Shown: positions 1-64,000 of the stretch, in pieces
How positions within the stretch are numbered: the first letter of the stretch is position 1
How the letters are laid out: every line of letters starts with the position of its first letter
Origin: Vulcanimicrobiota bacterium
Lineage (GTDB): Bacteria; Vulcanimicrobiota; Xenobia; Xenobiales; JADMJV01
DNA length: 64,000 bases
Direction of reading: 5' to 3'
Assembly (NCBI GenBank): GCA_019637395.1
Contig: JAHBVR010000008.1
Location: 248,001 to 312,000 of the forward strand
Program-made: the position numbers and the translations under genes
Notes under the pieces: generated by a model
Database searches by the model: none
What the model was told of the DNA's origin: nothing
What the model saw: only the letters and a program-made list of their open reading frames with translations

Positions 1-1100
1 ACCGCCGACTCGGCGTCCTTGCCCTGAGCCCGGGCTTTTTGGAACTCGCTCAGCATCTGGATGCTGAAAGTGATGCCCAGCCCGGTGAGGATGGTGACGA
101 AGTGAACGGTGAGCAGATTCAGTTGGCCCACCGTCAGAGCGGCAAAGCCGATCGACCAGCCCAGCCCCAGCACCAGACTGATGACCGCGCACAGGGGCCG
201 GGTGATCTGGCCAAAAGCCAGCACCAGCAGTAGCGAAGTGAAGAGCAGAGCGGCGGCGGCGCAACGAGTGGCGTCGCCGCGGGCGGTAATCATCTCCTCG
301 GTGTTGATGGCCGGTTCGCCGGTGACCATGATGTAAGCGTCGGGAATCTGGCGGCGCACCCCGGCTACCAACTGTTCCAGTTCCTTCAGGGTGGCGATGT
401 CGGCCAGAAAGGAGCCGGACAGATCGGCGGGGAGCGCCACCAGCATGAAGGTCTTACCGTCGGTCAGTTGATTGTAAAAAACGGTCTGACCGGGCGCGAC
501 GGTGCGCCCTTCGAGCATTTGCACGTCCGCTGGAAAACTGCCCAGCGGGCTTTGGAACTGGCTGCGCCCGCCACTCTCGAGGCTGTCGGCCAGGCCTTCC
601 AGAGTGCGTGTCAACATGGGCAAAAAGGGGCGTAACTCGCGCTGCAGACCGGGGTCGTCCAGGACCAATTCCAACTGACGCAGCAGGGTCTCGGGCCGGG
701 GATGGGCGGCCAGCAGATCCAGCCAGGGTCGGGCTGCGCTCAGCCAGCCTTTCAGTCGGCGCAGGTCTTGGAGGCGTAAGAAGTAGAGTCCGTGAGCCGA
801 GGCTTTGGGCAAGTCCAGACGGTAAAAGACGTGTTGAAAATACGGGCTCTTTTCCAGGCCGCGGCCCAGCAAGTCGGTGGCCTGGCGGGCCTGCTCCTCG
901 TTTTGACCGCGCACCAGCACCACGTAGTCGGTGGTGCGGCCAAACTTTTCCCGGTAGCGGGCCCAATCCATCTGGACCGGGTTGTGAGGGTCGAGCAGCT
1001 GGGTACGGTCGGTGGTGAAGCTTAGCTGCTGCCAGGCCAGCCACAGACTGAGCAGCGCCAGCGCCACCCCCAGAGTGAGCTTGAGCGCGGATCTAAGCAT
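1..1100 (-). CDS. RND/MMPL family exporter (HpnN-like), N-terminal part, cut by the window edge
   Basis: The gene starts at an ATG at 1100 and reads without a stop to position 1, so about 366 residues are present and the rest lies outside the window. It begins with one membrane segment (about residues 5-24) after MLRSALK. A large periplasmic region follows, and then, from about residue 285, closely spaced hydrophobic segments. This is the layout of the first half of MMPL/RND exporters, including the HpnN subgroup that moves hopanoids to the outer membrane. The substrate cannot be told from the sequence. The start codon is only 10 bp from the start of the divergent DedA gene, so each promoter must overlap the other gene. 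Confidence is good for the superfamily and moderate for the HpnN-like label. Confidence 0.8.
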   Translation of the reverse strand, partial: MLRSALKLTLGVALALLSLWLAWQQLSFTTDRTQLLDPHNPVQMDWARYREKFGRTTDYVVLVRGQNEEQARQATDLLGRGLEKSPYFQHVFYRLDLPKASAHGLYFLRLQDLRRLKGWLSAARPWLDLLAAHPRPETLLRQLELVLDDPGLQRELRPFLPMLTRTLEGLADSLESGGRSQFQSPLGSFPADVQMLEGRTVAPGQTVFYNQLTDGKTFMLVALPADLSGSFLADIATLKELEQLVAGVRRQIPDAYIMVTGEPAINTEEMITARGDATRCAAAALLFTSLLLVLAFGQITRPLCAVISLVLGLGWSIGFAALTVGQLNLLTVHFVTILTGLGITFSIQMLSEFQKARAQGKDAESA

Positions 1101-1110
1101 GGAGGGGAGG

Positions 1111-1764
1111 ATGAATTCTTCTCAACACGAACCCGCTCCTGTGAAAATCTACTTGCATGCTTTCTTCGTGTGGATTATGTCCGTTCTCAAGACGGGCGGC
1201 TATCCCGGCATCGTGTTGCTGATGGCCATGGAAAGCAGCATCTTTCCCATCCCCTCGGAACTTGTCATTCCACCTGCCGCCTATTGGGCCTCCCAAGGCC
1301 AAATGAGTTACTTCGGCGTGATTCTGGCCGGCACGTTTGGTTGCTGGCTGGGATCGGCCCTCACCTATGCGGTCAGTTTAAAATTGGGCCGCCCCCTGGT
1401 CACCCGTTTCCTGGTATCCGAGAAAAAGCTGGAGGTGGGCGAGCGTTGGGTAGCGGAATTTGGCCGCGACGGCGTCTTCTTCGCCCGGTTGCTGCCGGTG
1501 GTGCGCCACTTAATCGCCATCCCCGCCGGCGTGGCCGGCATGAACTTCTGGACCTTCAGTTGGACCACCGTGCTCGGTTCGGCCATCTGGTGTTCGGTGT
1601 TGACCTGGTTCGGTCCGCAGATTATCACTCCGGAAATGTTCGACTCTCCCGACGCGATGAAGGCGGCCGTCAAGGCCAAGACCAAAATGATCGTATTGCT
1701 GATCGCGGTGGTGGCCGGCGCCTACGGCTTGATGCGTTACCTCACCCGTCCGAAAAAAGGTTAG
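1111..1764 (+). CDS. DedA family membrane protein
   Basis: A 218-residue integral membrane protein of the DedA/SNARE-associated (PF09335) family. These proteins act in the inner membrane and are linked to lipid-carrier (undecaprenyl phosphate) flipping and membrane homeostasis. The N-terminal motif with ESSIFPIPSE at about residues 32-41, the re-entrant glycine-rich stretch, and the later FFARLLPVVRHLIAIPAG segment with its conserved Arg are typical. The start at 1111 was chosen because GGAGG lies 5 nt upstream; an in-frame ATG at 1099 is part of that ribosome binding site region and less likely. The gene is divergent from the RND exporter and lies 26 bp before the MoxR operon in the same direction. 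Confidence 0.92.
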   Translation: MNSSQHEPAPVKIYLHAFFVWIMSVLKTGGYPGIVLLMAMESSIFPIPSELVIPPAAYWASQGQMSYFGVILAGTFGCWLGSALTYAVSLKLGRPLVTRFLVSEKKLEVGERWVAEFGRDGVFFARLLPVVRHLIAIPAGVAGMNFWTFSWTTVLGSAIWCSVLTWFGPQIITPEMFDSPDAMKAAVKAKTKMIVLLIAVVAGAYGLMRYLTRPKKG

Positions 1765-1790
1765 CTCCGGGGTGCCCGGAACCTTTCTGT

Positions 1791-2777
1791 ATGCGTGACA
1801 GGGTGGACCGCTTCGCCGACCAGTTTCAGAAGATTCGGGGACAGTTACAACAGGTCGTGGTCGGTCAGAGCGCTCTGCTCGATCAGGTGCTCTGGGCCCT
1901 GGTGGCGGGTGGCAACGTGCTGCTCGAAGGGGTGCCTGGACTGGGCAAAACCCTGTTGGTCAAGACACTGGGGCAGGTTCTCGAGCTTTCCTTTGCCCGC
2001 TGCCAGTTTACTCCTGATCTTATGCCTTCCGATATTCTGGGTACGCAGATTTTGGAAACGGCGCCGGACGGCAGCCGCCACTTTCGCTTCCAATCCGGCC
2101 CGGTCTTCACCAATCTTTTGCTGGCCGACGAAATCAACCGGGCCACGCCCAAGACCCAGTCGGCTCTGCTGGAAGCCATGCAGGAACGGCAGGTGACGGT
2201 AGCCGGTCAGGCTCACCTCTTGCCGGACCCGTTCTTCGTGCTGGCCACCCAGAATCCCATCGATATGGAAGGCACCTATCCGCTGCCCGAGGCCCAGGTG
2301 GATCGCTTCATGTTCAAGGTCCAGGTGGAGTTCCCCAGCCAGGACGAACTGGCCACCATCCTGGATTTGACCACCGGTGCCCGATTGCCCGGCGTGGATG
2401 CGGTTTGCGGGGGTGAAGAGTTGCGTGATATGCAGAAGCTGGCCCGCGATGTGCAGGTCGCCCCGGAAATTCGCCAATCGATTGCGCGCTTGATCCGCCA
2501 GACCCACCCCTTGCTGGCCGAGGCTTCCGAGCAGGTACGCAAATATGTCCGCTACGGTTCCAGCCCGCGCGGGGGCCAATCGATTCTGCTGGCGGCCAAG
2601 GCGCGCGCCCTGGCCGCGGGCCGGCTCAATGTTTCCCTGGAGGACGTGCAAACGGTCGCCCTGCCCTGCCTGCGCCACCGGGTATTGCCCAGCTTTGAAG
2701 GGGAAGCCGAGGGAGTGGCCGCCGAAACCGTCTTACGTCCTCTCATTGAAGGATTGCGCGTCGAGGTCAAAGTTTGA
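1791..2777 (+). CDS. MoxR family AAA+ ATPase
   Basis: A 328-residue MoxR-type AAA+ ATPase. Walker A is GVPGLGKT at residues 47-54, Walker B is LLLADE at about 109-114, and the AAA lid follows the sensor region with FVLATQNP. MoxR proteins act as chaperone-like ATPases working with von Willebrand factor A proteins, commonly encoded just downstream. That is exactly the context here, since DUF58 and two VWA genes follow in the same operon. The ATG at 1791 was chosen because it is the first start after the DedA stop and gives the usual family length. The stop overlaps the TTG start of the next gene by 4 bp, which suggests translational coupling. Confidence 0.95.
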   Translation: MRDRVDRFADQFQKIRGQLQQVVVGQSALLDQVLWALVAGGNVLLEGVPGLGKTLLVKTLGQVLELSFARCQFTPDLMPSDILGTQILETAPDGSRHFRFQSGPVFTNLLLADEINRATPKTQSALLEAMQERQVTVAGQAHLLPDPFFVLATQNPIDMEGTYPLPEAQVDRFMFKVQVEFPSQDELATILDLTTGARLPGVDAVCGGEELRDMQKLARDVQVAPEIRQSIARLIRQTHPLLAEASEQVRKYVRYGSSPRGGQSILLAAKARALAAGRLNVSLEDVQTVALPCLRHRVLPSFEGEAEGVAAETVLRPLIEGLRVEVKV

Positions 2778-4540
2778 AAACCTGGCTGCTGGCCGCCTTG
2801 CTTTGCATTCCGGCCGCCGCTCAGGAGCCGGCCGCCTTACTGGAAGCTCGCTCGGTTTTCGGCGATATCGTTCGCTACGGTTGCCCTTTCCAGGCCGATG
2901 TCGAGGTGGGCGTCCAGGGCAATCTAAGCCAGGATTGTCTTTTGGAGGTCGACGGTGGCCGGGCCGAACTCACCTCGCGCACTCCCATCAGGCTGGCTCC
3001 CGGTAAGCGGAGTTACCAGCTCCCCATCGTTTGCGCCCAGTATGGCCAGGACGTGCGTCTGAGAGGTACGACTTTGGCCAATGCCACCACCTCGATGCAG
3101 CCCTCGGTGGCCAGCGACCAGGATTATATGGCGCTGACTCTGGTGCCGCGCAAAAACCAGTTCAGCTACCTGGGCGGCTACAAGAGCCTGCTCAAGCAGG
3201 GGGAATTTCGCCTGAACCAACCACGCAAGGGGGCCCAATTACCCGACTTGTGGTGGACCTATCTGGGGCACGACGCAGTGGTTGTTTACGATTTGCCGGC
3301 CCTGAAGCTGAGTGATCGGGTCGAAGCGGCGCTCATTGATTACACTCAGGCCGGGGGCAATCTGGTGCTGGTGAGCAACACCGACCCGCAGGAACTGCAC
3401 GGCAGTCGCCTGGCCGATCTGGCTCCCTTGCGGGCGCGGGCTTTTGACCGCTCCAACGGTTTATTGACGGGCGAATTGGCGGCCGGCGCCGAAACGGCGC
3501 TGGTCCATCACGACCTGCCCTTACTGCTCAGGCGCAGCTATGGTTCGGGCACGGTCTGGCAGGTGACCGCCCCCATCGAAACTCAGGACGTGCTAGGCAC
3601 CAGGGTGACCCAAGCGGTCTGGCAAAAAGTTTTGGCCCAGCAGGGCAGCGTGGAAGTGCGCAAGGCCTTCGAGGAATACAGCGACCGGCTTTCGGTCCTA
3701 CCCGAATTGCCCGCTCCGGCCACGGCCGCGCTGGCCTGGTACCTGGCCGGCTACGTGCTGATCGTGGTGCCCGGCATCTACATCTACCTGCGGCGTAAAG
3801 ACCAGGTGTTACGCTTGATCTTGGTGGTTCCGGCCTGCTCCTTGTTGATCACCTTCATCGCCTACTTCATCAACTCGAGCGGTCGCGGGCGCGAATTGGT
3901 GCTGCGCGAGTTGGGCACGGCCTGGGTGCGCGGCGGCCAGAAAGAGCTGGTGCTGCGCCAGCAGGGAGTGCTTTTCTCGCCGGCCGCTCTGCGCTTTTCC
4001 CTGGATTTTCCGGCCGACACCTTGATGCGGCCTCGTTACCGAGCCCGCGATGAGCAACAGCATGTTCTCGATTGCCGCGGAGAGTCGTTGGTGCTGGAGC
4101 CCGAGAAGCTGCGCCAATGGGGCTTGAGTCGTTGGGGAGGATTGGGACTGCGCCGGTTGAGCGGACCGATCTCTTTCAAGGCCAAGGAAGGGGTGGGAAT
4201 GCTTAGAGTCACCATCGATAATCGAAGTGACCTGCCCGAATGCAAAGCGGTGGTGATCACCAGCGCCGGTGCTTGCAGCCCGGCCTTTGACGTCCGCCAG
4301 GGACGCAACCAGGAGCAGATTGATTTGAAGAAAATGTCCGACCTGCGCAGCCAGCTCAAGGCGCAGGAAAGTGAAGAAGACGCCGGTTCGCTGAGCCAGG
4401 AGTTGCAGGGACGCCGCCTGCCCGGCCCGGCCCTGGTGATGACGGTGCCGGACGGGCGTTTTGCGGTGATGCACTGCCAGGGCCTGAACCCCAAGACCAT
4501 TCGCCACACCTACCTGATTGTGTCGGAGGATCCGCCGTGA
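2774..4540 (+). CDS. membrane-anchored periplasmic protein of the MoxR/VWA operon, function unknown
   Basis: A 588-residue protein that starts at a TTG overlapping the MoxR stop. It has a signal peptide (about residues 1-17, ending PAAAQ), then a large extracytoplasmic region, then two closely spaced membrane segments around residues 316-368, then a further soluble domain. The part around residues 170-300 has the alternating hydrophobic pattern and a GGNLVLVS motif seen in glutamine-amidotransferase-like (GATase1-like) folds that often accompany VWA operons. I do not recognise a named family with certainty. By position it probably forms part of the membrane complex served by the MoxR ATPase. 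The stop overlaps the GTG start of the ABC ATPase. Confidence 0.8.
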   Translation: MKTWLLAALLCIPAAAQEPAALLEARSVFGDIVRYGCPFQADVEVGVQGNLSQDCLLEVDGGRAELTSRTPIRLAPGKRSYQLPIVCAQYGQDVRLRGTTLANATTSMQPSVASDQDYMALTLVPRKNQFSYLGGYKSLLKQGEFRLNQPRKGAQLPDLWWTYLGHDAVVVYDLPALKLSDRVEAALIDYTQAGGNLVLVSNTDPQELHGSRLADLAPLRARAFDRSNGLLTGELAAGAETALVHHDLPLLLRRSYGSGTVWQVTAPIETQDVLGTRVTQAVWQKVLAQQGSVEVRKAFEEYSDRLSVLPELPAPATAALAWYLAGYVLIVVPGIYIYLRRKDQVLRLILVVPACSLLITFIAYFINSSGRGRELVLRELGTAWVRGGQKELVLRQQGVLFSPAALRFSLDFPADTLMRPRYRARDEQQHVLDCRGESLVLEPEKLRQWGLSRWGGLGLRRLSGPISFKAKEGVGMLRVTIDNRSDLPECKAVVITSAGACSPAFDVRQGRNQEQIDLKKMSDLRSQLKAQESEEDAGSLSQELQGRRLPGPALVMTVPDGRFAVMHCQGLNPKTIRHTYLIVSEDPP

Positions 4541-5466
4541 TCGTGTGCCAGAATCTGAGCAAGTCCTACGGCGAGCATAAAGCCCTGCAGGACCTCAACC
4601 TGACCCTGGAAGCGGGGGATGCTTTCGGATTTATCGGGCCCAACGGGGCCGGCAAATCGACCACCATTCGCATTCTGGCCACCCTTCAGGAACCGAGCGA
4701 AGGGGAGGCCTGGGTGGGCGGTCATTCGGTGCTCAGCGAACCGGACGCGGTGCGCGAGGTTCTCGGCTACATGCCCGATCAGTTCGGCCTCTACGAGGGA
4801 ATGCGTAGCTGGGAGTACCTGGAGTTCTACGCCGCCGCCTACCGGGTGCCGCGTCAGCGCTGGAAGGGATTGATCGACGAAGTCCTGGAGCTGACCGACC
4901 TGACGGTCAAGAAGCAGTCCTTCGTGGAGACGCTTTCGACCGGCATGCGCCAGCGGCTGTGTTTGGCCAAAACCTTGCTGCACGATCCCAAAGTCTTGAT
5001 TCTGGACGAGCCGGCCTCGGGCCTGGACCCGCGCGCCCGCATCGAGCTGAAGCTATTGCTCAAAGAGTTGTCGCGCATGGGCAAAACGCTGCTGGTCAGT
5101 TCCCATATCCTCCCCGAGCTGGCCGATTTCTGCAATAAGGTGGGCATCATCGAAGCCGGACGGTTGTTGGCCTCGGGTCCAGTCAACAGCATTCTGGCTC
5201 AGGCCAGCCGAGATCGTTTTCGGCTCCGTATTCGCGTGCTGCAAAAGAACCAGGAGGCTCGCCAACTGATCGAAAAGAGCCTGGAAGCCGACGATGTTGC
5301 GGAAGAGTCGGATGCTCTGGTGTTGAGTACGGCAGTCGGTCTGGAGGGCCAGGCTGACCTGCTGGAAAAACTGGTGCGCGACGGTTTTCGCCCGGTGGAG
5401 TTCTCTCAGCTCAAGACCGATCTGGAGCAGATTTTCCTGGAAGTAACGCAAGGGATCACCCAATGA
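4537..5466 (+). CDS. ABC transporter ATP-binding protein
   Basis: A 309-residue ABC ATPase of the CcmA/ABC-2 class. Walker A is GPNGAGKS at residues 34-41, the signature motif is LSTGMRQR at 133-140, Walker B is LILDEP at 154-159, followed by a SGLD D-loop and the H-loop histidine at residue 190. The signature has LSTGM instead of the usual LSGGQ, a variant common in ABC-2 exporters. The C-terminal 90 residues form the accessory domain typical of this class. The start is a GTG overlapping the upstream stop, and the stop overlaps the ATG of the permease, so the pair should be co-translated. This type is often found with gliding-like or surface-assembly systems; the substrate is unknown. Confidence 0.93.
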   Translation: MIVCQNLSKSYGEHKALQDLNLTLEAGDAFGFIGPNGAGKSTTIRILATLQEPSEGEAWVGGHSVLSEPDAVREVLGYMPDQFGLYEGMRSWEYLEFYAAAYRVPRQRWKGLIDEVLELTDLTVKKQSFVETLSTGMRQRLCLAKTLLHDPKVLILDEPASGLDPRARIELKLLLKELSRMGKTLLVSSHILPELADFCNKVGIIEAGRLLASGPVNSILAQASRDRFRLRIRVLQKNQEARQLIEKSLEADDVAEESDALVLSTAVGLEGQADLLEKLVRDGFRPVEFSQLKTDLEQIFLEVTQGITQ

Positions 5467-6908
5467 AGTTTCTCCACTCGCTGGCCGGCTGGAGCTGGAA
5501 CAATCCGGTGACCCTCAAGGAATTGCGCATCGGTTTGCGCGAGCGCCGCATTTTCATTCTGCAGACCGTCTACCTGTGCTTTTTGCTGCTGGTCAGCTTG
5601 ATGTATCTGCCCAATATGTTCGTGACCCCCAACTCGGAGCAGTTGGCCGAGCGGGGCAAAGAATTCTTCTTCCTGCTTTTCGCTCTGCAGCTAATGCTGC
5701 TGCTGGTGACGGCGCCGGCTCTGACCTGCGGCAGTCTTTCCTCGGAACGCGAGCGCCACAGTCTCGATATGGTGCTGGCCTCGCGCATCACCAGTGGCCA
5801 GTTAGTCTCGGGCAAACTGGGCTTCGCCGCTTATTGCCTGATCTTGCTGCTGGCCTCGGCGCTGCCGCTGGCCTCGATCTGCTTTTTTCTGGGCGGCGTC
5901 ACCCTGTGGGAAGCTTTTGCCTGCTATTTCGAGCTGTTTCTCTTCGGCATGCTGGCCGCCTGCGTGGGCCTCTTCTCGTCGGCCCGCGAGTCGCGCAGCA
6001 ACTATGCGACCGTGCAGAGTTACCTGCTGGTGCTGGCCTCTTCCTTCCTGATCCCGTTCTATCTCGCGCTACGCTTTGAAGATCACAGCAGCACCCATGT
6101 CACCCTCGGCCCTTACTTTTGGACTTTCAACCAGGTCTGGGAGCTGAGCGTTTATCATTTCTTCGTAGGCATCGCCGGCTACCTGATCAGTTTTCTCTTC
6201 GTCAAAGCTCGCCACCGGGTTCGGCCCGAAGCCCGCAATCTCAATGCCATGGCCGGCTTGTTCCTGCTGCTCTATCTCTTTTGCCTGGCCTGGGCGGCCG
6301 GCCTCTACTCGCTGGCTTACTCGGGCAGCAATCACACCGATCAGGACCCGCTGGCCGTGCTGATCTACCTGGCCCATATCTGCTTCGTAGGATTTTTTCT
6401 CAATCCCGGCCAGTTGGAGTCCCGGCTGGAACAGCAACGCTTTCGCGCCAGCCCCTTTTCCCGGCCCCTTTTTTGGCTGGGCCTGTGTGTGCTCGGCTGT
6501 CTGGCGCCCATGGGCATTCTCAAGATGCTGGCTCTCAAACAGGACTTCAGTGTCTGGAATCTAACCTTCACGCTCTTTTTCCTCGGCGTCTACCCGCTCA
6601 GCGTCAGGTTTTTTCAGCGGGCCTGGCTGCCGCGCTGGCAGTTTGCCTGGGTCTACTACGCAGGCCTGGTGTTGCTGCAGTTTTTTCCCGCTCTGGGCTC
6701 GTTCAGCGCCCAGGGCAGCTACTGGCGTATGACCTTCGTGTCGCCCTTTTCCACCCTCTTTTCGCTGGCGGACTGGAGCGGTCATCGGCCCTACAATGAC
6801 CGCGAGGAGATTTTTGTCCTGGCTATCGGCTTTCATCTGTTATTGATGCTGGTGCTGGGCGCTGTTTATCGGTGGCGTACGCGGCGCCCCCCGCAATCCG
6901 TTGCTTGA
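5463..6908 (+). CDS. ABC-2 type transporter permease
   Basis: A 481-residue polytopic membrane protein with roughly ten to twelve hydrophobic segments. The N-terminus (NNPVTLKELRIGLRERR) is the cytoplasmic amphipathic stretch typical of ABC-2 permeases, followed by the first membrane helix and a loop containing SSERERHSLD, the conserved coupling-loop motif of this family. It pairs with the ATPase immediately upstream (ATGA overlap). Its stop lies 8 bp inside the next gene, again suggesting coupling. The transported substrate is not evident. The location between a MoxR ATPase and DUF58/VWA genes suggests a role in one envelope complex, but that is inference. Confidence 0.88.
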   Translation: MKFLHSLAGWSWNNPVTLKELRIGLRERRIFILQTVYLCFLLLVSLMYLPNMFVTPNSEQLAERGKEFFFLLFALQLMLLLVTAPALTCGSLSSERERHSLDMVLASRITSGQLVSGKLGFAAYCLILLLASALPLASICFFLGGVTLWEAFACYFELFLFGMLAACVGLFSSARESRSNYATVQSYLLVLASSFLIPFYLALRFEDHSSTHVTLGPYFWTFNQVWELSVYHFFVGIAGYLISFLFVKARHRVRPEARNLNAMAGLFLLLYLFCLAWAAGLYSLAYSGSNHTDQDPLAVLIYLAHICFVGFFLNPGQLESRLEQQRFRASPFSRPLFWLGLCVLGCLAPMGILKMLALKQDFSVWNLTFTLFFLGVYPLSVRFFQRAWLPRWQFAWVYYAGLVLLQFFPALGSFSAQGSYWRMTFVSPFSTLFSLADWSGHRPYNDREEIFVLAIGFHLLLMLVLGAVYRWRTRRPPQSVA

Positions 6909-7806
6909 CCCGGTTAGCAGGGGGGGGCCAGGCGGCGACGGCAGTCCCCCCCTGAACTCATGGTTGCGTGCGCGCCTGAGTTCTTTGCGTCTGGTTTCCC
7001 CGCGCCAGGGCCCGCAGACCAACCTGGCCGGCGCTCATCGCGGCCGGCGCCGGGGCCGCTCCATGGAGTTTGCCGAACATCGCGATTATTCCCCAGGGGA
7101 CGACCTGCGCCACCTGGATTGGGCCGCCTTCGCCCGCAGCGAACGTTTGGTGATCAAGGAATTTGAGTCGGAGTTGGAACGCACCGTGCTGGTGGCGGTC
7201 GACCTGTCGGCTTCCATGTCCGAGAGCAAACGCCGCCTGGCGCTGCAGTGCGCGGCTGCTTTCAGTTGGATCGCCCTGAACGGGCAGGACCGCCTGGCTC
7301 TGGCCGCCCTGGGGTCAGGCCCACGCTATCATCCGCCAGTGCGCGGGCGGGGACAATGGGGGCGTTTGATGGAGTGGCTGAGTTCCGCTCCCGCCGGGGG
7401 CCGGGCTCAATTGACCGATTCCTTGAAAGGGCTGGCCCAGCGTTTGCCGCGCAGCAGTCTGGTGCTGGTGCTCTCCGACTGGCTGGAAGAAAATGCCGGG
7501 GAGGCCCTGACCTTTGCCCACTATCGCAAGCATCAGGTGGCGGCGCTGCAGATTTTGGACCTGGAAGACAGCCAGCCGCCCTGGTTGGGCCCGCTGCGCC
7601 TGGAAGACATCGAGACGGCCGAATTTCGCCAACTGAGTCTGGAGGCTCAGGCCCTTCAGTATTACCAACAAGCTCTGGAAGAACATAGCGGGCAGCTTCG
7701 CGAGCAATGCCGGCGCCTGGGTTTCCATTTTCATTCCTGCGCCAGCCTGGATCGTCCGGAGGATGTGCTGCTGCGCCAGCTGGTCGAACGCGGGTGGCTG
7801 GTGTGA
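6901..7806 (+). CDS. DUF58 domain protein
   Basis: A 301-residue DUF58 protein. The diagnostic core is present at about residues 56-90: the EFAEHRDYSPGDDLRHLDW stretch followed by an Arg-rich segment and KEFESE. A VWA-like fold follows, with DLSAS at residues 101-105, which matches a metal-ion adhesion (MIDAS) DxSxS motif. DUF58 proteins occur in MoxR operons and are thought to link the ATPase to VWA proteins at the membrane. The start is uncertain: I use the TTG at 6901, overlapping the permease stop, because upstream coupling is the rule in this operon. No strong ribosome binding site is visible, and an internal TTG near 6964 is possible. Confidence 0.88.
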   Translation: MLDPVSRGGPGGDGSPPLNSWLRARLSSLRLVSPRQGPQTNLAGAHRGRRRGRSMEFAEHRDYSPGDDLRHLDWAAFARSERLVIKEFESELERTVLVAVDLSASMSESKRRLALQCAAAFSWIALNGQDRLALAALGSGPRYHPPVRGRGQWGRLMEWLSSAPAGGRAQLTDSLKGLAQRLPRSSLVLVLSDWLEENAGEALTFAHYRKHQVAALQILDLEDSQPPWLGPLRLEDIETAEFRQLSLEAQALQYYQQALEEHSGQLREQCRRLGFHFHSCASLDRPEDVLLRQLVERGWLV

Positions 7807-9512
7807 AGGATTGGGGCTGGAACGCTCCGTCGCAGGTGGTCTGGCTGTGGGTACCGCTGGTCCTGCTGCTGCTCTACCTTTTCCGCCCCCGCCATCGTCC
7901 TCAGTCGGTGGCGGCGGCTTTTTTGTGGCGCCGCGTGGCGGACAAGTTGGGCGGGCAGAGTCTCTGGCTGCGCCTGCAAAGTCAGCGCCTGCTCTGGCTG
8001 CAACTGCTTTTTTGCACGTTGGTCATCCTGGCCCTTTTGAGGCCCTATCAAGTGCGTCCCGGCCTGGTGGCCCGTCAGGTGGTGCTGATCGTGGACCTGT
8101 CCGCCTCCATGGGAGCGGCCGACCGCCTCCCCGCCAGCCTGGCCGAGGCCCGCCAGATCGTGCGCCAGGCTCCCAACGGCTGCGAGTTCGCTCTGGCCAC
8201 TCTGGATACCAATCTGCAGATGCTGCAGCCCTTCAGCGAAGATCGAGTCTCCCTTGATGCCCAGTTGGCCGGACTGCAGGTGCAGGCGGTCACCGGCCAG
8301 GACAAGCGGGTCGCCCCCCTGGTCCTGTCGCTTCTGAAGAACAATCCGCAGGCTCAGATTCACTGGTTCTCCGACCACCCGCTGCCGGGAGTCAACTGCA
8401 TCGCCCATCTGGCCGACCAGGGACGGGTCAATTACGCCATCGATTCTTTCCAGAGCAGTCCCGAGCAGCTTTTCCTGGCCCTGCGTAACTATGACGGCCA
8501 GGCGGCCCAGTTGCGCGTGCGCATCCGTGGCGCCGAAGATTTTCTGGTGGAGCGCGTCTGTTCGTTGCGCGGGCGGGGACGCCACTCATTGCAGATTCCC
8601 CTGGTCGGAAGCCAGGGTCCCTATCGAGCCGAAATTCTTACCAAGGATGATCTGTCTTTGGACAATCAGGCCTTCTGCCTGGAGGCCCATCGAGTGCCTA
8701 TGCGCTTGATCAGCCACGGCCAGGTTCCTTTGTTTCTAGAACAGGCCGCCCAGGCCGCCACGGGTTTGACGCTGTTGCGCGGTGAAATCGCCACTTCCGG
8801 TATTCACCTCTGGAGCACTCTGCCCGAATCCAGGGAACTGCCGCCGGGACGGCACATCGCGGCGGCGCCTCCGGCCAGTTGGGTGCGGGCCAAAGTCGAG
8901 GATGAGGGGCCGATCTTGCTTCCCGGCCTGCTGCAGCGCGACTGGCGCTTTCGCGTTTCCAGTCAGCGCTGGGGCGCGCGCCAAAGCTTGCAGGTGGGGC
9001 TGAACGGAATCGAGCCGGTGCTGGTGGATTCGACCGGGGAGGCCCTGCTGGTGCAGCGGCAACAGGCCCTGGTCTGGTTGTTTCCATTGGAAAATTCCGA
9101 CCTGCCGCTCTCTCCCGACCTGCCCGTCATTCTTTCGAGCTGGCTGAAGACGCACACCGACCCCTCCCAGGCCCAGAGCGTAGGCCTGCTCTGCGGCACC
9201 CGCGCCCGCCTCGACGGCCCCGCACCGCTGCAATTGAAAGGACCACGTGGGACCATCCGGTTGGAAGGCCTGGAATGGCAGCCAACCTGGCCCGGTCTTT
9301 ACCGTTACGAGGGAGGTCAGTTAGCCGTCAACTTTTACTCTCCCGAGGAATCTGATCTCGACCGCCCCAAGCTGGCGGCTCAGCCGGCGCCGCCCGTTTC
9401 CGAGGAGTTGCTGACACGCCCGATGAGCCAGGAATACACTCTCCCTCTCATCGCCCTGGGACTGCTGGTGCTGCTCTGGGAGTATCGTTGCTGGTGGGGG
9501 GACAAACGCTGA
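7803..9512 (+). CDS. BatA-like membrane protein with VWA domain
   Basis: A 569-residue protein with the BatA N-terminal layout: a membrane segment at about residues 13-27, the charged FRPRHR stretch, an amphipathic region, and a second membrane segment at about 62-80. A VWA domain follows with VDLSASM (MIDAS DLSAS at 98-102). The rest is a long extracytoplasmic region ending in a C-terminal membrane helix near residue 550. BatA-type proteins are thought to present VWA domains at the inner membrane for protein complex assembly under MoxR control. The GTG start at 7803 overlaps the DUF58 stop by 4 bp, and the stop shares one base with the ATG of the next gene. Confidence 0.86.
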   Translation: MKDWGWNAPSQVVWLWVPLVLLLLYLFRPRHRPQSVAAAFLWRRVADKLGGQSLWLRLQSQRLLWLQLLFCTLVILALLRPYQVRPGLVARQVVLIVDLSASMGAADRLPASLAEARQIVRQAPNGCEFALATLDTNLQMLQPFSEDRVSLDAQLAGLQVQAVTGQDKRVAPLVLSLLKNNPQAQIHWFSDHPLPGVNCIAHLADQGRVNYAIDSFQSSPEQLFLALRNYDGQAAQLRVRIRGAEDFLVERVCSLRGRGRHSLQIPLVGSQGPYRAEILTKDDLSLDNQAFCLEAHRVPMRLISHGQVPLFLEQAAQAATGLTLLRGEIATSGIHLWSTLPESRELPPGRHIAAAPPASWVRAKVEDEGPILLPGLLQRDWRFRVSSQRWGARQSLQVGLNGIEPVLVDSTGEALLVQRQQALVWLFPLENSDLPLSPDLPVILSSWLKTHTDPSQAQSVGLLCGTRARLDGPAPLQLKGPRGTIRLEGLEWQPTWPGLYRYEGGQLAVNFYSPEESDLDRPKLAAQPAPPVSEELLTRPMSQEYTLPLIALGLLVLLWEYRCWWGDKR

Positions 9513-12271
9513 TGGGCTTTTCGCGGCCCTGGCTGCTGATGCTGCTGCCTGTGGTGGTGCTGCTCTGGTGGTGGCTGGGCCATCGTCCGGCCGGCCCGGC
9601 CGCCCAGATCTCCCGCCGGCGCCGGCGTCTTTCGGCCGGCCTGCGGCTGCTCACGCTGCTGCTGATGGCCCTGGCTCTGGCCGGTCTCCGCTACCGCTTG
9701 CCCAGCGATCGTTTGACGGTGACCTTTTTGCTCGACCAGTCACTCTCGGCGCGCCGCCAGCAGACTTTTATGCACGATTACCTGGAGAAAGCCCTGGCCG
9801 CTCGTCCAGCCCGGGTGCAGGTGGCGGTGGTCCATTTCGCCGGGGAAGCGGCCCTGGAATTGCCCGCCAGCTCCACTCCCTACATTCCCAAAAGCAGCCA
9901 CCGTCTGGATCGCGAGGAAAGCAACCTGGCCGCGGCCGTGCAGTTTGGCGCGGCCGCCCAACCTCCGGGTCAGAGCGGGCGCCTGGTGCTGCTCAGCGAT
10001 GGACGTCAGACGCGCGGCGATCTCCTGCAGGCGGCCGAAGGTTCGGCTTTGGAAATCGACTGTGTGCCCCTTCCCGCCGATCACGAACCGGAAGTGCTGG
10101 TGGAAGAATTGCGCTGTCCGTCCAACGTGGCCCAGAAGACCCCCTTTGACCTGGTGGCCACCCTGGCCGCCACTCAGGCCAGCCAGGGCGCTGATTTGCA
10201 GTTGCTGCGTAACGGCCGGCCGGCCGGCCGTTTTCGCGTCGACCTGAAAGAAGGGCGCAACGTCTTTTTACTGCCCCAGCCGGGAGAAAAGGCGGGAGTG
10301 GTCCGCTACGAGTTGCGGGTCAGCGCCGAGAAGGACGGAGAGGTGGCCAACAATCGCGCCTCCGGTCTGAGCCTGGTGGAGGGTCCCAGCCGGCTGGCGC
10401 TCATTCATCCTCGCGGTGGCGTGCCTTCGCTGGCCGGGGTGCTGCAGCAGAACGGAGCCCTGGTGGACGCCCTCTCTGCCGATCAGTTGCCCGAGGACCT
10501 GGGCGAATGGCTGAGCTACCAGGGAATCGTACTCGACAACGTGCCGGCCACCGATCTCTCCAGCGAACAGCTGGAATCGCTGGCGGCTCTGGTGCGCGAA
10601 GCCGGAGTGGGGCTCACCATGTTGGGCGGACCCGATAGTTTTGCGGCCGGTGGCTATGCCAAAACGCCCCTGATCGAAGCTTTGCCCGTGGATTTACGAG
10701 TGCGCCGTTCGCTGCTTACCCCGCCGACCGCTCAGTTGCATATCCTCGACAAGTCCGGCTCCATGGGCGAGGTAACCAAAGGCGTGCAGCATATGGCCAT
10801 GGCTCGTGAAGCCAGTATCGCCGCGCTGGAACTGCTCAGCGCGGAAGATCAGTTTGGCGTCATCGGTTTTGATGACGCCTTCAAGTGGGTGGTGCCCCTG
10901 CAGGCGCCCGCTCAACCCAAAGCTCTGGCCGGCCGCATTGCCACCCTACGGGCCGGCGGAGGCACCGATCTCTTTCCGGCGCTGCGGGAGGGGGTCGCCA
11001 AACTGGCCGGCAATCCGCTGACTTCGCGCCATATCCTCGTTTTGAGCGACGGGGCCACTGCCCCCGCCAATTTTGACGGTCTGGCCCAGGAGGCCGTCAA
11101 AAAGCATATCGTCATCTCCACCGTGGCCGTGGGGGATGGCGCCGACCTGGTCTTTCTGGAGCGCCTGGCACGCAACGGCAAGGGCCGCTGCTACGTGGCC
11201 GACAGCGCCCACGCTCTGCCGCGCATTTTTGCCCGTGAAACCCTGCTCAGCTCGCGCAGCGCCTTTGACGAAAAGCCGGCCAAACTGCGCACCGCTTCGC
11301 CCCATCCGGTGCTTCAGGGCGTAGCGGTGGATTCGGCGCCGAACCTGCTGGGACATAATCTGAGCACCGCCCGGGGAGTGCCCCACCGAGTCTTGATCGA
11401 AACGGCAGCCGGCGACCCGGTGCTGGCGGTGGGGCGTTTCGGCCTGGGCAAAACCGCCGCTTATACCGGAGACGACGGGCGCCGCTGGAGCACGCCCTGG
11501 GCGCGCGGCCCCGAGTTTTCCAAATTGCTTCTGCAGACGGTGCGTTGGACGCTGCCCCAGAGCCAGCAGGGACCGCTGGAAGTCAGCGCCGGTCTGGACG
11601 CTTTGCAACGCTTGCGGGTGACGGCGCGCATTTCCCCGGAGCTGGCTCCGCAGGGGTTGGTGGGAGCTCTGCTGGCTCCGGACGGCCGCAGTCAGCCGCT
11701 GGAATTGGTGCAAATGGCGCCCGACCGCTACGAGGTGCGGGCGGAGTTCGCCGGTTCCGGCACTTTCGTGTTGAGTCTGAGCACGCCGGATGGAGCGGTG
11801 CGGGTAACCCAGCCGGTGGCGCTGCAGCGTTCCCAAGAATTGGCCGGAGGCCCGGTGCGGGAAGAATTGCTGCGCCAAGCGGCCGAGCGTTCTCACGGCC
11901 GCTACCAACCCCACCCCGACGAGGTCTTCCGCCAGCCTCGGCACGGCCCGGCTTTTTTTCGGGACTTACAGGCCCCCTTGCTGCAGTGTTGCCTGCTGCT
12001 CTTGCTGCTGGAAGTGGCCGTGCGCCGGCTACCGCTGCCGCTCCGGAAGAAGCCGGCCGCTTCCACTGCGCCCCCGCTGCTGGAGCCGGAAGCCGCGCCA
12101 GCTCGACTTATTGAAAAGGTCCGGCGAGCTCCCGCCCGGCGCAGTCTCAAGTTAGACGATTTGCCTGACGAGGCCAGGCCCGCACCGCCGCCGGCCACGG
12201 GCAACCAGGGGAATACCCTGGAAAATCTTCGCAAGATCCGCCAGCAGACGCGCACGAAGCGAGAGGAATAA
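9512..12271 (+). CDS. large membrane protein with two VWA domains
   Basis: A 919-residue protein starting with two membrane segments (about residues 7-22 and 45-60). A first VWA-like domain opens with LLDQSLS (DxSxS at 75-79). After a GATase1-like middle region comes a second, canonical VWA domain with DKSGS at 413-417. A further membrane helix lies near residue 825 and the tail is basic and proline-rich. The double-VWA plus GATase1-like arrangement matches the YfbK/BatB-like proteins found at the end of MoxR operons. The start ATG overlaps the previous stop as TGATG. Likely role, by inference: scaffold of a membrane complex remodelled by MoxR. No partner outside the operon can be named. Confidence 0.86.
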   Translation: MGFSRPWLLMLLPVVVLLWWWLGHRPAGPAAQISRRRRRLSAGLRLLTLLLMALALAGLRYRLPSDRLTVTFLLDQSLSARRQQTFMHDYLEKALAARPARVQVAVVHFAGEAALELPASSTPYIPKSSHRLDREESNLAAAVQFGAAAQPPGQSGRLVLLSDGRQTRGDLLQAAEGSALEIDCVPLPADHEPEVLVEELRCPSNVAQKTPFDLVATLAATQASQGADLQLLRNGRPAGRFRVDLKEGRNVFLLPQPGEKAGVVRYELRVSAEKDGEVANNRASGLSLVEGPSRLALIHPRGGVPSLAGVLQQNGALVDALSADQLPEDLGEWLSYQGIVLDNVPATDLSSEQLESLAALVREAGVGLTMLGGPDSFAAGGYAKTPLIEALPVDLRVRRSLLTPPTAQLHILDKSGSMGEVTKGVQHMAMAREASIAALELLSAEDQFGVIGFDDAFKWVVPLQAPAQPKALAGRIATLRAGGGTDLFPALREGVAKLAGNPLTSRHILVLSDGATAPANFDGLAQEAVKKHIVISTVAVGDGADLVFLERLARNGKGRCYVADSAHALPRIFARETLLSSRSAFDEKPAKLRTASPHPVLQGVAVDSAPNLLGHNLSTARGVPHRVLIETAAGDPVLAVGRFGLGKTAAYTGDDGRRWSTPWARGPEFSKLLLQTVRWTLPQSQQGPLEVSAGLDALQRLRVTARISPELAPQGLVGALLAPDGRSQPLELVQMAPDRYEVRAEFAGSGTFVLSLSTPDGAVRVTQPVALQRSQELAGGPVREELLRQAAERSHGRYQPHPDEVFRQPRHGPAFFRDLQAPLLQCCLLLLLLEVAVRRLPLPLRKKPAASTAPPLLEPEAAPARLIEKVRRAPARRSLKLDDLPDEARPAPPPATGNQGNTLENLRKIRQQTRTKREE

Positions 12272-12299
12272 AGCGGGGGCTGAACCGAACTTAAAGCGC

Positions 12300-12620
12300 T
12301 TGGCTTCGCACCGCGTCACCTTGATCACCCCGAGTGGGCAAACCGAGTTCGAATGTTCTGAGGATCTGTCCATCCTGGATACGGCTTCCGCCCGTGGCCT
12401 GGCTTTGCCGGCCGTGTGCCGCGGCGGCGCCTGTTCCGCCTGTGTGGCCCGGCAGCTCACCGGCGAAGCGCCCGACCAGTCCGAACAAAGTTACCTCAGC
12501 GAAGACGAATTGGAAGCGGGTTACGTGCTGCTGTGCGTGGCCTACGCGCGCGGGGAGTGCTCTTTCGAGACCCACAAAACGGCTGAATACCTGGAGCAAC
12601 TGGCGGCTAAGGAAGGCTGA
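12300..12620 (+). CDS. 2Fe-2S ferredoxin, plant type
   Basis: A 106-residue protein with the plant-type ferredoxin cluster motif: Cys40, Cys45 and Cys48 in CRGGACSAC, and a fourth Cys79. The spacing matches [2Fe-2S] ferredoxins used as soluble electron carriers. The start is a TTG at 12300 and the upstream sequence has only a weak ribosome binding site. The gene sits 28 bp after the VWA operon and may be its last member, but nothing in the sequence ties its function to that operon. It ends 18 bp before the end of the convergent Uma2 gene. The redox partner is unknown. Confidence 0.9.
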   Translation: MASHRVTLITPSGQTEFECSEDLSILDTASARGLALPAVCRGGACSACVARQLTGEAPDQSEQSYLSEDELEAGYVLLCVAYARGECSFETHKTAEYLEQLAAKEG

Positions 12621-12638
12621 GGCTTTCGTAAATTGCGC

Positions 12639-13124
12639 TCAGGGCAAGGCGCCCAGGGTGAGCACATCCTTTGGATCGGTCCACTCGGTGAGGAGCCACT
12701 GATTGCTGGCCTGGCGCTGATGGTGTTGCACCCGAACCTCGTCTTGGGAGGGCAGCGAGCGATAGAATTTGAACTTATCCCCCGCGTCGTAATCGCGAGT
12801 CGAAGGAGACAAGACTTCGATAACCAGGGTGGCGTCGGTGACCGTGTCCTTGCGTCCCGGAAACAGCGGAGGCGGGCCGCACACAACGAATAAGTCCGGA
12901 TAGGTGAAGAGCTGGAAGGTTTCTACCCAGAGCCGCAGGTCCTGAGCAAATAGTCGGCAACTGCCACCTCGCAGAGCGGGGCGGAGTTCGCTGACCAGGT
13001 TGAGCACGATGGTATTGTGATCCAGCGTGCCCCCGGACATGAGAAAGATCTCTCCGTTCCAATACTCGTGGCGGGCTTCGCTGCGTTCTTCGTGTTCGAA
13101 GTATTGCTCGATGGTCATCGGCAA
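12639..13124 (-). pseudogene. Uma2 family (DUF820) nuclease-like gene, probably degraded
   Basis: A 161-residue frame of the Uma2/DUF820 family, which has a PD-(D/E)xK nuclease-like fold and often occurs in many copies in cyanobacteria and other large genomes. The core is visible: YPDLF with Asp77, VIEVLSPST with Glu103 and DKFKFY with Lys117. Two defects are seen. After FYRSLPS the segment that in relatives carries the EYWLV-like strand is missing, so the frame jumps to QDEVRVQ. The frame also stops at 12639, while the next frame continues with LALSAIYESLSLP, which matches the usual family C-terminus (AIYE). This points to an internal deletion plus a late one-base frameshift. Compare the intact relative at 34763-35329. 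Confidence 0.75.
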
Positions 13125-13195
13125 GTATTCCGGCCGCCGGCCGCCAGAGCCTCCCTCGGAAGGCGCCGAAGCTCTGAGGTGCGAAATTTCCCCCT

Positions 13196-14179
13196 ATGCT
13201 GAAACGCCTCGTCGGCTGGTTGAGTCTGCTGGCTTTGCTGCTTCTTCTGTTGGGCGGTTGCACCGGCTCGCCGGCCGCTCCTCCCCCGGCGCCGGCTTCC
13301 GCTTCGCCTGCCCCCGAGGTGCACGTACAACTGGCGCCGCAATCGCGGCCGCTCCTCGGTGCCGGCCAGCTTCCCGAACGGGAGCAGCCTCAGCCTCTCA
13401 AGACGCGCAAGGCGCCGCCTCCCCCGCCCAGGCCACGCCCCACCCCCCTGAAAGTGACTCCTCCGCCGGCACCGCCGCCGCCGGCCGCCCCCGAGAGTTC
13501 CCCGCAACTGCCGGGCGCCGCCTATCCTCAGGCGGGCGGCGTTTCTCTCAACCCGGTGGCTCCCCCCGTGCCGGTGGGGCTGGGCCCGCGCGATTACCTG
13601 GCTCGCGCCGAAAGCGCCAGCCAGCAACTGGATCAATTGATACGCCGTGGTTCCCTGCGGGCCGAGTTTATCGGCACCGGCCATGCCGGCGACATGGTGG
13701 AAATGAGCCTGCACAACAACACCGGGCGGACCATCAGCGTGCACCTCGCGCCCGGCATGATGTTACGCCCGGGAGACGGCCAGAAAGTTCAGCCGCTGAT
13801 GGTCAATGAAGATACTACCATCACGTTGGCTCCCGGCGCCTCCAGCATTCGTGCCTTGCCATCGTTCTGTATGGACAGCCGTGTGCCCGCGCCCGCTCCC
13901 GATGGCCTGACCGCCTATCGTTTCGCCACCCGCACCAAAGATGGCGGACCGGCCACCGTGCGCGTCCTCCAGGTGGCCCAGCAAATTGCCCTGCAGCCCT
14001 CCAGTCTGCCGGAGTCTTATCACCGCCAGGCGGTCACCCAGCTGGCTCTGTGGAAATCCATGCGCCAGCCGGTAGGTGAAGTGCAAATGCAATCCGCCAT
14101 GGGACCCGCCTACTACGACCTGGCCACCCGCCGCGCCATCCTTGCAGACGTCGAACGAGTACTGGCCGCTTCGCGGTGA
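13196..14179 (+). CDS. proline-rich lipoprotein, function unknown
   Basis: A 327-residue predicted lipoprotein: a hydrophobic signal peptide followed by the lipobox LLGGC, with the lipidated cysteine at residue 22. Residues 23-140 are strongly rich in Pro and Ala with short runs such as APPPPPRPRPTP, a linker able to span part of the envelope. The C-terminal 180 residues form a compact domain with a beta-rich pattern (EMSLHNNTGRTISVHLAPG) and a later ALPSFCMDSR segment containing one cysteine. I do not recognise a named family. It is divergent from the Uma2 gene and converges with the next gene. It probably sits on the inner or outer membrane facing the periplasm. Confidence 0.78.
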   Translation: MLKRLVGWLSLLALLLLLLGGCTGSPAAPPPAPASASPAPEVHVQLAPQSRPLLGAGQLPEREQPQPLKTRKAPPPPPRPRPTPLKVTPPPAPPPPAAPESSPQLPGAAYPQAGGVSLNPVAPPVPVGLGPRDYLARAESASQQLDQLIRRGSLRAEFIGTGHAGDMVEMSLHNNTGRTISVHLAPGMMLRPGDGQKVQPLMVNEDTTITLAPGASSIRALPSFCMDSRVPAPAPDGLTAYRFATRTKDGGPATVRVLQVAQQIALQPSSLPESYHRQAVTQLALWKSMRQPVGEVQMQSAMGPAYYDLATRRAILADVERVLAASR

Positions 14180-14185
14180 CCGAGT

Positions 14186-14818
14186 TCAGCTAAGGGCTGC
14201 GCCCACCAGGCTGCCGGCTGCCAATCCCAGGCCGGCTCCAAACAAGACACCCGCTCCGGTTGCCAGGGCGGCTTCCACCATAATCTCGCATTCCTGACGC
14301 TTTTGCTCACGCCTGGCTACGCCGGCTGCATAAACTCCGCCGAAGCCGCCGCTGGGCGCATTCACCACCTTGGGCTGCTGGCGCAAAATTGTGATCACTC
14401 CCTGGTTGTGGTCCAGCACGTAACGCACGCCGGCCGCCGTAGGATTGGATACCAGCGTTTCCACGCCATCCTGATTGCTGTACTGATAAGTCTCGCCGGT
14501 GCCCTCGTGGTATTGATAAAAACGACTGGGGATGCCGGTTTCCGGATGGAAGTGCAGTTCGCTATTGACAAAAAGCCGTCCATAGTTTCCCAACCAGTGG
14601 CCTTCGCGCATCTTCACATGGCCGGGCCGGTCTCCAGGCTGTTTTTGGACCGCTGCCATGCGCTCCTTCATGTCCTTCACAGCCCGGTCCACTTCGCCGT
14701 AGTCCCTGCGAGTTTGCAACATGAGATCCCGGTCGCTTCCCTCGAGCGACGGTTTGGAGGAATGAAAAAGACTCGGGCGCTGCATAGGCAGCGTTGTTTT
14801 TAAGATCGTCACGCTCAC
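14186..14818 (-). CDS. hypothetical protein with C-terminal glycine-zipper membrane segment
   Basis: A 210-residue protein of unknown function. The N-terminal half is hydrophilic and charged (ERMAAVQKQPGDRPG and similar), the middle is rich in aromatic and polar residues, and the last 30 residues form a small-residue-rich helix (VEAALATGAGVLFGAGLGLA) typical of glycine-zipper membrane segments. No signal peptide is visible. A similar architecture, a soluble region with a glycine-zipper helix, is seen in the broken gene at 19145-19873 and the small protein at 39831-40208, so this genome may use a set of such proteins. It converges with the lipoprotein gene 6 bp away. Confidence 0.65.
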   Translation of the reverse strand: MSVTILKTTLPMQRPSLFHSSKPSLEGSDRDLMLQTRRDYGEVDRAVKDMKERMAAVQKQPGDRPGHVKMREGHWLGNYGRLFVNSELHFHPETGIPSRFYQYHEGTGETYQYSNQDGVETLVSNPTAAGVRYVLDHNQGVITILRQQPKVVNAPSGGFGGVYAAGVARREQKRQECEIMVEAALATGAGVLFGAGLGLAAGSLVGAALS

Positions 14819-15171
14819 AGCGAAACCTTACCAAGGCGGCCTGAAAACCTCCTTAAAAGTTTGCCCTGCCTTACTTCGCCACTCACCCTCCACCGGTATT
14901 CGTTTGCTCGCATTGGTGCCGTCTGGCGCGCAGGCCAGGACACAAATTACTTTGGCAAAGTTTTGGCCGCATCCAGTCCACCTTTGGTCGACAAATTTCG
15001 GATAGACCCGGAGGGTGGCATCCTGCTCCCAAGCTCCACTCTACCGCCAGCGAGAATTCCACCAAAGTCCCCTTTTGGAGGATTCTGGTCGATCATGGAG
15101 AGGAGTTCCTGCGAACCTATGATTCGCTAACCCACCCGGCACCGAATGCGCCGTAAGAAAGGTTCGCCGCC
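14819..15171. other. intergenic stretch without a convincing gene
   Basis: I find no well-supported gene here. An open frame of 99 codons on the plus strand (14857-15156) has no ATG, GTG or TTG start. It ends in a natural-looking tail (DHGEEFLRTYDSLTH) and could be the remains of a coding region. It matches no family I know. The 5' leader of the minus-strand gene ending at 14186 would lie at the left end. Confidence 0.4.
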
Positions 15172-15483
15172 TCAAGGGTGGTCACGGACCTGGTTCTCGA
15201 TCTCCAGCAGCGAGAGCAGTCGGTCGCGAGCCTCGCCGGCAGTGAGCGCTTCGTCCCCCTCGCTAACCTCCAGTGGCAGAGACTCTAATCTCTCCAGGAG
15301 ATCGCTCAGGCGCTGCCGACCCTCCGGCCAATCACCCTCAAAAACGGCGATCTCAAACAGGCTCACACCTTCAGCAGCCCGCCGCCGAATCTCCCCCAGT
15401 CCCAAGCCCGGCGCCAGGCCACGCAAATACTGCAATTCGGCCGTGCCAGGCTGAGGAGAACGCGCCCGAAATAGAAATTTCAT
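15172..15483 (-). CDS. small hypothetical protein, second of a coupled pair
   Basis: A 103-residue protein, MKFLFRARSPQ onward. It was given the ATG at 15483 because this overlaps the stop of the upstream small gene as ATGA. The middle has the pattern of a helix followed by ISEIKRRI-like residues (here LGEIRRRAAEGVSLFEI), then a run of Leu-rich helices (RLSDLLERLESL). Small acidic proteins of this kind often act as immunity proteins in contact-dependent or polymorphic toxin systems. No toxin gene is adjacent, so this is only a suggestion. It is probably co-transcribed with the 83-residue gene and the M1 aminopeptidase fragments upstream. Confidence 0.5.
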   Translation of the reverse strand: MKFLFRARSPQPGTAELQYLRGLAPGLGLGEIRRRAAEGVSLFEIAVFEGDWPEGRQRLSDLLERLESLPLEVSEGDEALTAGEARDRLLSLLEIENQVRDHP

Positions 15484-15731
15484 CGCACCAATGCCTTCAA
15501 ACAATTCTCCGAAACCCAGGATTCCTTGTGATTGAGCAGCTCGTTCAGAACGGGCTCGAGAGGGCTGTAGTCGAACCTCTCCTTGGACAACATCAGGGCC
15601 ACGTGTCCGGCCACACTGGTTCCGCCTCTCAGCAAGCGCTCCAGCTCGGGCCCAGGTGGCGCACCTTCTCCGGCATGGAATTGGGCGACGATTCTCGCAC
15701 GACGCGCGGAATTTCGCGACACAACAAACAA
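15480..15731 (-). CDS. small hypothetical protein with HEAT-like segment
   Basis: An 83-residue frame starting at a TTG directly after the stop of the aminopeptidase C-terminal frame (5 bp). The C-terminal part (LLNHKESWVSENCLKALVR) resembles one HEAT repeat, and the preceding LLRGGTSVAGHVALML could be a first, looser one. It may be the end of a longer alpha-solenoid protein or a stand-alone small protein. Its stop overlaps the ATG of the following gene, so the two are likely made together. The start is uncertain because an in-frame GTG lies three codons further in. Confidence 0.45.
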   Translation of the reverse strand: MFVVSRNSARRARIVAQFHAGEGAPPGPELERLLRGGTSVAGHVALMLSKERFDYSPLEPVLNELLNHKESWVSENCLKALVR

Positions 15732-15735
15732 GCCT

Positions 15736-17103
15736 TCAAGGCTTTAGCGCCGCGTCAAACGACTTCTGCTCGCGTTCGCGCTCGGCGATGCGCGCTTCCA
15801 CTCGCTCGCGCAACTTCTCCAGCTCGCGCTTCAACACGCCCGAGTCATCTTGCTGAGCGCCAAAGAACTCGAGCATCTGCCTCAGCGATTCCCGGTCGCG
15901 CGCGCCTGACAGGCTGCCCACCACCGAGGCCAGGAAAGGAGTGGGAATCTTGCCGCGCAGGGCGCCAAAATGGGCGAAGATCCAGGCCTGCAGGCGCCGG
16001 CGGCGCACTTCCGAGATCGAATTGGTGCCCAACAGCGTACGCAGATCCGAAGGAGTCACTGCTCTGTCCAGCATCAGGTCCATGGCCTTCTCCTGAGCCT
16101 GAGCGCGTCCAAACAGCCCCAGCGCGGTTAGCAGGGTGGTGCGGCGTTGCGGATCGCGGGCCTTGAGCATGGCTTCCTTCACCTCGTCGACCATCTCCAC
16201 GTCAGCGTCGTGCAGCGCGATCTCCAGATAGGCGTCCACCAGCGATGGGTCCACTTCGTCGGAACCGGCCAGATAGGCGCGCGTGCCCCGGCCGGCCGCC
16301 TCCAGCACTGCCGGGTCCCCCCCGTAGCGGGCCAGCATCACCAGCAGCACGGGACGCAATTCCTCCACTTTGGGGTGCTCCCCCGGACGCGGCAACAAGC
16401 CGTAGCGCGTCACCAAGGGTGCCATCAGACGCTGGCAATAACGCCTCCAGTCAGCCTCATTGCGATCGTCCACGAACAGATTGGCCAGCCCGTCCAAATC
16501 GGCCAGCGCATTGCTGACCACGGCCGGATGGGCATCGCCCAAAAAGGGCTCGGCGGCGGCCAACCGCTGCCCCGCGGAAATCAGGCCGGCTTTGGCCAGT
16601 CCACGCGAATTATACAGATAGGCCAGTTTCTCTCGCGGCGAAAGATGAACCAGTTCGCGCAGCCCGGGCGAATCCAAACGCCAGCGATAGTAGCCCACGC
16701 CGCCATCGTCGGGAAACAGCCACTCAGGCTCAAATTCCAATTCCAACGACGTGCTGGCTGAGTCCAGCAATATCGCGCGCCGCGCCACTTGCTGGCCCCG
16801 TCCGTAGCGCACAAAGATGGGCAGGGTCCACAGTTGGGGCGGCGGCTCCACGCCGGCGGCTACGAAACGACGCTGCTGGAGACTCAGCGTCTTGCCTTTG
16901 AGCTCGAAGGTCAGCAGCGGATAACCGGCCTGATCGGTAAAACTCTTGAGCACCGCCTCCACATCCTGGTGCGAAACGGCTCCCAGCGCCTGCCACAGGT
17001 CAGCCGCCTCGGCGTTGCCAAAACGATGCTCTTTCAGGTAGCGGCGGACTCCCTCCCGAAAGGTATCCTCGCCCAGCCAGCGTTCCAGCATGTTCAGAAC
17101 CAC
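15736..17103 (-). CDS. M1 aminopeptidase, C-terminal part (split by frameshift)
   Basis: A 455-residue frame that continues an M1 (gluzincin) aminopeptidase after the catalytic domain. It opens at a GTG with VVLNMLERWLGEDTFREGVRRY, the conserved helix that in intact M1 enzymes directly follows the YNKG(E/A) segment. The rest is the ERAP1-like alpha-solenoid C-terminal domain that closes over the active site. The frame overlaps the upstream frame by 10 bp. One base restored at GAG-TGG (to GAG-ATG-G) would join the two into a normal enzyme of about 840 residues. On its own this fragment lacks zinc ligands and should be inactive. Confidence 0.85.
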   Translation of the reverse strand: MVLNMLERWLGEDTFREGVRRYLKEHRFGNAEAADLWQALGAVSHQDVEAVLKSFTDQAGYPLLTFELKGKTLSLQQRRFVAAGVEPPPQLWTLPIFVRYGRGQQVARRAILLDSASTSLELEFEPEWLFPDDGGVGYYRWRLDSPGLRELVHLSPREKLAYLYNSRGLAKAGLISAGQRLAAAEPFLGDAHPAVVSNALADLDGLANLFVDDRNEADWRRYCQRLMAPLVTRYGLLPRPGEHPKVEELRPVLLVMLARYGGDPAVLEAAGRGTRAYLAGSDEVDPSLVDAYLEIALHDADVEMVDEVKEAMLKARDPQRRTTLLTALGLFGRAQAQEKAMDLMLDRAVTPSDLRTLLGTNSISEVRRRRLQAWIFAHFGALRGKIPTPFLASVVGSLSGARDRESLRQMLEFFGAQQDDSGVLKRELEKLRERVEARIAEREREQKSFDAALKP

Positions 17104-18272
17104 TCGCCCTTATTATAGGCCAGGCCCAGACCATCCATGACATCCGCCTCGCTGCGGATCGGCTTGCGAATAGGCTTGCTGGAAAGATTGGCGTCCTGGG
17201 TCATCACGTTGTTCTGGGGGGTTTCCAGGAAAAATTCCAGTTCGGGATACAATTGATTGACAATTTTCGAGGCCATCCAGCTGGCGAAAGCCTCGTTCAG
17301 CCAGAGATCATTCCACCATTTCATGGTCACCAGATTGCCAAACCACTGATGCGACAACTCGTGGGCAATCACCATCAAAGTCAAGGTTTTGCTGTCTTCA
17401 CTGGCCGTCTTGCCGTTGACCAGCAGAATGTCCTCATGATAAGTGACCAGGCCGGCATTTTCCATGGCTCCATAGGGAAACTCACTGATGGCCACCTGGT
17501 CGAGCTTCGCATAGGCATAGGGAATACCAAAATAATTCTCGAGCGCTTTGACAATGGCCGGAGTGTTCTTACGGGAGAATCCGGCTAATCCAATTTTTCC
17601 CTGAGGAGCCAGAATGCGACCGGGTATTCGCATGCCGGCCACCGGCACTGACTGAAAAGGGCCTACCGCCAACGCCACCAGATAGGAGGGCATGGGAGGC
17701 GTGGGCGCAAATTCGTGAGTGGTCCAGCCCGCCTTTTTGCTCTCCTTGAGCTGAGGGGAATTGCTCACCACTCTTAGATCAGAGGGAGCGGCCACCGTCA
17801 TTTGAAAGGGAATCTTAAAAGCCGGCTCGTCAAAACACGGAAAGCAGCGGCGCGCCTCGGCCATTTCAAACTGGGTGCTGAGGTAGGGCCGTTCCCCGTC
17901 CTTGAACTTGTAGAGCCCGACCGAATGGGTGTTGTAGTTGGCCGCAAATTCGAGCGACAGACGATACTGGCCGGGCTGCAACGGCCTGGTGGCGGTCAGC
18001 AGCACGGTTGGTGACTGGGTCTCGATTTTGAGGCCGATCGATTCATTAAGAACTGCCTTTTTGATGCGCAACTCCAGGGCGTGCAATCGAAATTGGGTGG
18101 TTGCCTTTTCCACCTTCAAGAGAATCTGCGTGGAGCCGGTGTAGTTGGACTGAGCCGGGTTGGTCCGCAAGAAAACCCGCTGACGCAGCGGCCGCACGGT
18201 GTCTCCCAATCGCTCCGGTTGAGCCCAGGCCAGTGAGGGCAGCAACAAAGCCACACAAACAAACTTCTTCAT
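17094..18272 (-). CDS. M1 family zinc aminopeptidase, N-terminal and catalytic part
   Basis: A 392-residue frame with a signal peptide (about residues 1-17, ending SLAWA), so the enzyme acts outside the cytoplasm. It carries the exopeptidase motif GAMEN at 268-272, the zinc motif HELSH at 304-308, and the third zinc ligand Glu327 in NEAFA, all with family spacing. M1 enzymes remove N-terminal residues from peptides. The frame ends prematurely at AYNKGEWF, where relatives read on through EMVLN. The missing residues are found in the overlapping next frame (15736-17103), so a one-base deletion near 17101-17103 is the simplest reading. This is either a real mutation or a sequence error. Confidence 0.9.
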   Translation of the reverse strand: MKKFVCVALLLPSLAWAQPERLGDTVRPLRQRVFLRTNPAQSNYTGSTQILLKVEKATTQFRLHALELRIKKAVLNESIGLKIETQSPTVLLTATRPLQPGQYRLSLEFAANYNTHSVGLYKFKDGERPYLSTQFEMAEARRCFPCFDEPAFKIPFQMTVAAPSDLRVVSNSPQLKESKKAGWTTHEFAPTPPMPSYLVALAVGPFQSVPVAGMRIPGRILAPQGKIGLAGFSRKNTPAIVKALENYFGIPYAYAKLDQVAISEFPYGAMENAGLVTYHEDILLVNGKTASEDSKTLTLMVIAHELSHQWFGNLVTMKWWNDLWLNEAFASWMASKIVNQLYPELEFFLETPQNNVMTQDANLSSKPIRKPIRSEADVMDGLGLAYNKGEWF

Positions 18273-18342
18273 GGCCAGGCCCGTTCGGGCCCCGGCCCCA
18301 GGAAAACCCGCCTCAAGATCGTCCCCCTCAGGCTAACATTTG

Positions 18343-19065
18343 TTACGCCTCGTCGGGACGCTTCAGCACCCAGCGGTCGCCCAGCTCCACTCGCTTGTCC
18401 CTCACCGCATCGGCCCGCTGGAGGCGTTGCTCGTTGTAGAAGTGCGGGTTGCTCGAATAAGAAGAAAGCGGCCACGGCTCGGGCGAATCCGGCTTGTCCC
18501 TGAGTTCGTCCACCCGCGCCCGCAAACGCTGCTTTTCGTTCGGGTCGGTGTGCAGGTTACGAGCTCGGCGTAGCGCCTCCACGGCTTTCTTATAACGCTG
18601 GGCGCCGGCGTAGATCTCCCCAATGCTTTCGAAATCCTCGGCACCGGCTGGATCCACCAGCAACTCCTCCAAGCGCACCTGGGCGGCCTTCTGGCGGCGC
18701 ACAATTTCCCGGCACCCGCCGCAGTTGTTGGGCACCACCTCGAGCGGAACCCCGGATTCCTCATAAAAGCGCTGCTGCTCGGCCGCGCTGAACAGGAAAT
18801 TCTCCCGGCACAACCCGCAGATCCCGGCAAAATCGGCAAAGGAGAGTGCCGGCCAGCGAAACGTCTCCCACACCTGCTTTTCAGGGCAGGCGCGCACGGC
18901 CACACCGGCCGCCTCACAGGCTGGGCAAACCCAATCGGCCGCCTGTTTGGTCCAACCCGCACGCAAGTAGCGATCCTGATTGGCCCGCTCGACCGCCGGC
19001 AAATCCGTATCCTTCCAAAAGCGATGGGCCAGACAGTAGGCGCACACAGCGAACTCGCGAGACAT
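18343..19065 (-). CDS. zinc-ribbon protein with TPR-like region
   Basis: A 240-residue cytoplasmic protein with three CxxC pairs: Cys8/Cys11, Cys47/Cys50, and the pair Cys83/Cys86 with Cys115/Cys118. The last four enclose an ENFLFSAAEQQRFYEE segment that matches the probable zinc-ribbon domain zf_Tbcl (PF13451). Residues 140-190 read as one to two tetratricopeptide-like helices (FESIGEIYAGAQRYKKAVEAL). The zinc ribbons suggest nucleic-acid or protein binding. No catalytic motif is visible. The gene is 70 bp upstream of the aminopeptidase in the same direction and may be read with it. Confidence 0.78.
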   Translation of the reverse strand: MSREFAVCAYCLAHRFWKDTDLPAVERANQDRYLRAGWTKQAADWVCPACEAAGVAVRACPEKQVWETFRWPALSFADFAGICGLCRENFLFSAAEQQRFYEESGVPLEVVPNNCGGCREIVRRQKAAQVRLEELLVDPAGAEDFESIGEIYAGAQRYKKAVEALRRARNLHTDPNEKQRLRARVDELRDKPDSPEPWPLSSYSSNPHFYNEQRLQRADAVRDKRVELGDRWVLKRPDEA

Positions 19066-19144
19066 CTGGCTGAGGGAGTTCCCCGCGCCGCCGAGCAGGC
19101 CTTTTTACGAATCTTTCAGGGCCGTCCGGTGTAATCCAGGGGTT

Positions 19145-19873
19145 ATGAAAATCCAGGCCGCCCCCCTTCCTAGTTTGCCCAAAGTTCCCCACGCCAGGGG
19201 GCCGCTTGAGGTCGATATCGACTATACCGGTCCGGTCCGCCAGGACACCCACCTGGGCCAGATTCCCAAGGACTTTTACACCTACTCGGGCTACACTCAG
19301 CACAACCACACCGACTTCCCCAATGCCCAGAGCCCCATCACAGACGGAGTTTCCGTCGTTCGCCCCCAACCGGTTCTGGGGTGCCGACGGCAAGCCGCAA
19401 ATGGTAGCCACCAGCAAGCACATCAAGGCTCAGGCCGATTCCGCCCTCAAGCACGGCGTCATCGGAGCCCTGATCGGCGGTGGCCTCGGACTGTTCGTCG
19501 GCGCTTTTCCGGCCATCCTTACCGGCTCGGGCGCCGTCTGGGCGGGAGCCATCGCCGGCTCGGCCATCGTCGGTGGCGGGATCGGCGCCTCTCGGTGGCC
19601 AACGACCGCGTGCGCCTGGAGTGGCGTGAACAACCGATTTTGAATTACCGCCTGCGCGGCTACGACGAGCGCGTCAGCGAAGACAGCCACAGTGAAAAGG
19701 ACACCTTCGGCAACGGATCCCACTCCGTCACCGACGGCTACTGGCACCGTTTCACCCCCGACCTGGGCGCCAAGTCGCTGGGAACCTACATGGAGCCGAT
19801 GGTTGTCCACTACAACGCCCGCACCGGAGAAGTCCGCCGCGTCGAAGGCGAGCTCAAAGCCAACGAGGTTTAA
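19145..19873 (+). pseudogene. glycine-zipper membrane protein gene with two compensating frameshifts
   Basis: The start (ATG 19145) and end (19873) lie in one frame, but the middle of the protein is in another. The first frame gives MKIQAAPLPSLPK to about the DGVS stretch near 19350. The middle frame (about 19350-19590) gives FAPNRFWGADGKP and a long glycine-zipper membrane region (IGALIGGGLGLFVG). The first frame resumes with VANDRVRLEWREQ to the end. Joined, this is a coherent protein of about 240 residues. Two indels of opposite effect, near 19345-19375 and near 19585-19600, would explain it. The function is unknown. The overall plan, a polar region with a glycine-zipper, recalls the gene at 14186-14818. 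Confidence 0.65.
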
Positions 19874-20014
19874 ATGCGCCAGGTCAGCGGGCTGGGTCCT
19901 TACCAAACGGAATACTATGGAGTCAACGGTCCCAAGCGGGGCGTGGACGACCTGGGACGTCAGGTAATGTGGCCGTTGACCCTGAACTTTGTCCAGGCTG
20001 TCACAAAGAGATGA
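19874..20014 (+). CDS. possible 46-residue protein directly after the glycine-zipper gene
   Basis: A short frame beginning at an ATG that follows the previous stop without a gap (TAAATG). It reads MRQVSGLGPYQTEYYGVNG and ends with LNFVQAVTKR. The aromatic, glycine-containing composition looks protein-like. It could be a separate, translationally coupled peptide or the true C-terminus of the glycine-zipper protein, cut off by another indel. No family is recognised. Confidence 0.4.
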   Translation: MRQVSGLGPYQTEYYGVNGPKRGVDDLGRQVMWPLTLNFVQAVTKR

Positions 20015-20033
20015 AAAGGGAAAAGGGGGGCTA

Positions 20034-20220
20034 CAACAACCTACCGTCTTGACGCAAATCTTCGATGGGCCGTCTGGGCCGGGGCTTGTAGGCGCGGACG
20101 GTGGTTCGCAATGGAAATTCGTATGCACTTACGGAAAAGGGTCGGACCCTGGGGCCGATTTTGGAGGCGGTGCGAGACTGGGGACTGAGTCAGCTGCCGG
20201 ACACCGAGGTCCGCTTTTAG
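20034..20220 (+). pseudogene. relic of an HxlR-family transcription regulator
   Basis: Near the end of this stretch the plus strand reads RTVVRNGNSYALTEKGRTL followed by GPILEAVRDWG and a stop at 20218-20220. The YxLTEkGrxL...vL..l.dWG pattern is the wing and C-terminal helix of HxlR winged-helix regulators. Just upstream, in a different frame, VLTQ and a later GLVGA recall the recognition helix region (vLTqqLReLE..GLV). No start and no continuous frame exist, so only a decayed 3' end remains. Its stop overlaps the stop of the convergent gene at 20217. Confidence 0.5.
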
Positions 20221-21110
20221 CGTTTGACCCAGCCGGTGCCGCCGCAGCCGGGGCAGCAGACGGTTTTGGTGTAACTGATGGGGATGCGGCGGGGGGTGTA
20301 GATCTGCAGGGTCGAGCTGACCTGCTCCCAGTGTCCGCCCCGCGCGCGTCCGCCTTCGACGTACTGGCAGGCTTCGCCGCCGCAGTCTTTGCAGGCGCGG
20401 AATTTGTCGGTCATCGGGCGAGTTCGCTCCATTCCGGCTTCGTCGAACCAGATTTCTTTGAGAATGTAGTGGCCCCATTCTTCGGCCGTGAGGTAATAGG
20501 GCTCGGCTTTGGGATACCAGGTGCGGGTCAGCATCAGGTATTTCTTTTTGGCCGGATCCACTTTGAGGAGCACAGCCCAGGGCTGGCCGTTGGCGTCGGC
20601 AAAAAACTGGCCGGGAGTCCAGGCGGGCGCACTGGGTGTCGGGGTGGGCGTCGGAGTGGGGGTGGTGGTGTTGCGACTGAGGTCGCCCCAGCCGCGGCCG
20701 GGTAGCGGAAGGTCCGAGGGGAAAGGCAGGGGTGGTGTGGCGTTGTAGTTTTCGACTTTGTATTGGCCGAGTTTTCTGAGGGCGGCTTCCTGTTCTGGGA
20801 AGAGGGTCAGCAGATTTTTGGGGCTGTCGGGTAAGAAATCGGCGTTGAAGATGGCGTCGAAAGCGGCGTGAAAGTCCGTGGCAATGAGCGTCTTGACGCG
20901 TACAACCCAGGCCGCCTTGAGTTCCTCAGAGGGGACGCCCGCCGCCCTGGCCGCTATTCCCCAGTCCTGGAGGGCCTGGGCACGCTCCGTTGTGGTGCTG
21001 GCCAGTTTGGATTGGCGGGCGTATTGCGCGTCGATTTCCTGGCGGGTCTTGCTGAGCGCCGGGGTCGAGAGTAGAGCCAGGGAGAGGAGCACGGCAAGGA
21101 CTTTGAGCAT
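20217..21110 (-). CDS. secreted hypothetical protein with DnaJ-like zinc-finger cysteines
   Basis: A 297-residue protein with a signal peptide (cut probably after STPALS, about residue 20). The first 130 residues are helical and charged. A linker of alternating Thr-Pro (a TPTPTPTPTP tract) follows at about residues 150-159, and then a C-terminal domain of about 130 residues. Near the C-terminus are CKDCGG and CPGCGGTG motifs, i.e. CxxCxG-type pairs like those of the DnaJ zinc finger, ending WVKR. It is probably an exported, metal-binding protein of unknown role. It is divergent from the next small gene with only 15 bp between the starts. Confidence 0.72.
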   Translation of the reverse strand: MLKVLAVLLSLALLSTPALSKTRQEIDAQYARQSKLASTTTERAQALQDWGIAARAAGVPSEELKAAWVVRVKTLIATDFHAAFDAIFNADFLPDSPKNLLTLFPEQEAALRKLGQYKVENYNATPPLPFPSDLPLPGRGWGDLSRNTTTPTPTPTPTPSAPAWTPGQFFADANGQPWAVLLKVDPAKKKYLMLTRTWYPKAEPYYLTAEEWGHYILKEIWFDEAGMERTRPMTDKFRACKDCGGEACQYVEGGRARGGHWEQVSSTLQIYTPRRIPISYTKTVCCPGCGGTGWVKR

Positions 21111-21125
21111 GTCAGGCGGTTTCGT

Positions 21126-21450
21126 TTGAGTTTACTGGGTTTCCTGGGTGGCGGCGAAATAGGGCGTGGGAATGACGAGTTTGTGGGTCTGGCCTGGCTG
21201 CAGGGGCGGGATCGTTTCTTCTATGTGAACGGGATCCCAGATGTGGGGGCCGTCGAACCCATGGCCATCCAGTCATGGACGAGTCTGATCGGGCAGGTGG
21301 AAGGCGAGTGCCAAAGCCTGCGGCGCGAATTCGCCAACCAACTGAACCTGCTGCAACTGCAAGAGCGCAGGCGCTGGGGTGGGGGAGACTATCCGCCCGG
21401 CTCAGGGCGAAGATGATTTTGCCCTTGGGAAAGCCAAGGGGTTGGGATGA
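21126..21450 (+). pseudogene. small hypothetical gene with a probable G-run frameshift
   Basis: A frame of 96 codons (TTG start 21126, stop near 21416) reads GLAWLQGRDRFFYVNGIPD and looks like real protein. Its end (GGDYPPGSGRR) looks artificial. Removing one G from the GGGGG run at about 21380 would switch to a frame ending GETIRPAQGEDDFALGKAKG, with its stop TGA at 21448-21450 overlapping the ATG of the next gene as ATGA. That overlap supports the corrected reading, about 107 residues. The function is unknown. Confidence 0.4.
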
Positions 21451-22640
21451 AATGGTTGGCTTTAGTCCTTGCAATTGTGCTCTCATCCCCGGTTCTGGCC
21501 CAACGGGACGAACTACCTCTACGAGCGGCCGAGCGGTTGCTGCCTCGGCTCCCGGAAGCGGCTCGCCTGCAATTGATCCAGGCTTGGGTCCGTCGAGGCC
21601 AGGCCGAGCCGGTTCGGCGCCTGCAAGGCCGTCTGGCCGATCCCCGACTGGCCATGCAAGGCCGCTGCTGGCTGGCCCTGTTGGACTCAAGCATCAGCTT
21701 TCCGAAAATGGACCACCGGCTGGCCCGGCAACTCTTATTGGGCGCCCCCAGTCCGCCGGCCGCCCGGCGCTTGCTGGCCGCCCACCCGTTACCGCCTCAA
21801 CAGCTTGTGGAGTCGGCCAAGGCTCATCCCCGGCCGGAGGTGGCCGCTGAAATCCTCCGTTTGGCTCGGAGTCTTAAGGCCACCGACGCGGATGAGCTGG
21901 CGCGGGGCTACCTGGCCTTGGATGATCAGGCCAGCGCCCGGACCTGGATGGAGGGCAAGATCGTCTTCAGCCCGGCGGTGGCGGAATGGCTCGGATTGCA
22001 TGAACGTGCCGAGCAGTTGACCGAGGAGCCTGCTCTGCGCACTCATGAAAATCAGGTCTGGAACCGCCAGGGCTGCGCCGAGCGAGTGGTGATCCTGCTG
22101 GGAATGGGCCGCCAGGCCCAGGCGGAAGAGCTGATGAGGCGCAAACTGGTCGGTGCCCAAGATCTGGAGTCGGCGGCGGAGCGCTTGAAAAATCAGCGGC
22201 TGCGCCTGGTTGTGGCGCGAACGGTCGGCGATGAGGAGCATCTGGCGCTACTGCAATTGCAACATGCCTCGCCGGCGGAAACACAGGCCATCATGGAGCA
22301 TGTCAACAAGTTGGGCGAGCAGGGAATTGAGACAGCCATCACCTTGTCTCTCTTGAATCAACTTGCGCCCAAGACCACGCGCGAAACCTACGCCAATGTT
22401 TATAAAGCTGCCGACGATTCGACCTACAATTGCCTTTCAATCGAAGGAACGCGCGAATTGTCCTACTCCTTTTCGCAGGCCAAAAACGAGTGGTGGCCTT
22501 CGCAGGTGATGAAAAAAGTGCTCAGTGATTCAGACCCCGGCCGAAAGTTTAAAACCCTGGTACGACTCGCGGGCTACTATCCGAGTCAGAAATGGCCGAT
22601 TGTGGCCGAGGACCTGCCGTTTCTGGACAAGCTGAAGTGA
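21447..22640 (+). CDS. exported alpha-solenoid protein, function unknown
   Basis: A 397-residue protein with a signal peptide (MKWLALVLAIVLSSPVLAQ). The mature part is made almost wholly of amphipathic helices rich in Leu, Ala, Arg and Glu, with repeated patterns such as PEAARLQLIQAWVRRG and LARSLKATDADELARGYLAL. This suggests a TPR/HEAT-like solenoid used for protein binding in the periplasm. No catalytic motif is visible. The ATG start overlaps the predicted corrected stop of the small gene before it. It lies 77 bp upstream of the FlgG-like gene in the same direction and may be in one transcript with it. Confidence 0.75.
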   Translation: MKWLALVLAIVLSSPVLAQRDELPLRAAERLLPRLPEAARLQLIQAWVRRGQAEPVRRLQGRLADPRLAMQGRCWLALLDSSISFPKMDHRLARQLLLGAPSPPAARRLLAAHPLPPQQLVESAKAHPRPEVAAEILRLARSLKATDADELARGYLALDDQASARTWMEGKIVFSPAVAEWLGLHERAEQLTEEPALRTHENQVWNRQGCAERVVILLGMGRQAQAEELMRRKLVGAQDLESAAERLKNQRLRLVVARTVGDEEHLALLQLQHASPAETQAIMEHVNKLGEQGIETAITLSLLNQLAPKTTRETYANVYKAADDSTYNCLSIEGTRELSYSFSQAKNEWWPSQVMKKVLSDSDPGRKFKTLVRLAGYYPSQKWPIVAEDLPFLDKLK

Positions 22641-22717
22641 GTAGCCGTCCCCTGTCGGTCGCTGTTGTTTACGCTTCGGTAACGTGAACTTGGGAGCTGG
22701 CTGGCTAAGGTGGATGT

Positions 22718-24040
22718 ATGCGACTTTTGTGGATTGTGTGGCTGCTGCTGATCCTTCCGGCCGGGGCCGACCTGGCCGGGGAATTGTGCCGGGCCTGCCG
22801 GCGCGATCCGGTCTTTTATCGGGCCTGCCTGGAGAATCTTGGCAATCATTATACGCCCGGCTATCAGGCTTATGAACTGCTGGACGCGACCGGGCCCTTG
22901 CGCTTGCGCACCGAACCGGGAATTTTGTTCAGCAGCGATGGAGAGCTGGATTTGGCTCTGCAGGGTCCGGGCTATTTCCAATTGAGCGACAATTTGCTGG
23001 TACGTTCGGCGCCGTTTTGTGCGCGCCGGGGGCGGCTGTGCACGCTGGACGGCCGGGCCTTGATGGGACCGCTGGGCCTGCCTGAGCGGGCGGTGGGTCT
23101 CGAGGTCGACCCTCAGGGAGAGCTCAGCGGCGCGCGTTGGGACGGCGACGGCAAGCCGGAAGTCTGGGGCCGGCTGCGGATTGTGACAGTTGACCATCCG
23201 GAATGGTTGGCCCATTCTCAGGGGTATTTGAAAACCACCGTCCGCTCGGGCCCGGTCCGTCCCGCCCTTTCCACCCGGGTGTTGTCGCACAAACTGGAGT
23301 TGAGCAATTGTCCGGCTTTGGAGCAGCAGAAGACGGCCCAGGCCTTGATGCGCCTGGCCGACAGCAGCGGCGGGGCGGCGCGGCATGACCTGCTCAAGGT
23401 GCTGCGGGAACATTCCCGGCTGTTGCGGGCCAGTCTGGACAACCTGCGCGGCGTGGATGTGCCCGGGTTTCGAGCCAATGATGTGTTGGTGCGGCGCGGC
23501 TCGCGTTTTCGGCTACGCTCCAACAGGGGGCAACTGCACGAGACCAAGGACCCTTATAACCTGGCCATCGACGGCAATGGGTTTTTTGTGCTGCAGGGCG
23601 GGCTGCTGACCCGAGACGGATCCTTCGAAATGAACCGGGAAGGATTGCTGGCCGGCCATGATGGCCGCTGTCTGCTTGCAAATGGGGCCGAGCCGCTGCG
23701 GATTCCAGCCGATATGTCAGATATTGAGGTGAAAGGGGACGGAAAAGTCTGTGGCACCCGCCTGAACGGTGATGGCAAACCCGAGTACATTGCTTCGATT
23801 GCCCTGGCCATGGTGCCTGAGCCGGGCTGGTTGGAACGGGTGGGAACACACCTGCGGGTGACCCGCGAGTCGGGCGAATATCAGTTGAAAACCCCGGGTG
23901 CAAACGGTGCGGGGGTGCTAGCCCAGGGTTATCTGGAGGCGTCCAATTTAGGGGTGGTGGAACAGGTCAAAACCCTGCAGGCGCTGCGCAATTACGCGAA
24001 ATTGTTGGGCTTGCCGTTGGATGATGACCTTCAACCTTAG
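22718..24040 (+). CDS. secreted protein with two tandem FlgG-like (flagellar rod/hook) units
   Basis: A 440-residue protein with a signal peptide (MRLLWIVWLLLILPAGA). It holds two copies of a flagellar basal-body rod/hook-like unit. Copy 1 (about residues 38-210) has ENLGNHYTPGYQAYE, then LALQGPGYFQLSDN and TLDGRAL. Copy 2 (about 239-431) has DNLRGVDVPGFRAND, then NLAIDGNGFFVLQGG, LLTRDGSFEMNREG and the C-terminal QGYLEASNLGVVEQ helix. Both share a DGKPE segment and an LxxSN...EQxKT helix. In FlgG/FlgE these features are the N-terminal NxxTxGFK loop, the DLAIDGxGFF core and the LExSNV C-terminal helix. Here a Sec signal replaces type III export. A ribosome binding site-like AAGGTGGA precedes the ATG. 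Confidence 0.8.
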   Translation: MRLLWIVWLLLILPAGADLAGELCRACRRDPVFYRACLENLGNHYTPGYQAYELLDATGPLRLRTEPGILFSSDGELDLALQGPGYFQLSDNLLVRSAPFCARRGRLCTLDGRALMGPLGLPERAVGLEVDPQGELSGARWDGDGKPEVWGRLRIVTVDHPEWLAHSQGYLKTTVRSGPVRPALSTRVLSHKLELSNCPALEQQKTAQALMRLADSSGGAARHDLLKVLREHSRLLRASLDNLRGVDVPGFRANDVLVRRGSRFRLRSNRGQLHETKDPYNLAIDGNGFFVLQGGLLTRDGSFEMNREGLLAGHDGRCLLANGAEPLRIPADMSDIEVKGDGKVCGTRLNGDGKPEYIASIALAMVPEPGWLERVGTHLRVTRESGEYQLKTPGANGAGVLAQGYLEASNLGVVEQVKTLQALRNYAKLLGLPLDDDLQP

Positions 24041-24169
24041 GGCGGTGGTAGGCCTGCCGTCCAGGCGCAGTCCGATCGTGCCTCCGCCGCCGGTCCCGGG
24101 TTGGAAGCTTACGACCGTAAGCGTGCCAGAATTGCCGGTGGTGTAAGCGAAACCGGCCTGGAAATAAAA

Positions 24170-24191
24170 AAGCCCGCCGGGCAGCGGGCTT
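24170..24191 (-). terminator. rho-independent terminator for the minus-strand gene
   Basis: An 8-bp perfect stem (AAGCCCGC / GCGGGCTT) with a 6-nt loop. On the minus strand it ends in a run of Ts (GGGCTTTTTTATTT), the classic terminator form. It lies just after the stop of the gene ending at 24196. Confidence 0.85.
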
Positions 24192-24195
24192 CGGG

Positions 24196-24750
24196 CTACT
24201 TTGGGCCCGGCATGTTCCAGTCGTCACGAAAATGCCTGTTGAGGTCGATGTTGGTCTTGGCCTGCCAATCGCGGGGCGGGAAGTTGAAGTCGCCCACCAA
24301 CCAGTGGTCTTTGTCCACGTCGCTACTCTGACTTCGCCAGTTATCTACACCGAGAATGCTTGCCTTGCCGTCGAAGATCATCATCTTCTCGTGCAAAATC
24401 GGGGGTGCAGGCGGCACGTCTTTTTTATCGATGAGGTCAATTCCGGCCTCGCTCAGAGCCTGGCGCGACTCGTCCGTCAGCTTTTCCAGGTCTTCGCCTC
24501 TCAGCGTCCAGGAGATCTTGCTGTCGGCCTTCACGGCTTGCGACGTCTCCACCGGCACCATCAGGTGGGCCTCAAATTCGCCGGCGCGCAGGCCCTTGGC
24601 CATTTGGGCCAACTGGCTGGCCTGCTCGTTGACGTCTGGAGCCGGCACTTCGTAGGTAAAGATTTCCATCGGCATCTGTTCTTTGCCGTCGACAGTCAGC
24701 GACTTGCGCCGCATCAACGGATCCGGGGCTTTGGCCGACCCTAAGTTCAC
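24196..24750 (-). CDS. phospholipase-D-like protein with one HKD motif, possibly truncated
   Basis: A 184-residue frame with one HxK(x4)D motif (HEKMMIFDG at about residues 119-127, followed by GVDNW), the signature of the phospholipase D/nuclease superfamily. Active enzymes of this type need two HKD motifs, either in one chain or by dimerisation. No second HKD and no signal peptide are present, and the preceding 490 bp contain remnants in several frames on the same strand. I therefore think this is the 3' half of a longer gene. The GTG start at 24750 is formal; the frame stays open further upstream to about 24830. A good terminator follows. Confidence 0.6.
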   Translation of the reverse strand: MNLGSAKAPDPLMRRKSLTVDGKEQMPMEIFTYEVPAPDVNEQASQLAQMAKGLRAGEFEAHLMVPVETSQAVKADSKISWTLRGEDLEKLTDESRQALSEAGIDLIDKKDVPPAPPILHEKMMIFDGKASILGVDNWRSQSSDVDKDHWLVGDFNFPPRDWQAKTNIDLNRHFRDDWNMPGPK

Positions 24751-25241
24751 TTCACGTATCGGGCACCCTTCGCCACGGGCGCCCGAGCTGCCTGCCCAAG
24801 TTTTAGCTATCGAGATAGGTGAGCACCTGCCACGACGGCGAAATCAAAGTCGCCAATGGTTGGAGTGCTACAGAATCTTTAGCTGCTGCAGCCAGCCGCT
24901 GGCGCCGGCCTCCTTGCGGCGATACTGGGAATCTTCCACCAATCCGTAGGGCGACTTGACTTTGAAATCCAGCATCTCGGTGACGTTATTGCTCCACAGG
25001 CCATGCTTGTAGGTGTGTCGGGCAGTGGTGACGGTGCCGCCATCCTTTGGCTCGGCCCTTGCCGTCGGTGGCGTAGGAGGCGGGCCTTGCTTCTCCGCGG
25101 GCTGGGGAGCCGAATACCCGGATTTCAAGGATACGGTGCCCGACCCGCTCCAACAGCGCTTTCTTGAGGTCGCCAGCGGCCTGTGCGATGCCTATCCGCG
25201 TAGTCTCTCCTGGCCCGGCTGGACCCCGACGAAGTCTCTTG
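24751..25241 (-). pseudogene. decayed coding region including a nucleotidyltransferase relic
   Basis: This gap has no intact gene. On the minus strand at about 25050-25215 one frame reads GDLKKALLERVGHRILEIRVFGSPARGEAR, i.e. the start of a minimal (MNT) nucleotidyltransferase domain: a helix, then a beta strand ending in the FGSxARGEA glycine-serine motif. The downstream DxD catalytic residues cannot be found in frame. A second frame (24868-25128) encodes 86 residues including the NNVTEMLDFKVKSPYGL stretch, perhaps the former N-terminus of the phospholipase-D-like gene. The pieces look like fused remnants of two genes. Confidence 0.45.
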
Positions 25242-25955
25242 TCAGGGTTCGAGCATGACGGCCAGGATGGGTGGGGTGATCAGGTAGTCGGGGCGCATGG
25301 GACGGCCCAGCTCGGTCTCTTCCAGCAGCACCTCCAGCAACGCGGGCAGTCGGGTCAGGGAGAAGCGTTCTTTGAGCAACAGGCGCAGCAGCTTGAGGAG
25401 CAATTCCTGGTCCAGGTAGCGGAGGGCTTCGTCGGCCAGATCGGGATCGCTCACTTCCATCTCGGCCAGGGTGTCGCGCAACTCGGCGCGGGTAAAGAAC
25501 TTCCAGAAGAAGTTGGGCAGTTCCGTCTGCATTCGCGAGCAGATGAGCCCGGAGCCGTAGTAGCTGGTGCATAACTCCTCGCGCTGCAGCCGTTCCATTT
25601 GTTCCGGGTCGAGGCGGTCGCGCATGAGTATCCGGCGGCGGAAGCGCAAACACCACTCCTGCGGGTCCAGGTTATAGCTGGTGGAGATTTTGACGGCCGG
25701 GATGATGATGCCGGTGGTTTGTTGCAGATAGGCGCGCAGATTGATCAGGGAGTTGTGGAGGATGACCCCCTGGCCGAATTTCTCCAACTTGGAAAGCAAC
25801 ACACCCAGCTCCAATTCGAGAGCGGGCCGAGATGCACCGAGCGGACCTTCGATGCGGCGGGGGAGTTCGCGTTGGTGGCGGACCAAATATTCGTGAGCTA
25901 TGAAGACTTCTTCGCAGATGTCGCATTGAAAAATTCGCCGTCGTGGTCTATCCAT
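25242..25955 (-). CDS. stand-alone FlhA-C-like (FHIPEP) domain protein with N-terminal zinc-finger-like motif
   Basis: A 237-residue soluble protein. Residues 11-27 hold CDICEEVFIAHEYLVRH, a C2H2-like spacing (Cys11, Cys14, His21, His27) preceded by the basic RPRRRIFQ. The rest (about 45-212) resembles the cytoplasmic domain of FlhA/type III secretion FHIPEP proteins: IIIPAVKISTSYNLDPQEW matches the IPpVrIrDN..L.pneY segment, and LLLKLLRLLLKERFSLTRLPALLE matches the vLq.LL.E.vsIRdl..IlE helix pair. The eight-helix membrane part of FlhA is absent, so it cannot form an export gate. It may be a regulatory or adaptor protein. It lies 44 bp before the DUF4139 gene in the direction of transcription, so co-transcription is possible. 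Confidence 0.68.
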   Translation of the reverse strand: MDRPRRRIFQCDICEEVFIAHEYLVRHQRELPRRIEGPLGASRPALELELGVLLSKLEKFGQGVILHNSLINLRAYLQQTTGIIIPAVKISTSYNLDPQEWCLRFRRRILMRDRLDPEQMERLQREELCTSYYGSGLICSRMQTELPNFFWKFFTRAELRDTLAEMEVSDPDLADEALRYLDQELLLKLLRLLLKERFSLTRLPALLEVLLEETELGRPMRPDYLITPPILAVMLEP

Positions 25956-25999
25956 TGGCGTAGTTTAACTTAGCTTCAAGAGGTTCGCCGTGAAATGCG

Positions 26000-27526
26000 T
26001 TACGCTGTGACCACTTCCTTCCGGCGCCTTAGCGAGTAAGCCAGCTTGAGGTGATGGCGAGCGCGAGCTCCCAGCTCCACCGTCCAATTGATGAAGCCGT
26101 TGGCGTCCGGAGCCGCTCCCGGGCTGCTGTTCTTAGAGTCGAAGACGACTTCCACTTGCTTCAACTCGGACACCGGGATGCGCTCGATGACCTTGATGGC
26201 GTGACTTTCCGAGGAAAGATTGGAGAGCGTGAGCTCTACCGTGTGTTTGACGCGCATCCAACCGCCCAGGATGTCGTCTTTCTCTTCGTTGCCCTGACGG
26301 GTTTGGCGCACCACCCGAACCGAGGGCAACGGTCCCCAGCCCAGTGTGAAGGGCTCGGCGGCGGCTACATAGTCAAGGCTGCCGCGGCCGATCCATCCGG
26401 ATTCGCGAATCAAGTCCACCGGGCCGGCCAAGAGCGGGTCGCTGGAGGTATTGCGCTGCCGGCTTTTCTGCACCACCTCCGAGCAGACTTCGCCCATGAG
26501 CACGTTCTCCAGCTCGGTCTCGCAGGCGAAAGTCGACAGGGCCACGCGCACGGGCTGGCCGTGGCTGGGAATGGTCGACTTTTGACTGGCGCGCAGGTGA
26601 ACGGCCTGGCCTCCGTCGTCGATGCCGGGTACTTCGCCGGCCCGCTCGGCCGGGGCCATGCCGCCCAGTTCCGCCGAGGGTAGCTCGAAGATCTCCTGGT
26701 CGCGCTCGGCCACCACCACTTCGGTGCTCTTCTTTTGCGTGCGCAGAGTGTCTGGTTCCGGTTTGGGAGGTTCGTTGCCCAGGCTGAAACGCTGGGTGGA
26801 AAAGACCAGGTCGACCTCGTTCCAGTCCTCTCCGGTATTTTGCCAGCAAGTGGCTTCGCTGTGAAATTCCAGGCCGGCGGCCGTCAGCACGGCGCGATGC
26901 GAGGGGCGCCAGCAGGCGCAGGGCAGACTGTATTCCAGACGCAGTTGCACGGACTGAGCGGTGGGGGATTCTACTTCTAAAAAGACCTCGGTGATGGTTT
27001 CGGGGCCGGGGGAGGCGGGTTGGGTGGGCCTGAATCCCTCTTGTCCGAGCGCTTCCAGAGCCACTTCCAGGCGGTGCCGCTCCTCCACCAGGTGTTCTTT
27101 CCAGCGGGCCAGTTCGGCGAGTTGCTCTTCCCATTCGGCCGTATCATCCACGCCCCAGGCCACTTGCTTGCAGATTTCGCGGGTCAGCTCTTCGAAAAAG
27201 CTGGAGGCCGATTGCACTTCGCGCTCGTTCAGCAGCATTTGTTCTTGTAAGGTCCTACGCCGGCGTTGGCGCTCCAGGCCCGGTCCGGGCTCCTCGGGAG
27301 GAAGGGGCGCCGGTGGCGGGGCTAAGCAGCGTTCCACACTGACTTGAATCACCCTGGCGCTGCCTTTCAGCTGGGCGCTCAGGGTCTTGTCGACCAACAG
27401 GGGAGAAACCTCTTCCAGGCGCCAGCGACTGCGACCGGCCGGCACTTCCAACTGGCCCTGACGGCGCACGTAGGCACGATCTTCCAAGAGCGTGACGCGA
27501 GCGATGGGAGCTTGCAAAGGCAGCAT
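26000..27526 (-). CDS. DUF4139/MuiA-like protein (second of pair)
   Basis: A 508-residue protein of the mucoidy-inhibitor-A-like DUF4139 family. It opens with the DUF4140-type strand set (IARVTLLEDRAYVRRQGQ), has a coiled-coil middle (about residues 80-150, rich in Glu, Arg and Gln), and ends with the beta-rich DUF4139 domain including YSLPCACWRPSHRAVL and EVDLVFSTQ segments. No signal peptide is visible, unlike many family members, so location is uncertain. The biochemical role of the family is unknown. Its ATG shares one base with the stop of the upstream DUF4139 gene (TAATG), so the two paralogues are co-translated and may form a heteromer. Confidence 0.85.
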   Translation of the reverse strand: MLPLQAPIARVTLLEDRAYVRRQGQLEVPAGRSRWRLEEVSPLLVDKTLSAQLKGSARVIQVSVERCLAPPPAPLPPEEPGPGLERQRRRRTLQEQMLLNEREVQSASSFFEELTREICKQVAWGVDDTAEWEEQLAELARWKEHLVEERHRLEVALEALGQEGFRPTQPASPGPETITEVFLEVESPTAQSVQLRLEYSLPCACWRPSHRAVLTAAGLEFHSEATCWQNTGEDWNEVDLVFSTQRFSLGNEPPKPEPDTLRTQKKSTEVVVAERDQEIFELPSAELGGMAPAERAGEVPGIDDGGQAVHLRASQKSTIPSHGQPVRVALSTFACETELENVLMGEVCSEVVQKSRQRNTSSDPLLAGPVDLIRESGWIGRGSLDYVAAAEPFTLGWGPLPSVRVVRQTRQGNEEKDDILGGWMRVKHTVELTLSNLSSESHAIKVIERIPVSELKQVEVVFDSKNSSPGAAPDANGFINWTVELGARARHHLKLAYSLRRRKEVVTA

Positions 27527-29793
27527 TATGATTCCCTCCGGTTCCCGCCCACCAGCTCCAGTTTGGAGGGCATTTCAATCGAGTAGACGAGCGCGGCGCC
27601 TTTGCTTTCACCGGCGGGGATGCGCAGGATCCAGCGGTGGACGCCGGGTTTTTCACTGAGTGGATCCCAAGGGGGCTCGCAGCTCTCGACTTTTACCTTG
27701 ATATCGGTAGTGTCGGCTTGAGGCAAGGTTTCCTGGATTTCCAGCCGGATTTCGCGGGAGAGCTGATTGGCCGCCTCCACCGTGACTTCGTGCCGCAACT
27801 GGCTGGTACTGTTCATCATGCCGGTGGTGGTTTCTTTGAAGGCGGTGTTGCGCACTACTTTGACCGACTGATCCACTCCCAGCCCCAGCGAGAAGTTCCC
27901 GCCGGGAGCCACGTTGGGCAGCTGAGTGGTGGCCAGAAAGTCGGTGCCCACGTAGACGTCGACGGGTCCGGTGGGAACGGCCAGATCGGGCATACTTTCC
28001 AAACTGGCCTGGCGGAACACGTCGCAGGTAATTTTCGGCACCACCAGCCAGAGCAGGTGGGCCGAGAGCTGGCGGGTGAGCAGTGGCACCGAGTGAAACT
28101 GGGCATCGCTGGGCAGGTCGATGGAGTGCTCGCCGCTATAGAGGTAGTCGAATCCGTCGAGCGCCCTGGGAAAAGAGTGCAGAGGCGGGGCATTCACCTG
28201 GAGGGCCCGGCGGGACTCTTGGAGAGCGTTTTCAATCAGCCGGTGGGCCTCGAAGGGCGGTTTGGGAAAGCGTTCATGCCAGAGTTGCAGGCAGGCCTGC
28301 AGGGGAGTGCGAGCCTGCAAATGTCCGCGCCCGGCTTCGCGAGCTCCCGGCATGTAGAGCAGAGCGTAGGCCAGTTGTTCGCTACTCGGTTGCAGCGGCG
28401 GCGGGGGACCAACCGGCTGCCAGCGGGGAGGCCCCCCTCCCCCTCGGTAGGTCGCATCGTTGGGACGGGCGGGAGCGCTCAGCCTGGGGGCCGGCGCCAC
28501 GCTCTCGGCTTTGGCCTGGCGTTTCATCAGGCCCGAGCGCAAGGGGGGGCCGGGCATGGGAGCCGCCGATGCGAAGACGGCTCTGGGCGCCTGAGCAGCA
28601 AATGGATCGGCTGCTCCGAACGGGTCGGCGGCAGGGGCGGCAAAGGGGTCGGCGGCTGCTCCGAACGGGTCGGCGGCGGGGGCGGCAAAGGGGTCGGCGG
28701 CTGCTCCGAATGGGTCGATGGCGGGGGCGGCGAACGGATCCAGGTCGGCCGCCGGAGCGCCAAATTCCTGGGCTGCGAACGGATCGACGGTGGGAGCCGC
28801 GAATGGATCTTCCATCGGCTCGGGAAAAACCTGACCGGAGGCTGCGAAGGGGTCGGGCGTCCAGGTCGATATCGCGCGGGCGCCCGGACGGCGATCAAAG
28901 TCGGCGAAGAGAGTGTTGGTGTTGGGCGGGGCGGGTCGCCAGCCGGCCTTGACGGGGCGGCTCTGCTGGCGGCCGATGCGGCGACTGGCCAGCTCCGGGA
29001 GTTCCTTCCAGGCCGCCACTTCGGCGGTGGAAACCTCGAGACGCACGTCTTTCCAGTCTTCGCCGGTGCTCTGGCAAAGGTGGGCTTGCATGGAGAGTTC
29101 GGCCAGGGTGAAGTCGCGGTCGAAGCGCAAGGTGTAGGAGGGAGACCAGCGCGCCCCCGCCTGCTCGTAGCTGAGATGGAAGCGCACGGCGGAACAGTGG
29201 GCGTCCGGCTGCTGGCGTAAATGGACCACCACCGCCTTGTAAAGGGGGGCCAGCGGAGGAGCGGGAGGCAGAGTGCTGATTTCCAGTATACGCCGTCCCA
29301 CTTGCTCCAACTCGTCGTTGAGCTGCGCACGTTTCTCAAGACCTTCGGCCAGTAATTTTTGACGCATCTTGACCAGCGAGCGGCGCGGCTTCACGCTGTA
29401 GGCGGTGGGAGCCTGACCGGGTTGGACCGGTGGAGCGGCGGGGACCAACCCCTCGATGCGGGTCAGGTCTTGATTGAGGCTTTCCAGCAAGTTGCGCAGG
29501 CGGCGCTGTTCGGCCTGAAGGGGTTTCAGCGCGGACGGGTCGACCACCGGAGGCGGCTCGGGTTCCTGCCAATCCAGTTCCAGGCGCAGATCGGTGGCCA
29601 GCAGCCCCGAACCTCCTTCCGGAAAACTCAGCCGTATGCGCAAGCTCTGGTCGGCCAGGGCCAGCGGCAATCCGCCCAGTCTTACTTGCTGCGGCCAACC
29701 GTCTTCCGGCTGGCGCAAATCGACTTCGCGGGTGATCACCGCTCCCTGACGATAAACGGTCACGGCGCGTACTTGGGAATCGAGTGCAAGCAT
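27526..29793 (-). CDS. DUF4139/MuiA-like protein with DPFAA-repeat insert (first of pair)
   Basis: A 755-residue paralogue of the downstream gene. The start (ATG 29793) has GGAGG 10 nt upstream. The order is DUF4140-like strands (VRAVTVYRQGAVITREVDL), a coiled coil (about residues 95-175), the first DUF4139 half (FHLSYEQAGARWSPSYTL), then a long low-complexity insert (about residues 275-480), and finally the second DUF4139 half. The insert holds many DPFAA/DPFGA pentapeptides; three of them sit on a 45-bp tandem DNA repeat. Eukaryotic endocytic proteins use DPF repeats as docking motifs, but any such role here is speculation. No signal peptide is visible. Confidence 0.85.
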   Translation of the reverse strand: MLALDSQVRAVTVYRQGAVITREVDLRQPEDGWPQQVRLGGLPLALADQSLRIRLSFPEGGSGLLATDLRLELDWQEPEPPPVVDPSALKPLQAEQRRLRNLLESLNQDLTRIEGLVPAAPPVQPGQAPTAYSVKPRRSLVKMRQKLLAEGLEKRAQLNDELEQVGRRILEISTLPPAPPLAPLYKAVVVHLRQQPDAHCSAVRFHLSYEQAGARWSPSYTLRFDRDFTLAELSMQAHLCQSTGEDWKDVRLEVSTAEVAAWKELPELASRRIGRQQSRPVKAGWRPAPPNTNTLFADFDRRPGARAISTWTPDPFAASGQVFPEPMEDPFAAPTVDPFAAQEFGAPAADLDPFAAPAIDPFGAAADPFAAPAADPFGAAADPFAAPAADPFGAADPFAAQAPRAVFASAAPMPGPPLRSGLMKRQAKAESVAPAPRLSAPARPNDATYRGGGGPPRWQPVGPPPPLQPSSEQLAYALLYMPGAREAGRGHLQARTPLQACLQLWHERFPKPPFEAHRLIENALQESRRALQVNAPPLHSFPRALDGFDYLYSGEHSIDLPSDAQFHSVPLLTRQLSAHLLWLVVPKITCDVFRQASLESMPDLAVPTGPVDVYVGTDFLATTQLPNVAPGGNFSLGLGVDQSVKVVRNTAFKETTTGMMNSTSQLRHEVTVEAANQLSREIRLEIQETLPQADTTDIKVKVESCEPPWDPLSEKPGVHRWILRIPAGESKGAALVYSIEMPSKLELVGGNRRES
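28610..28744 (-). repeat. 45-bp tandem repeat inside the DUF4139 gene
   Basis: The sequence GCTGCTCCGAA recurs at 28610, 28655 and 28700, an exact 45-bp period over about three units. It encodes the 15-residue unit DPFGAAADPFAAPAA on the minus strand. The repeat is within a reading frame and is not a CRISPR array. Confidence 0.85.
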
Positions 29794-29880
29794 GAGGTGC
29801 CTCCGCGAAAATAGGTAACTGAAGAACTTTACCCGACCTTTGTGAAGGCGGTCTTTGAGATTTTCCCAAAAGCACCCCCT

Positions 29881-31158
29881 ATGGAAGAAGATCCACTCTC
29901 TCAGCATATCGAGCGCCTGGTCGCCGCCGCGCAACCCGGATCTTCTGGGGTATTCTCGCTGGATCTGGCGCGCGTGGAGATAGCCTTTCAGGCCGGTGGA
30001 GATGATTGGCTCCACTACCTGCTGCGCTTCGCCGCCTTTTACGGGGCCGAGCCGGCCGAAATCGACTGGGACGGGCGCTCTTTTGAGTTGCGTTTTCGCT
30101 CCCCGGGACCCGATTTGGAGCAACTGCGTTCCCTGTTGCTGCACCGGGAGCGCGGGCCGCGCTATCTGGCCCTGGGGATGCTGGCGGCCGCCCAGCAGGG
30201 TTGTGTAGAGATCTCCCTGGAGGCTCCGCGCGGCCGCCTGCGTTTGCACGGCTCCACCAGTCAGCTTGAGGAAAATCGCCGCTCGCGCGACGGTTTCTGC
30301 CGGCTCAAGGCGCAGCGGCGCGGTCCGCTATTGCCGCCTCTGGATAACCTCGTGCTGCCGGTGTTTCTCAATGGAACTCCCCAGCCGCGCTCGCCGAGCG
30401 GCCCGGGATTGCGGCTGTTGGTGGATGGATTTGCCATGGCCTGGGACGGTGTTCCCCTTTTGCCCCCCGGGGAGAGCCTGGATTGGCCGGTGGCGGAGGT
30501 GCGACTGGACGCTCGCTTGCGCCGGTTGCTCCAGCCGGCTTTGTCGGAAGAGCAAATCCACCGATTGCAGTCTTATTTTGAGGCGCAGTTGTTGGAGCGA
30601 GAAACGATTGGCCCCGAGGCGGGGGAGTGGCTGCTGTTGCGCGCTCGGGAGCAAGAGGTCGCTTCCTTGCTGGCTCGTCTGCCCGAGCCGCCGGCCGGAC
30701 ATGCGCTGGCTCCGGCTTATTGGGAACGGCGCGCCGCCTGGTTGGACGAGCCGCTGCCGGCGGGTGTGTGGGAGAAGTGGCCGGCGGATTGCTGGCCGGA
30801 CCTGCTCGAACAAGGGTTGGTGCCGTTTCCGCTGGCCGCCTGGCTGCGTCCCACCTGCGCCCGATTGCCGGCCAGGCCCACCTACGCTTACCTGCTGCGC
30901 CGAAGTTGGCGGGGCGAGCACTTCGAGCCGGCTTTTCTGCAGGCCTTGCTGCAGGGCCGGCGTGATACGCTTGGAGGTAATGTCCTGTTGGCGGGGCAGT
31001 TGAGCCAGTTGAAAGCGGCTCAGCGTCCGGCCCAGGCCACCCAATTCTGCGCCGAATTTCTGCGGGCCGCCACACGAGGCCAAGAAGAAGTAGAGGAGTG
31101 GAGTTGGCTGAGCGTCGCCGAGCGCGAGCAGGTGGTCCGTTTACTCGATTCTCTTTGA
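29881..31158 (+). CDS. hypothetical soluble protein
   Basis: A 425-residue protein of unknown function, divergent from the DUF4139 pair. The ATG at 29881 (MEEDPLSQHIERLVAAAQ) was preferred to an in-frame GTG at 29842. It is rich in Leu, Arg, Pro and Trp, has no signal peptide and no clear membrane segment. The first 200 residues alternate short strands and helices; the C-terminal half is helical (LLEQGLVPFPLAAWLRP). The N-terminal order (a helix pair, then strands holding GDDWLHYLLRFAAFYGA) loosely recalls GHKL/HSP90-like folds without ATP-binding motifs. This is weak and I make no functional call. Confidence 0.65.
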   Translation: MEEDPLSQHIERLVAAAQPGSSGVFSLDLARVEIAFQAGGDDWLHYLLRFAAFYGAEPAEIDWDGRSFELRFRSPGPDLEQLRSLLLHRERGPRYLALGMLAAAQQGCVEISLEAPRGRLRLHGSTSQLEENRRSRDGFCRLKAQRRGPLLPPLDNLVLPVFLNGTPQPRSPSGPGLRLLVDGFAMAWDGVPLLPPGESLDWPVAEVRLDARLRRLLQPALSEEQIHRLQSYFEAQLLERETIGPEAGEWLLLRAREQEVASLLARLPEPPAGHALAPAYWERRAAWLDEPLPAGVWEKWPADCWPDLLEQGLVPFPLAAWLRPTCARLPARPTYAYLLRRSWRGEHFEPAFLQALLQGRRDTLGGNVLLAGQLSQLKAAQRPAQATQFCAEFLRAATRGQEEVEEWSWLSVAEREQVVRLLDSL

Positions 31159-31165
31159 TTTGTTT

Positions 31166-31188
31166 ATCGTTTCCAATCGGGAAACGAT
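31166..31188. promoter_or_regulatory. 9-bp inverted repeat upstream of yceI-like gene
   Basis: ATCGTTTCC and GGAAACGAT form a perfect 9-bp inverted repeat around a 5-bp spacer, 7 bp after the upstream stop and about 75 bp before the YceI start. It could be a transcription-factor operator. The T-containing tail (TCGTTTCTGGTTT) also allows a weak terminator for the upstream gene. Confidence 0.5.
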
Positions 31189-31263
31189 TCGTTTCTGGTT
31201 TGAGCATTGATGGGGTCTCTGGGAAAAGACTATCCTGGCGGAAGGGGGCCCAAAGGAGTCTTC

Positions 31264-31848
31264 ATGTTCAAGCAATCACTGGTCAGTCTGGCCTTGGGGG
31301 CGACTCTTGCTTTGTCAGCCTGGTCTGAGCCCGCCAGCTACAAGGTGGACCCGGCTCATAGCAGCGTGGTCTTCAATATTCGCCATCTGGTCAGCCAGGT
31401 CGAGGGGCGGTTTCGCGATTTTCAGGGCAGTATCGACTACGACCAGAAGGATCCGCGTAACAGCAAAGTGAGCTTCACGGTCAAGGCCGACAGCATCTTC
31501 ACTGACAATGAAAAGCGCGACGCCCATTTAAAGGGCGATGATTTCTTTGCCGTGGATAAGTATCCCAACCTGACCTTTCAGAGTAAGAAAGTCTCGCCGC
31601 GCGGCCCGAACAAGCTGGATGTACTGGGCACCTTGACCATCCACGGCGTCAGCAAGGATGTCCTGGTTCCCGTGCAGGTGTTGGGTATCGGCCCTGGCTT
31701 CCAAGGAGAAGTGGCCGGGTTTCGCAGCGACTTCACCATCAACCGCAAGGACTTCGGCATCGTCTGGAACTCCAAACTGGACAAGGGGGGCAGCGTTCTC
31801 GGAGAGGACGTGGAGGTTCGACTGCTGGTCGAGGCCGGGAAACAGTAA
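31264..31848 (+). CDS. YceI family periplasmic lipid-binding protein
   Basis: A 194-residue YceI-family lipocalin-like protein. It has a signal peptide (about residues 1-21, ending LALSAWSEP). The mature part carries the family hallmarks: YKVDPAHSSVVFNIRHL at the start, FTVKADSIFTDNEKRDAHLKG, the KYPNLTFQSKK strand, LTIHGVSKDV and DFGIVWN. YceI proteins bind isoprenoid or amphiphilic molecules in the periplasm. The ATG at 31264 was chosen because AAGGAG lies just upstream and it places the signal peptide at the N-terminus. A likely terminator follows the stop, so the gene appears to be transcribed alone. Confidence 0.95.
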   Translation: MFKQSLVSLALGATLALSAWSEPASYKVDPAHSSVVFNIRHLVSQVEGRFRDFQGSIDYDQKDPRNSKVSFTVKADSIFTDNEKRDAHLKGDDFFAVDKYPNLTFQSKKVSPRGPNKLDVLGTLTIHGVSKDVLVPVQVLGIGPGFQGEVAGFRSDFTINRKDFGIVWNSKLDKGGSVLGEDVEVRLLVEAGKQ

Positions 31849-31859
31849 CCCGTCGTTTA

Positions 31860-31897
31860 CAGGCCGGCAATAAGGTTGGTCGGCCTGTTCATATTTT
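31860..31897 (+). terminator. probable terminator after yceI-like gene
   Basis: A 7-bp stem (CAGGCCG / CGGCCTG) with a 14-nt loop is followed by TTCATATTTT. It starts 11 bp after the stop of the YceI gene. The large loop makes it moderate rather than strong. Confidence 0.55.
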
Positions 31898-31971
31898 ATC
31901 CGGAGGTTTTATCGGCACTTTGCTTCATGACTCTTAAAATGGTCTGAAATCACTCGATGGAGGATAATTCG

Positions 31972-32742
31972 ATGGGTCTGAGCATCCCCGGTTCTGGTCT
32001 GGTCAAGAAAGCGATTCGCGCGGGCGGTAACGTGGCCAAGAAGGTCACCGGCGAAGCCTCCAAAAGGGCGGGCGAGGTCAAAGACGCGGCCGTGGGCGGA
32101 GTCAAGGAGGCTGTGCACCTGTCCAAGGAAGTGGTGGAAGAAGGCGCCCATCAGGGCGCCAACTTCGGCCGCGGCGTGGTGGAATGGGGCAAGGGCACGG
32201 CCGGCACCGTCACCAGCCTGGTGACCCATCCGATTCAGACAGCCAAAGCTGTCAAGAGCCTGGCCGAAAACCCCCTGCTCAACCCCTCGCAGGGGATCCT
32301 CAATCCCGTTAATCTGGCCAAGGATGCCATCCACGGCGACAACCCGCTGGACCGCTACAAGAAGGGCGCCGAGCAACTCAAGGGCATCGGCACCACCCTG
32401 GCCAACGACTACAAAGAACAATATGAAAAGAACGGTGCCGCCGGCGTGGCCGGCTATGTTGCTCCCGACCTGGCCCTGGCCGTCCTGAGCGGCGGCAGCA
32501 GTTCCGCCGCCAAAGGCGGCGCCACCGCCGCAGCCAAAGCCGCCGCCAAGGAAGTAGCCGAAGAAGCAGTGGAACAGGGCGCCACCGCCGGTATCAAGGA
32601 TACGGCCAGGCATCTGGCCAAGGAGTCGGTCAAGTCGCAAGTCCCGGACGCCAAGACCATTTCCGACGCCGAACGCCGTAACCAGAACGAGCATTCGCAG
32701 AACTACCTGGAAGCCCTGATTGGAAATTTCTCCCTCTTTTAA
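31972..32742 (+). CDS. Ala/Lys-rich helical protein, function unknown
   Basis: A 256-residue protein. The ATG at 31972 was chosen because GGAGG (in the codons after an upstream in-frame ATG at 31957) lies 8 nt before it. It begins MGLSIPGSGLVKKAIRAGG and is very rich in Ala, Gly, Lys and Glu, with long amphipathic helices (KKVTGEASKRAGEVKDAAVGGVKEAV) that recall LEA or apolipoprotein-like proteins. A middle part (THPIQTAKAVKSLAENP, DRYKKGAEQLKG) resembles the pre-toxin-type linker regions of secreted polymorphic toxins, but there is no toxin domain at the end. No signal peptide. It lies just upstream of the predicted non-coding RNA. Function not assigned. Confidence 0.7.
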   Translation: MGLSIPGSGLVKKAIRAGGNVAKKVTGEASKRAGEVKDAAVGGVKEAVHLSKEVVEEGAHQGANFGRGVVEWGKGTAGTVTSLVTHPIQTAKAVKSLAENPLLNPSQGILNPVNLAKDAIHGDNPLDRYKKGAEQLKGIGTTLANDYKEQYEKNGAAGVAGYVAPDLALAVLSGGSSSAAKGGATAAAKAAAKEVAEEAVEQGATAGIKDTARHLAKESVKSQVPDAKTISDAERRNQNEHSQNYLEALIGNFSLF

Positions 32743-32795
32743 ACGAACAAAATTCGAATCTGTTGCAAAACCCCTGTGAACAATCAGGTACGTGG

Positions 32796-32825
32796 TTGAC
32801 AGCCACCATGCTGATAGGCTACATT
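32796..32825 (+). promoter_or_regulatory. sigma-70-type promoter of the non-coding RNA
   Basis: A perfect -35 box TTGACA (32796-32801), an 18-bp spacer and a -10 box TACATT (32820-32825). Expected transcription start is about 32831-32833. No reading frame of useful length starts downstream on this strand. Confidence 0.6.
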
Positions 32826-32830
32826 GCAGA

Positions 32831-33141
32831 CCTGGACGCGAAAGCGGACAGCGCTCCGGCCGGAAGCAGGCCGGCGCTCTGGGGAGCGGAGAACCAGGGG
32901 TAGCTTGCAGACCACAGTAAGCCGGAGCGGCTCCACTCCGTAAAAAGGGAGGTCGGCTCGACACAGCGCCGGTGTTCGTGAGGACACAGCGTCGCAAGAC
33001 GTAATTCCGGAGTTCGCTGGGGAGGTCGAGGGACCTGAGTTGGGTAGGCACTCAGGAGGTTCTGCTTGACCAGAAAAGCAGGGGGACGGCATACCTCAGT
33101 CCGTCACGATGCAAGCCACTGGAGCGATCTGGTGGCTTTCG
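32831..33141 (+). ncRNA. probable structured non-coding RNA of unknown family, about 310 nt
   Basis: The stretch has no plausible protein on the plus strand but is full of perfect short hairpins. These are: AGCG+CCGGCC / GGCCGG+CGCT (32850-32878, with a 2-nt bulge); CGGAG / CTCCG (32923-32940); CCTGAGT / ACTCAGG (33034-33056); CTGCTT / AAGCAG (33062-33081); GACGG / CCGTC (33085-33105); and AAGCCAC / GTGGCTT (33113-33138). A consensus-like promoter precedes it and the last hairpin could end it. I looked for the signature sequences of RNase P RNA, tmRNA, SRP RNA, group I and II introns, and cobalamin and c-di-GMP riboswitches and found none. The neighbours give no clue, and the minus-strand frame across it is an antisense artefact. 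Confidence 0.55.
33113..33139 (+). terminator. possible terminator hairpin of the non-coding RNA
   Basis: A perfect 7-bp stem AAGCCAC / GTGGCTT with a 12-nt loop, followed by TCGTCGTT. The T tract is short, so termination here is plausible but not certain. It ends 7 bp before the stop of the convergent MBL gene. Confidence 0.4.
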
Positions 33142-33145
33142 TCGT

Positions 33146-33919
33146 TCAGGGCTCGTGGCAGGCTCGCAGCACCACCTCGGGGCGTTCTCGGCGCAGCCGC
33201 TTCAGCTTATCGAGCGTTTCCTGATAGGCTCGCGCATCCTCCACCACCCAGCGAGTGGGTACCGGCAGCACGACTCCATCCAGTTGTTCAGGCACGTAGT
33301 AAGCATCGCCTACGGCGAAGAGGGGCCCGGCCAGGGTTTCCATCCATAGCCCCAGGTGGCCCCGGGTGTGGCCGGGCAGTTGGAAAATGCGCGCACTGCC
33401 GTCTCCGAACCAATCCCAGCCAGGTCCGAGAAATTCCAGGCCCGGCCAGAGCGGAGCCGGCAGATCTTCAAAAAACCGTATTTCTCCTCTCGGAAAAAGG
33501 GCTTTCAGGTGGGCGGTGTGGAGCGATTGCCAGGGGCCGAGCCGCTGTACCCGGCGCCACTCCCGGCCCGAAACCCAGGTGGGCAAGGGCGGCAGATCGG
33601 GCACCGAGCCGATATGATCGGGATGAAAGTGAGATATCCCGAGGCCCGCCAGTTGCTCGACCCGGACCTGCCGGGTGAGCTGCTCTTCCGGGCGCAGGCG
33701 CGGCGGGATGAGCCAGCGCAGCAAGCGGGCCGGAAACCATCGGGTCGCTCTCCAGAAAGCCGGACCATAACCGGTATCCCAAAGGAATTGCCCATAATCG
33801 GGATGTTCGAGCAAGAACACCCGGACCGGCAGCGCCAGGGGTCGCCAACCTGTCCCCCGGCGCACCAAGCGGCCGGGTGGGCAGGCCTGTCCGACAACCA
33901 GTTCGTGAATTCGCAGCAT
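33146..33919 (-). CDS. MBL-fold metallo-hydrolase
   Basis: A 257-residue metallo-beta-lactamase-fold hydrolase. The metal motif HFHPDH is at residues 97-102, followed by PGHTRGHLG (third metal histidine), a conserved AVGDAYY Asp, and a final ACHEP histidine. This set is typical of the lactonase/glyoxalase-II-like branch that hydrolyses esters, thioesters or lactones; the substrate is not predictable. No signal peptide, so cytoplasmic. I chose the ATG at 33919 (MLRIHELVV); an in-frame GTG three codons upstream (33928) is possible. It is divergent from the small membrane gene and converges with the non-coding RNA. Confidence 0.9.
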   Translation of the reverse strand: MLRIHELVVGQACPPGRLVRRGTGWRPLALPVRVFLLEHPDYGQFLWDTGYGPAFWRATRWFPARLLRWLIPPRLRPEEQLTRQVRVEQLAGLGISHFHPDHIGSVPDLPPLPTWVSGREWRRVQRLGPWQSLHTAHLKALFPRGEIRFFEDLPAPLWPGLEFLGPGWDWFGDGSARIFQLPGHTRGHLGLWMETLAGPLFAVGDAYYVPEQLDGVVLPVPTRWVVEDARAYQETLDKLKRLRRERPEVVLRACHEP

Positions 33920-33975
33920 CCGGGTCACTTAGCTGTGGCTGCAGGAGAGCCTGGCAGGGAGGCCAATTTGAGCCT

Positions 33976-34317
33976 ATGCTGCAACGTTTGCGCCTCTATT
34001 GGGAACAATCGCGCGGCGACGACCGCTGTGTTCTGGCTTTTTTGCTGTTCCCGCCGTTACTCTCGTTGTCCGGCCTCTTTCCCACCACCATCTTGTTCTG
34101 GTGTCTGGGCGCCCTGGCCGGCTTCGCGGGTTATCGCCGTTTTGCCAGGCCCGGACTTCGCCTTCTCTTGATGCTGGGTGGGCTGGCCGTGGCGGGTGTG
34201 TTGCTGCTGGAACACGGATTGCTCTCCTCGAGTTGGACCATGCCCCTGAGCCAGTTGCTCTGGTTTTGCCTGGCCGTGCCCGCCGGCAGCCATTTTGGAG
34301 CCGTGTCGGACGGTTAG
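33976..34317 (+). CDS. small integral membrane protein, function unknown
   Basis: A 113-residue protein with about four hydrophobic segments (FLLFPPLLSLSGL, ILFWCLGALAGFAGY, LRLLLMLGGLAVAGVLLL and LSQLLWFCLAVPAGSHF). The start ATG 33976 gives a short charged N-terminus (MLQRLRLYWEQSRGDDR) that should stay in the cytoplasm. No family is recognised. It is divergent from the MBL gene. Its stop overlaps the predicted end of a decayed minus-strand gene. Confidence 0.65.
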   Translation: MLQRLRLYWEQSRGDDRCVLAFLLFPPLLSLSGLFPTTILFWCLGALAGFAGYRRFARPGLRLLLMLGGLAVAGVLLLEHGLLSSSWTMPLSQLLWFCLAVPAGSHFGAVSDG

Positions 34318-34668
34318 AAGTCCCAGTGCACCCAGGAGATGGCGGGGGCGATGAGGTGGCGCTTCGCGTTGGGCAATCCGTCCATCTTGATGCGGATGTG
34401 TGGGAGTCGCCCCGTTCATCCTCCTTGTAGAGGTCCATCAGCTTGCTGGCGTCTGCCAGCAGATTTTGTGATGAAGTAGGTTTGCTAACCGTTGAGAACG
34501 GAGGGGACCCAGAGACCAGGCCAGGGCACGAAGGAGAGCCGTCAGGGCCAGCAAGATAGGCAAAACAACCATGGCCAACCCGATAGGGTTATTGGTGCGA
34601 AATTGCATGTGCAGAGACAGGTGGAGGCAAAAAGGTTGAACCCTAACGCGGCAAGGAAGACAAGTCAT
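34314..34668 (-). pseudogene. remnants of a minus-strand gene with frameshifts
   Basis: Three pieces on the minus strand look like parts of one gene. From 34668 a frame with a membrane segment (PIGLAMVVLPILLALTALLRA) stops at 34438. The next frame gives LLADASKLMDLYKEDERG. One base further, at a GGGG run near 34405, another frame gives RLPHIRIKMDGLPNAKRHL and ends WVHWDF, with a stop at 34314-34316. No intact frame joins them. No family is recognised. This covers most of the gap 34318-34762; the rest is the AT-rich promoter of the next gene. Confidence 0.35.
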
Positions 34669-34726
34669 TTCGTGAGATTGGTCATGAACTGGCTACGCTC
34701 GTTCCCAAGCGTGGGTTCATCAGTTG

Positions 34727-34756
34727 TTTACTTTCTAACCATCAACAACCTATAAT
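34727..34756 (+). promoter_or_regulatory. promoter for a leaderless Uma2 transcript
   Basis: A -35-like TTTACT (34727-34732), an 18-bp spacer and a perfect -10 box TATAAT (34751-34756). Only six bases (TTTTTC) separate the -10 box from the ATG at 34763. The predicted transcription start is therefore the start codon itself, and no ribosome binding site exists. Confidence 0.7.
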
Positions 34757-34762
34757 TTTTTC

Positions 34763-35329
34763 ATGACTTTGCTGGTGAATCGAAGTCCTCGGCTCTTTAC
34801 AGTGGACGATCTCTACAAGATGGTGGAGTGCGGTATTCTGGGCGTCCAGGAGCGTGTCGAGCTGATCGAAGGAGAAATTGTTCCGATGAGCCCCCACGAT
34901 CCGAAGCACTCCGAAGCCTTGACCTGGTGTAATCACCTCTTCTCCAAGCATTTCGGCGCCGACTATCTGGTCCGGGTGCAACTCCCCTTACGATTAGGGA
35001 ATCTGAGCGAGCCAGAGCCGGATCTGGCCCTGTTGGCTATCGCCGATACGCCGGGCAATACGGCTCACCCGACCCATGTCCCCTTTGTATTGGAAGTAGC
35101 CAGCACTTCACTGGCCTATGATCGCGGGGAAAAGCTCAAGCTCTACGCTCGGGCCCGCATTCCGGAGTACTGGATCGTCAATGTGCGGGATGGTCAGGTG
35201 GAAGTCTATCGCGATCCTCAAGGCGACAACTATGGAGATCAATTCCAGCGAAGCCGGGGCGAGGTATTGGAATTGCTGCACCTGCCGGGCCGGATTTTCC
35301 CCGTCTCGACCCTGCTGGGCGAGCCCTGA
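34763..35329 (+). CDS. Uma2 family (DUF820) endonuclease-like protein
   Basis: A 188-residue intact Uma2/DUF820 protein with the PD-(D/E)xK-like core: RVELIEGEIVPMSP near the N-terminus, EPEPDLAL with Asp87, LEVASTS with Glu111, and RGEKLKLY with Lys124. The ARIPEYWIVNV strand and the C-terminal beta strand (GRIFPVSTLLGEP) complete the family fold. Members are widespread, often many per genome, and their cellular role is poorly known. The upstream promoter suggests a leaderless mRNA. It converges with rsuA 6 bp away. It serves here as the reference for the damaged relative at 12639-13124. Confidence 0.93.
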   Translation: MTLLVNRSPRLFTVDDLYKMVECGILGVQERVELIEGEIVPMSPHDPKHSEALTWCNHLFSKHFGADYLVRVQLPLRLGNLSEPEPDLALLAIADTPGNTAHPTHVPFVLEVASTSLAYDRGEKLKLYARARIPEYWIVNVRDGQVEVYRDPQGDNYGDQFQRSRGEVLELLHLPGRIFPVSTLLGEP

Positions 35330-35335
35330 GGGAGG

Positions 35336-36028
35336 TTAGAGCCCGGCCGTTTCCTCCACGCTTAACAAGCGATATTCGCCCGGGGCCAGGTCGCCGGTTT
35401 CGAAGCGGTGGAAGCGTTGGCGGTGGAGTTTCTCCACCTGGTTGCCGACGGCCAGCCACATGCGTTTGACCTGGTGGTAGCGGCCTTCGTGCAGGGTCAT
35501 CTCCACCTGCTGGGGACCGGTACCTTCGATAGCGCAGGGCAGCAGGGGCTTGTCGTCGTCCTCCAGCAGGGCTCCGCCGGCGCGCAGTTTCTCCAGTTGC
35601 TCAGGAGTGGGCGCATCCACCAGGTCGACTCGATAAACTTTGTCGATCTGAGAGCGGGGCGAGGTCAGGCGGTGCAGTGCCGCTCCGTCGGTGGTCAGCA
35701 GCAGCACACCGGTGGTGTCGCGATCCAGGCGCCCGACGGTGGAGAGAGCCGGCTTGCGCATCAGGTAGCGGTCGGGAAACATTTCGAAGACCAGACGGCC
35801 CACATCTTTGTGGCTGCAGGTCACGCCTTCGGGCTTGTGCAGGAGAATCCAGAGAGGATCGGGGTCGATCGGTTCACCGTCCCAGCAGACTTCAAACCAT
35901 TCCGCTTTCTGGTCGGCTTTGCGCGCCGGCTCCCCGAGTACGGTTACGCGATCGAGATTTTTACGAAGTTCGCTGCGGGTGCAATACCCCAGGTTCGAGA
36001 GCAGTTTGTCTAGGCGTTCTTTCGGCAT
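35336..36028 (-). CDS. rsuA: 16S rRNA pseudouridine synthase RsuA-like
   Basis: A 230-residue RsuA/RluB-type pseudouridine synthase. An S4-like RNA-binding region occupies about residues 1-50 (KERLDKLLSNLGYCTRSEL). The catalytic domain follows, with GRLDRDTTG at 99-107 and the nucleophile Asp102. The length and the S4 start favour RsuA, which modifies U516 of 16S rRNA, over the longer RluB/RluF enzymes. The start ATG lies 18 bp inside the end of the upstream methyltransferase gene, so the two are co-translated. The neighbours (RsmC-like and TrhO) also modify RNA, forming a small RNA-modification gene group. Confidence 0.88.
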   Translation of the reverse strand: MPKERLDKLLSNLGYCTRSELRKNLDRVTVLGEPARKADQKAEWFEVCWDGEPIDPDPLWILLHKPEGVTCSHKDVGRLVFEMFPDRYLMRKPALSTVGRLDRDTTGVLLLTTDGAALHRLTSPRSQIDKVYRVDLVDAPTPEQLEKLRAGGALLEDDDKPLLPCAIEGTGPQQVEMTLHEGRYHQVKRMWLAVGNQVEKLHRQRFHRFETGDLAPGEYRLLSVEETAGL

Positions 36029-36933
36029 TGAAACAGCTTATATCCGCGCTGCTGGCGCACCTCTATCAGTTGCAGATTAAGGGGGCCCAGTGCCTCCTGG
36101 TAAGGGAGGTGTTCATTGGCTACCATCCATAGAGTGCCGGAGCGGCGCAGGGCTCCTGCGGCGCGCGCCAGCAGGGCCAGGCCCAGGGCGCGATCCTCCT
36201 GGCCGGAACCGTGAAATGGCGGGTTTAAGGTGAGCCAGTCGTATCCGCCCGGTGGTTTTTCTTTCACCAGATCGAGCCAGAGGGGTCGGCAGCGCTCGTC
36301 GTGAGCACAATTGGCCCAGGCGGCCCGCACCGCTCGCTGATCCACGTCCACCAAGTCGAGGTGCCGGCAGCCGCGCTTCAAGAGTTGGCGGGCCAAAAGT
36401 CCGGGACCACAGCCCAGGTCAGCCCCGTCTCCAGGCAATTGGGCAGGCAAGAAATCCAGCAGTAATTGAGATCCTGGATCGAAACGATCCCAACTGAAGA
36501 GACCGGGACAGCTGACAAAATCAGCTTCGAGGTAGGGGGGCCGTAAGGCCAGGGGGTCCCCTTGATCAGGCAGGGTGTCCCGAGCCAGTTCCATGAGGCG
36601 GCAGTGATTCTGACTGAAAGAATCGATGGGTTTGAGCTGCTTACGCCAACCATCCGCTCCCAGCCGGTTCTCCGCGCACAAGAAGACGCGCCCCCCGGCC
36701 CGCCGGGCCAGGGCCAGGTATTCCCTGGTTTCCTCGCGGCTGGGGGTGGCCAGCACATGGACTTCCGGGAAAGTCTGCTGACCATCCCAATCGGGAGCTT
36801 CCAGGTTCAGACGCTGACTGCGATCCGGCTGCAAGACCGCGGCCGGCCGCAGCTCGGGATGGGCTCCCCCGGCTAACTGCAGGGCCGGCACCGGACCTCT
36901 TTGGCGGGCCAGCACTTCCAGGGCGGCTCTCAT
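36010..36933 (-). CDS. class I SAM methyltransferase, RsmC/RlmG-like
   Basis: A 307-residue protein with two tandem methyltransferase-like folds, as in RsmC (16S rRNA m2G1207) and RlmG (23S m2G1835). The N-terminal half lacks a clear SAM motif. The C-terminal half has ADLGCGPG at 171-178, LVDVDQRAV for the ribose-binding acid, and NPPFH at 237-241, the motif of N2-guanine and other exocyclic amine methyltransferases. The start at 36933 was chosen because it overlaps the trhO stop as ATGA. The exact rRNA target cannot be told from sequence, so no symbol is given. Confidence 0.85.
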   Translation of the reverse strand: MRAALEVLARQRGPVPALQLAGGAHPELRPAAVLQPDRSQRLNLEAPDWDGQQTFPEVHVLATPSREETREYLALARRAGGRVFLCAENRLGADGWRKQLKPIDSFSQNHCRLMELARDTLPDQGDPLALRPPYLEADFVSCPGLFSWDRFDPGSQLLLDFLPAQLPGDGADLGCGPGLLARQLLKRGCRHLDLVDVDQRAVRAAWANCAHDERCRPLWLDLVKEKPPGGYDWLTLNPPFHGSGQEDRALGLALLARAAGALRRSGTLWMVANEHLPYQEALGPLNLQLIEVRQQRGYKLFQCRKNA

Positions 36934-37709
36934 GCCCGGGCGGGCTCGCAATAAAAACACGGTTCCAGCCCGGGCTGGCCGCATTCAGGGCAGCGCCGAT
37001 AGCGCTCGCTGGGCTGCAGGTTCTGGTCGAGGGCCACGCGATCATCGAAGACGAAGCATTCGCCTTCAAAGAAGCCGTGGGGATAGCTCTCCATATAATG
37101 CAGAATGCCCCCGTCCAGTTGGTAGACCTCGGTAAAGCCCTGGGCCTTCAGGTAGGGAGCCGCCTTCTCGCAGCGGATACCGCCGGTGCAGAAGGTGAGG
37201 ATGGGCTTGTCTTTGGGGACATCCAGACGGGAAACGTAGTCGGCAAATTGAGTGAAGGTGCTGGTGCCCGGATCGACGGCCCCGCGAAAAGTACCCAGGC
37301 GGATTTCATAGTCATTGCGCACGTCCAAAAGCATGACGTCGGGACGTTGCAGCATTTCGTGCCATTCTTGCGGCGAAAGGTGGGGAGCCGGCGAACCCTT
37401 TCGACCGATGGCTCCGCTGGTGACCGTTTCGCGGCGGCGCACCACCTTCCAGCGGCGAAACGGGGCGAAGGCTGACTGGCTGCGTTTGATGATGCTCAAA
37501 GGCAGGCGCTCGGCCAGCCAGGTTTCGATGGCTTCGAGCGTTTCGGCCGCCCCGGCCAGAGTGGCGTTGAGGCCGTCGGGAGCCACCAGCACCATTCCGT
37601 TCAGAGGGGGCTGTCCGGGTTCCCAGCCTTGCAGTCTTTCCAGGAGTCTTTCGATTTCGCCATCCGAGAGCGGCGTCAGAGCATAGAACGTGGAAACCTG
37701 GTAGTTCAA
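36930..37709 (-). CDS. trhO: tRNA uridine(34) hydroxylase TrhO (rhodanese-related)
   Basis: A 259-residue rhodanese-like protein of the YceA/TrhO family, which forms 5-hydroxyuridine at the tRNA wobble position. The acylphosphatase-like N-terminal domain (residues 1-95) includes PDGLNATLAG and RRWKVV. The rhodanese domain has LLDVRNDYE near residue 128 and CTGGIRC at 174-180; Cys174 and Cys180 match the family active site. The C-terminal part carries cysteine pairs (RRCPECGQPG and CFYCEP) typical of the longer form. Its stop overlaps the next gene and its start overlaps the stop of the upstream gene by 4 bp. Confidence 0.92.
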   Translation of the reverse strand: MNYQVSTFYALTPLSDGEIERLLERLQGWEPGQPPLNGMVLVAPDGLNATLAGAAETLEAIETWLAERLPLSIIKRSQSAFAPFRRWKVVRRRETVTSGAIGRKGSPAPHLSPQEWHEMLQRPDVMLLDVRNDYEIRLGTFRGAVDPGTSTFTQFADYVSRLDVPKDKPILTFCTGGIRCEKAAPYLKAQGFTEVYQLDGGILHYMESYPHGFFEGECFVFDDRVALDQNLQPSERYRRCPECGQPGLEPCFYCEPARA

Positions 37710-39319
37710 CGGCGAGCCTTGATCCAGCCGGCCAGCGGCTCCAGAGAAATGCCCTTGGCCACCGACTCCAGCGCTTCCTCACAGCGCATCCGCAGCAACA
37801 GGTAGGGCGCCACCGGATGTTCCGGGTGATCCAGCAGATAGAGAGACCAGTTGCCATCCTCGGCCAGTTGGTTCAGGTCGGTTTTGGCCAGGGCTTCACG
37901 AATTTCCCGGCCGGCCAGTTGTAGATGAGCGTGCAGCCACATCTTGGCGCTGGGATTTTTCTGCAGCACCAGGCGCGACTCGTTCAGTTCCAGGAAAGCC
38001 ACCAGGCGTTCCACCGCGGACAGATGCAGAGCGCGCAGGAAGGGAGCGTTCTCAAGGGGCCGGGGATTGGGACCGGGTAAGTAAAGGGCCAGGCTGTCCG
38101 CCTCGGGTTTTGCTTGGAAGGCGCTGGAGGGTCCCCAATAAAGAGCGCCGTTCCGGCTTTCAGCCGGTAGGCGCAAGAGAGTGGCCAGGTTGAGTGGTTC
38201 GGGCGGCTGATGTTCGGGAGGGAAGGATTGAAAACCCAACAACCCCGGATCCAGCGGAACATCGCAGTAGACTCCGTCTTCCCAAGAAATAGAAGGACGG
38301 ATTCGGTAACTCAGCTTCGCTGCCTGAGCCTGCCTGGCCCAGTCCACCGCTCCACTGTTACAGGGATGGGCGGGAAAAAGCACCAGTTTGGGCCGGCCAT
38401 CGTCCGGCAACTGATTGAATTCAGTCACTAACTGGGCCTGAGGAACTTCCGCGATCGGCTGCAGGCTGTAGATGGCGCGCCCGGCCATGAGGTCGGTGGT
38501 CTCCTGGGTGCGATCGGCCCAGACCAGCCCGGTGCCGGCCAATTCCAGTTCCACCGGTTCTTCGCGAGGCCGCAGGTCGGGCGGCAGGCTATCGTAGGCG
38601 AGCGGGGGCACCCACAGGGTGTATTCACTCACCATCTCCACTTGATGGAGTTCTTCGAGGCGGCAGCGGTCGGCTCGGGTCGGACGTTCGGGGGAATTGG
38701 ACCCGAAGTAGAGTACCACTTCGTGGTCTGCGCCGAAGGTTTGGGCCAGTTTCTCTCCCAGTGCCCGAATGAAACCTCGGAAGCGACCGGGGATCCAGCC
38801 TCCCGTATTGTCCCCCAGGCTGGGCACCTGGAAAATGATTTGTGAACAGCCTGGATCGACGGCCACCGCATGTAGCAACAGATCGTGGCCTTCGTATATC
38901 TGCAGCCCGTAGCGGTGAGCGTCCACGCGCAGGTCGGCCAGCAGGCAGTCGATGGAGGAAACGCCGGGAAGGATCTCCACCTCGTAGCCCGACTGAGCCG
39001 TTTGTTCGATGGCCAGTCGGCTCGGGTCGCAGAAGACCAGGGGGTGCCCATAGGATACCAGGGCCGCGTTGCCGCCATCGTTCAGGCAGGCCAGCACTTG
39101 ATCGGCCATCTCCTGGTAGGTCTCACGCCGGGGCTTGCCCAGGGCGTAGTGAGTCATTAAATTGTAGAAGTTGGGGTTCAACTGGCGCAGCCAGGCTTGC
39201 TTTTCCAGATTGTCGGAAATCAGGAAGACCCGGTCGGCCTGGCGCAACGCCTCCAGGCAGCGATGGCTGGCCTGCTCGGGGCAGCGTAGCCCCAGTCCTA
39301 AAACACTCAACTTGGTCAT
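37706..39319 (-). CDS. borosin-type SAM methyltransferase fused to a long C-terminal region
   Basis: A 537-residue protein. Residues 1-240 are a tetrapyrrole-methylase-fold methyltransferase resembling the backbone alpha-N-methyltransferases of borosin peptides (OphMA, SonM): LGLGLRCPEQ at 7-16, RQLNPNFYNL at 45-54, PRRETYQEM at 63-71 with the Arg-x-x-x-Tyr catalytic pair, SYGHPLVF at 89-96, PGVSSIDCLLADL at 118-130 and HEVVLYFGS at 199-207. Residues 240-430 are not recognised. Residues 434-490 (SAVERLVAFLELNESRL, NPSAKMWLHAH, LAGREIREALAKTD) resemble in pattern the helical borosin-binding domain of precursor peptides. No clear core peptide is visible after it. It could also be a methylase of other function. 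Start at ATG 39319, with a weak ribosome binding site. Confidence 0.72.
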   Translation of the reverse strand: MTKLSVLGLGLRCPEQASHRCLEALRQADRVFLISDNLEKQAWLRQLNPNFYNLMTHYALGKPRRETYQEMADQVLACLNDGGNAALVSYGHPLVFCDPSRLAIEQTAQSGYEVEILPGVSSIDCLLADLRVDAHRYGLQIYEGHDLLLHAVAVDPGCSQIIFQVPSLGDNTGGWIPGRFRGFIRALGEKLAQTFGADHEVVLYFGSNSPERPTRADRCRLEELHQVEMVSEYTLWVPPLAYDSLPPDLRPREEPVELELAGTGLVWADRTQETTDLMAGRAIYSLQPIAEVPQAQLVTEFNQLPDDGRPKLVLFPAHPCNSGAVDWARQAQAAKLSYRIRPSISWEDGVYCDVPLDPGLLGFQSFPPEHQPPEPLNLATLLRLPAESRNGALYWGPSSAFQAKPEADSLALYLPGPNPRPLENAPFLRALHLSAVERLVAFLELNESRLVLQKNPSAKMWLHAHLQLAGREIREALAKTDLNQLAEDGNWSLYLLDHPEHPVAPYLLLRMRCEEALESVAKGISLEPLAGWIKARR

Positions 39320-39374
39320 CGCGCCTAGATTTTGGCGCCCACCTCGCTCCCCCTCCCCAAAATTTCCCATTCTG

Positions 39375-39383
39375 TGGTATACT
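39375..39383 (+). promoter_or_regulatory. extended -10 promoter of the prepilin gene
   Basis: TGGTATACT is an extended -10 element (TGn + TATACT). It ends 7 bp before the prepilin ATG at 39391, so a leaderless transcript is predicted. No good -35 box is seen, which fits an extended -10 promoter. Confidence 0.6.
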
Positions 39384-39390
39384 TGTCCAG

Positions 39391-39828
39391 ATGTGGCGGC
39401 GTAAGCGGGGGTTCACCCTCATCGAGCTGATGATCGTGATTGCTATTATTGCGGTCCTGGCGGCGATTCTAGTGCCCAATTTCAAACGAGCCCGCGCGCG
39501 CAGCCAGTTATCCGCCTGCGTTTCGCAGTGTAAGTCCACGGCTACGGCCTTGGAAATGTATGCCGTCGACAATGACGGTCGCTTTCCCGATACCAGTGGA
39601 CTGCCCGGACTGGGGGTACTTACTTCGGGGAATTATCTGAAGCGGTTGCCCACCTGCCCGAGCCGCGGTACCTGCACCTTCCTGGATTACGTTGCCACTA
39701 CGACGCCTGATCGATTCAGTTTTTCATGCGTCGGCAACAACCACGGAGACTGCTTTCCCGGCTTGAACGGACTGAATATCCCCAGCTACAGCAACGACCT
39801 GGGCCCTACGCAGGAGCCGGCGCCTTAG
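39391..39828 (+). CDS. type IV pilin-like / pseudopilin protein
   Basis: A 145-residue prepilin with the canonical N-terminus: a short basic leader MWRRKRG, then the processed start FTLIELMIVIAIIAVLAAIL. Cleavage by prepilin peptidase would occur after Gly7, with Glu5 of the mature protein present. The C-terminal globular part has ALEMYAVDNDGRFPD and four or more cysteines (LPTCPSRGTCTF, FSCVGNNHGDCF), suggesting disulphide loops. Such single pilins are common in Ca. Eremiobacterota-like genomes as well as in type II secretion systems. No assembly ATPase is nearby. It is divergent from the borosin-type gene, with 71 bp between starts. Confidence 0.92.
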   Translation: MWRRKRGFTLIELMIVIAIIAVLAAILVPNFKRARARSQLSACVSQCKSTATALEMYAVDNDGRFPDTSGLPGLGVLTSGNYLKRLPTCPSRGTCTFLDYVATTTPDRFSFSCVGNNHGDCFPGLNGLNIPSYSNDLGPTQEPAP

Positions 39829-39830
39829 AA

Positions 39831-40208
39831 TTACTTGCGACTCAACTGCGCTTCGGCTTCTTCGATTTTCACGGCGGCATTGGTCGAGAGGTATTCCGCC
39901 AGCCCGGCGCCGAGCAGCAAACCGACCGGCAGTCCCAGACCTGAGGACCATAGTCCCGGGTGATTCCCGATGGCGGAGAATTGGTTCAATACTGTGGTTT
40001 TAGCCAGGTAGTAAACACCTGCGGCGCCCACCGCGGCTCCCGTCCAGGGCAGAGCGTAGGACGCGCGCATCAGCCTCTCCTGAGACTGAATGCGATTGAG
40101 CAGCAGCATGTCCTGGCCGGTGACCTGGGGCGCTTTGTCGTCGGACAGAGAAGCCACAGGTTTACGCCCGGCCAGCCTGGGGGGGGTGTGATTGGTCTGA
40201 ATACGCAT
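39831..40208 (-). CDS. small protein with two glycine-rich membrane segments
   Basis: A 125-residue protein (MRIQTNHTPPRLAGRKP onward). The ATG at 40208 was preferred because of the GAGGGA-type ribosome binding site upstream; a GTG two codons earlier is possible. After a hydrophilic N-terminal 50 residues come two membrane segments, LPWTGAAVGAAGVYYLA and SGLGLPVGLLLGAGLAEYL, both rich in Gly and Ala, and a charged tail (KIEEAEAQLSRK). It resembles other glycine-zipper proteins in this window in plan but not clearly in sequence. It converges with the prepilin gene. No function assigned. Confidence 0.65.
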   Translation of the reverse strand: MRIQTNHTPPRLAGRKPVASLSDDKAPQVTGQDMLLLNRIQSQERLMRASYALPWTGAAVGAAGVYYLAKTTVLNQFSAIGNHPGLWSSGLGLPVGLLLGAGLAEYLSTNAAVKIEEAEAQLSRK

Positions 40209-40268
40209 CGTCAAATTCCCTCTCGCAGAGCATAGCCCATGAGGGCTAAGGAAGTGTGAATGCGAAAG

Positions 40269-41747
40269 TTAACGACCCGCCATTTTCCAGAGTTGGGCTT
40301 CGCTGGCCGCCAATACTGCCGGCGCCGGAGGCTCGCTCCGCCGGCCTTCCACGGCTGCCACCGCCGTCATCAAGTCCAGCTCCTGTGGGGATCTGGTGCG
40401 AGCTAACTTGGGCAGGTACTCCGGCAGGAAATGAGTGGTCAGATTGCCGGCCACGAATTCTGGATGCTCGAGCACGGCCAAATGAAAGGGAATGGTGTGG
40501 GAAATGCCGGCCAGTTGAAATTCGCGCAAGGCCACCAGCATACGGGTGCGGGCTTCTTCGCGGTCGCGTCCGGTGGTAATGAGCTTGGCCACCATCGAAT
40601 CAAAGGAACCGGGAACTTCGTAGCCTTGATAGAGATGGGTATCCACGCGCACGCCGGGCCCGGCCGGTAAATGGAGCCGCTCGATCTTGCCCGGTGTCGG
40701 CAGGAAACCGCGATAGGGGTCTTCACAGGTGATGCGGCACTCCATCGACCAGCCGCGCAACTGGACGTCCTCCTGGCGGATGGGCAGCACCTCTCCGTGA
40801 GCCACGCGGATTTGTAATTTGACCAGATCCAACCCGGTGATTTGCTCAGTGACCGGATGCTCTACCTGCAGGCGCGTATTCACTTCCAAGAAGTAGAAGT
40901 TGCGCTGGGCATCGACCAGAAATTCAAAGGTGCCGGCTCCGCAGTAGCCGAGCTTTTTGGCGCCGGCCACGGCCGCCTGGCCCATCCGTTCGCGTAGTTC
41001 GGGAGTCAGGGCCGGCGAAGGAGCTTCTTCAATCATCTTTTGGAAACGCCGCTGGATGGAGCATTCGCGCTCACCCAGGTAGACGGCGTTGCCGTGGGCG
41101 TCGCCCAGGATTTGAATCTCGACGTGACGGGGCCGCTCTACATATTTTTCCAGGAACAGCTCGCCTGAGCCGAAGGCGGCCTGGCTTTCCGAACGCGCCT
41201 GCGGAAAGGCCTGGCGCAGTTCGGTTTCGTTGTCGACCTTGCGCATGCCGCGCCCGCCTCCCCCGCCGCTGGCTTTGACCAGCAGGGGGTAGCCGATGGA
41301 CCTGGCCAGTTCCACCGCTTCCTCCACGGTGGGGACCGGCTCCTCGGTGCCCGGCACCACCGGCAGTCCGGCCGAAGTCATCAGCTTGCGCGCCTGGTTT
41401 TTGTTGCCCAGCCCGTAGATGACTTCCGGGCTCGGACCGATGAAGACAATACCCGAATCGCGGCATAGCTGGGAAAAGTCCGCGTTCTCGGAGACGAAGC
41501 CATAGCCCGGATGGATGGCCTGCGCTCCAACTTTCTTGGCTGCCGCTACCAATCCCTCAATGTCAAGGTAACAGCCTCGCGGCGTGTCTCCCTTCAGCTC
41601 CACCGCCACGTCAGCCAACTCCACGGCCAGCGTATCGCGATCGATGGGTGCGTAAGCCAGCGCCGGCGAGATACCCAGCTCGCGGCAGGCGCGCAAAAGA
41701 CGAACGGCAATTTCACCGCGATTAGCAATCAAAATTCGAGAAAACAT
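40269..41747 (-). CDS. accC: acetyl-CoA carboxylase, biotin carboxylase subunit
   Basis: A 492-residue biotin carboxylase, the ATP-dependent enzyme that carboxylates biotin on the carrier protein in fatty-acid synthesis. It begins MFSRILIANRGEIAVRLLRACRELG, has the ATP-grasp glycine-rich loop KASGGGGGRGM, the metal-binding FLEVNTRLQVEHPVTE motif, and the catalytic RLQVEHP arginine. The length is 40-50 residues more than the usual 449; the extra is a C-terminal tail (MTAVAAVEGRRSEPPAPAV). No accB lies next to it, so the carrier subunit must be elsewhere. A related role in another biotin-dependent carboxylase cannot be excluded. It stands alone between the glycine-rich protein gene and the PIN toxin. 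Confidence 0.9.
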   Translation of the reverse strand: MFSRILIANRGEIAVRLLRACRELGISPALAYAPIDRDTLAVELADVAVELKGDTPRGCYLDIEGLVAAAKKVGAQAIHPGYGFVSENADFSQLCRDSGIVFIGPSPEVIYGLGNKNQARKLMTSAGLPVVPGTEEPVPTVEEAVELARSIGYPLLVKASGGGGGRGMRKVDNETELRQAFPQARSESQAAFGSGELFLEKYVERPRHVEIQILGDAHGNAVYLGERECSIQRRFQKMIEEAPSPALTPELRERMGQAAVAGAKKLGYCGAGTFEFLVDAQRNFYFLEVNTRLQVEHPVTEQITGLDLVKLQIRVAHGEVLPIRQEDVQLRGWSMECRITCEDPYRGFLPTPGKIERLHLPAGPGVRVDTHLYQGYEVPGSFDSMVAKLITTGRDREEARTRMLVALREFQLAGISHTIPFHLAVLEHPEFVAGNLTTHFLPEYLPKLARTRSPQELDLMTAVAAVEGRRSEPPAPAVLAASEAQLWKMAGR

Positions 41748-41787
41748 GGCTGCCAGTTTTTCCCCGGCCGGCAGCTTCCCTGCGAAT

Positions 41788-42207
41788 TCAGGGCAGCACG
41801 ACCAGTCCTTGCGTCAGAGCGGCGTTCCGGAGTCGCTGGTCCAGACACACAAAGGAAATTGTTTCTCCCGAGCGGCGACGCCATATTTCAGCCGCTGCCA
41901 GTTGTGCGGCATCGGCAGCTCGTAACGTGTGCACACGCAACATCTCCATTCCTAACCGTCTGACTTCGGGGGTCGGAAGAACTTCGAGCATACCTTGCCT
42001 GAGACGTTCCAGTTCGTTCCGTATGTTGCGAGCTTCCGTTTGGGTAAATTCGCCTTCGCGGACTCTGCGACATAATGCTGACTCGCACTCTAGGGGAGTC
42101 GACCACCAGATAATATGATTGCTTCCGGTAAAACTTGCGCGCACCTCGGCGCTACGGGGTTCCTGGATGACGAGGGGCAAGATAGCGGAGGAATCCCAAA
42201 ATATCAA
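41788..42207 (-). CDS. PIN-domain toxin (VapC-like) of a Phd/PIN pair
   Basis: A 139-residue PIN-domain ribonuclease. The acidic residues expected for metal binding are present: Asp5 in MIFWDSSAI, a Glu around residues 40-42 in PLECESAL, Asp99 in RAADAAQLA, and Asp123 in VCLDQRL. PIN toxins cut RNA (often tRNA or rRNA) and are neutralised by the cognate antitoxin. The ATG overlaps the stop of the upstream Phd-like gene by 4 bp, the usual toxin-antitoxin order. Pairing of a PIN toxin with a Phd/YefM antitoxin is common. Confidence 0.9.
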   Translation of the reverse strand: MIFWDSSAILPLVIQEPRSAEVRASFTGSNHIIWWSTPLECESALCRRVREGEFTQTEARNIRNELERLRQGMLEVLPTPEVRRLGMEMLRVHTLRAADAAQLAAAEIWRRRSGETISFVCLDQRLRNAALTQGLVVLP

Positions 42208-42464
42208 AATCGGTCTTCTCGTTCTATTTCCACCGGGCGACTGCTTTGGGCCTGTATTGCGGGTAACTGAGCCTCTGCCTCGGGTAAACGTAACAGACCT
42301 TGCTTGACCATGTCCAGGATAACTTCGTCAAACGAGTTGGTCACCGCGCAGAGGCGAGCTACCGGGCGGCCACGCTCGGTCAGCACCACTTCTTCCCCCG
42401 CCTTTACGTGGGCAATCAGGGAACTAAGCTTGGCTTTGGCTTCGGCGATCGATGCTCGTCTCAT
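42204..42464 (-). CDS. Phd/YefM family antitoxin
   Basis: An 86-residue antitoxin with the Phd/YefM start (RRASIAEAKAKLSSLIAHVKAGEEVVLTERGRPVARL), the N-terminal DNA-binding fold. The C-terminal tail (EIEREDRF) is acidic and probably wraps the PIN toxin. It forms an operon with the toxin gene (overlap of 4 bp). The promoter lies so close upstream that the transcript is predicted to be leaderless. Such antitoxins usually repress their own promoter. Confidence 0.9.
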   Translation of the reverse strand: MRRASIAEAKAKLSSLIAHVKAGEEVVLTERGRPVARLCAVTNSFDEVILDMVKQGLLRLPEAEAQLPAIQAQSSRPVEIEREDRF

Positions 42465-42472
42465 ATGTGACC

Positions 42473-42501
42473 ATCATAGTCATCCCGAGCTGAAGGGTCA
42501 A
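42473..42501 (-). promoter_or_regulatory. promoter of the Phd/PIN operon (leaderless)
   Basis: Read on the minus strand: -35 box TTGACC (42501-42496), a 17-bp spacer, -10 box TATGAT (42478-42473). Eight bases separate the -10 box from the ATG at 42464, so transcription should start at or next to the start codon. Confidence 0.72.
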
Positions 42502-42504
42502 TGG

Positions 42505-43449
42505 TTACAGATTGCCGGACCACCAGGTTTTGACTTGCACTTTCATACGCTTCCAGATGCTCTTTTTTAGTTCGCGGATCTCGCCCAGGCGTTGCAGCAC
42601 TTCGTAGGCGGACTCGGGGCGTTGCTCGGCTTCTTTTTGCAGCAGGTCGCCGAGTAGCAGCTCCAGTTTGGGGTTGGCTTCGGGTGCGAAGCGGCGCAAG
42701 GGGGGAAAGTTAAAGCGGAACGGCTCGGGGTCTTGCAAAGTGAGCAACTGATAGAGGGTGGCTCCCAAGGCATAGAGGTCCGAGCGGGGACTGGTCTTTC
42801 CCAGATACTGCTCGATGGGCGCGTAGCCGGGCGTTCCGTAGGCGGTGGTGTCACCGGCCTGGGTGGGATTGAGCACGCGGGCGATGCCGAAGTCGACCAG
42901 TTTCAGAGGTCCGCGCACGCTGACCATGACGTTGGCCGGTTTCAGGTCGCGGTAGACGATGGGGGGCTCCAAGGAGTGCAGGTAGTGCAGCACTTCGCAC
43001 AACTGGGCTCCCCAGGAGATGACGTCGCCTTCAGGGATGGGAACTTTAGCATCCTTGAGCACCGACTGCAGAGTGGGCCCCTCTACTCGCTCCATCACCA
43101 AAAAATGGCGGCCCTGTTCTTGAAAGCGGGCCACCACTTTGGGCAGATAAGGGTGCTCCAGTTGCATCAACATGTCCGCTTCGCGCGAGAACATGTTCCA
43201 GGTTTCCAGTTGCTCCTGGGACGAGAGGCCGGACACGTCGACTTCTTTGAGGGCCCAGACTTTGCCCTTCTCACGGGTGTCCCGCACAAACCAGACGGTT
43301 CCGCTGGCGCCCGTGCCCAGCAGGCGCTCAATGCGGTAGCGGCCGGCCAGGATGCGGCCGATACCGGAGGGAGACTGCACGCTGCTCAGAAGCCGGTGCC
43401 GCGAAGCGGCCTGGCGCTCTTCTGGTTGTGCTGAAATTGCCCCGTGCAC
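42505..43449 (-). CDS. Ser/Thr protein kinase (Hanks type)
   Basis: A 314-residue kinase. The glycine loop is LLGTGASGTVW (about residues 43-53), with Lys68 in WALKEVD, Glu90 in SREADML, the catalytic loop YRDLKPANV at 166-174 and DFG at 186-188, followed by GTPGYAPIEQ. The usual His of HRD is Tyr here (YRD), a substitution also found in active bacterial kinases. No membrane helix or sensor domain follows, so it is probably cytoplasmic. The GTG start at 43449 is the first start after the upstream stop; the start is uncertain. It follows two membrane-protein genes and may phosphorylate a component of that transporter. Confidence 0.86.
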   Translation of the reverse strand: MHGAISAQPEERQAASRHRLLSSVQSPSGIGRILAGRYRIERLLGTGASGTVWFVRDTREKGKVWALKEVDVSGLSSQEQLETWNMFSREADMLMQLEHPYLPKVVARFQEQGRHFLVMERVEGPTLQSVLKDAKVPIPEGDVISWGAQLCEVLHYLHSLEPPIVYRDLKPANVMVSVRGPLKLVDFGIARVLNPTQAGDTTAYGTPGYAPIEQYLGKTSPRSDLYALGATLYQLLTLQDPEPFRFNFPPLRRFAPEANPKLELLLGDLLQKEAEQRPESAYEVLQRLGEIRELKKSIWKRMKVQVKTWWSGNL

Positions 43450-43517
43450 GGTACGCGGTCGGGAAGCCAGCTTGCTGGTGACAGACCGCCTGAGCCTGGG
43501 GCAATTTTCAAGCCGCT

Positions 43518-44375
43518 CTAGCCGATGCGCACGCGCTCGAGAGCGCGGATGGCAGACTGGCGGGCGTTCAGGATCATCCACATATAAACGGGGGTGATCA
43601 GCGCCGGCCAACCGCACCAGAAGAGTAACGACAGGCTTTCCTGCATCATCGGGCCGGTGGGGCTGCCGGCGCCGAACATCGAGCACAGGTAGCCGAAGAC
43701 CGGATGGAGCAACCACAGCGGTCCGAGCACGAAGCCACCGATCATAAAGAGCATTCCGCTGCCGGCCATCCAAACCAGGGTGTTGACCGAGGCCTTGCGA
43801 CCGGCCTCGTGGGTGTCTTTGCAGGTGGCCGAGATGTAGACGCCCTGGTAGGCGAAGTAGAGGATGCACAGGGCCGAGAGCACCACCAGCATCACCAGCG
43901 AATAGAGGCTTTGGCCCGACATCAGGGTGACCACCGCCAGAGCGGGGGTCCAGACGGCGAACTCGCGCAGCAAGGAACGGCTCTCGGAGAGAGCCACTCC
44001 GTCGGCGAAGTCGGCGCTGTTGATGCGGGTCAGGGCCAGGGCCAGCAGGGTGCCCTGCTGGCGCGCCTGGACCACCGAAGGCGCCGTGCTCAAGGCCGCC
44101 TTGGTGGAGAGATACAGTAGTTGAATGACACCGGCGGCGGCCAGGGCGATGGCCAGGTTCATCCGGTCGTTGTCGTTGCTCAAGCCGCTGGCTTCCACCA
44201 TATAATTGGTGAAAAGGCCCAGCGGCAGCATCAGCAGCAGGGCGTAGCCCGCGTAGCCGCGCCATAAGGTTCTGAGGGCCGAGGCACGTGCGGCGCGGCT
44301 GCGGTTGGTGACCCAGAAGGGGTTTTCGTGAATGCCTTTGACCCGCTGGAGGTAGTTGCTAAATCTGCGAAACAT
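43518..44375 (-). CDS. ABC-2-like membrane permease subunit (second)
   Basis: A 285-residue polytopic protein with about six hydrophobic segments. The N-terminal stretch (HENPFWVTNRSRAARAS) and early helices recall the permease of ABC-2 exporters, and a conserved-looking DTHEAGRKASVNT loop lies near residue 185. GGAGG is located upstream of the ATG. No ATP-binding gene is adjacent, which is unusual. The preceding gene is a related membrane protein, so the two may form a heterodimer. Function inferred only from similarity of plan. Confidence 0.7.
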   Translation of the reverse strand: MFRRFSNYLQRVKGIHENPFWVTNRSRAARASALRTLWRGYAGYALLLMLPLGLFTNYMVEASGLSNDNDRMNLAIALAAAGVIQLLYLSTKAALSTAPSVVQARQQGTLLALALTRINSADFADGVALSESRSLLREFAVWTPALAVVTLMSGQSLYSLVMLVVLSALCILYFAYQGVYISATCKDTHEAGRKASVNTLVWMAGSGMLFMIGGFVLGPLWLLHPVFGYLCSMFGAGSPTGPMMQESLSLLFWCGWPALITPVYMWMILNARQSAIRALERVRIG

Positions 44376-44388
44376 CTCTTGGGGCCTC

Positions 44389-45195
44389 CTAAATTCTCAC
44401 CGCGGAGCGTTCGCGCCGCAGGGCATCGAGCCAGAGCAGCGAGGCTGCACAGAAGTGGAAAGCGGTCACCAGCAGCACCGGCATGGCTCCCTGGGCGAGG
44501 GCTCCGCTGGCATAGACCGGATGAAGCAGCAGCAATGATTGGTTGCTGCTCAGGGCGGCCGCCAGGGGCGTCAGGATCAACAAGCTGCCGGCTACGCCGG
44601 CGGCCATTCTGTGAGCGTTCTGGGTGCTCTTGCAGCAGTAAGAACTCCACAAGCCGACGGTTCCGTAGAAGGCCACCGTCGAGAAGAGCAGGGCGATGCA
44701 CAGCATGGCTTTGATTCCGAAACCGGCCACGGCGCCCAGCAGTAGAGCCAGAGGGGACACGATGAGCAGTTCGCGGAGCACCGGCCAGAGTCCGGAGGCC
44801 AGGCGCCCGTTGACGATTTCGCTGGCCGACATCATGGTCGACTGCAGGCTCTCAAAGGTTTTTTTCTCGCGTTCCCCGGTCACCTGACTGCTGGTGCCGT
44901 GCAGCGAGAGGCCGATGGCCACGAGCAGGACCAGGAAGTGGCTGATGGTGAGGGCGCCCAGCCATTGGTGGGTCAAGCTGGTCAGGGCATTGTAGAGGCG
45001 GTCCTGGTCGTAGACGGGCGAGACGGCGTCCAGGATTTCCGGCAGAGCCAGCATGGCCACGAAAGCCAGGGGAACGAGCACGCACCAGACGAGACTCATT
45101 TGTCGCACCCAAAAGCTGGACTTCGAGCGCTGGTATTCGCGGCTTTCGAGCAGCCGGTATTTGAAGAAGATCGGGTTATTCCAAAGCGCCTGCAT
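44389..45195 (-). CDS. ABC-2-like membrane permease subunit (first)
   Basis: A 268-residue membrane protein with about six helices. The loop TGEREKKTFESLQSTMMSASEI (residues about 105-126) is the cytoplasmic coupling-helix motif typical of ABC-2 permeases, comparable to the SSERERHSLD loop of the gene at 5463-6908. The N-terminus (MQALWNNPIFFKYRLLESREYQRSKSS) resembles that of the other permease as well. It lies 13 bp upstream of the second membrane gene, followed by the kinase. The missing ATPase may be encoded elsewhere. It is divergent from the YyaL fusion, with 197 bp between the starts. Confidence 0.75.
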   Translation of the reverse strand: MQALWNNPIFFKYRLLESREYQRSKSSFWVRQMSLVWCVLVPLAFVAMLALPEILDAVSPVYDQDRLYNALTSLTHQWLGALTISHFLVLLVAIGLSLHGTSSQVTGEREKKTFESLQSTMMSASEIVNGRLASGLWPVLRELLIVSPLALLLGAVAGFGIKAMLCIALLFSTVAFYGTVGLWSSYCCKSTQNAHRMAAGVAGSLLILTPLAAALSSNQSLLLLHPVYASGALAQGAMPVLLVTAFHFCAASLLWLDALRRERSAVRI

Positions 45196-45392
45196 CTATA
45201 AGGCCTCCACTCCGTTTGAGTGTTTCTCTATCATCCTTCCACCTTCCTACAATCGGACTCGGCCGTCAATAACCGATATCACACACCCCCTGCATCACGT
45301 CTTACCTTGGGCAACGGTTCATTTTCGCGCATAGTTCCTCGAAGTTTGGGGAATGCTGAGCCTTCATACCCGTCCAGAGAAAGGTCCCCAGA

Positions 45393-48300
45393 ATGAGCAC
45401 AGAGACACACCAGAACACCAACCGGCTGGCCCGGGAGTCGAGTCCCTACCTGTTGCAGCACGCCCACAATCCGGTGGACTGGTTTCCCTGGGGTCAGGAA
45501 GCTTTGGAAAAGGCCCGCAAAGAGGGCAAGCCGATTTTCTTAAGCATCGGCTACTCGGCCTGCCACTGGTGTCACGTGATGGAACGCGAGAGCTTTGAAA
45601 GCCCGGCTATCGCTAAAATTCTCAACGAAAACTACGTGGCCATCAAGGTCGACCGCGAAGAACGCCCTGACCTGGACGAAATCTACATGGCCGCCACTCT
45701 CAGCATCACCGGGCAGGGCGGTTGGCCCATGAATGTGTTTCTCACCCCCGACTTGAAACCGTTTTTTGCCGGTACCTACTTCCCGGCCGAGGACGGCCCC
45801 GGCCGCCCGGGGTTTTTGACTCTGCTCACCCAGCTCAGCGAGGTCTGGAAGAACAGCAAGAACGAGCTGGTGGAGCAGGCGGAGCGGGTCACTTCCCGGC
45901 TCAAGCGCCAGTTCAAAGGGGAAGGCAAGGTACTCGGTTTGGAGCCGGAGTTGCTCGATCAGTCGATCTCCGATCTGGCCCAGCGCTTTGACGCCCAGAA
46001 CGGTGGCTTTGGCAAGGCCCCCAAGTTCCCGGCGCCCTCCAATCTGCAGTTGCTGTTGCGCTATCACGCCCGTAGCGGCGACCCGCGAGTCGCCGAGATG
46101 GCCGTGCGCACCCTGGACGGTATGGCCAACGGGGGGATTTTTGATCACCTGGGCGGCGGCTTCGCCCGCTACGCCGTGGATGAGCGTTGGATGGTGCCGC
46201 ATTTCGAGAAGATGCTTTACGATAACGCGCAGATGGCCAACCTTTACATCGAAGGTTACCAGGCCACCCAGAGCCAGCTTTACAAGAAAGTGGCCCGCCA
46301 GACGTTGGATTATCTGCTGCGCGACATGGCAGCCCCCGAAGGCGGCTTTTATTCCTCCCGCGACGCCGAGTCGGAAGGGGAAGAAGGTAAATACTATTGT
46401 TGGACGGTCGAAGAGATTCTGGACGTTTTGGGCGAGGGCCCGGGCCGCAACTTCTGCGCTTACTACGGCGTCAACAGCCAGGGCAATTGGGAGGGCAAGA
46501 ATGTCCTGCACGTCAGCCGCCCTCTTAACCAGGTGGCCGCCCAACTCGGCCTGGACGCCGATGATTATGAAAAAGAACTCGAGGCCTCGCGGCAAAAATT
46601 GCTGGAAGCGCGGGCTCGGCGGGTGGCACCGGGGCTGGACGACAAGATCGTCACCGCCTGGAACGGCATGGCTATTCAGGCGCTGGCCGAAGGCTATCGC
46701 GTCTTTGGGGAAGTTCGCTATCTGGAGGCGGCTCGCCAGACCGCGACTTTCCTCAAGACCAACCTGACCAGGGGGGAAGGCCGGCTGCTGCGCAGTTGGC
46801 GCGCCGGCCAGGCCCGGTTGAACGCCTACCTGGAAGACTATGCCTTCCTGGCCGAAGGCCTGTTGAGCCTGTACGAGGCCTGCGGCGAGTTCGAATATTT
46901 CGTCTGGGCCCGGCAACTGAGCGAGAGCATGCAAAAGCACTTCGCCCATCCCGACGGCGGCTTTTACGACACCAGCGACGATCACGAAGAGCTACTGGTG
47001 CGCCATCGCAACTCCAGCGACGCGGCGGTGCCTTCGGCTCAAGCCGTGGCCGCGCTGGTGCTGGCCCGCCTGGCTTATCAGCTCGATCGCAAAGACTTGC
47101 GCGAGCAGGCGTTGGGGACCTTGCTTGCCCTGGGCAAAGAGTTGCGCGCTTTCCCGGCCGGCTTCTGCCGCCATCTGCTGGTGCTCGACTACTGCCTGGC
47201 CGGTCCGCTGGAAGTCTGCTGGTCCGTGCCGGCCGAGGCCGGGCGCCAGCCTGTCATGGATGCGCTGGGCCGCCTGTTTGTGCCTAACCGAGCCATCGCC
47301 TGGCTGCGCGCCGGCGAGAGCCATGCGGAACTCAAGCTGACCGAGGGCAAGACGGTGGAAGCCACTCCCACCGCGCATTTCTGCCAGTCCGGCACCTGCG
47401 CCGCGCCGGTGACCCAGGCCGAAGATGTGGTCAAAGCCATCGCCGCCCTGAAAGAACACGTGCGCTTTGAACTGCACCCCCGTCTGCCCGGCGGCGCCAC
47501 TCCCGAAGCCACCGCTCGCCTGGCCGCCGCCAAGCCCAAAGCCTACAAGAAGCTCGGCCAGACGGGTTTGATGGTCAGCCGCCTCGGCTTTGGCGGCTAC
47601 CGAGTCGACGATGAGAGCGAAGAGCACCGCCTGGCTCTGGAAGCAGCCCTGGAGGGCGGCATCAATCTGATCGACACTTCCACCAACTACACCGAAGGAG
47701 GCAGCGAACGCCTCATCGGCGGCATTCTGCGCCTGCACCCCGAGCGCCGCGAGGAGCTGGTGGTGGTCAGCAAGGCCGGCTACATCCAGGGCAGCAATCT
47801 GGATGTGGCCCGTGCCCGCGAGCAACTGGGCCAGCCCTACCCGGAACTGGTGACTTACCAGGATGGTCTTTGGCACTGCATTCACCCGATGTTTCTGGCT
47901 GACCAACTGGAGCGCTGCTGTATGCGGCTGTCGCTGGCCAGGGTGGACGTTATGCTGCTGCACAATCCCGAGTATTATTTGCTGGACGCCAAGCAAAAAG
48001 GAGCCGATCTGGCCGCTTCCCGCAGCGAATTTGAGCGCCGCCTGGAACAGGCTTTTGCTTGCCTGGAAGAGCTGGTCAAAGAAGGCCGTATCGGCTATTA
48101 CGGAGTGTCTTCCAATACCTTTGCCGCTCCCGCCGATGAGTTCACCGCCACTTCCTTCGCTCGCATGTTGGAGCTGGCCAAGAAAGTGGGCGGTGAGAAT
48201 CACCATTTCGCAGTGGTTCAGACACCCCTGAATTTGCTCGAGCCGGAAGCGGCCGAGGGCTTCTCGGCCGAGGTGGAAAAAGCCGGCCTGGCCTTGCTGG

Positions 48301-48953
48301 TCAACCGTCCGCTCAACTGCTTCGTGCAGCAGACGCTGGTGCGCCTGGCCGACTTCGAGTCCGAAGAGGAACCCAACCTGGACAAGAGTCTTCAGGCGAT
48401 GGCCGAGGCCGAGAACGAGTATCGCGAAACTTTCGGGCCCTTCGTGCAAGGACCCGGATCCGACCAGTTGTTCCGCTTCGCCGAAAACATGCGCGGTCTG
48501 GACATGCACCTGCAGAACCTGGACCATTGGACCCAGTTGGAGAGCCGCCAGATCCGGCCGGCCTTGCTCGATCAGATTCAGGCTTTGGACCAGGCTATGA
48601 CCGGCGCCATCACCGAACCCTGGATTCGCTGGCGGGAAAAATACATGGCCACTTTCCGGGACGTCAGCAATGACCTGGAAGAGATTGCCATCCGCAAGAG
48701 CCAGCGAGTTTCCGAATCGGTGGCCGAACTGATGCCGCAACTGCCGGGAGCGGGCGCGGGCGCCTCCCTCTCGCAGTTGGGCGTCTGGGTGGTGGACGGT
48801 GTACCTGGAGTCTCCAGCGTGCTGGTAGGCATGCGCACAGAAGACTATGTCGAAGATATGCTGCCGGTACTGGAGTGGTCCGCCTGCAAGAACAGCGCCC
48901 AGGTCTTTGATGCTCTCAAGGAATGGAGCAACCCGCACGGCGTGCTGGCTTGA
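45393..48953 (+). CDS. YyaL-type thioredoxin-domain protein fused to an aldo/keto reductase
   Basis: A 1186-residue fusion. Residues 1-700 are a YyaL/DUF255 protein: [20 protein letters not shown], then the thioredoxin-like CHWC at 57-60, a ([11 protein letters not shown]) loop, and an alpha/alpha-barrel part like N-acylglucosamine 2-epimerase. From about residue 718 ([20 protein letters not shown]) to the end lies an aldo/keto-reductase-like domain with the expected Asp-Tyr-Lys-His set ([25 protein letters not shown]). The AKR part is longer than the usual 320 residues, with an insertion ([13 protein letters not shown]...). The two parts are normally separate proteins. The YyaL half may act on thiols or sugars; the reaction is unknown. 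Confidence 0.86.
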
Positions 48954-48965
48954 ATGCTCTGACTT

Positions 48966-49667
48966 ATGGAAGTCGCTCTGCGGGCGCCGGCCTGGCTCAC
49001 ACCAGGCCTGGACTGGCGCCGTTACGTTGAGGAGAACACGCAGGCGGTGCTGCAGGTAGGGGGCAAAGACCGAGCCCGCGTGCGCCTGCTCCGTTGTCCC
49101 GACGGCAGAACAGCGCTCCTTAAGGACTTCTCCAAGGCCAGCTGGCTTTACCGCCATTCTATAGGCCGGCTTTCCATCCAGAACGAGGCGGCGGCCTATG
49201 CGGCCGCCGACTCCCTGGTCGGAGTTCCCAGACTGCTGGCCCGCCCGGACTCAGACAGCCTGCTGGTGGAAGCCATCCCCGGGCGTTCTCTGAATACCAT
49301 CCCGCGCGAGACGCACCGGTTGCCCTTCGCGATCATCGAGCAGGCGCGCCAGTTGCTGGCTGGACTGCACGCCCTGGGGGTGGCTCACGCCGACCTGGGC
49401 CATGACTCGGATGGCTGGTTTGGCCGTGACGCCAACGTGCTCTGGGGAGATGACGGCCAACTCTATCTGGTGGACATGGCCAGCGCCGTTTTTCGCAACC
49501 GTTGCCCGGCGCCGATTTTCGAGGCCTTCTGCTGGCACGACCGGCTGCTCATCACCAAGATTTTGCGGCGTTTCTTTCCCGATCGCAGCGAGCAGCCGGA
49601 GTATTCCATGCACCGGCAGATGCCGGTAGCCCAACGGCGCTGGCTTAAGTTACTCAAGAAGATTTGA
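48966..49667 (+). CDS. small kinase-like protein (RIO1/WaaP type fold)
   Basis: A 233-residue protein with the catalytic core of a reduced protein-kinase fold. LRCPDGRTALLKDFS holds the probable ATP-binding Lys, and LLVEAIPGRSL is the hinge. HADLGHD at about residues 140-146 and LYLVDMASAV are the catalytic Asp and metal-binding Asp regions, like the HxDL and iDFG equivalents of RIO kinases and LPS heptose kinases (WaaP/RfaP). The gene begins 12 bp after the fusion gene and precedes the large kinase. Substrate (protein or sugar) is not predictable. I used the ATG at 48966. Confidence 0.75.
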   Translation: MEVALRAPAWLTPGLDWRRYVEENTQAVLQVGGKDRARVRLLRCPDGRTALLKDFSKASWLYRHSIGRLSIQNEAAAYAAADSLVGVPRLLARPDSDSLLVEAIPGRSLNTIPRETHRLPFAIIEQARQLLAGLHALGVAHADLGHDSDGWFGRDANVLWGDDGQLYLVDMASAVFRNRCPAPIFEAFCWHDRLLITKILRRFFPDRSEQPEYSMHRQMPVAQRRWLKLLKKI

Positions 49668-49757
49668 GAAGCAACTACCATGCCCACGGTGCAAAAATCG
49701 GCAGGAATTCGCACTTGACTTCCTCAACACATCTCATTGAATGTTGAGGGGGAACAG

Positions 49758-52700
49758 TTGAGCAACTACCAGGAGACCGGCTCAACCGTCTCCGTTTCCT
49801 CGGTTGTTTCGCAACGTTCCGTCGGCGACCTGACCGGCTTGAGTCTGGGCAGCAACCTCGAGATCCAGGAACGTATCGGCCGTGGCGGTATGGGCTCTGT
49901 CTATCTGGCCCGCCACCGAGACTGGAACCTGAGCCTGGCCGTCAAGTCACCCCGAGCGGATCTGCTGACCGAGGAAACCGACAAAGAGCGCTGGCTGTTG
50001 GAAGCGCAGACCTGGATCGACCTGGGCGTTCATCCCAACATCGTGCGCTGCTGGTTCATCCGCGAGCACGAAGGGATCCCGCTGCTTTTCCTGGACTACG
50101 TGGCCGGCGGCAGTCTCAAGGAGGCGATCGAGCAACGCCGTTACGGAGTGGCTAACTGGCCGCGTGTCATCGATCTGGCCATTCAAGCCTGTGACGGACT
50201 TCATCACGCTCATGTCTCCGGCATTGTGCACCGCGACGTCAAGCCGGCCAACCTGCTGCTCGATGAGGAAGGCCGTCTTTACGTGACCGACTTCGGGCTG
50301 GTCAAGCTGCAGGGCGCCGAGGAGCGTCCGCGCTCGGCCGGCGGTCACGTCAACGTGGCCGAAATGGATGCCGGTTTGACCAGTACCGGCACCGTCCTGG
50401 GCACTCCCAACTATTGCGCTCCCGAACAATGGATGCAAGAAGACGTGGGAGCTCCCGCTGACCTTTACGCGATGGGCGTGGTCATCTACGAAATGGCGGT
50501 GGGGCAGCTGCCCTTCGAGGCCGGGCCCGGCCCACTGGGCCTGGGGCAGCTCCTGAGCCAGGTCTTGAGCGAGGAGCCGCCGCGTCCCAGCCTGTTGCAA
50601 CCATCTATTCCGCCTGAATTGGAAGCGACCATTCTCAAGCTCTTGGCCAAGGAGCCGCAAGGGCGTCACGCAACGGCTTTGGTGCTGCGCGAGGAACTGG
50701 CGGGAATTTATGCCAGAGTCACCGGCAAACCCTATCCCAGACCTGTTCCCAAGCCGGTGGAGGCGGTAGTGGACGTGCTCAACAACAAAGCCGTCAGCCT
50801 GTACTCGTTGGGACGCAAGAACCAGGCGGAAAAGACCTGGCAGCAGGCGCTGCGGCTCGACTCGCTGCATCCCGAGGTGGTCTATAATCGCGGCTGGCTG
50901 CTGTGGCAACAGGGACGCCATACTCCGGGGGATTTGACCGCCATGTTGCGCCAGGTCAAGGTCACCTATCCGCGCGGAGCGGTCCACTGCGGTCTGGCCC
51001 ACCTGCTGGGTGCCGAGGCGGAAATGGCCGAGCAGAACCTGGACGCGTCCCTCAGCGAGGTGGAAGCTTCCAGCGACAGTTCGGTGTGGCGCCACCTGGG
51101 GGATGCGCGCATGGCCCTGGAGCGTTATGCCGAAGCGGCCCAGGCCTATCAGCAGTCCCTCTACATCAATCCGCTCGACGAAGCCGCCCGGGACCATCTG
51201 GAAATGGCCCTGGCCAAAACGCGCCGGTTGCAGGGTCGCTGCCTTTTTCCCAAGCCGGGACCTCTGCTGCATTTGCAGCGACAGCACCGTCTGACTTCGG
51301 TACAGTGGGCCGGAGGCGGTTGGCTGTGGCTCGGTCACGAACACATGGAATGGCTTCCTCCCGATTCGGGACGGCGTTCCTGGAGTGTTCGCCATGACTT
51401 TGGCTTGCGCAAGGTGGTCATCTCCTTACCGGCCGACAAGGTGCTGGCGGTGGAAACTTTGCCGGCCGCCTGCTGGTCTCTCGACAGCGGTGTTTTTGAG
51501 AGCGCGCTGGACCATGGAGAACGCTACTACTGCTTGACTCCGGATGGCCTGTCGAGCGTGGTCGGGTTGGTGGAACTGCGCATCCAGTCCCTGCAGGACG
51601 GTAAGTCCGCCCGACTCTTGCGCGGCCATCAAAAGCAGGTTCTCAGCGCCATGTTCTGCGAGCCCAATCGGTTGCTCACGGGCGCCTGTGATCGCACCGC
51701 CCGGGTCTGGGATGTGGACAAGGCACTGTGTCTGCAAGTTTTGCAGGGGCATCGCGACTTTGTCACCTGTCTGGACTATAGCCCCGAGACCGGTCTGGTG
51801 GTGACGGGCAGCAATGACGGCACGGCTCGCACCTGGCACCTCAACACGGGTGAATTTTTCGTAGAGCTGGCCGAAGGGGCGGCCGTGCAGTCGGTCAGCT
51901 TTGCCCGGCAAGGCCGCTTTGCTTTGGTGCAGAGCCAGACGGCCGAAACTCACGAATGGCAGACTTCCATCTTCGACTCGCGCACCGGGCAGCGCGCCCG
52001 CCGTTTGGCCGGGCAGTCGCGGGTCTCGCCGGACGGAGATTTCATGCTCACCTGGCGCCCGTTCGAGGACCGTTATTTGTTGGAGATTCGGGAAGTGGAG
52101 AGCGGTTGCATGCGGCGCTCCCTGGTCATCGAAGACGGCCCGGTCAGCGATGGTTGCTTCTCGGAAGATGGGCGTTTTTTTGCCGTGGTCACGGTGCAAG
52201 GAAGTTTTCGTCTTTACGAGTTTGATGAGCCCTGGCGCGTGCTGCCCGGCGAGTTGATGCTGACCTATACGCGCGGCGGTCAGGACTTGGAAGAAAGCCG
52301 CGAGCAATTTTTGGCCCTCTTGCGCCAGGCGGAAGAGGCCTGTGCCCAGGGAGAGTTCGTCAAGGCCCGGGAATCTCTGCAGGGAGCGCGGGAAGTTCCC
52401 GGTTACCGGCGTGACCCGCAGGCACGAGCTCTGACACGCCAACTGGGCCAACATTTGACGCGCGGCGGACTGCTTTCATGCTGGGAAGTCCGTTTGCTGG
52501 ACAAAGCCGGCGGCATCCTCCCCTGCGTTATTTTGCAACTACCCGGCCACCGCTTGCTGACGGCCAACGACAAGATCATGCGGCTTTGGGACAGTCAGAT
52601 GGGCAACTGCATCCGCGGTTTTCCCGGGCACAGCGAAAGCATTCGCGGCCTGGCCTTGCATCCCGGCGGAACGCAAGCCGCTTCCGGTTCTCTGGACCGA

Positions 52701-53459
52701 GGGGTGCGCAGTTGGGACCTGGCCAGCGGCCAATGCCTGCGGCGTGTGGTGGCTACCCGAGGCGGTGTAGTAGACTTGCACTGGTCCCTATCTTACGAGC
52801 ATGTGCTGGCTCTGACCAATCAGTATGTCCTGTGCGGTCTGGACTTTAGCCTGGGCGAGGAAGTTTTCCAAAGGCCGGCGACCGGTCTCACCTGGATGCT
52901 GGGCATCGGCGATCAGGCCTGGTTGGGTGGGCCCGTCACCCCCGGACGCCTGCAAACCGTGGACTGCAAAAACGGCAAAGTGGTGCGCGCCTTTTCTTCC
53001 TCCGACCACAACGAGGCGACTTTGCTGGCCACTGCCGCCTGCACCTACGGCGACGGGCGCTACGGAGTGACTGCCAGTCCGGATGGCCGCCTGCACCTTT
53101 GGGAGCTGGCCGAAGGCCGCCATCTGGGTCAACTACTCGAAATCGGCAGTCGGGCCAGCCATCTGGCCATCAGTCCGGACGGTCTGTGCCTGGCCTTGGG
53201 TCTGGAGAATGGTTGGGTCCAGATTTGGGATCTGGAAAAGCGGCTGTTATGCCAATCCATCGAAGGTCCATGGGGAAAACTCACCGGCCTGGCTCTCTCT
53301 TCGGATAGCTGCGAACTCTATATTTTAGGCAGCGATCAGGTGCTGCGCGTGTGGGAGATGGAGTGGGAAATTCTAGACCATTCGGTGCGCCGGAAGCTGA
53401 CCGACACGCTGCCCAAAGGGGGTCTGTTCTCACGCCTGTGGCGGGGCCTGAGAGGGTAA
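49758..53459 (+). CDS. Ser/Thr protein kinase with TPR and WD40-like repeats
   Basis: A 1233-residue protein. The TTG at 49758 was chosen because GAGGGGG lies 5 nt upstream; an in-frame TTG at 49737 has none. Residues 35-320 are a Hanks kinase: GRGGMGSVYL at 41-50, Lys63, HRDVKPAN at 158-165, DFG at 178-180 and GTPNYCAPEQ. Two or three TPR-like units follow (KNQAEKTWQQAL, YAEAAQAYQQSL). The rest is two WD40-type repeat blocks, with GHQKQVLSAMF, ACDRTARVWD, GHRDFVTCLD, SNDGTARTWH and, later, ANDKIMRLWD, GHSESIRGLA and SGSLDRGVRSWD, separated by a helical linker. No membrane helix. Probably a signalling scaffold. Confidence 0.9.
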   Translation: MSNYQETGSTVSVSSVVSQRSVGDLTGLSLGSNLEIQERIGRGGMGSVYLARHRDWNLSLAVKSPRADLLTEETDKERWLLEAQTWIDLGVHPNIVRCWFIREHEGIPLLFLDYVAGGSLKEAIEQRRYGVANWPRVIDLAIQACDGLHHAHVSGIVHRDVKPANLLLDEEGRLYVTDFGLVKLQGAEERPRSAGGHVNVAEMDAGLTSTGTVLGTPNYCAPEQWMQEDVGAPADLYAMGVVIYEMAVGQLPFEAGPGPLGLGQLLSQVLSEEPPRPSLLQPSIPPELEATILKLLAKEPQGRHATALVLREELAGIYARVTGKPYPRPVPKPVEAVVDVLNNKAVSLYSLGRKNQAEKTWQQALRLDSLHPEVVYNRGWLLWQQGRHTPGDLTAMLRQVKVTYPRGAVHCGLAHLLGAEAEMAEQNLDASLSEVEASSDSSVWRHLGDARMALERYAEAAQAYQQSLYINPLDEAARDHLEMALAKTRRLQGRCLFPKPGPLLHLQRQHRLTSVQWAGGGWLWLGHEHMEWLPPDSGRRSWSVRHDFGLRKVVISLPADKVLAVETLPAACWSLDSGVFESALDHGERYYCLTPDGLSSVVGLVELRIQSLQDGKSARLLRGHQKQVLSAMFCEPNRLLTGACDRTARVWDVDKALCLQVLQGHRDFVTCLDYSPETGLVVTGSNDGTARTWHLNTGEFFVELAEGAAVQSVSFARQGRFALVQSQTAETHEWQTSIFDSRTGQRARRLAGQSRVSPDGDFMLTWRPFEDRYLLEIREVESGCMRRSLVIEDGPVSDGCFSEDGRFFAVVTVQGSFRLYEFDEPWRVLPGELMLTYTRGGQDLEESREQFLALLRQAEEACAQGEFVKARESLQGAREVPGYRRDPQARALTRQLGQHLTRGGLLSCWEVRLLDKAGGILPCVILQLPGHRLLTANDKIMRLWDSQMGNCIRGFPGHSESIRGLALHPGGTQAASGSLDRGVRSWDLASGQCLRRVVATRGGVVDLHWSLSYEHVLALTNQYVLCGLDFSLGEEVFQRPATGLTWMLGIGDQAWLGGPVTPGRLQTVDCKNGKVVRAFSSSDHNEATLLATAACTYGDGRYGVTASPDGRLHLWELAEGRHLGQLLEIGSRASHLAISPDGLCLALGLENGWVQIWDLEKRLLCQSIEGPWGKLTGLALSSDSCELYILGSDQVLRVWEMEWEILDHSVRRKLTDTLPKGGLFSRLWRGLRG

Positions 53460-53485
53460 GCTAACGGGGCTTCGAATCGGCGCTG

Positions 53486-56125
53486 GTGCTGCTCGCCGTC
53501 CTGCTGCTGCTGGGGATAGCCTTCGCCCGCCGGGCGCTGGGCCTCTCCCGCTGGGCGGAAGCCATCACCATCGGTCTGGCGCTGGCCCAGGTGCTGCTTC
53601 TTTTGCCCAGCAACGCGGCCCTGCGCTGGGTTGGTTGGTCGATCTGGCCCCAGGCCCTGGCGGTTTTTTTTGTGGTGCTGGCCTGGCTGATCTGGCTGCT
53701 GCCGGCTAAGGGTCCCGAGGATGCCGGACCCGTGCTCAGGTCCGTGTGGCTGCTGGCCCTGGCCTCTTTCCTCTATGCGGTGCTGTTGCAGTCGCAGGAA
53801 ATGGACGATGACTACTGGATCCACGCTCCCATCCAGGGCTTATTGTTAAAAGGAGATTTCCCGCCGCACAACCCTTTCTTTCCAACTTTACAGCTCAATG
53901 GCCATTACGGGCGAGATCTGCTGATCGTCATCTGGGCGCGCTTGACCGGCCTGACTACTTATACCACTCAGTTTTGGGTGACGGCCCTGCTGCAGCCTCT
54001 GCAGATTCTGGTGAGCTACTGGGCGGTGCGGCGAGGCAGCGGGTCGCGGGCCAGCGCCCTGGGCGCCACTTTTTTCCTGGGAATCGGTGTGCAGGTGGCT
54101 TCTCGAGCCGGACTTTGGGACACTCTGCAAAACAATAATCCCGTCGCCCAACTTTACCTGCTGCTGGTGCTCTACTTGTTATTGGGTTGCTGGAGTCGCC
54201 TGCGCGAAGACATGGCCTGGGCCTGGGTGGTGACTCTGGGCGTCGTTTTGGGCGGCCTGGCCATCGTTTATGAAACCCATTTCGCCCTCTGCTGCGCCGC
54301 TTCGCTGGTGACCATCGGACGCGGACTGCTCTCGTCTCCACGTCCCGGCCGCGTCATGGCGGCTTCTTTGCTGGTGGTGGTGGTAGCCATGGGTCTGGCC
54401 TGTAGCCAGGGCGGGCCGCTGACCGACCTGGCGCGGCGGGTCACCGGTCGGGCCCACAAGGAGATGTTCAAAGACGCCTCCAGTTCGACCCAAAGCCAGC
54501 ATGTGGAAATTCATTTCCCCAAGAAGAACCTGTTTTGTTTGCGTTGCGGCACGTTGACCCATCTGCATGTGAAAACTCTGCCCAGCGGCAACTGGCTCTA
54601 TGAGTCGTATCAGATGTCTGACCCCGGCGAGGGTTACCTTCCGCTTTGGAGTTGGGCGGTGCTCAGCCAGCAGTCGTGGCCTTTTTTCCTTTCGCCCGTG
54701 GTGCTCTGGCTGGCCTTACGCTATGGCCGTTTGCCCAGCCTGTGGCTGGTAACCCTGGGTTATGCGGCCTTTTGGGTTCCCCTGGTGGTGGATTTTGGGC
54801 CCATTTTTGAGGCCGAATACCTGCGCTGGGAGTTCGCGGCCGGGTTGGGTTTCGCCGGCGCTCTGGGAGCAGAACTGGGGCCATGGGTGAATTCCCATCG
54901 TTCGCGATTGCCTTTGGCGGCAGTTGCCGTGCTGGTCTGGATGTGCACCGCCAATGCCCGCCACAATGCGGAGAATTTGTTGCGACTGCTGGGCCTGGCG
55001 GCGGCCGAGGGCCGTCCGCTGGTAGTCCTGGGCACCCAGGATTGGCTTGTTTCCCAGGTCTTTCTGGATTTTACCGGCGGCGATTGGAAGGCCGTCCAGT
55101 GGCTGTCGGCGCACAGTCAATTCGGCCAGTCCGTGCTCATCGATACTCCCCAGGAAAGTTCGCCGCAAGCTCTTTTTGACAGCACCGTCGGTTGTTTGAC
55201 CGGGCTTAAGCCGGCCGGCCTGCGGCTGCCGCTGGTCGACGACATGGTGGGTATACCTCCCTATCGGAAGCGGCCGGCGGTGCGCTGCTATTTGCGCAGC
55301 GGTGACCCGCAATACCTTGATTTGGACAGGCCCGACTGGATTTTCTTGCGCCGCAGCGAGGCCACGCCTCACCCCGAAGTGACCTGGGAGTCGGTGGCCG
55401 GACGGCAAATCGGCCGGCTGAAGCCGTTGCCGGCCCGCTGGCCGCAAACCGTCCTCCTGGGCGAGCCGGCCGGATCCACTCCGGTCCTGGGCGACCTGCC
55501 CGAGCACGTGCATGAAGGCCAATTGCTGCAGCTTTCATGGAACAACCCGGATGGGCGCCGGTTGGTGCTGGTGCCTCAGGCGGCCGGCCAGGCGCCGGAC
55601 TTTGAGGATGCCATTGTCTATCCGGCCGGCAGCCGGGGGGGCTGGTGGGCGGCCCCTTACCGGCGCGGCCAATACGACTTGCAGGCCTACGCCTGGGACG
55701 CCGCCGGCCTGCATCCCCTGGGCTCCATGGCTCGCTTGCGCCTGGACCTGAGCGAGCAAATGGGAGCGTTGCGTCTGGAAAAAATTGACTTCGACCGGAC
55801 CCTGCGGGCCGGCAACTGGGCCCGAGTGCGCTTCCAGTTGAGCGACTCGCAACTGGACGGGTTGGACTGCCTGGCTTATCTGTCGTTTACGCGGGGAGCC
55901 AGCTCACAGGACGCGCTGGTGCCGGTGCGGGCAGGTAGGGGAGAGGGCCGGGTTTCGGAGATTCCCCATTCTCAGATGCAAGCAGGCAAAGTGCAAAAAC
56001 GCCAGCTCGAACTTTGGACTCCTCTGCCGGCGGCAGCCGGTCGCTATCGGGTCGACCTGTTTCTTAGCGCCAGTTTCGGCAACCTTTTACGCCTGCGGGG
56101 CTTTGAGGTCGAGGTTCTGCCGTGA
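53486..56125 (+). CDS. integral membrane glycosyltransferase-like protein (GT-C type)
   Basis: An 879-residue protein with ten or more membrane helices in the first 520 residues and a soluble C-terminal domain. The first large loop holds EMDDDYWIHAPIQGLL (about residues 105-120), matching the acidic motif of the GT-C superfamily (PMT/ArnT/Alg-type), which uses lipid-linked sugars. The C-terminal 350 residues are beta-rich with no clear family. The GTG start at 53486 was used; upstream in-frame codons also look plausible. Its stop overlaps the GTG of the next gene by 4 bp. Together they could be a surface polysaccharide or glycoprotein modification unit. The enzyme activity is inferred. Confidence 0.72.
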   Translation: MLLAVLLLLGIAFARRALGLSRWAEAITIGLALAQVLLLLPSNAALRWVGWSIWPQALAVFFVVLAWLIWLLPAKGPEDAGPVLRSVWLLALASFLYAVLLQSQEMDDDYWIHAPIQGLLLKGDFPPHNPFFPTLQLNGHYGRDLLIVIWARLTGLTTYTTQFWVTALLQPLQILVSYWAVRRGSGSRASALGATFFLGIGVQVASRAGLWDTLQNNNPVAQLYLLLVLYLLLGCWSRLREDMAWAWVVTLGVVLGGLAIVYETHFALCCAASLVTIGRGLLSSPRPGRVMAASLLVVVVAMGLACSQGGPLTDLARRVTGRAHKEMFKDASSSTQSQHVEIHFPKKNLFCLRCGTLTHLHVKTLPSGNWLYESYQMSDPGEGYLPLWSWAVLSQQSWPFFLSPVVLWLALRYGRLPSLWLVTLGYAAFWVPLVVDFGPIFEAEYLRWEFAAGLGFAGALGAELGPWVNSHRSRLPLAAVAVLVWMCTANARHNAENLLRLLGLAAAEGRPLVVLGTQDWLVSQVFLDFTGGDWKAVQWLSAHSQFGQSVLIDTPQESSPQALFDSTVGCLTGLKPAGLRLPLVDDMVGIPPYRKRPAVRCYLRSGDPQYLDLDRPDWIFLRRSEATPHPEVTWESVAGRQIGRLKPLPARWPQTVLLGEPAGSTPVLGDLPEHVHEGQLLQLSWNNPDGRRLVLVPQAAGQAPDFEDAIVYPAGSRGGWWAAPYRRGQYDLQAYAWDAAGLHPLGSMARLRLDLSEQMGALRLEKIDFDRTLRAGNWARVRFQLSDSQLDGLDCLAYLSFTRGASSQDALVPVRAGRGEGRVSEIPHSQMQAGKVQKRQLELWTPLPAAAGRYRVDLFLSASFGNLLRLRGFEVEVLP

Positions 56126-57687
56126 CCGCGTTCTGGGTTTTTATGGCTTTGCTGGTGTGGAGCAGCCGCATGATCGGTTTGCCTTTCTTGCAAACCGCCG
56201 AGTTGCTTCAGCACCCTGATCGATTTGTCTCTTCTACTTATGCGGCGGGCGTGCTGGGATTGCTTTCCCTGGCTGTATTGTCCCGGATTTTTCCGGCCCG
56301 TCTGAGCAAACTGGCCTGCGTCTTCGGCGTGCTCGCCTATTATTTGTTGATTCCAGACTGGATGCGCCTGCTGGTTTCGCCGCTGACCCGGGAGTGTGGC
56401 GATTTCTTGATGTTGTTGGCCTGCTGGATGATTTTGCGCGGGCGGGTGGCTGGCTTCGCCGGCAGCCTGGCCATTTTGTTCTGGGCGGGCCGCATGGGAT
56501 GGTTGAGCACCGGAGGCCTTCTGTCCCTGACCCTGGCCGGGCTGATTTTCCTGGCGGCTCTGCGGCTGGCCGAAAGCGATCTCTGGCGTGGTCTGCCGGC
56601 GCAGCTCAAGGTGGGGCTTGCCTGTATGGCTGCCTATATGCTCTTCCTGAGCGGCGAACTGGAGCTCAATCGCCGCCTGATCGTGCCCTTCCAGCGCGAG
56701 ACTCATGCCTTCCCGCTGCGGCTGCTGGCTCCCGACCTGGCCTGGATGGTCCGGCACGACGCCGGCCGATTGGGTTTGCGGCCCGAGGACGCGGCGGTCA
56801 TCGCCTGGCTGGCCGGACAGACACGCGCCAGCGCCCTGGTCTACACTCCGGGCGAACCCTTCGAATCGGCTCAGACCCACCGCCTCTACGCTTTTCTATG
56901 CCGCAATTTGAATTGGTGCGGTTGGAACGGAAGGCAGCCGAACTGGGGCTTGAACTGGATCCGCCAGGGGGGGCGCTGGGGCGGGTGCGGAGTTGACCTG
57001 ATTGTGGTGCGGGGGAGCGAGCCGCGGGAGCAGCCGGCCTTTCGAGAAGGGTCTCTGTGCGTTTATCGCAATCGCGGGGTGCGCGAAGGCGAGGCGCCGG
57101 CCCGTTCCTTGCGGTTGCGCTCGGACGGCCAGCCCGGCGGCGGAGCGACTTTTGAGGTGGACTCGGCCGGCCCGGTGGTGGCGGTGGAACAGGGACAGCT
57201 TCCTTATCTGGTCTTGGAGCCGGGGGAAAACCGGCTGCGTTTGCCCTGGGAATGCCCGCCCAGTTCGCTGTTGATCTCGGGAGGGCTCGGGCTGTCCTTG
57301 CCTCCGCTCAGCCGTAGCGCGGCCTGGAAAGGCCTGCGTGTGACCGATTTGGGCCAGGAGCGCAGCCTGGGTTGCAGCTCGATTGCGGGTCTGCACTTCA
57401 CATTGGCCAACGAAGGGCCGCTGGCGGTCGACCTCAGCGGCATTCGCGGAGTCCAGTTGACGGCCCGCTTCGCCGAGGCGCAGCCCGTGCTGCCCCTGCG
57501 CGGAGTGCTCAAACCGGGCCAGACCATGCCGATCGAAGTTCCCTGGAACAGCCCACCCCGGCCCGTAAAGGGCAAGCTGAACTTCTGCTGGGTGGAAGCT
57601 CAAGGTCGCCGCCAGTGGGTCGGCCAGGTTCCCATCCACACCTGGTTCCGTGTGGCGCCCGCCCAGTATTACGACGTTGGACCTTGA
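56122..57687 (+). CDS. membrane protein, partner of the GT-C-like protein
   Basis: A 521-residue protein with about six or seven hydrophobic segments in residues 1-190 (WVFMALLVWSSRMIG, AAGVLGLLSLAVLSRIF and others), then a soluble region of 330 residues rich in beta strands. The first GTG overlaps the upstream stop, and the layout (membrane part then exported beta domain) parallels the C-terminal domain of the preceding gene. No acidic GT-C motif is evident, so it may be an accessory subunit. Function unknown. Confidence 0.65.
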   Translation: MTAFWVFMALLVWSSRMIGLPFLQTAELLQHPDRFVSSTYAAGVLGLLSLAVLSRIFPARLSKLACVFGVLAYYLLIPDWMRLLVSPLTRECGDFLMLLACWMILRGRVAGFAGSLAILFWAGRMGWLSTGGLLSLTLAGLIFLAALRLAESDLWRGLPAQLKVGLACMAAYMLFLSGELELNRRLIVPFQRETHAFPLRLLAPDLAWMVRHDAGRLGLRPEDAAVIAWLAGQTRASALVYTPGEPFESAQTHRLYAFLCRNLNWCGWNGRQPNWGLNWIRQGGRWGGCGVDLIVVRGSEPREQPAFREGSLCVYRNRGVREGEAPARSLRLRSDGQPGGGATFEVDSAGPVVAVEQGQLPYLVLEPGENRLRLPWECPPSSLLISGGLGLSLPPLSRSAAWKGLRVTDLGQERSLGCSSIAGLHFTLANEGPLAVDLSGIRGVQLTARFAEAQPVLPLRGVLKPGQTMPIEVPWNSPPRPVKGKLNFCWVEAQGRRQWVGQVPIHTWFRVAPAQYYDVGP

Positions 57688-57712
57688 CTTAAGGGGTAGG
57701 AATTCCTACATT
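57684..57712 (+). promoter_or_regulatory. promoter of the AbrB/PIN (vapBC) operon, leaderless
   Basis: -35 box TTGACT (57684-57689), 17-bp spacer, -10 box TACATT (57707-57712), and 6 bp to the ATG at 57719. The -35 box overlaps the end of the upstream gene (stop at 57685-57687). The predicted transcript begins at the start codon. The same -10 sequence occurs in the promoter of the non-coding RNA. Confidence 0.7.
57696..57709. promoter_or_regulatory. 14-bp perfect palindrome: likely VapB operator
   Basis: GTAGGAATTCCTAC is a perfect palindrome centred in the promoter spacer and covering the first bases of the -10 box. A dimeric AbrB-type antitoxin bound here would block RNA polymerase, the usual conditional autoregulation of toxin-antitoxin operons. 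Confidence 0.7.
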
Positions 57713-57718
57713 GAGAGT

Positions 57719-57940
57719 ATGAAAGCCGTGGTAAGTGAAAAAGGCCAGGTCACCATTCCTAAAGCTTTGCGCCAGCGTCTGGCTATTCAGCCCGGACAAA
57801 TTCTGGAATTTGTTGAGGAGAACGGACGTTTGGTGGCTACCAAAGCCGTGGCGAGCAGTCCCTTCCAGTCCCTTTACGGCATTCTCCCGTTGGACCAAAG
57901 CGTGGATGAAGTGGTTGGGGAAATGCGCGACTCAGGGTGA
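57719..57940 (+). CDS. vapB: AbrB/MazE-type antitoxin (VapB-like)
   Basis: A 73-residue antitoxin with the swapped-hairpin AbrB DNA-binding domain: KAVVSEKGQVTIPKALRQRLAIQPGQ at residues 2-27, followed by the ILEFVEENGRLVATKA strand pair. The C-terminal 25 residues (LDQSVDEVVGEMRDSG) should bind the PIN toxin. The stop overlaps the toxin GTG start by 4 bp. It is preceded by a promoter with a 14-bp palindrome. No ribosome binding site is needed if the mRNA is leaderless. Confidence 0.9.
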   Translation: MKAVVSEKGQVTIPKALRQRLAIQPGQILEFVEENGRLVATKAVASSPFQSLYGILPLDQSVDEVVGEMRDSG

Positions 57941-58332
57941 TTACCTCGGTCGACACCAATGTGCTGCTCGACTTTCTGACTGCCGCCCCAAACTTCGGAC
58001 CATCCTCGGCGAAGTCGCTCCAGGATGCTGCCGGCGCGGGTCGCCTGGTCGTCTGTGAAATCGTGTTTGCCGAGGTCTCCGGCTTGTTTGGCTCCCATCG
58101 GGAAGTGGCGGATATTCTCACTCAGCTCGGCATCTACTTTGACTCCTTGCGGGAAGAATCGGCGCACCTGGCTGGCCAGGCTTTTAAAAGCTACCGCCAG
58201 GCCGGCGGGCCCCGTCATCGCGTGATTGCTGACTTTTTGATCGGGGCCCACGCGGTCTTGCAGGCGGACCGGCTGTTGACTCGAGATCGCGGGTATTATC
58301 GGACTTACTTCCCGAAGTTGAGGCTACTCTAA
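57937..58332 (+). CDS. vapC: PIN-domain toxin VapC
   Basis: A 131-residue PIN-domain ribonuclease: Asp6 in SVDTNVLLD, Glu46 in IVFAEVSGL, Asp99 in IADFLIGAHA, and Asp117 in LLTRDRGYY form the metal site. It starts with GTG at 57937, overlapping the antitoxin stop, so both are made in a coupled way. It ends by overlapping 4 bp with the convergent ChaN-like gene. This is the second toxin-antitoxin pair in the window and, unlike the one at 41788-42464, uses an AbrB-type antitoxin. Confidence 0.92.
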   Translation: MITSVDTNVLLDFLTAAPNFGPSSAKSLQDAAGAGRLVVCEIVFAEVSGLFGSHREVADILTQLGIYFDSLREESAHLAGQAFKSYRQAGGPRHRVIADFLIGAHAVLQADRLLTRDRGYYRTYFPKLRLL

Positions 58333-59060
58333 AACAGCGAGGCGGTCTTAAAAACTCCACGCACGACCTTCTGGCTTAAAGGATGAGGCCAGCGGGCCTG
58401 GACGCGGTGGGGTAGGGTGTGGCCGTGGGTGAGGTGGCCCTGGCCGACCAGCACGATGACCTGGCCCTCGTTTTCCGAGAGAGCGCGGCGGATTTGGGCG
58501 GCCATGTACTCTTCCCAGAGGGTCTGGACCTTGAGGAAGCGGGCGAAGGCCTCATCGGTCGCCGGACCGTGAGCTTCAAAGATGGGGCGCAGAGTCTCCG
58601 GGTGGGGGCCGAACTCATAGGGTTCCGGGGCCAGCCCCTGTCGTTCTTCCGGTGTAAAGGCCTGAACGCCCAGCTTGCCCAGATTTTTGCCGCTTTCGCT
58701 GGAGTTGCGCAAGGGGTAGATGGGAATGTGGCGCTGCTGGCACAGTTGCCAGATGGGCAGATAGAGTTCCCAGGCGTGGCCCCAACGTTTATCCCACTCA
58801 CTGGCGGTCTTGAGTTCCTCGTCGTCGAGGTTTCCGGCCAGGTAGTCGGCCAGTACCATCCGGTTGGGGGCCTGAAACATCTCGGCTACCACCACCGGCG
58901 AGCGCCCCCGCGACACATATTCGAGGATCTCCAATTGCCTGGCGTGGTCGGCCGCACTATCGTGTTCTTCGCCCAGGTAAAGCACCCGGGCCTCCAGAGT
59001 GGCGGGGTCCTGGGCCCAGGCCCAACTGGTGAGCAGAAGAAGCAGCAGAAAACGGAGCAT
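58329..59060 (-). CDS. ChaN-like exported protein
   Basis: A 243-residue protein of the ChaN-like (haem-regulated, EreA/ChaN fold) family. It has a signal peptide (MLRFLLLLLLTSWAWAQ; ATG at 59060). The diagnostic YLGEEHDSAADHARQ motif lies at residues 28-42, and a second conserved GQGHLTHGHTLP lies near the C-terminus. Campylobacter ChaN binds two haem molecules, but a broader erythromycin-esterase-like fold is shared, so the ligand is uncertain. A longer start (GTG at 59075) exists but would spoil the signal peptide. No lipobox cysteine is seen. It is divergent from the nuo operon. Confidence 0.85.
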   Translation of the reverse strand: MLRFLLLLLLTSWAWAQDPATLEARVLYLGEEHDSAADHARQLEILEYVSRGRSPVVVAEMFQAPNRMVLADYLAGNLDDEELKTASEWDKRWGHAWELYLPIWQLCQQRHIPIYPLRNSSESGKNLGKLGVQAFTPEERQGLAPEPYEFGPHPETLRPIFEAHGPATDEAFARFLKVQTLWEEYMAAQIRRALSENEGQVIVLVGQGHLTHGHTLPHRVQARWPHPLSQKVVRGVFKTASLF

Positions 59061-59089
59061 GCAAGTCGGTTGCACCAGCCGGAAAAGCC

Positions 59090-59107
59090 TTCCTGCATGA
59101 GCAGGAA
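59090..59107. promoter_or_regulatory. 7-bp inverted repeat between the ChaN-like gene and nuoA
   Basis: TTCCTGC / GCAGGAA with an ATGA loop, located 30 bp upstream of the ChaN-like start and 31 bp upstream of the nuo -10 element. It could be an operator for either gene. Confidence 0.35.
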
Positions 59108-59137
59108 TGGGTCAAGAATACACTAATTGGGAGATTG

Positions 59138-59146
59138 TGCTATAAT
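59138..59146 (+). promoter_or_regulatory. extended -10 promoter of the nuo operon
   Basis: TGCTATAAT, a perfect extended -10 element, 32 bp before the nuoA GTG. No -35 box is evident, as expected for extended -10 promoters. Expected transcription start is about 59153, giving a 5' leader of about 26 nt. Confidence 0.72.
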
Positions 59147-59178
59147 TCACAAAGTTTAAGAGAACTGGATCAGACAGG

Positions 59179-59565
59179 GTGCAAGGTAGCGAACTCTTAC
59201 AATATACTCACTTGCTGGCCATGCTGGTGGCGGCCGGCACGATTGCCTGCGTCATTACGGGCATCAGCTACTTCTTCGGGCCCCGTTCGCCCAACGCACG
59301 CAAGCTGTCTCCCTACGAGTGCGGCATTGAAGATATCGTGCCCCTGCCCAAGCGCTTCCCGGTCAAGTTCTTGCAAGTGGCCATGCTGTTTTTGATCTTC
59401 GACGTGGAGGCCATCGCTCTCTATCCGGCCGTTTCGGTGCTCAAGGGCGCGGCCGCTGTGGGGGACGGGTTTTACGTGCTGGCCACGGTGGGCAGCTTCT
59501 TGAGTCTGATCTTGTTGGGCTTCATCTATGAATGGAAGAAGGGAGCCTTCGAATGGATATCGTGA
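59179..59565 (+). CDS. nuoA: NADH-quinone oxidoreductase subunit A
   Basis: A 128-residue membrane subunit of complex I. Three membrane helices are visible, with the conserved cytoplasmic loop [21 protein letters not shown] (containing the SPYECG motif) between helices 1 and 2 and [10 protein letters not shown] in helix 2. It starts with a GTG at 59179. It overlaps nuoB by 13 bp. Like other NuoA proteins it contributes to the quinone-binding part of the membrane arm. It is the first gene of the nuo operon, read from the extended -10 promoter. Confidence 0.95.
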
Positions 59566-60161
59566 AGCACGAAAGAGTTTACGCTCACGACGGGCTTTTC
59601 CCCAATCAATCTCTCTCTCTGGCCAACGGCGGAGTGGTCTGGGGCAACCTGGCCCAGATCGCCAACATGGCCCGCACCAACTCGATCTGGCCGGCTCTCT
59701 TCGGCCTGGCCTGTTGCGCCATCGAGATGATGGCCACTTCCGGCTCGCGCTTTGACCTGGCCCGCTACGGTTCGGAGGTGTTTCGCGCTTCGCCCCGCCA
59801 ATCCGACCTCATGATCGTGGCCGGCCGCGTGTCTATCAAGATGGCTCCGGTGCTCCGCCAGATTTACGATCAGATGCCCGACCCCAAGTGGGTTATTTCC
59901 ATGGGCGCCTGCGCCTCGTGCGGCGGTGTTTTTAATAACTATGCCATCGTGCAGGGCGTGGATAAAATCGTGCCGGTGGATGTCTATGTGGCCGGCTGCC
60001 CGCCCACTCCGGAGGCCTTGATCGCCGGCTTCGAGATGCTGCAGGCCAAGATCCTCAAGGGCATTCCGCCCGGAAAAGACCCGCAACACGTCGACCTCCA
60101 GGGGTTGGTACGTATCGAAAACTTGCCCCAGGCCCGAAGGGAGCCCTATGCCCCAGCTTGA
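59553..60161 (+). CDS. nuoB: NADH-quinone oxidoreductase subunit B
   Basis: A 202-residue subunit that holds iron-sulphur cluster N2, the last one before quinone. The cysteines are Cys54 and Cys55 ([10 protein letters not shown]), Cys120 ([10 protein letters not shown]) and Cys149 (VAGCPPTPE), in the standard pattern. The ATG at 59553 has a GGGAG ribosome binding site region upstream and lies inside the end of nuoA; an in-frame ATG at 59532 is less likely. It overlaps nuoC by 14 bp. It works with NuoC and NuoD as the quinone-reducing module. Confidence 0.96.
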
Positions 60162-60633
60162 TTTGCAACCGGCGCGCGAGCTGGCGCAGCAACTTTCCGA
60201 GAAGTTCGCCGACAAGTTCCTGGGCCTGCGCGAGGACCGCGAAGAAATTACCTATTGGGTAGACGCATCCGTCTGGAAGGCGGCCGCCCAGTATCTCAAG
60301 TTCGAGACGCCCTTTCGCGTGCTGGAGGACCTGAACGTGGTCGATTACCCGGAACGCAATCCTCGTTTCGACCTGGCCATCGTCTGCATGTCCATGCAGC
60401 ACCACAGTTGGCTCCGCCTCAAGACGCTGGTAGGAGAGGATCAATCAGTCGACTCGATCGAGATGATCTGGCCCGGCGCCCAGTGGTTCGAGCGGGAAAT
60501 GTGGGATCTCTTCGGCATGCGCTTTGAGGGCAATACGGATCTGCGCCGTTTGCTGCTGCCCATGGATTACCAGGGCCATCCCCTGCGCAAAGATTATCCC
60601 GTGACCGGGCCGCCCCAGTCGGCCTACCGTTAA
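60148..60633 (+). CDS. nuoC: NADH-quinone oxidoreductase subunit C
   Basis: A 161-residue 30-kDa-type subunit of complex I. It contains the family segment [25 protein letters not shown] and the C-terminal [15 protein letters not shown] motif. It is a peripheral subunit that bridges NuoB and NuoD. It is encoded separately from nuoD (not fused as in Escherichia coli). The start overlaps the end of nuoB by 14 bp, and nuoD begins 9 bp after the stop. Confidence 0.95.
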
Positions 60634-60642
60634 GGAGTCACC

Positions 60643-61872
60643 ATGAGTCAGACTTTGATTACGGGCGACATCGTTTCCCGCTTCACCCAAGAACAGCTCG
60701 ACCAGAACGGTTACACGGTCATGAATATGGGGCCGCAGCACCCCTCCACCCACGGCGTGCTGCGCCTGGTGCTGACCCTGGACGGCGAGCGCGTGGTCGA
60801 CTGTGTCCCCGACATCGGTTTTTTGCATACCGGCATCGAGAAGACGGCGGAGGTGAAGACCTATAACCAGGCCCTGACCTTGACCGACCGCATGGATTAC
60901 CTGGCCCCGTTGAGCAACAACCTGGGCTACTCGCTGGCGGTGGAAAAGCTGCTGGGGGTGGATATTCCCGAGCGGGTTTCCCATATCCGGGTCATGCTGG
61001 CCGAGCTGCAGCGCATTTCCAGCCACATGGTCTGGCTGGGCACCTCGGGTCTGGACGCCGGCGCCATGTCGATGTTCCTCTACTGCTTTCAGGACCGCGA
61101 GCGCGTGCTGGATTTGTTCGAGAACATCTCGGGTGTGCGCATGATGACCTCGTTTATTATGCCGGGCGGTTTGATGGCCGACCTGACCGAGGGTTTCCTG
61201 GATAAGGTCAAAGAGTTCCTGGACTATTTTGAACCGCATATCCAGATGTATCATGGGCTGCTCACGGGCAATTCGATCTGGTTGGATCGCACCAGGGGGG
61301 TGGGCGTGCTCACCAGTGAGCAGGCCCTCGATTATTTATGCACCGGACCGGTGGCCCGCGCTTCCGGCGTGGATTGGGACATCCGCCGGGATTTCCCCTA
61401 CGCCGCCTATGCCGACTACGACTTCAAGGTGCCCACCCGTCCTGAAGGCGATAGTTACGCCCGCTACATGGTGCGCATGGCCGAGCTGGATGAGTCGGTC
61501 AAGATCGTGCGCCAGGCCCTGACCAAGATCACGCCCACCGGAGAATACCGGACGCACGACCGCAAAGTGGTGGCTCCGCCCAAGTGGGAGATCGCCCGTT
61601 CCATGGAATCCTTGATCCACCACTTCAAACTCTTTACCGAGGGCTACGCGCCCACGCCCGGCGAGGTCTTTCAGCGCGTCGAATCGCCCCGCGGCGAACT
61701 GGCCTTCCATATGACTTCCGACGGCTCCAACCGTCCCTACCGCATGCATGTGCGCACCCCCAGTTTCCCTCACGTCCAGGTGATGCCGGTGATCCTGCAA
61801 GGACACCTGCTGGCCGACGTGGTGGTCATTCTCGCCAGCACGGACTTTGTGCTGGGTGACGTGGACCGTTAG
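60643..61872 (+). CDS. nuoD: NADH-quinone oxidoreductase subunit D
   Basis: A 409-residue 49-kDa-type subunit. It shows MNMGPQHPSTHGVLRLVLTLDGE near the N-terminus, the quinone-site histidines of that motif, and the C-terminal GGSFxxLP-like end replaced here by the STDFVLGDVDR tail typical of bacterial NuoD. It forms part of the quinone-binding cavity with NuoB. The ATG at 60643 follows AAGGAG at close spacing, a good ribosome binding site. Confidence 0.96.
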   Translation: MSQTLITGDIVSRFTQEQLDQNGYTVMNMGPQHPSTHGVLRLVLTLDGERVVDCVPDIGFLHTGIEKTAEVKTYNQALTLTDRMDYLAPLSNNLGYSLAVEKLLGVDIPERVSHIRVMLAELQRISSHMVWLGTSGLDAGAMSMFLYCFQDRERVLDLFENISGVRMMTSFIMPGGLMADLTEGFLDKVKEFLDYFEPHIQMYHGLLTGNSIWLDRTRGVGVLTSEQALDYLCTGPVARASGVDWDIRRDFPYAAYADYDFKVPTRPEGDSYARYMVRMAELDESVKIVRQALTKITPTGEYRTHDRKVVAPPKWEIARSMESLIHHFKLFTEGYAPTPGEVFQRVESPRGELAFHMTSDGSNRPYRMHVRTPSFPHVQVMPVILQGHLLADVVVILASTDFVLGDVDR

Positions 61873-61879
61873 GAGTACG

Positions 61880-62416
61880 ATGCCGACCCAGGAGTTGCTC
61901 AGCCCCAAGCTGCAAGAACGGATCAAGGAACTGATGGCGTCTTACCCCAAGCCGCAGTCAGCCATCTTGATGGCGCTACATCTGATTCAGGAAGAGCTGG
62001 GCTGGGTGCCCGAGCCCGCTCAGGCCCAGGTGGCCGAACTTTTTGGCATGCCTCCCCAGGACGTCACCACTCTGGTTTCTTTTTATTATATGTACCACCG
62101 AAAACCGGTGGGTCGCTACGTGCTCAAAGTGTGTAAATCGATCTCCTGTTATCTGTGCGGCTCGCAGAACGTCATCGACCATCTGGAAAAGAAGCTGGAC
62201 ATAAAAATGGGGGAGACGACCGCTGATGGCCAGTTCTCGCTGGTCGGTTCGGAATGTCTGGCCGCCTGCACGGGGGCGCCCTGTCTCCAGGTGAACGATC
62301 GATTTTACGAAAACTGCAGCCAGGAGCGCCTCGACGAGCTGCTCTCCCGTTTGCGCGGCGGTGACAGTCATTTCCCGCCGGCCAACGTATCCTGGCAGCC
62401 TCCCAAGGAGTCTTAA
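61880..62416 (+). CDS. nuoE: NADH-quinone oxidoreductase subunit E
   Basis: A 178-residue thioredoxin-like subunit that binds the [2Fe-2S] cluster N1a. The ligands are Cys85, Cys90, Cys126 and Cys130, with the family spacing C-x4-C-x35-C-x3-C. The ATG at 61880 follows AGGAG; it is preferred over an upstream ATG at 61847 inside nuoD. Together with NuoF and NuoG it makes the NADH-oxidising module. Confidence 0.95.
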   Translation: MPTQELLSPKLQERIKELMASYPKPQSAILMALHLIQEELGWVPEPAQAQVAELFGMPPQDVTTLVSFYYMYHRKPVGRYVLKVCKSISCYLCGSQNVIDHLEKKLDIKMGETTADGQFSLVGSECLAACTGAPCLQVNDRFYENCSQERLDELLSRLRGGDSHFPPANVSWQPPKES

Positions 62417-62420
62417 GCTC

Positions 62421-63731
62421 ATGCCACACCCTCAGGAAAAGCGCATCCTTTTCGGCTGGCGCGACATAAAAGACATCGGCAGCCTCAAGGTTTACCGCGA
62501 AAAGGGCGGTTACGACGCCTGGCTGAAGCTGCTCAAGGAAAAGCAGCCCGCCGAAGTGATTGAGCTGACCAAGGCTTCCGGTTTGCGCGGGCGCGGCGGC
62601 GCCGGCTTCCCCACCGGCATGAAGTGGAGCTTCGTGCCCAACAATTTGGGCAAGCCCAAATATCTGTGCGTCAACTGCGATGAGTCCGAGCCGGGCACGT
62701 GCAAAGACCGCGAGATCGTCGAGCACATTCCTCACCAGTTGTTGGAGGGTATCGGCATCGCCTGCTACGCGGTGGGTATTCAGAAGGCGTTTATTTATAT
62801 TCGCGGCGAGATGTACGAGGGTTACCTGTCGCTTAAGAAAGCCATCGAGGAAGCCTACGCGGCCGGCCTGTTCGGCAAGAAGATCGGCGGCAGCGATTTT
62901 GAATGCGACATCGTTTTGCACCGCGGCGCGGGCGCCTATATCTGTGGCGAGGAGAGCGCGCTGCTTTCCAGTCTTGAAGGCGAGCGCGGCTTCCCCCGTT
63001 TAAAACCGCCCTTCCCGGCCGTCTCCGGGCTCTATGCATGTCCCACCGTGATCAACAACGTGGAAACTCTGGCCACGCTGCCGCCCATCTTCCGCATGGG
63101 GGTGGAGGAATACGCCAAACTGGGCACCGACAAGAGCAAGGGCACCCGCATGGTGTCGCTTTCCGGGCACGTCAATAACCCGAGCAACTTCGAAATCGAG
63201 CTCGGCAAAGTCAACTTCAAGCAACTGATCGAAGACTTCGGCGGCGGCATGCGCCACGGCAAGAAATGCAAAGCCATCATTCCCGGCGGTGCATCCGCTC
63301 CCTGGCTGACCATGGAGCAGCACGGCGAGGTGACGCTGGACTTTGAAGCCATCGCCGCCGCCAGGTCGATGGCCGGCTCGGGCGCTATCGTGGTCATGGA
63401 CGAGGATACCTGCGCCGTGGGCGCCGCTCTCAATCTGGTCGAGTTCTTCCACGAAGAATCGTGCGGTAAATGTTCCCCCTGCCGGGAAGGAACTCAGTGG
63501 CTCACCCAGATACTGCACCGCATCGAGCACGGCCAGGGCAAAATGGAAGACCTGAAACTGCTCGACGAAATTTGCGAGAGCATGCTGGGCAAGACCTTTT
63601 GCCCACTGGGCGATTCGGCCACCGTGCCGGTCTCCAGCAGCATGAGGTATTTCCGGGATGAGTATGAGCACCACATCAAGGAAAAATGCTGCAAAGTCGG
63701 CCCCGGCGCCAAGAAAACGGCGGGGGTCTGA
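62421..63731 (+). CDS. nuoF: NADH-quinone oxidoreductase subunit F
   Basis: A 436-residue flavoprotein that binds NADH, FMN and a [4Fe-4S] cluster (N3). GLRGRGGAGFPTG forms the NADH/FMN loop. CGEESALLSSLEGERG and the Cys348, Cys351, Cys354 and Cys394 cluster ligands (CGKCSPC, then C-x39-C ending in FCPLGD) are present. The ATG at 62421 has AAGGAG 9 nt upstream. It overlaps nuoG by one base (TGATG). It is the entry point for electrons from NADH. Confidence 0.96.
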   Translation: MPHPQEKRILFGWRDIKDIGSLKVYREKGGYDAWLKLLKEKQPAEVIELTKASGLRGRGGAGFPTGMKWSFVPNNLGKPKYLCVNCDESEPGTCKDREIVEHIPHQLLEGIGIACYAVGIQKAFIYIRGEMYEGYLSLKKAIEEAYAAGLFGKKIGGSDFECDIVLHRGAGAYICGEESALLSSLEGERGFPRLKPPFPAVSGLYACPTVINNVETLATLPPIFRMGVEEYAKLGTDKSKGTRMVSLSGHVNNPSNFEIELGKVNFKQLIEDFGGGMRHGKKCKAIIPGGASAPWLTMEQHGEVTLDFEAIAAARSMAGSGAIVVMDEDTCAVGAALNLVEFFHEESCGKCSPCREGTQWLTQILHRIEHGQGKMEDLKLLDEICESMLGKTFCPLGDSATVPVSSSMRYFRDEYEHHIKEKCCKVGPGAKKTAGV

Positions 63732-64000
63732 TGTCTGACGTTACTTTAACCATTGATGGTCAACCGGTCACGGTGGCCAAAGGCACGCTGATTGTCGAGG
63801 CCGCTCGTAAGCTGGGCATCGAGATTCCGGTTTATTGTTATCATCCCAAGCTGGCTCCGGTGGGAGCCTGCCGCGTCTGCGTGGTGGATGTGGAAAACCA
63901 GCGCCGCCCGATCATGCCGGCCTGTGCCACCGAAGTGATGGAGGGTATGGTGGTGCACACCCGCAACGCCGCCGCCACCCGGGCCCGCGAGGGTGTCATC
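63731..64000 (+). CDS. nuoG: NADH-quinone oxidoreductase subunit G, N-terminal part, cut by the window edge
   Basis: Only the first 90 residues are present. They form the [2Fe-2S] ferredoxin-like domain: Cys36 (YCYHPKLAPVGACRVC), Cys47, Cys50 and Cys65 (PIMPACATEV) bind cluster N1b. NuoG continues outside with the further clusters and a molybdopterin-like domain. Start ATG 63731 overlaps the nuoF stop. Confidence 0.95.
   Translation, partial: MSDVTLTIDGQPVTVAKGTLIVEAARKLGIEIPVYCYHPKLAPVGACRVCVVDVENQRRPIMPACATEVMEGMVVHTRNAAATRAREGVI

Follow-up and report, generated by a model that had tools for sequence, protein, structure and literature searches.

A family of predicted non-coding RNAs built as chains of a multi-pseudoknot module, the smallest natural member measuring about 310 nt

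What is encoded at positions 32796-33141 of the window, that is, of the whole 64,000-nucleotide stretch of contig JAHBVR010000008.1 (assembly GCA_019637395.1, Vulcanimicrobiota bacterium) analyzed here? The initial annotation, made without any database search, had seen there an orphan, unnamed structured RNA, with a promoter of its own, a string of simple hairpins, and no obvious link to its neighbours. The underlying observation is real: we confirm at this place a non-coding RNA gene of about 310 nt with a near-consensus promoter, for which no transcript data are available. The features of the element outside its first module are listed below.

32796-32825, + strand: promoter, with TTGACA at 32796-32801, an 18-nt spacer and TACATT at 32820-32825
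Near 32832, + strand: expected transcription start
32832-33141, + strand: predicted RNA, about 310 nt long and the minimal member of its family (based on homology, model score and frame test; both ends inferred)
33034-33056, + strand: hairpin CCUGAGU (33034-33040) / ACUCAGG (33050-33056), read from the sequence and kept in all four copies of the window locus
33058-33106, + strand: degenerate second module, matched by the covariance model R1 (described below) at 15.4 bits (E 0.08) and conserved among the window-locus copies
33058-33060 with 33069-33071, + strand: contact in the degenerate module between GGU and the loop ACC of hairpin 33062-33067/33076-33081
33085-33089/33101-33105, + strand: last hairpin of the degenerate module
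33113-33138, + strand: terminator-like hairpin of 11 pairs with a GCGA loop, counterpart of the family terminators

Both claimed promoter boxes are thus present, and a consensus scan found no other promoter-like (sigma-70-like) site in 32600-33300, where 0.1 is expected from shuffled sequences. The claim that no useful reading frame exists also held: no stop-free frame on the + strand exceeds 48 aa, against a mean of 83 after shuffling. The claim that the last hairpin could terminate transcription held only in part: hairpin 33113-33138 matches the terminators of the family, yet its U-tract is weak (TTTCGTCGTT) and a mechanical terminator scan of the window element called none, this hairpin included. 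As for folding energy, the 310-nt strand reaches −136.4 kcal/mol (z −2.58, with 1 of 100 shuffles equally good), but the opposite strand folds comparably well relative to its own shuffles (z −2.84); folding energy is therefore no proof of an RNA, and we dropped it as evidence. It is the comparative evidence, namely homologues and the covariance-model score, that decides, and on this ground we accept the window element as an RNA.

A DNA search with 381 bp around the element matched 7 of 58 genomes, its own included, and the own genome holds further copies on other contigs. We then used R1, a covariance model covering the 57 positions of the module core; the window core scores 62.7 bits against it, with the reservation that R1 was built from rows that include the window copy. 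R1 matches 9 of 149 Eremiobacterota genomes, of which we retained seven, with 3-25 module matches each; the weak matches in the other two (G067 and G027) look protein-coding and were taken as chance. A search with relaxed filters, run on the 18 genomes of the class, again singled out these seven (3-26 module matches each); the single matches gained in G012 and G009 by this lax search (E 0.025 and 0.039) are probably due to chance, the one in G009 (L141) remaining unresolved. Five of the seven RNA-bearing genomes, including our own, belong to one genus, one to the same family and one to the same order. In the five genomes of the genus, well-scoring loci number about 5-8 per genome, a figure obtained by counting contigs with strong matches across the strict and lax R1 searches. 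Exact matches to the core in named records (SZAS-1 / EREM-KAN-1, MAG_50, bin.189_sub and CPR1, of which only bin.189_sub bears the name of the phylum) assign the hosts to Candidatus Eremiobacterota; Xenobia as their class is an inference. Exact matches found outside the phylum (Lentzea, Rhodobacteraceae, Oscillospiraceae and one IMG/VR contig) lack the flanking hairpins and score 10-15 bits, versus at least 37 for most modules in the loci of the phylum; we consider them chance matches. This narrow distribution, over two families of one order, limits the generality of what follows. We also noted a weakly matching subtype (22-33 bits) at G003_C98, G004_C82 and G000_C1 (L103, L106 and L095, respectively), the first two of which show two modules about 0.95-1.2 kb apart.

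Most relatives of the window element are larger, with 1-6 tandem modules over 0.5-1.4 kb. The core of the module, CAGRGGUAGCnnGCAGACY, is near-invariant and recurs in the longer members, usually about 110-290 nt apart. The twelve members with both ends defined by a strict motif measure about 290-1170 nt and carry 1-5 modules; six modules are found in G004_C106, over about 1.42 kb. The window copy represents the smallest build, with one full module (32875-32951), one degenerate module and the terminator-like hairpin; a peripheral hairpin block is missing in two of its three counterparts (G002 and G003). At G005_C155 (L040), the only R1 module has a promoter-like site about 1.2 kb before it, and a terminator-like hairpin follows. 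There, 7597-9200 covers about 1.6 kb from promoter-like site to terminator-like hairpin, and may be the longest member.

In the 180-nt zone searched around and upstream of the first module, 33 of 44 elements have a near-consensus promoter, against an expectation of 0.11 and none on the opposite strand. The family terminator hairpin, defined by a strict motif, is present in 16 of the 44 elements and in 0 of 44 control stretches, and further members show hairpins related to it. Reading frames across the family are no longer than those of shuffled sequences.

In several elements, L046 and L035 among them, a direct repeat with an 11-bp period, GTnAAC-N5-GTnAAC, stands before the promoter. This motif has 23 matches in the own genome, near varied genes, versus 8 for a reversed control; its reading as a Pho-type box was considered and dropped. 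Another side observation is that, in four genomes, the locus with the longest chain lies about 4-4.6 kb from a class A RNase P RNA gene:

L094, 3198-3568: class A RNase P RNA gene
L044, 4034-4408: class A RNase P RNA gene
L101, 2960-3335: class A RNase P RNA gene
L039, 13086-13459: class A RNase P RNA gene

In L094, a single frame at 6533-7840 matches both FlhA (FHIPEP) and FlhB (Bac_export_2), which is an apparent fusion or the result of a mis-called start.

Where the initial annotation described simple hairpins, and was in this respect incomplete, the key structure is a string of pseudoknots. We propose that each module folds into consecutive H-type pseudoknots around the one near-invariant core; covariation supports the core hairpins, the R-Y contact and pseudoknot 3. 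In the full module of the window, the fold reads as follows.

32875-32888, + strand: pseudoknot 1, CGCU (32875-32878) / AGCG (32885-32888), read from the sequence, with weak family support
32879-32897, + strand: hairpin before the core, CUGG (32879-32882) / CCAG (32894-32897), supported by covariation
32895-32913, + strand: near-invariant core CAGGGGTAGCTTGCAGACC, supported by the core alignment, covariation and R1
32898 with 32913, + strand: R-Y contact of pseudoknot 2, supported by covariation
32903-32922, + strand: hairpin of pseudoknot 2, 32903-32908/32917-32922, with loop ACC at 32911-32913, supported by covariation
32923-32951, + strand: third hairpin, 32923-32927/32936-32940, supported by covariation
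32931-32934 with 32948-32951, + strand: pseudoknot 3, loop CUCC with GGAG, supported by covariation and the swap test

Three alignments were used to examine this fold. The first (A1) holds the cores and keeps 56 of 83 regex matches, the other 27, without the flanking hairpins of the family, having been excluded by eye. Over the 55 distinct cores, 94.3% of the named-pair cells are paired, with 130 two-sided changes versus 36.5 after shuffling and a covariation score of 0.450 versus 0.153; sliding the pairing drops the paired fraction to 28-44%. The R-Y contact joins the hairpin loop to the strand that precedes the hairpin; 40 rows have G-C there and 15 have A-U, and the pair is lost in none. 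We interpret it as H-type pseudoknot 2. Covariation speaks for the R-Y pair, yet the precise pairing is unsettled, since a register shifted by one column is also compatible with the rows, though it shows no covariation. The second alignment (A2) takes the internal modules, 28 of the 56 rows of A1, whose preceding hairpins are 94.3% paired (87 two-sided changes versus 24.5 shuffled). The third (A3) consists of 22 hand-picked first modules, the rest having insertions or another module type; pseudoknot 3 and its hairpin are 90.1% paired in it, with 34 two-sided changes versus 9.2 and such changes in five of the six pairs of the pseudoknot-3 region. A3 includes four copies of the window locus; at least three of them carry the pseudoknot-3 pairing one column off, which lowers the pseudoknot-3 count.

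Swap tests between modules gave a further measure for the two outer pseudoknots. The core was found in 126 modules (for 5 further R1 matches none was found), 118 of which have GGT in it, and 82 of these 118 are non-redundant. For pseudoknot 3, the partner strand of which directly precedes a conserved GGCY, the anchored test could use 65 of these 82, the other 17 having no anchor: the longest complementary run averages 4.82 with the module's own partner versus 3.28 with permuted ones, the maximum over 5000 permutations being 3.71. For pseudoknot 1, between the strand before the first hairpin and the loop of that hairpin, the corresponding values over all 82 modules are 3.51 versus 3.28 (sd 0.09), with a permutation maximum of 3.61, so that its support is weak. 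A cruder swap test on duplex energies could not tell a module's own partner from a foreign one in any of pseudoknots 1-3. Overall, the core is the most conserved part of the module, and the stem arms vary by compensation. This is the expectation for a docking surface, with the reservation that the rows were chosen by core similarity and are thus biased.

Several structured copies per genome, two of them with near-identical cores in G005, could also be explained by a non-autonomous mobile or selfish repeat that is only incidentally structured. This explanation was already disfavoured and we hold it to be very unlikely: for all 55 modules compared, the best match in another genome is at the syntenic locus, nearly always at the corresponding position, which is not the behaviour of a mobile repeat or MITE, and the promoters, terminators and compensatory changes have been retained. 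This synteny test covered four loci, whose members were grouped by their shared neighbours, two of them (G003_C113 and G003_C62) by a single shared neighbour each. Tandem duplication of a module is also seen, modules 3 and 4 of G003_C117 being 97.7% identical over 86 nt. No family match was found in phage records or in plasmid records.

That the element acts in cis, as a leader or attenuator for a gene next to it, is equally very unlikely. In its favour, the element ends in a terminator-like hairpin; against it, the MBL gene downstream of the window element is on the opposite strand and runs towards it, and no downstream gene is common to the loci. The absence of a link to the neighbours, as first claimed, thus held. 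Across the family, neighbouring genes vary between loci, and many first downstream frames face the element (with the crude gene caller used), so the RNAs most likely act in trans. Just upstream of the window RNA, at 31957-32742, lies the gene of a 261-aa Lys/Ala-rich protein without Pfam match, the DNA of which is conserved along with the RNA in G001 and G002. Given the syntenic modules (55 of 55), the differing neighbours and the frames no longer than those of shuffled sequences, we consider these elements standalone, vertically inherited and probably trans-acting RNAs rather than riboswitches, mobile repeats or known families; transcript data are lacking.

Do they belong to a known RNA class? 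With Rfam 15 at the gathering cut-off, there is no match in the whole window, and at E ≤ 10 the region 32600-33300 gives only a chance miRNA match (E 0.14). In 16 family loci, Rfam 15 finds only RNase P, outside the elements, and E-value searches give only sub-threshold matches. The claim of an unnamed non-coding RNA is therefore supported, homologues with compensatory base changes having been found and no Rfam family matching; that of an orphan failed, the window RNA being the minimal member of a multi-copy family. This family falls outside all Rfam 15 families, although in general kind it can be placed with the large, ornate non-coding RNAs of bacteria. Our searches of the mainly open-access literature (mostly without subscription papers and bioRxiv) turned up no description of this RNA, nor of a build in which one multi-pseudoknot unit forms chains of variable length, with several paralogues per genome.

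Among the closest known systems are ROOL, GOLLD and OLE, which are large, intricate, pseudoknotted bacterial non-coding RNAs of poorly understood function (PMC12286853). Rfam holds all three families, and none of them matched in the window or the 16 loci. The present family is likewise large, intricate and pseudoknotted, but differs in that one unit is strung together 1-6 times, with several diverged paralogues per genome and no phage link found. An RNA-only assembly remains possible, if rather unlikely: the RNAs would form homo- or hetero-oligomers through the loops of their modules, like the ROOL/GOLLD cages, with no need for a protein, although this assembly step is inferred. Large size, pseudoknots and the lack of a protein neighbour common to the loci, as for ROOL (PMC12286853), speak for it; the lack of a phage or tRNA-island link in the window, as well as the repeat-chain build and several paralogues per genome, unlike ROOL/GOLLD, speak against it.

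Another rival is a sponge, in which tandem modules would soak up an RNA-binding protein, regulatory or toxic, in the way of CsrB with CsrA or ToxI with ToxN. The tandem pseudoknot units in one transcript recall ToxI/AntiQ of type III toxin-antitoxin systems (PMC5772629), and the elements are standalone units with their own terminators. However, ToxI units are near-identical, 36 nt long and followed by toxN, whereas the modules described here are position-specific and far longer (about 110-290 nt), with several pseudoknots each; no neighbour gene is common to the loci and no toxin neighbour was seen at them. CsrB/RsmZ are standalone, terminator-ended sponge RNAs with repeated binding units; the present units are pseudoknots rather than simple GGA hairpins, and CsrA was not found in four of the seven hosts (absent from searches of G000, G001, G002 and G006, present in G003, G004 and G005). 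We thus regard the sponge as unlikely.

Bacterial Y RNAs, which pair with Ro60, offer a further comparison. One host has a Ro60 gene near a copy of our RNA, but Ro60/TROVE was found in only one of the seven RNA-bearing genomes (G005) and not in the other six, and the architecture is unlike that of Y RNAs. The gene in question, a TROVE/vWA_Ro60 gene at L040 10969-12522 (G005 C155), lies about 2.2 kb downstream of the RNA module and is the only strong TROVE match among 19 related genomes. We give this proximity little weight because two frames intervene and no Ro60 was found in the other hosts. ToxN was found in 0 of 19 genomes, the 14 control genomes being silent too, and Hfq, present in all seven RNA hosts, also occurs in 7 of the 12 genomes that lack the RNA. 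None of these candidate partners (CsrA, Ro60, ToxN or Hfq) explains the distribution of the RNA, with the caveat of the silent ToxN control.

What the data support is the existence of the family, its covarying module structure, the promoters of its members and the absence of a tie to neighbouring genes. A multivalent scaffold is, in our opinion, the most likely mechanism, with the sponge and the RNA-only cage as its nearest rivals; it is only inferred, with no partner or expression data. Under the scaffold model, each RNA gene, which has a promoter and usually also a terminator to itself, would be expressed from one of several unlinked intergenic places per genome, and the RNAs would act in trans as architectural RNAs. 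The repeated, pre-folded modules would be equivalent docking sites, so that one RNA may assemble a particle from several copies of one partner, this partner being either a protein or further modules from the same family of RNAs; differing module numbers would then give particles of differing size. We hold this whole reading, a trans-acting modular RNA family with scaffold function, with as much doubt as confidence, its expression, partner and any phenotype being hypothetical and the scaffold step inferred. A bolder version, against which we lean slightly, would see here a new class of bacterial RNA akin to repeat proteins, a variable chain of multi-pseudoknot modules that has been duplicated and diversified into 5-8 paralogues per genome and forms a lineage-specific particle of tunable size, made of RNA alone or of RNA and protein.

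Bacterial non-coding RNAs of kilobase size are few, and the known ones (OLE, ROOL and GOLLD) are poorly understood in function. In the present family, one unit is repeated 1-6 times, and nature provides a minimal version of about 310 nt in the window copy; structure, assembly and partner can therefore be tested on a small RNA, then on the longer natural chains. A poorly studied phylum thus gains a lineage-specific RNA system that is not described by Rfam.

Follow-up and report, generated by a model that had tools for sequence, protein, structure and literature searches.

The locus and its genes

The DNA analysed here, in the following called the window, is a stretch of 64,000 nucleotides from a genome of 36 contigs and 7.66 Mb; the genus belongs to Candidatus Eremiobacterota. 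On the minus strand of the window we find a frame of 537 codons which starts with an ATG at 39319 and ends with a stop codon at 37706–37708. The plus strand across 37706–39319 is broken by stops. A second in-frame ATG is present 17 codons further upstream, but the likeness to the orthologues and to SonM, the borosin methyltransferase of Shewanella oneidensis, begins at MTKLSVLG and not at the upstream ATG. Full-length orthologues with 72–90% identity were found in all four other congeneric species searched, thus in five species in all. The dN/dS ratio (NG86) is about 0.03–0.2 in the two domains described below (D1 and D2) and in the whole tail, and the highest value, 0.27, comes from a sub-segment in a single pair; every segment is under purifying selection. 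Since the frame is kept at full length in four congeneric species under purifying selection, it is a real gene and not a chance open reading frame. This confirms a sequence-only reading of the same DNA which had noted in this frame the motifs PRRETYQEM, SYGHP and PGVSSIDCLLADL. All three are found where expected in the protein.

The gene is the first of four genes in series with overlaps, the others being trhO, an rsmC-like gene and an rsuA-like gene (Table 1). Family models bear out these three neighbours as they had been named from sequence alone. The gene order is kept in three of the four orthologous loci (L019, L020, L022) and lost in L021, the locus of the most divergent orthologue. Upstream of the methyltransferase gene, on the plus strand at 39380–39828, lies a divergent type IV pilin-like gene (GFTLIELMIVIAIIAVLAAI) which is kept in three orthologous loci.

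Table 1. Features of the methyltransferase locus (window positions; residue numbers refer to the 537-aa protein)
Feature	Position	Strand	Basis
Whole gene, 537 aa (P0001), stop included	37706..39319	-	four full-length orthologues
D1, residues 1–245, predicted catalytic borosin-type alpha-N-methyltransferase domain	38585..39319	-	SonM/OphMA matches; Pfam TP_methylase 5e-18
Stretch with the predicted catalytic residues Y58, R64, Y68, Y90 (= SonM Y58, R67, Y71, Y93)	39050..39148	-	alignment to SonM
D2, residues about 253–418, very probably a degenerate second borosin methyltransferase domain with approximate boundaries	38066..38563	-	profile, hhalign, co-linear alignment with D1
Best-kept block of D2, residues 329–366 (RQAQAAKLSYRIRPSISWEDGVYCDVPLDPGLLGFQSF) = SonM 108–145	38222..38335	-	column-shuffle test
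Site in D2 near residues 293–294 where the Tyr58 segment of D1 is absent	38438..38443	-	alignment of the D1 and D2 halves, 22-column gap
Helical tail, residues about 419–537, conserved within the genus and without a known family	37709..38065	-	no Pfam/NCBIfam/PDB match
Residues 490–502 (NWSLYLLDHPEHP), nearly invariant, weakly like the SonA core	37814..37852	-	orthologue and SonA alignments
trhO (tRNA U34 hydroxylase), 4-base overlap with the methyltransferase gene	36930..37709	-	NCBIfam NF001133 206.6 bits, cut-off 170
RsmC-like methyltransferase gene	36010..36984	-	Pfam MTS 5.8e-36; RsmC model under its cut-off
RsuA-like pseudouridine synthase gene	35336..36028	-	TIGR00093 above cut-off

The catalytic domain D1

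We compared D1 with the sequences of the PDB. With phmmer the top 25 matches are all borosin enzymes (5e-31 to 4e-26), among them SonM (7ltc, E=4.8e-31) and OphMA, dbOphMA and MroMA (4e-26 to 4e-30), whereas non-borosin TP-methylases score 0.003 or worse. Across the PDB searches with this domain the borosin enzymes lie between 1e-26 and 1e-36 and the other TP-methylases between 0.003 and 0.5. D1 can be aligned to SonM over its whole length with 33% identity and is 31–37% identical to the single-domain borosin enzymes of other families of the Eremiobacterota. The tyrosine, arginine and tyrosine of the catalytic set as well as the tyrosine contacting S-adenosylmethionine are all present, and Y58, R64, Y68 and Y90 are invariant in the five orthologues. 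In SonM, exchange of Y58, R67, Y71 or Y93 reduces activity (PMC8429565). Further, the lock partners E143, Q164 and F96 are retained, with F163 in the place of W166. Judged by its sequence, D1 is a borosin-family alpha-N-methyltransferase with the full catalytic set, and we predict that it is active. The sequence-only reading was thus right to place residues 1–240 with SonM and OphMA on account of the Arg-x-x-x-Tyr pair; the outcome it had named as adverse, best matches to other TP-methylases without this pair, did not occur. D1 differs, however, at sites which are usually conserved in the family (DP to DA, EAT to EGH, YEAA to YFGS). Because these sites are changed, the specificity of D1 may have moved away from that of the family.

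A probable degenerate second methyltransferase domain

By eye, the motifs HP, PSIS and DPG..GFQSF recur downstream of D1 in the same order as within D1. Alignment of the two halves with hhalign places residues 106–145 on 330–369. We then built a profile of residues 240–537 from the five species and searched it against the whole PDB. Only six sequences matched, all of them SonM (best 1.5e-4), and the match falls at the homologous place. In the reverse direction, we combined SonM with 17 methyltransferases of other families of the phylum, leaving out the genus of the window. The resulting profile recognises the D2 of every one of the five orthologues (E 1.3e-4 to 0.016, Z=10,000), and of 1000 shuffles it matched not a single one. 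Compared by hhalign, the same profile matches the C-terminal region with 90.5% and E 1.3e-6. The likeness is strong only in a single block of 38 residues, which scores 18.3, while 150 column shuffles gave 9.7 at most. The flanks of D2 are weak when taken alone: the G-x-G stretch is correctly placed without significance (p 0.39) and the last strand reaches p 0.007. In addition, a haloarchaeal borosin methyltransferase can be aligned with the C-terminal model in two co-linear stretches.

In the co-linear alignment with D1, D2 retains the G-x-G loop, HP and the DPG..GFQSF block. The Tyr58 segment is missing, no arginine faces Arg64 and no tyrosine faces Tyr68. We therefore consider it very probable that D2 is a borosin methyltransferase domain which has degenerated and is catalytically dead. 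The profile match to SonM and the hhalign result thus give an identity to most of what had been set down as about 190 unrecognised residues (about 250–418). The earlier suggestion of a fused borosin with an unusually long linker holds as far as the borosin family is concerned, but its central point is mistaken: the supposed linker is this second, catalytically dead domain.

How did D2 arise? Its best-kept block shares on average 13 and up to 18 of the 38 residues with canonical methyltransferases, but only nine with the D1 of its own chain. A recent internal duplication of D1 is thus unsupported, and because the canonical enzymes are nearer to the block than D1 is, the event that joined the two domains, be it duplication or fusion, is probably not recent. 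A search of 144 genomes from the rest of the phylum did not find the C-terminal region, and two exact peptide patterns, which reach close relatives only, did not reveal it outside the genus in a species-level genome collection. There is no match to it in Pfam or NCBIfam, and no relatives were found in the viral and phage collections. A match to a Thalassospira plasmid (E 0.01) was taken as chance.

Structure prediction with AlphaFold gave models of low confidence for the full-length protein and the C-terminal region (pLDDT 46.8 and 50.7); the alignments were shallow and confidence was low even over much of D1. In the second of these runs residues 246–345 reached block means of 50–86 with a beta-alpha-beta order like that of the first half of the family's domain, and Foldseek of the C-terminal model ranked SonM and a cobalamin methylase first (E 0.1–0.3). 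The alignment behind both results included rows of D1, so that neither is independent proof. The low-confidence models neither support nor refute a pairing of D1 with D2.

The tail and the binding domain

The tail matches nothing in Pfam, NCBIfam or the PDB sequences and is helical in the low-confidence model. The sequence-only reading suggested that it may include a borosin-binding domain as found in precursor peptides. In pairwise comparison with SonA (query identical to PDB 7ltc_B) we obtained shuffle p values of 0.003–0.02 for four of the five orthologues and 0.13 for the fifth. For a more general comparison we used a binding-domain profile of 17 members, taken from small genes adjoining single-domain methyltransferases of the phylum; such a gene adjoins 16 of the 17 single-domain loci (weakest accepted E 0.004). 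With this profile none of the five tails scored above its shuffles, yet the binding domains of the fused borosins of Azospirillum (2e-5) and Mycetohabitans (0.0018) and of a Haloarcula precursor (1.8e-6; E-values for 11 sequences) were detected. Since the likeness to SonA is pairwise and marginal and the profile test is negative with working controls, we rejected the assignment as unproven. The Pfam model LigA matched none of the relatives including the controls and is hence uninformative.

The same profile did not reveal a separate borosin precursor in the five genomes of the genus; among control genomes it detected the precursors of G037 and G040 and missed that of G047, so that its sensitivity is less than complete. 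By sequence profile, a binding domain or clasp is thus found neither in cis nor in trans, which leaves room for a far-diverged clasp. Residues 490–502 are the only, weak, candidate for a substrate core in cis. Beyond them comes another helical stretch, also conserved, and not a hydrophobic core at the C-terminus.

Proposed function and alternatives

We suggest, with modest confidence, that the protein is a tandem peptide-backbone alpha-N-methyltransferase of the borosin type with an intact D1, a shortened dead D2 and a conserved helical tail, in which D1 and D2 form a built-in pair and whose substrate is most likely a protein in trans. D1 would be the live catalytic domain with S-adenosylmethionine as methyl donor, D2 a shortened dead copy and the tail a set of conserved helices. 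Since the known borosin enzymes act as dimers (PMC8429565, PMC11285071), D2 could pack on D1 as internal partner, and this pseudo-dimer would have one active site per chain. D2 together with the tail might stand in for the binding domain as the surface where the substrate docks. The substrate would then most likely be a protein segment offered in trans, less likely the tail of the enzyme itself.

It is conceivable, although we would rather doubt it, that the internal pseudo-dimer has taken the place both of the homodimer and of the binding-domain precursor, and that the enzyme modifies a protein of the cell in trans. The enzyme would then be the first backbone N-methyltransferase of its family outside the synthesis of peptide natural products. 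Borosin enzymes, which methylate ribosomal peptides on their backbone, are under study as tools for drug-like peptides. If our suggestion is true, an enzyme with a dead second domain and without a binding-domain precursor would show that the family's way of recognising substrates can be rebuilt, and such an enzyme may work leader-free. Should the substrate be a housekeeping protein, internal backbone N-methylation in bacterial cells outside natural products would become testable.

An unlikely alternative, yet the one which survives best, is that the protein is a fused borosin which methylates itself. The tail would be a far-diverged clasp or binding domain which feeds a core at about NWSLYLLDHPEHP (490–502) into the D1 of its own chain or of a partner. 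The order of methyltransferase, helices and candidate core is that of the fused borosins, the alignment to SonA extends from the binding domain into the core in the four orthologues with shuffle p 0.003–0.02, and no separate precursor was found in the genus. It is difficult to reconcile with this that the binding-domain profile passes over every tail but finds the fused borosins of Azospirillum and Mycetohabitans, and that the candidate core is followed by conserved helices where a hydrophobic C-terminal core would be expected.

We consider it improbable that the TP-methylase fold is used here on tRNA or rRNA. RsmI, a TP-methylase fold enzyme acting on rRNA, is a precedent, and the operon-like arrangement with trhO and the rsmC- and rsuA-like genes, which three of the four orthologous loci share, would fit. 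The protein matches RsmI only with E 0.3, however, and scores 14.7 of 502 bits with its model, whereas its best matches are borosins and the borosin catalytic set in D1 is complete. The idea of a tRNA-like substrate, put forward in the sequence-only reading, derives solely from the neighbours, and the neighbourhood is absent around the most divergent orthologue. Because the gene order is lost there and because the genome encodes its own RsmI-like gene (named by motifs), the neighbours count for little in our assignment of the substrate.

Still less probable is a lineage-specific C-terminal extension of unrelated origin which resembles methyltransferases by chance or convergence. That the strong likeness is confined to one 38-residue block and that the region is found in one genus only would agree with such an origin, but a search of the whole PDB without a chosen target yielded SonM alone, none of the 1000 shuffles matched, and the blocks are co-linear. 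A cobalamin or tetrapyrrole methylase, suggested by the common Pfam family TP_methylase, is hardly tenable, as the models of CobI/CbiL (30.8 of 163 bits) and CobF (27.9 of 196), like that of RsmI, stay far under their cut-offs and the cobalamin enzymes in the PDB reach only E 0.02–0.1 compared to 1e-36 for SonM.

Comparison with known borosins

Split borosins are common in other families of the Eremiobacterota, where the precursor lies directly upstream in 16 of 17 methyltransferase loci. On a Haloarcula plasmid (L061, 928–3123) a borosin precursor, a methyltransferase and a prolyl oligopeptidase follow each other, apparently an archaeal borosin cluster. Distant TP-methylases of 27–30% identity, each followed immediately by a small PqqD-like protein, are encoded in the same genus (G002, L013, 1274–2292, minus strand) and in the same order (G006, L011, 1366–2450, plus strand). 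Their catalytic arginine is apparently replaced (PLGTLYDFM and PVGELYDLM). The PqqD-like protein could be a RiPP recognition element; these genes are possibly another peptide-modifying pair.

The closest known system is SonM–SonA of Shewanella oneidensis (type IV split, PMC8429565, PDB 7ltc). All catalytic residues of D1 are shared with SonM, and the block of D2 is within the PDB most similar to SonM. SonM, however, is a single domain of 263 aa served by a separate precursor with a binding domain, whereas the protein described here has 537 aa, two domains and a tail, and a precursor was not found with it. Type IV split systems have a single domain of about 260 aa beside a short binding-domain precursor; here the upstream neighbour is the divergent pilin-like gene. 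The split borosins of the same phylum (L008, L030–L044, L049) are likewise single-domain enzymes, with an adjoining precursor gene in all but one case.

In the fused enzymes OphMA, dbOphMA and MroMA (type I), as in our protein, a C-terminal region follows the methyltransferase on the same chain. OphMA, which lacks a second methyltransferase domain, has a clasp and ends in a hydrophobic core; in our protein the C-terminal region, as in types I–III, is present, but part of it is a second methyltransferase domain, and neither a clasp nor a core is clear in it. A long C-terminal region is also seen in the fused bacterial borosins of Azospirillum (WP_014188741, 798 aa) and Mycetohabitans (WP_235091702, 738 aa), but there the binding domain comes soon after the sole methyltransferase domain. 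Both are plasmid-borne (Azospirillum lipoferum, L069, 875–3271; Mycetohabitans endofungorum, L070, 2877–5093) and have a long extra C-terminal part after the binding domain.

PMC11395268 gives a summary of eleven borosin types and of one more that has been proposed, together with an unnamed group in which the core is followed by about 160 residues. None of these, as described there, has a second methyltransferase domain that is dead; types 0 and V–XI were compared by their summaries, and their full definitions might include a tandem type. Within these descriptions, the comparison suggests that the tandem of a live and a dead methyltransferase domain is a new layout for the borosin family.
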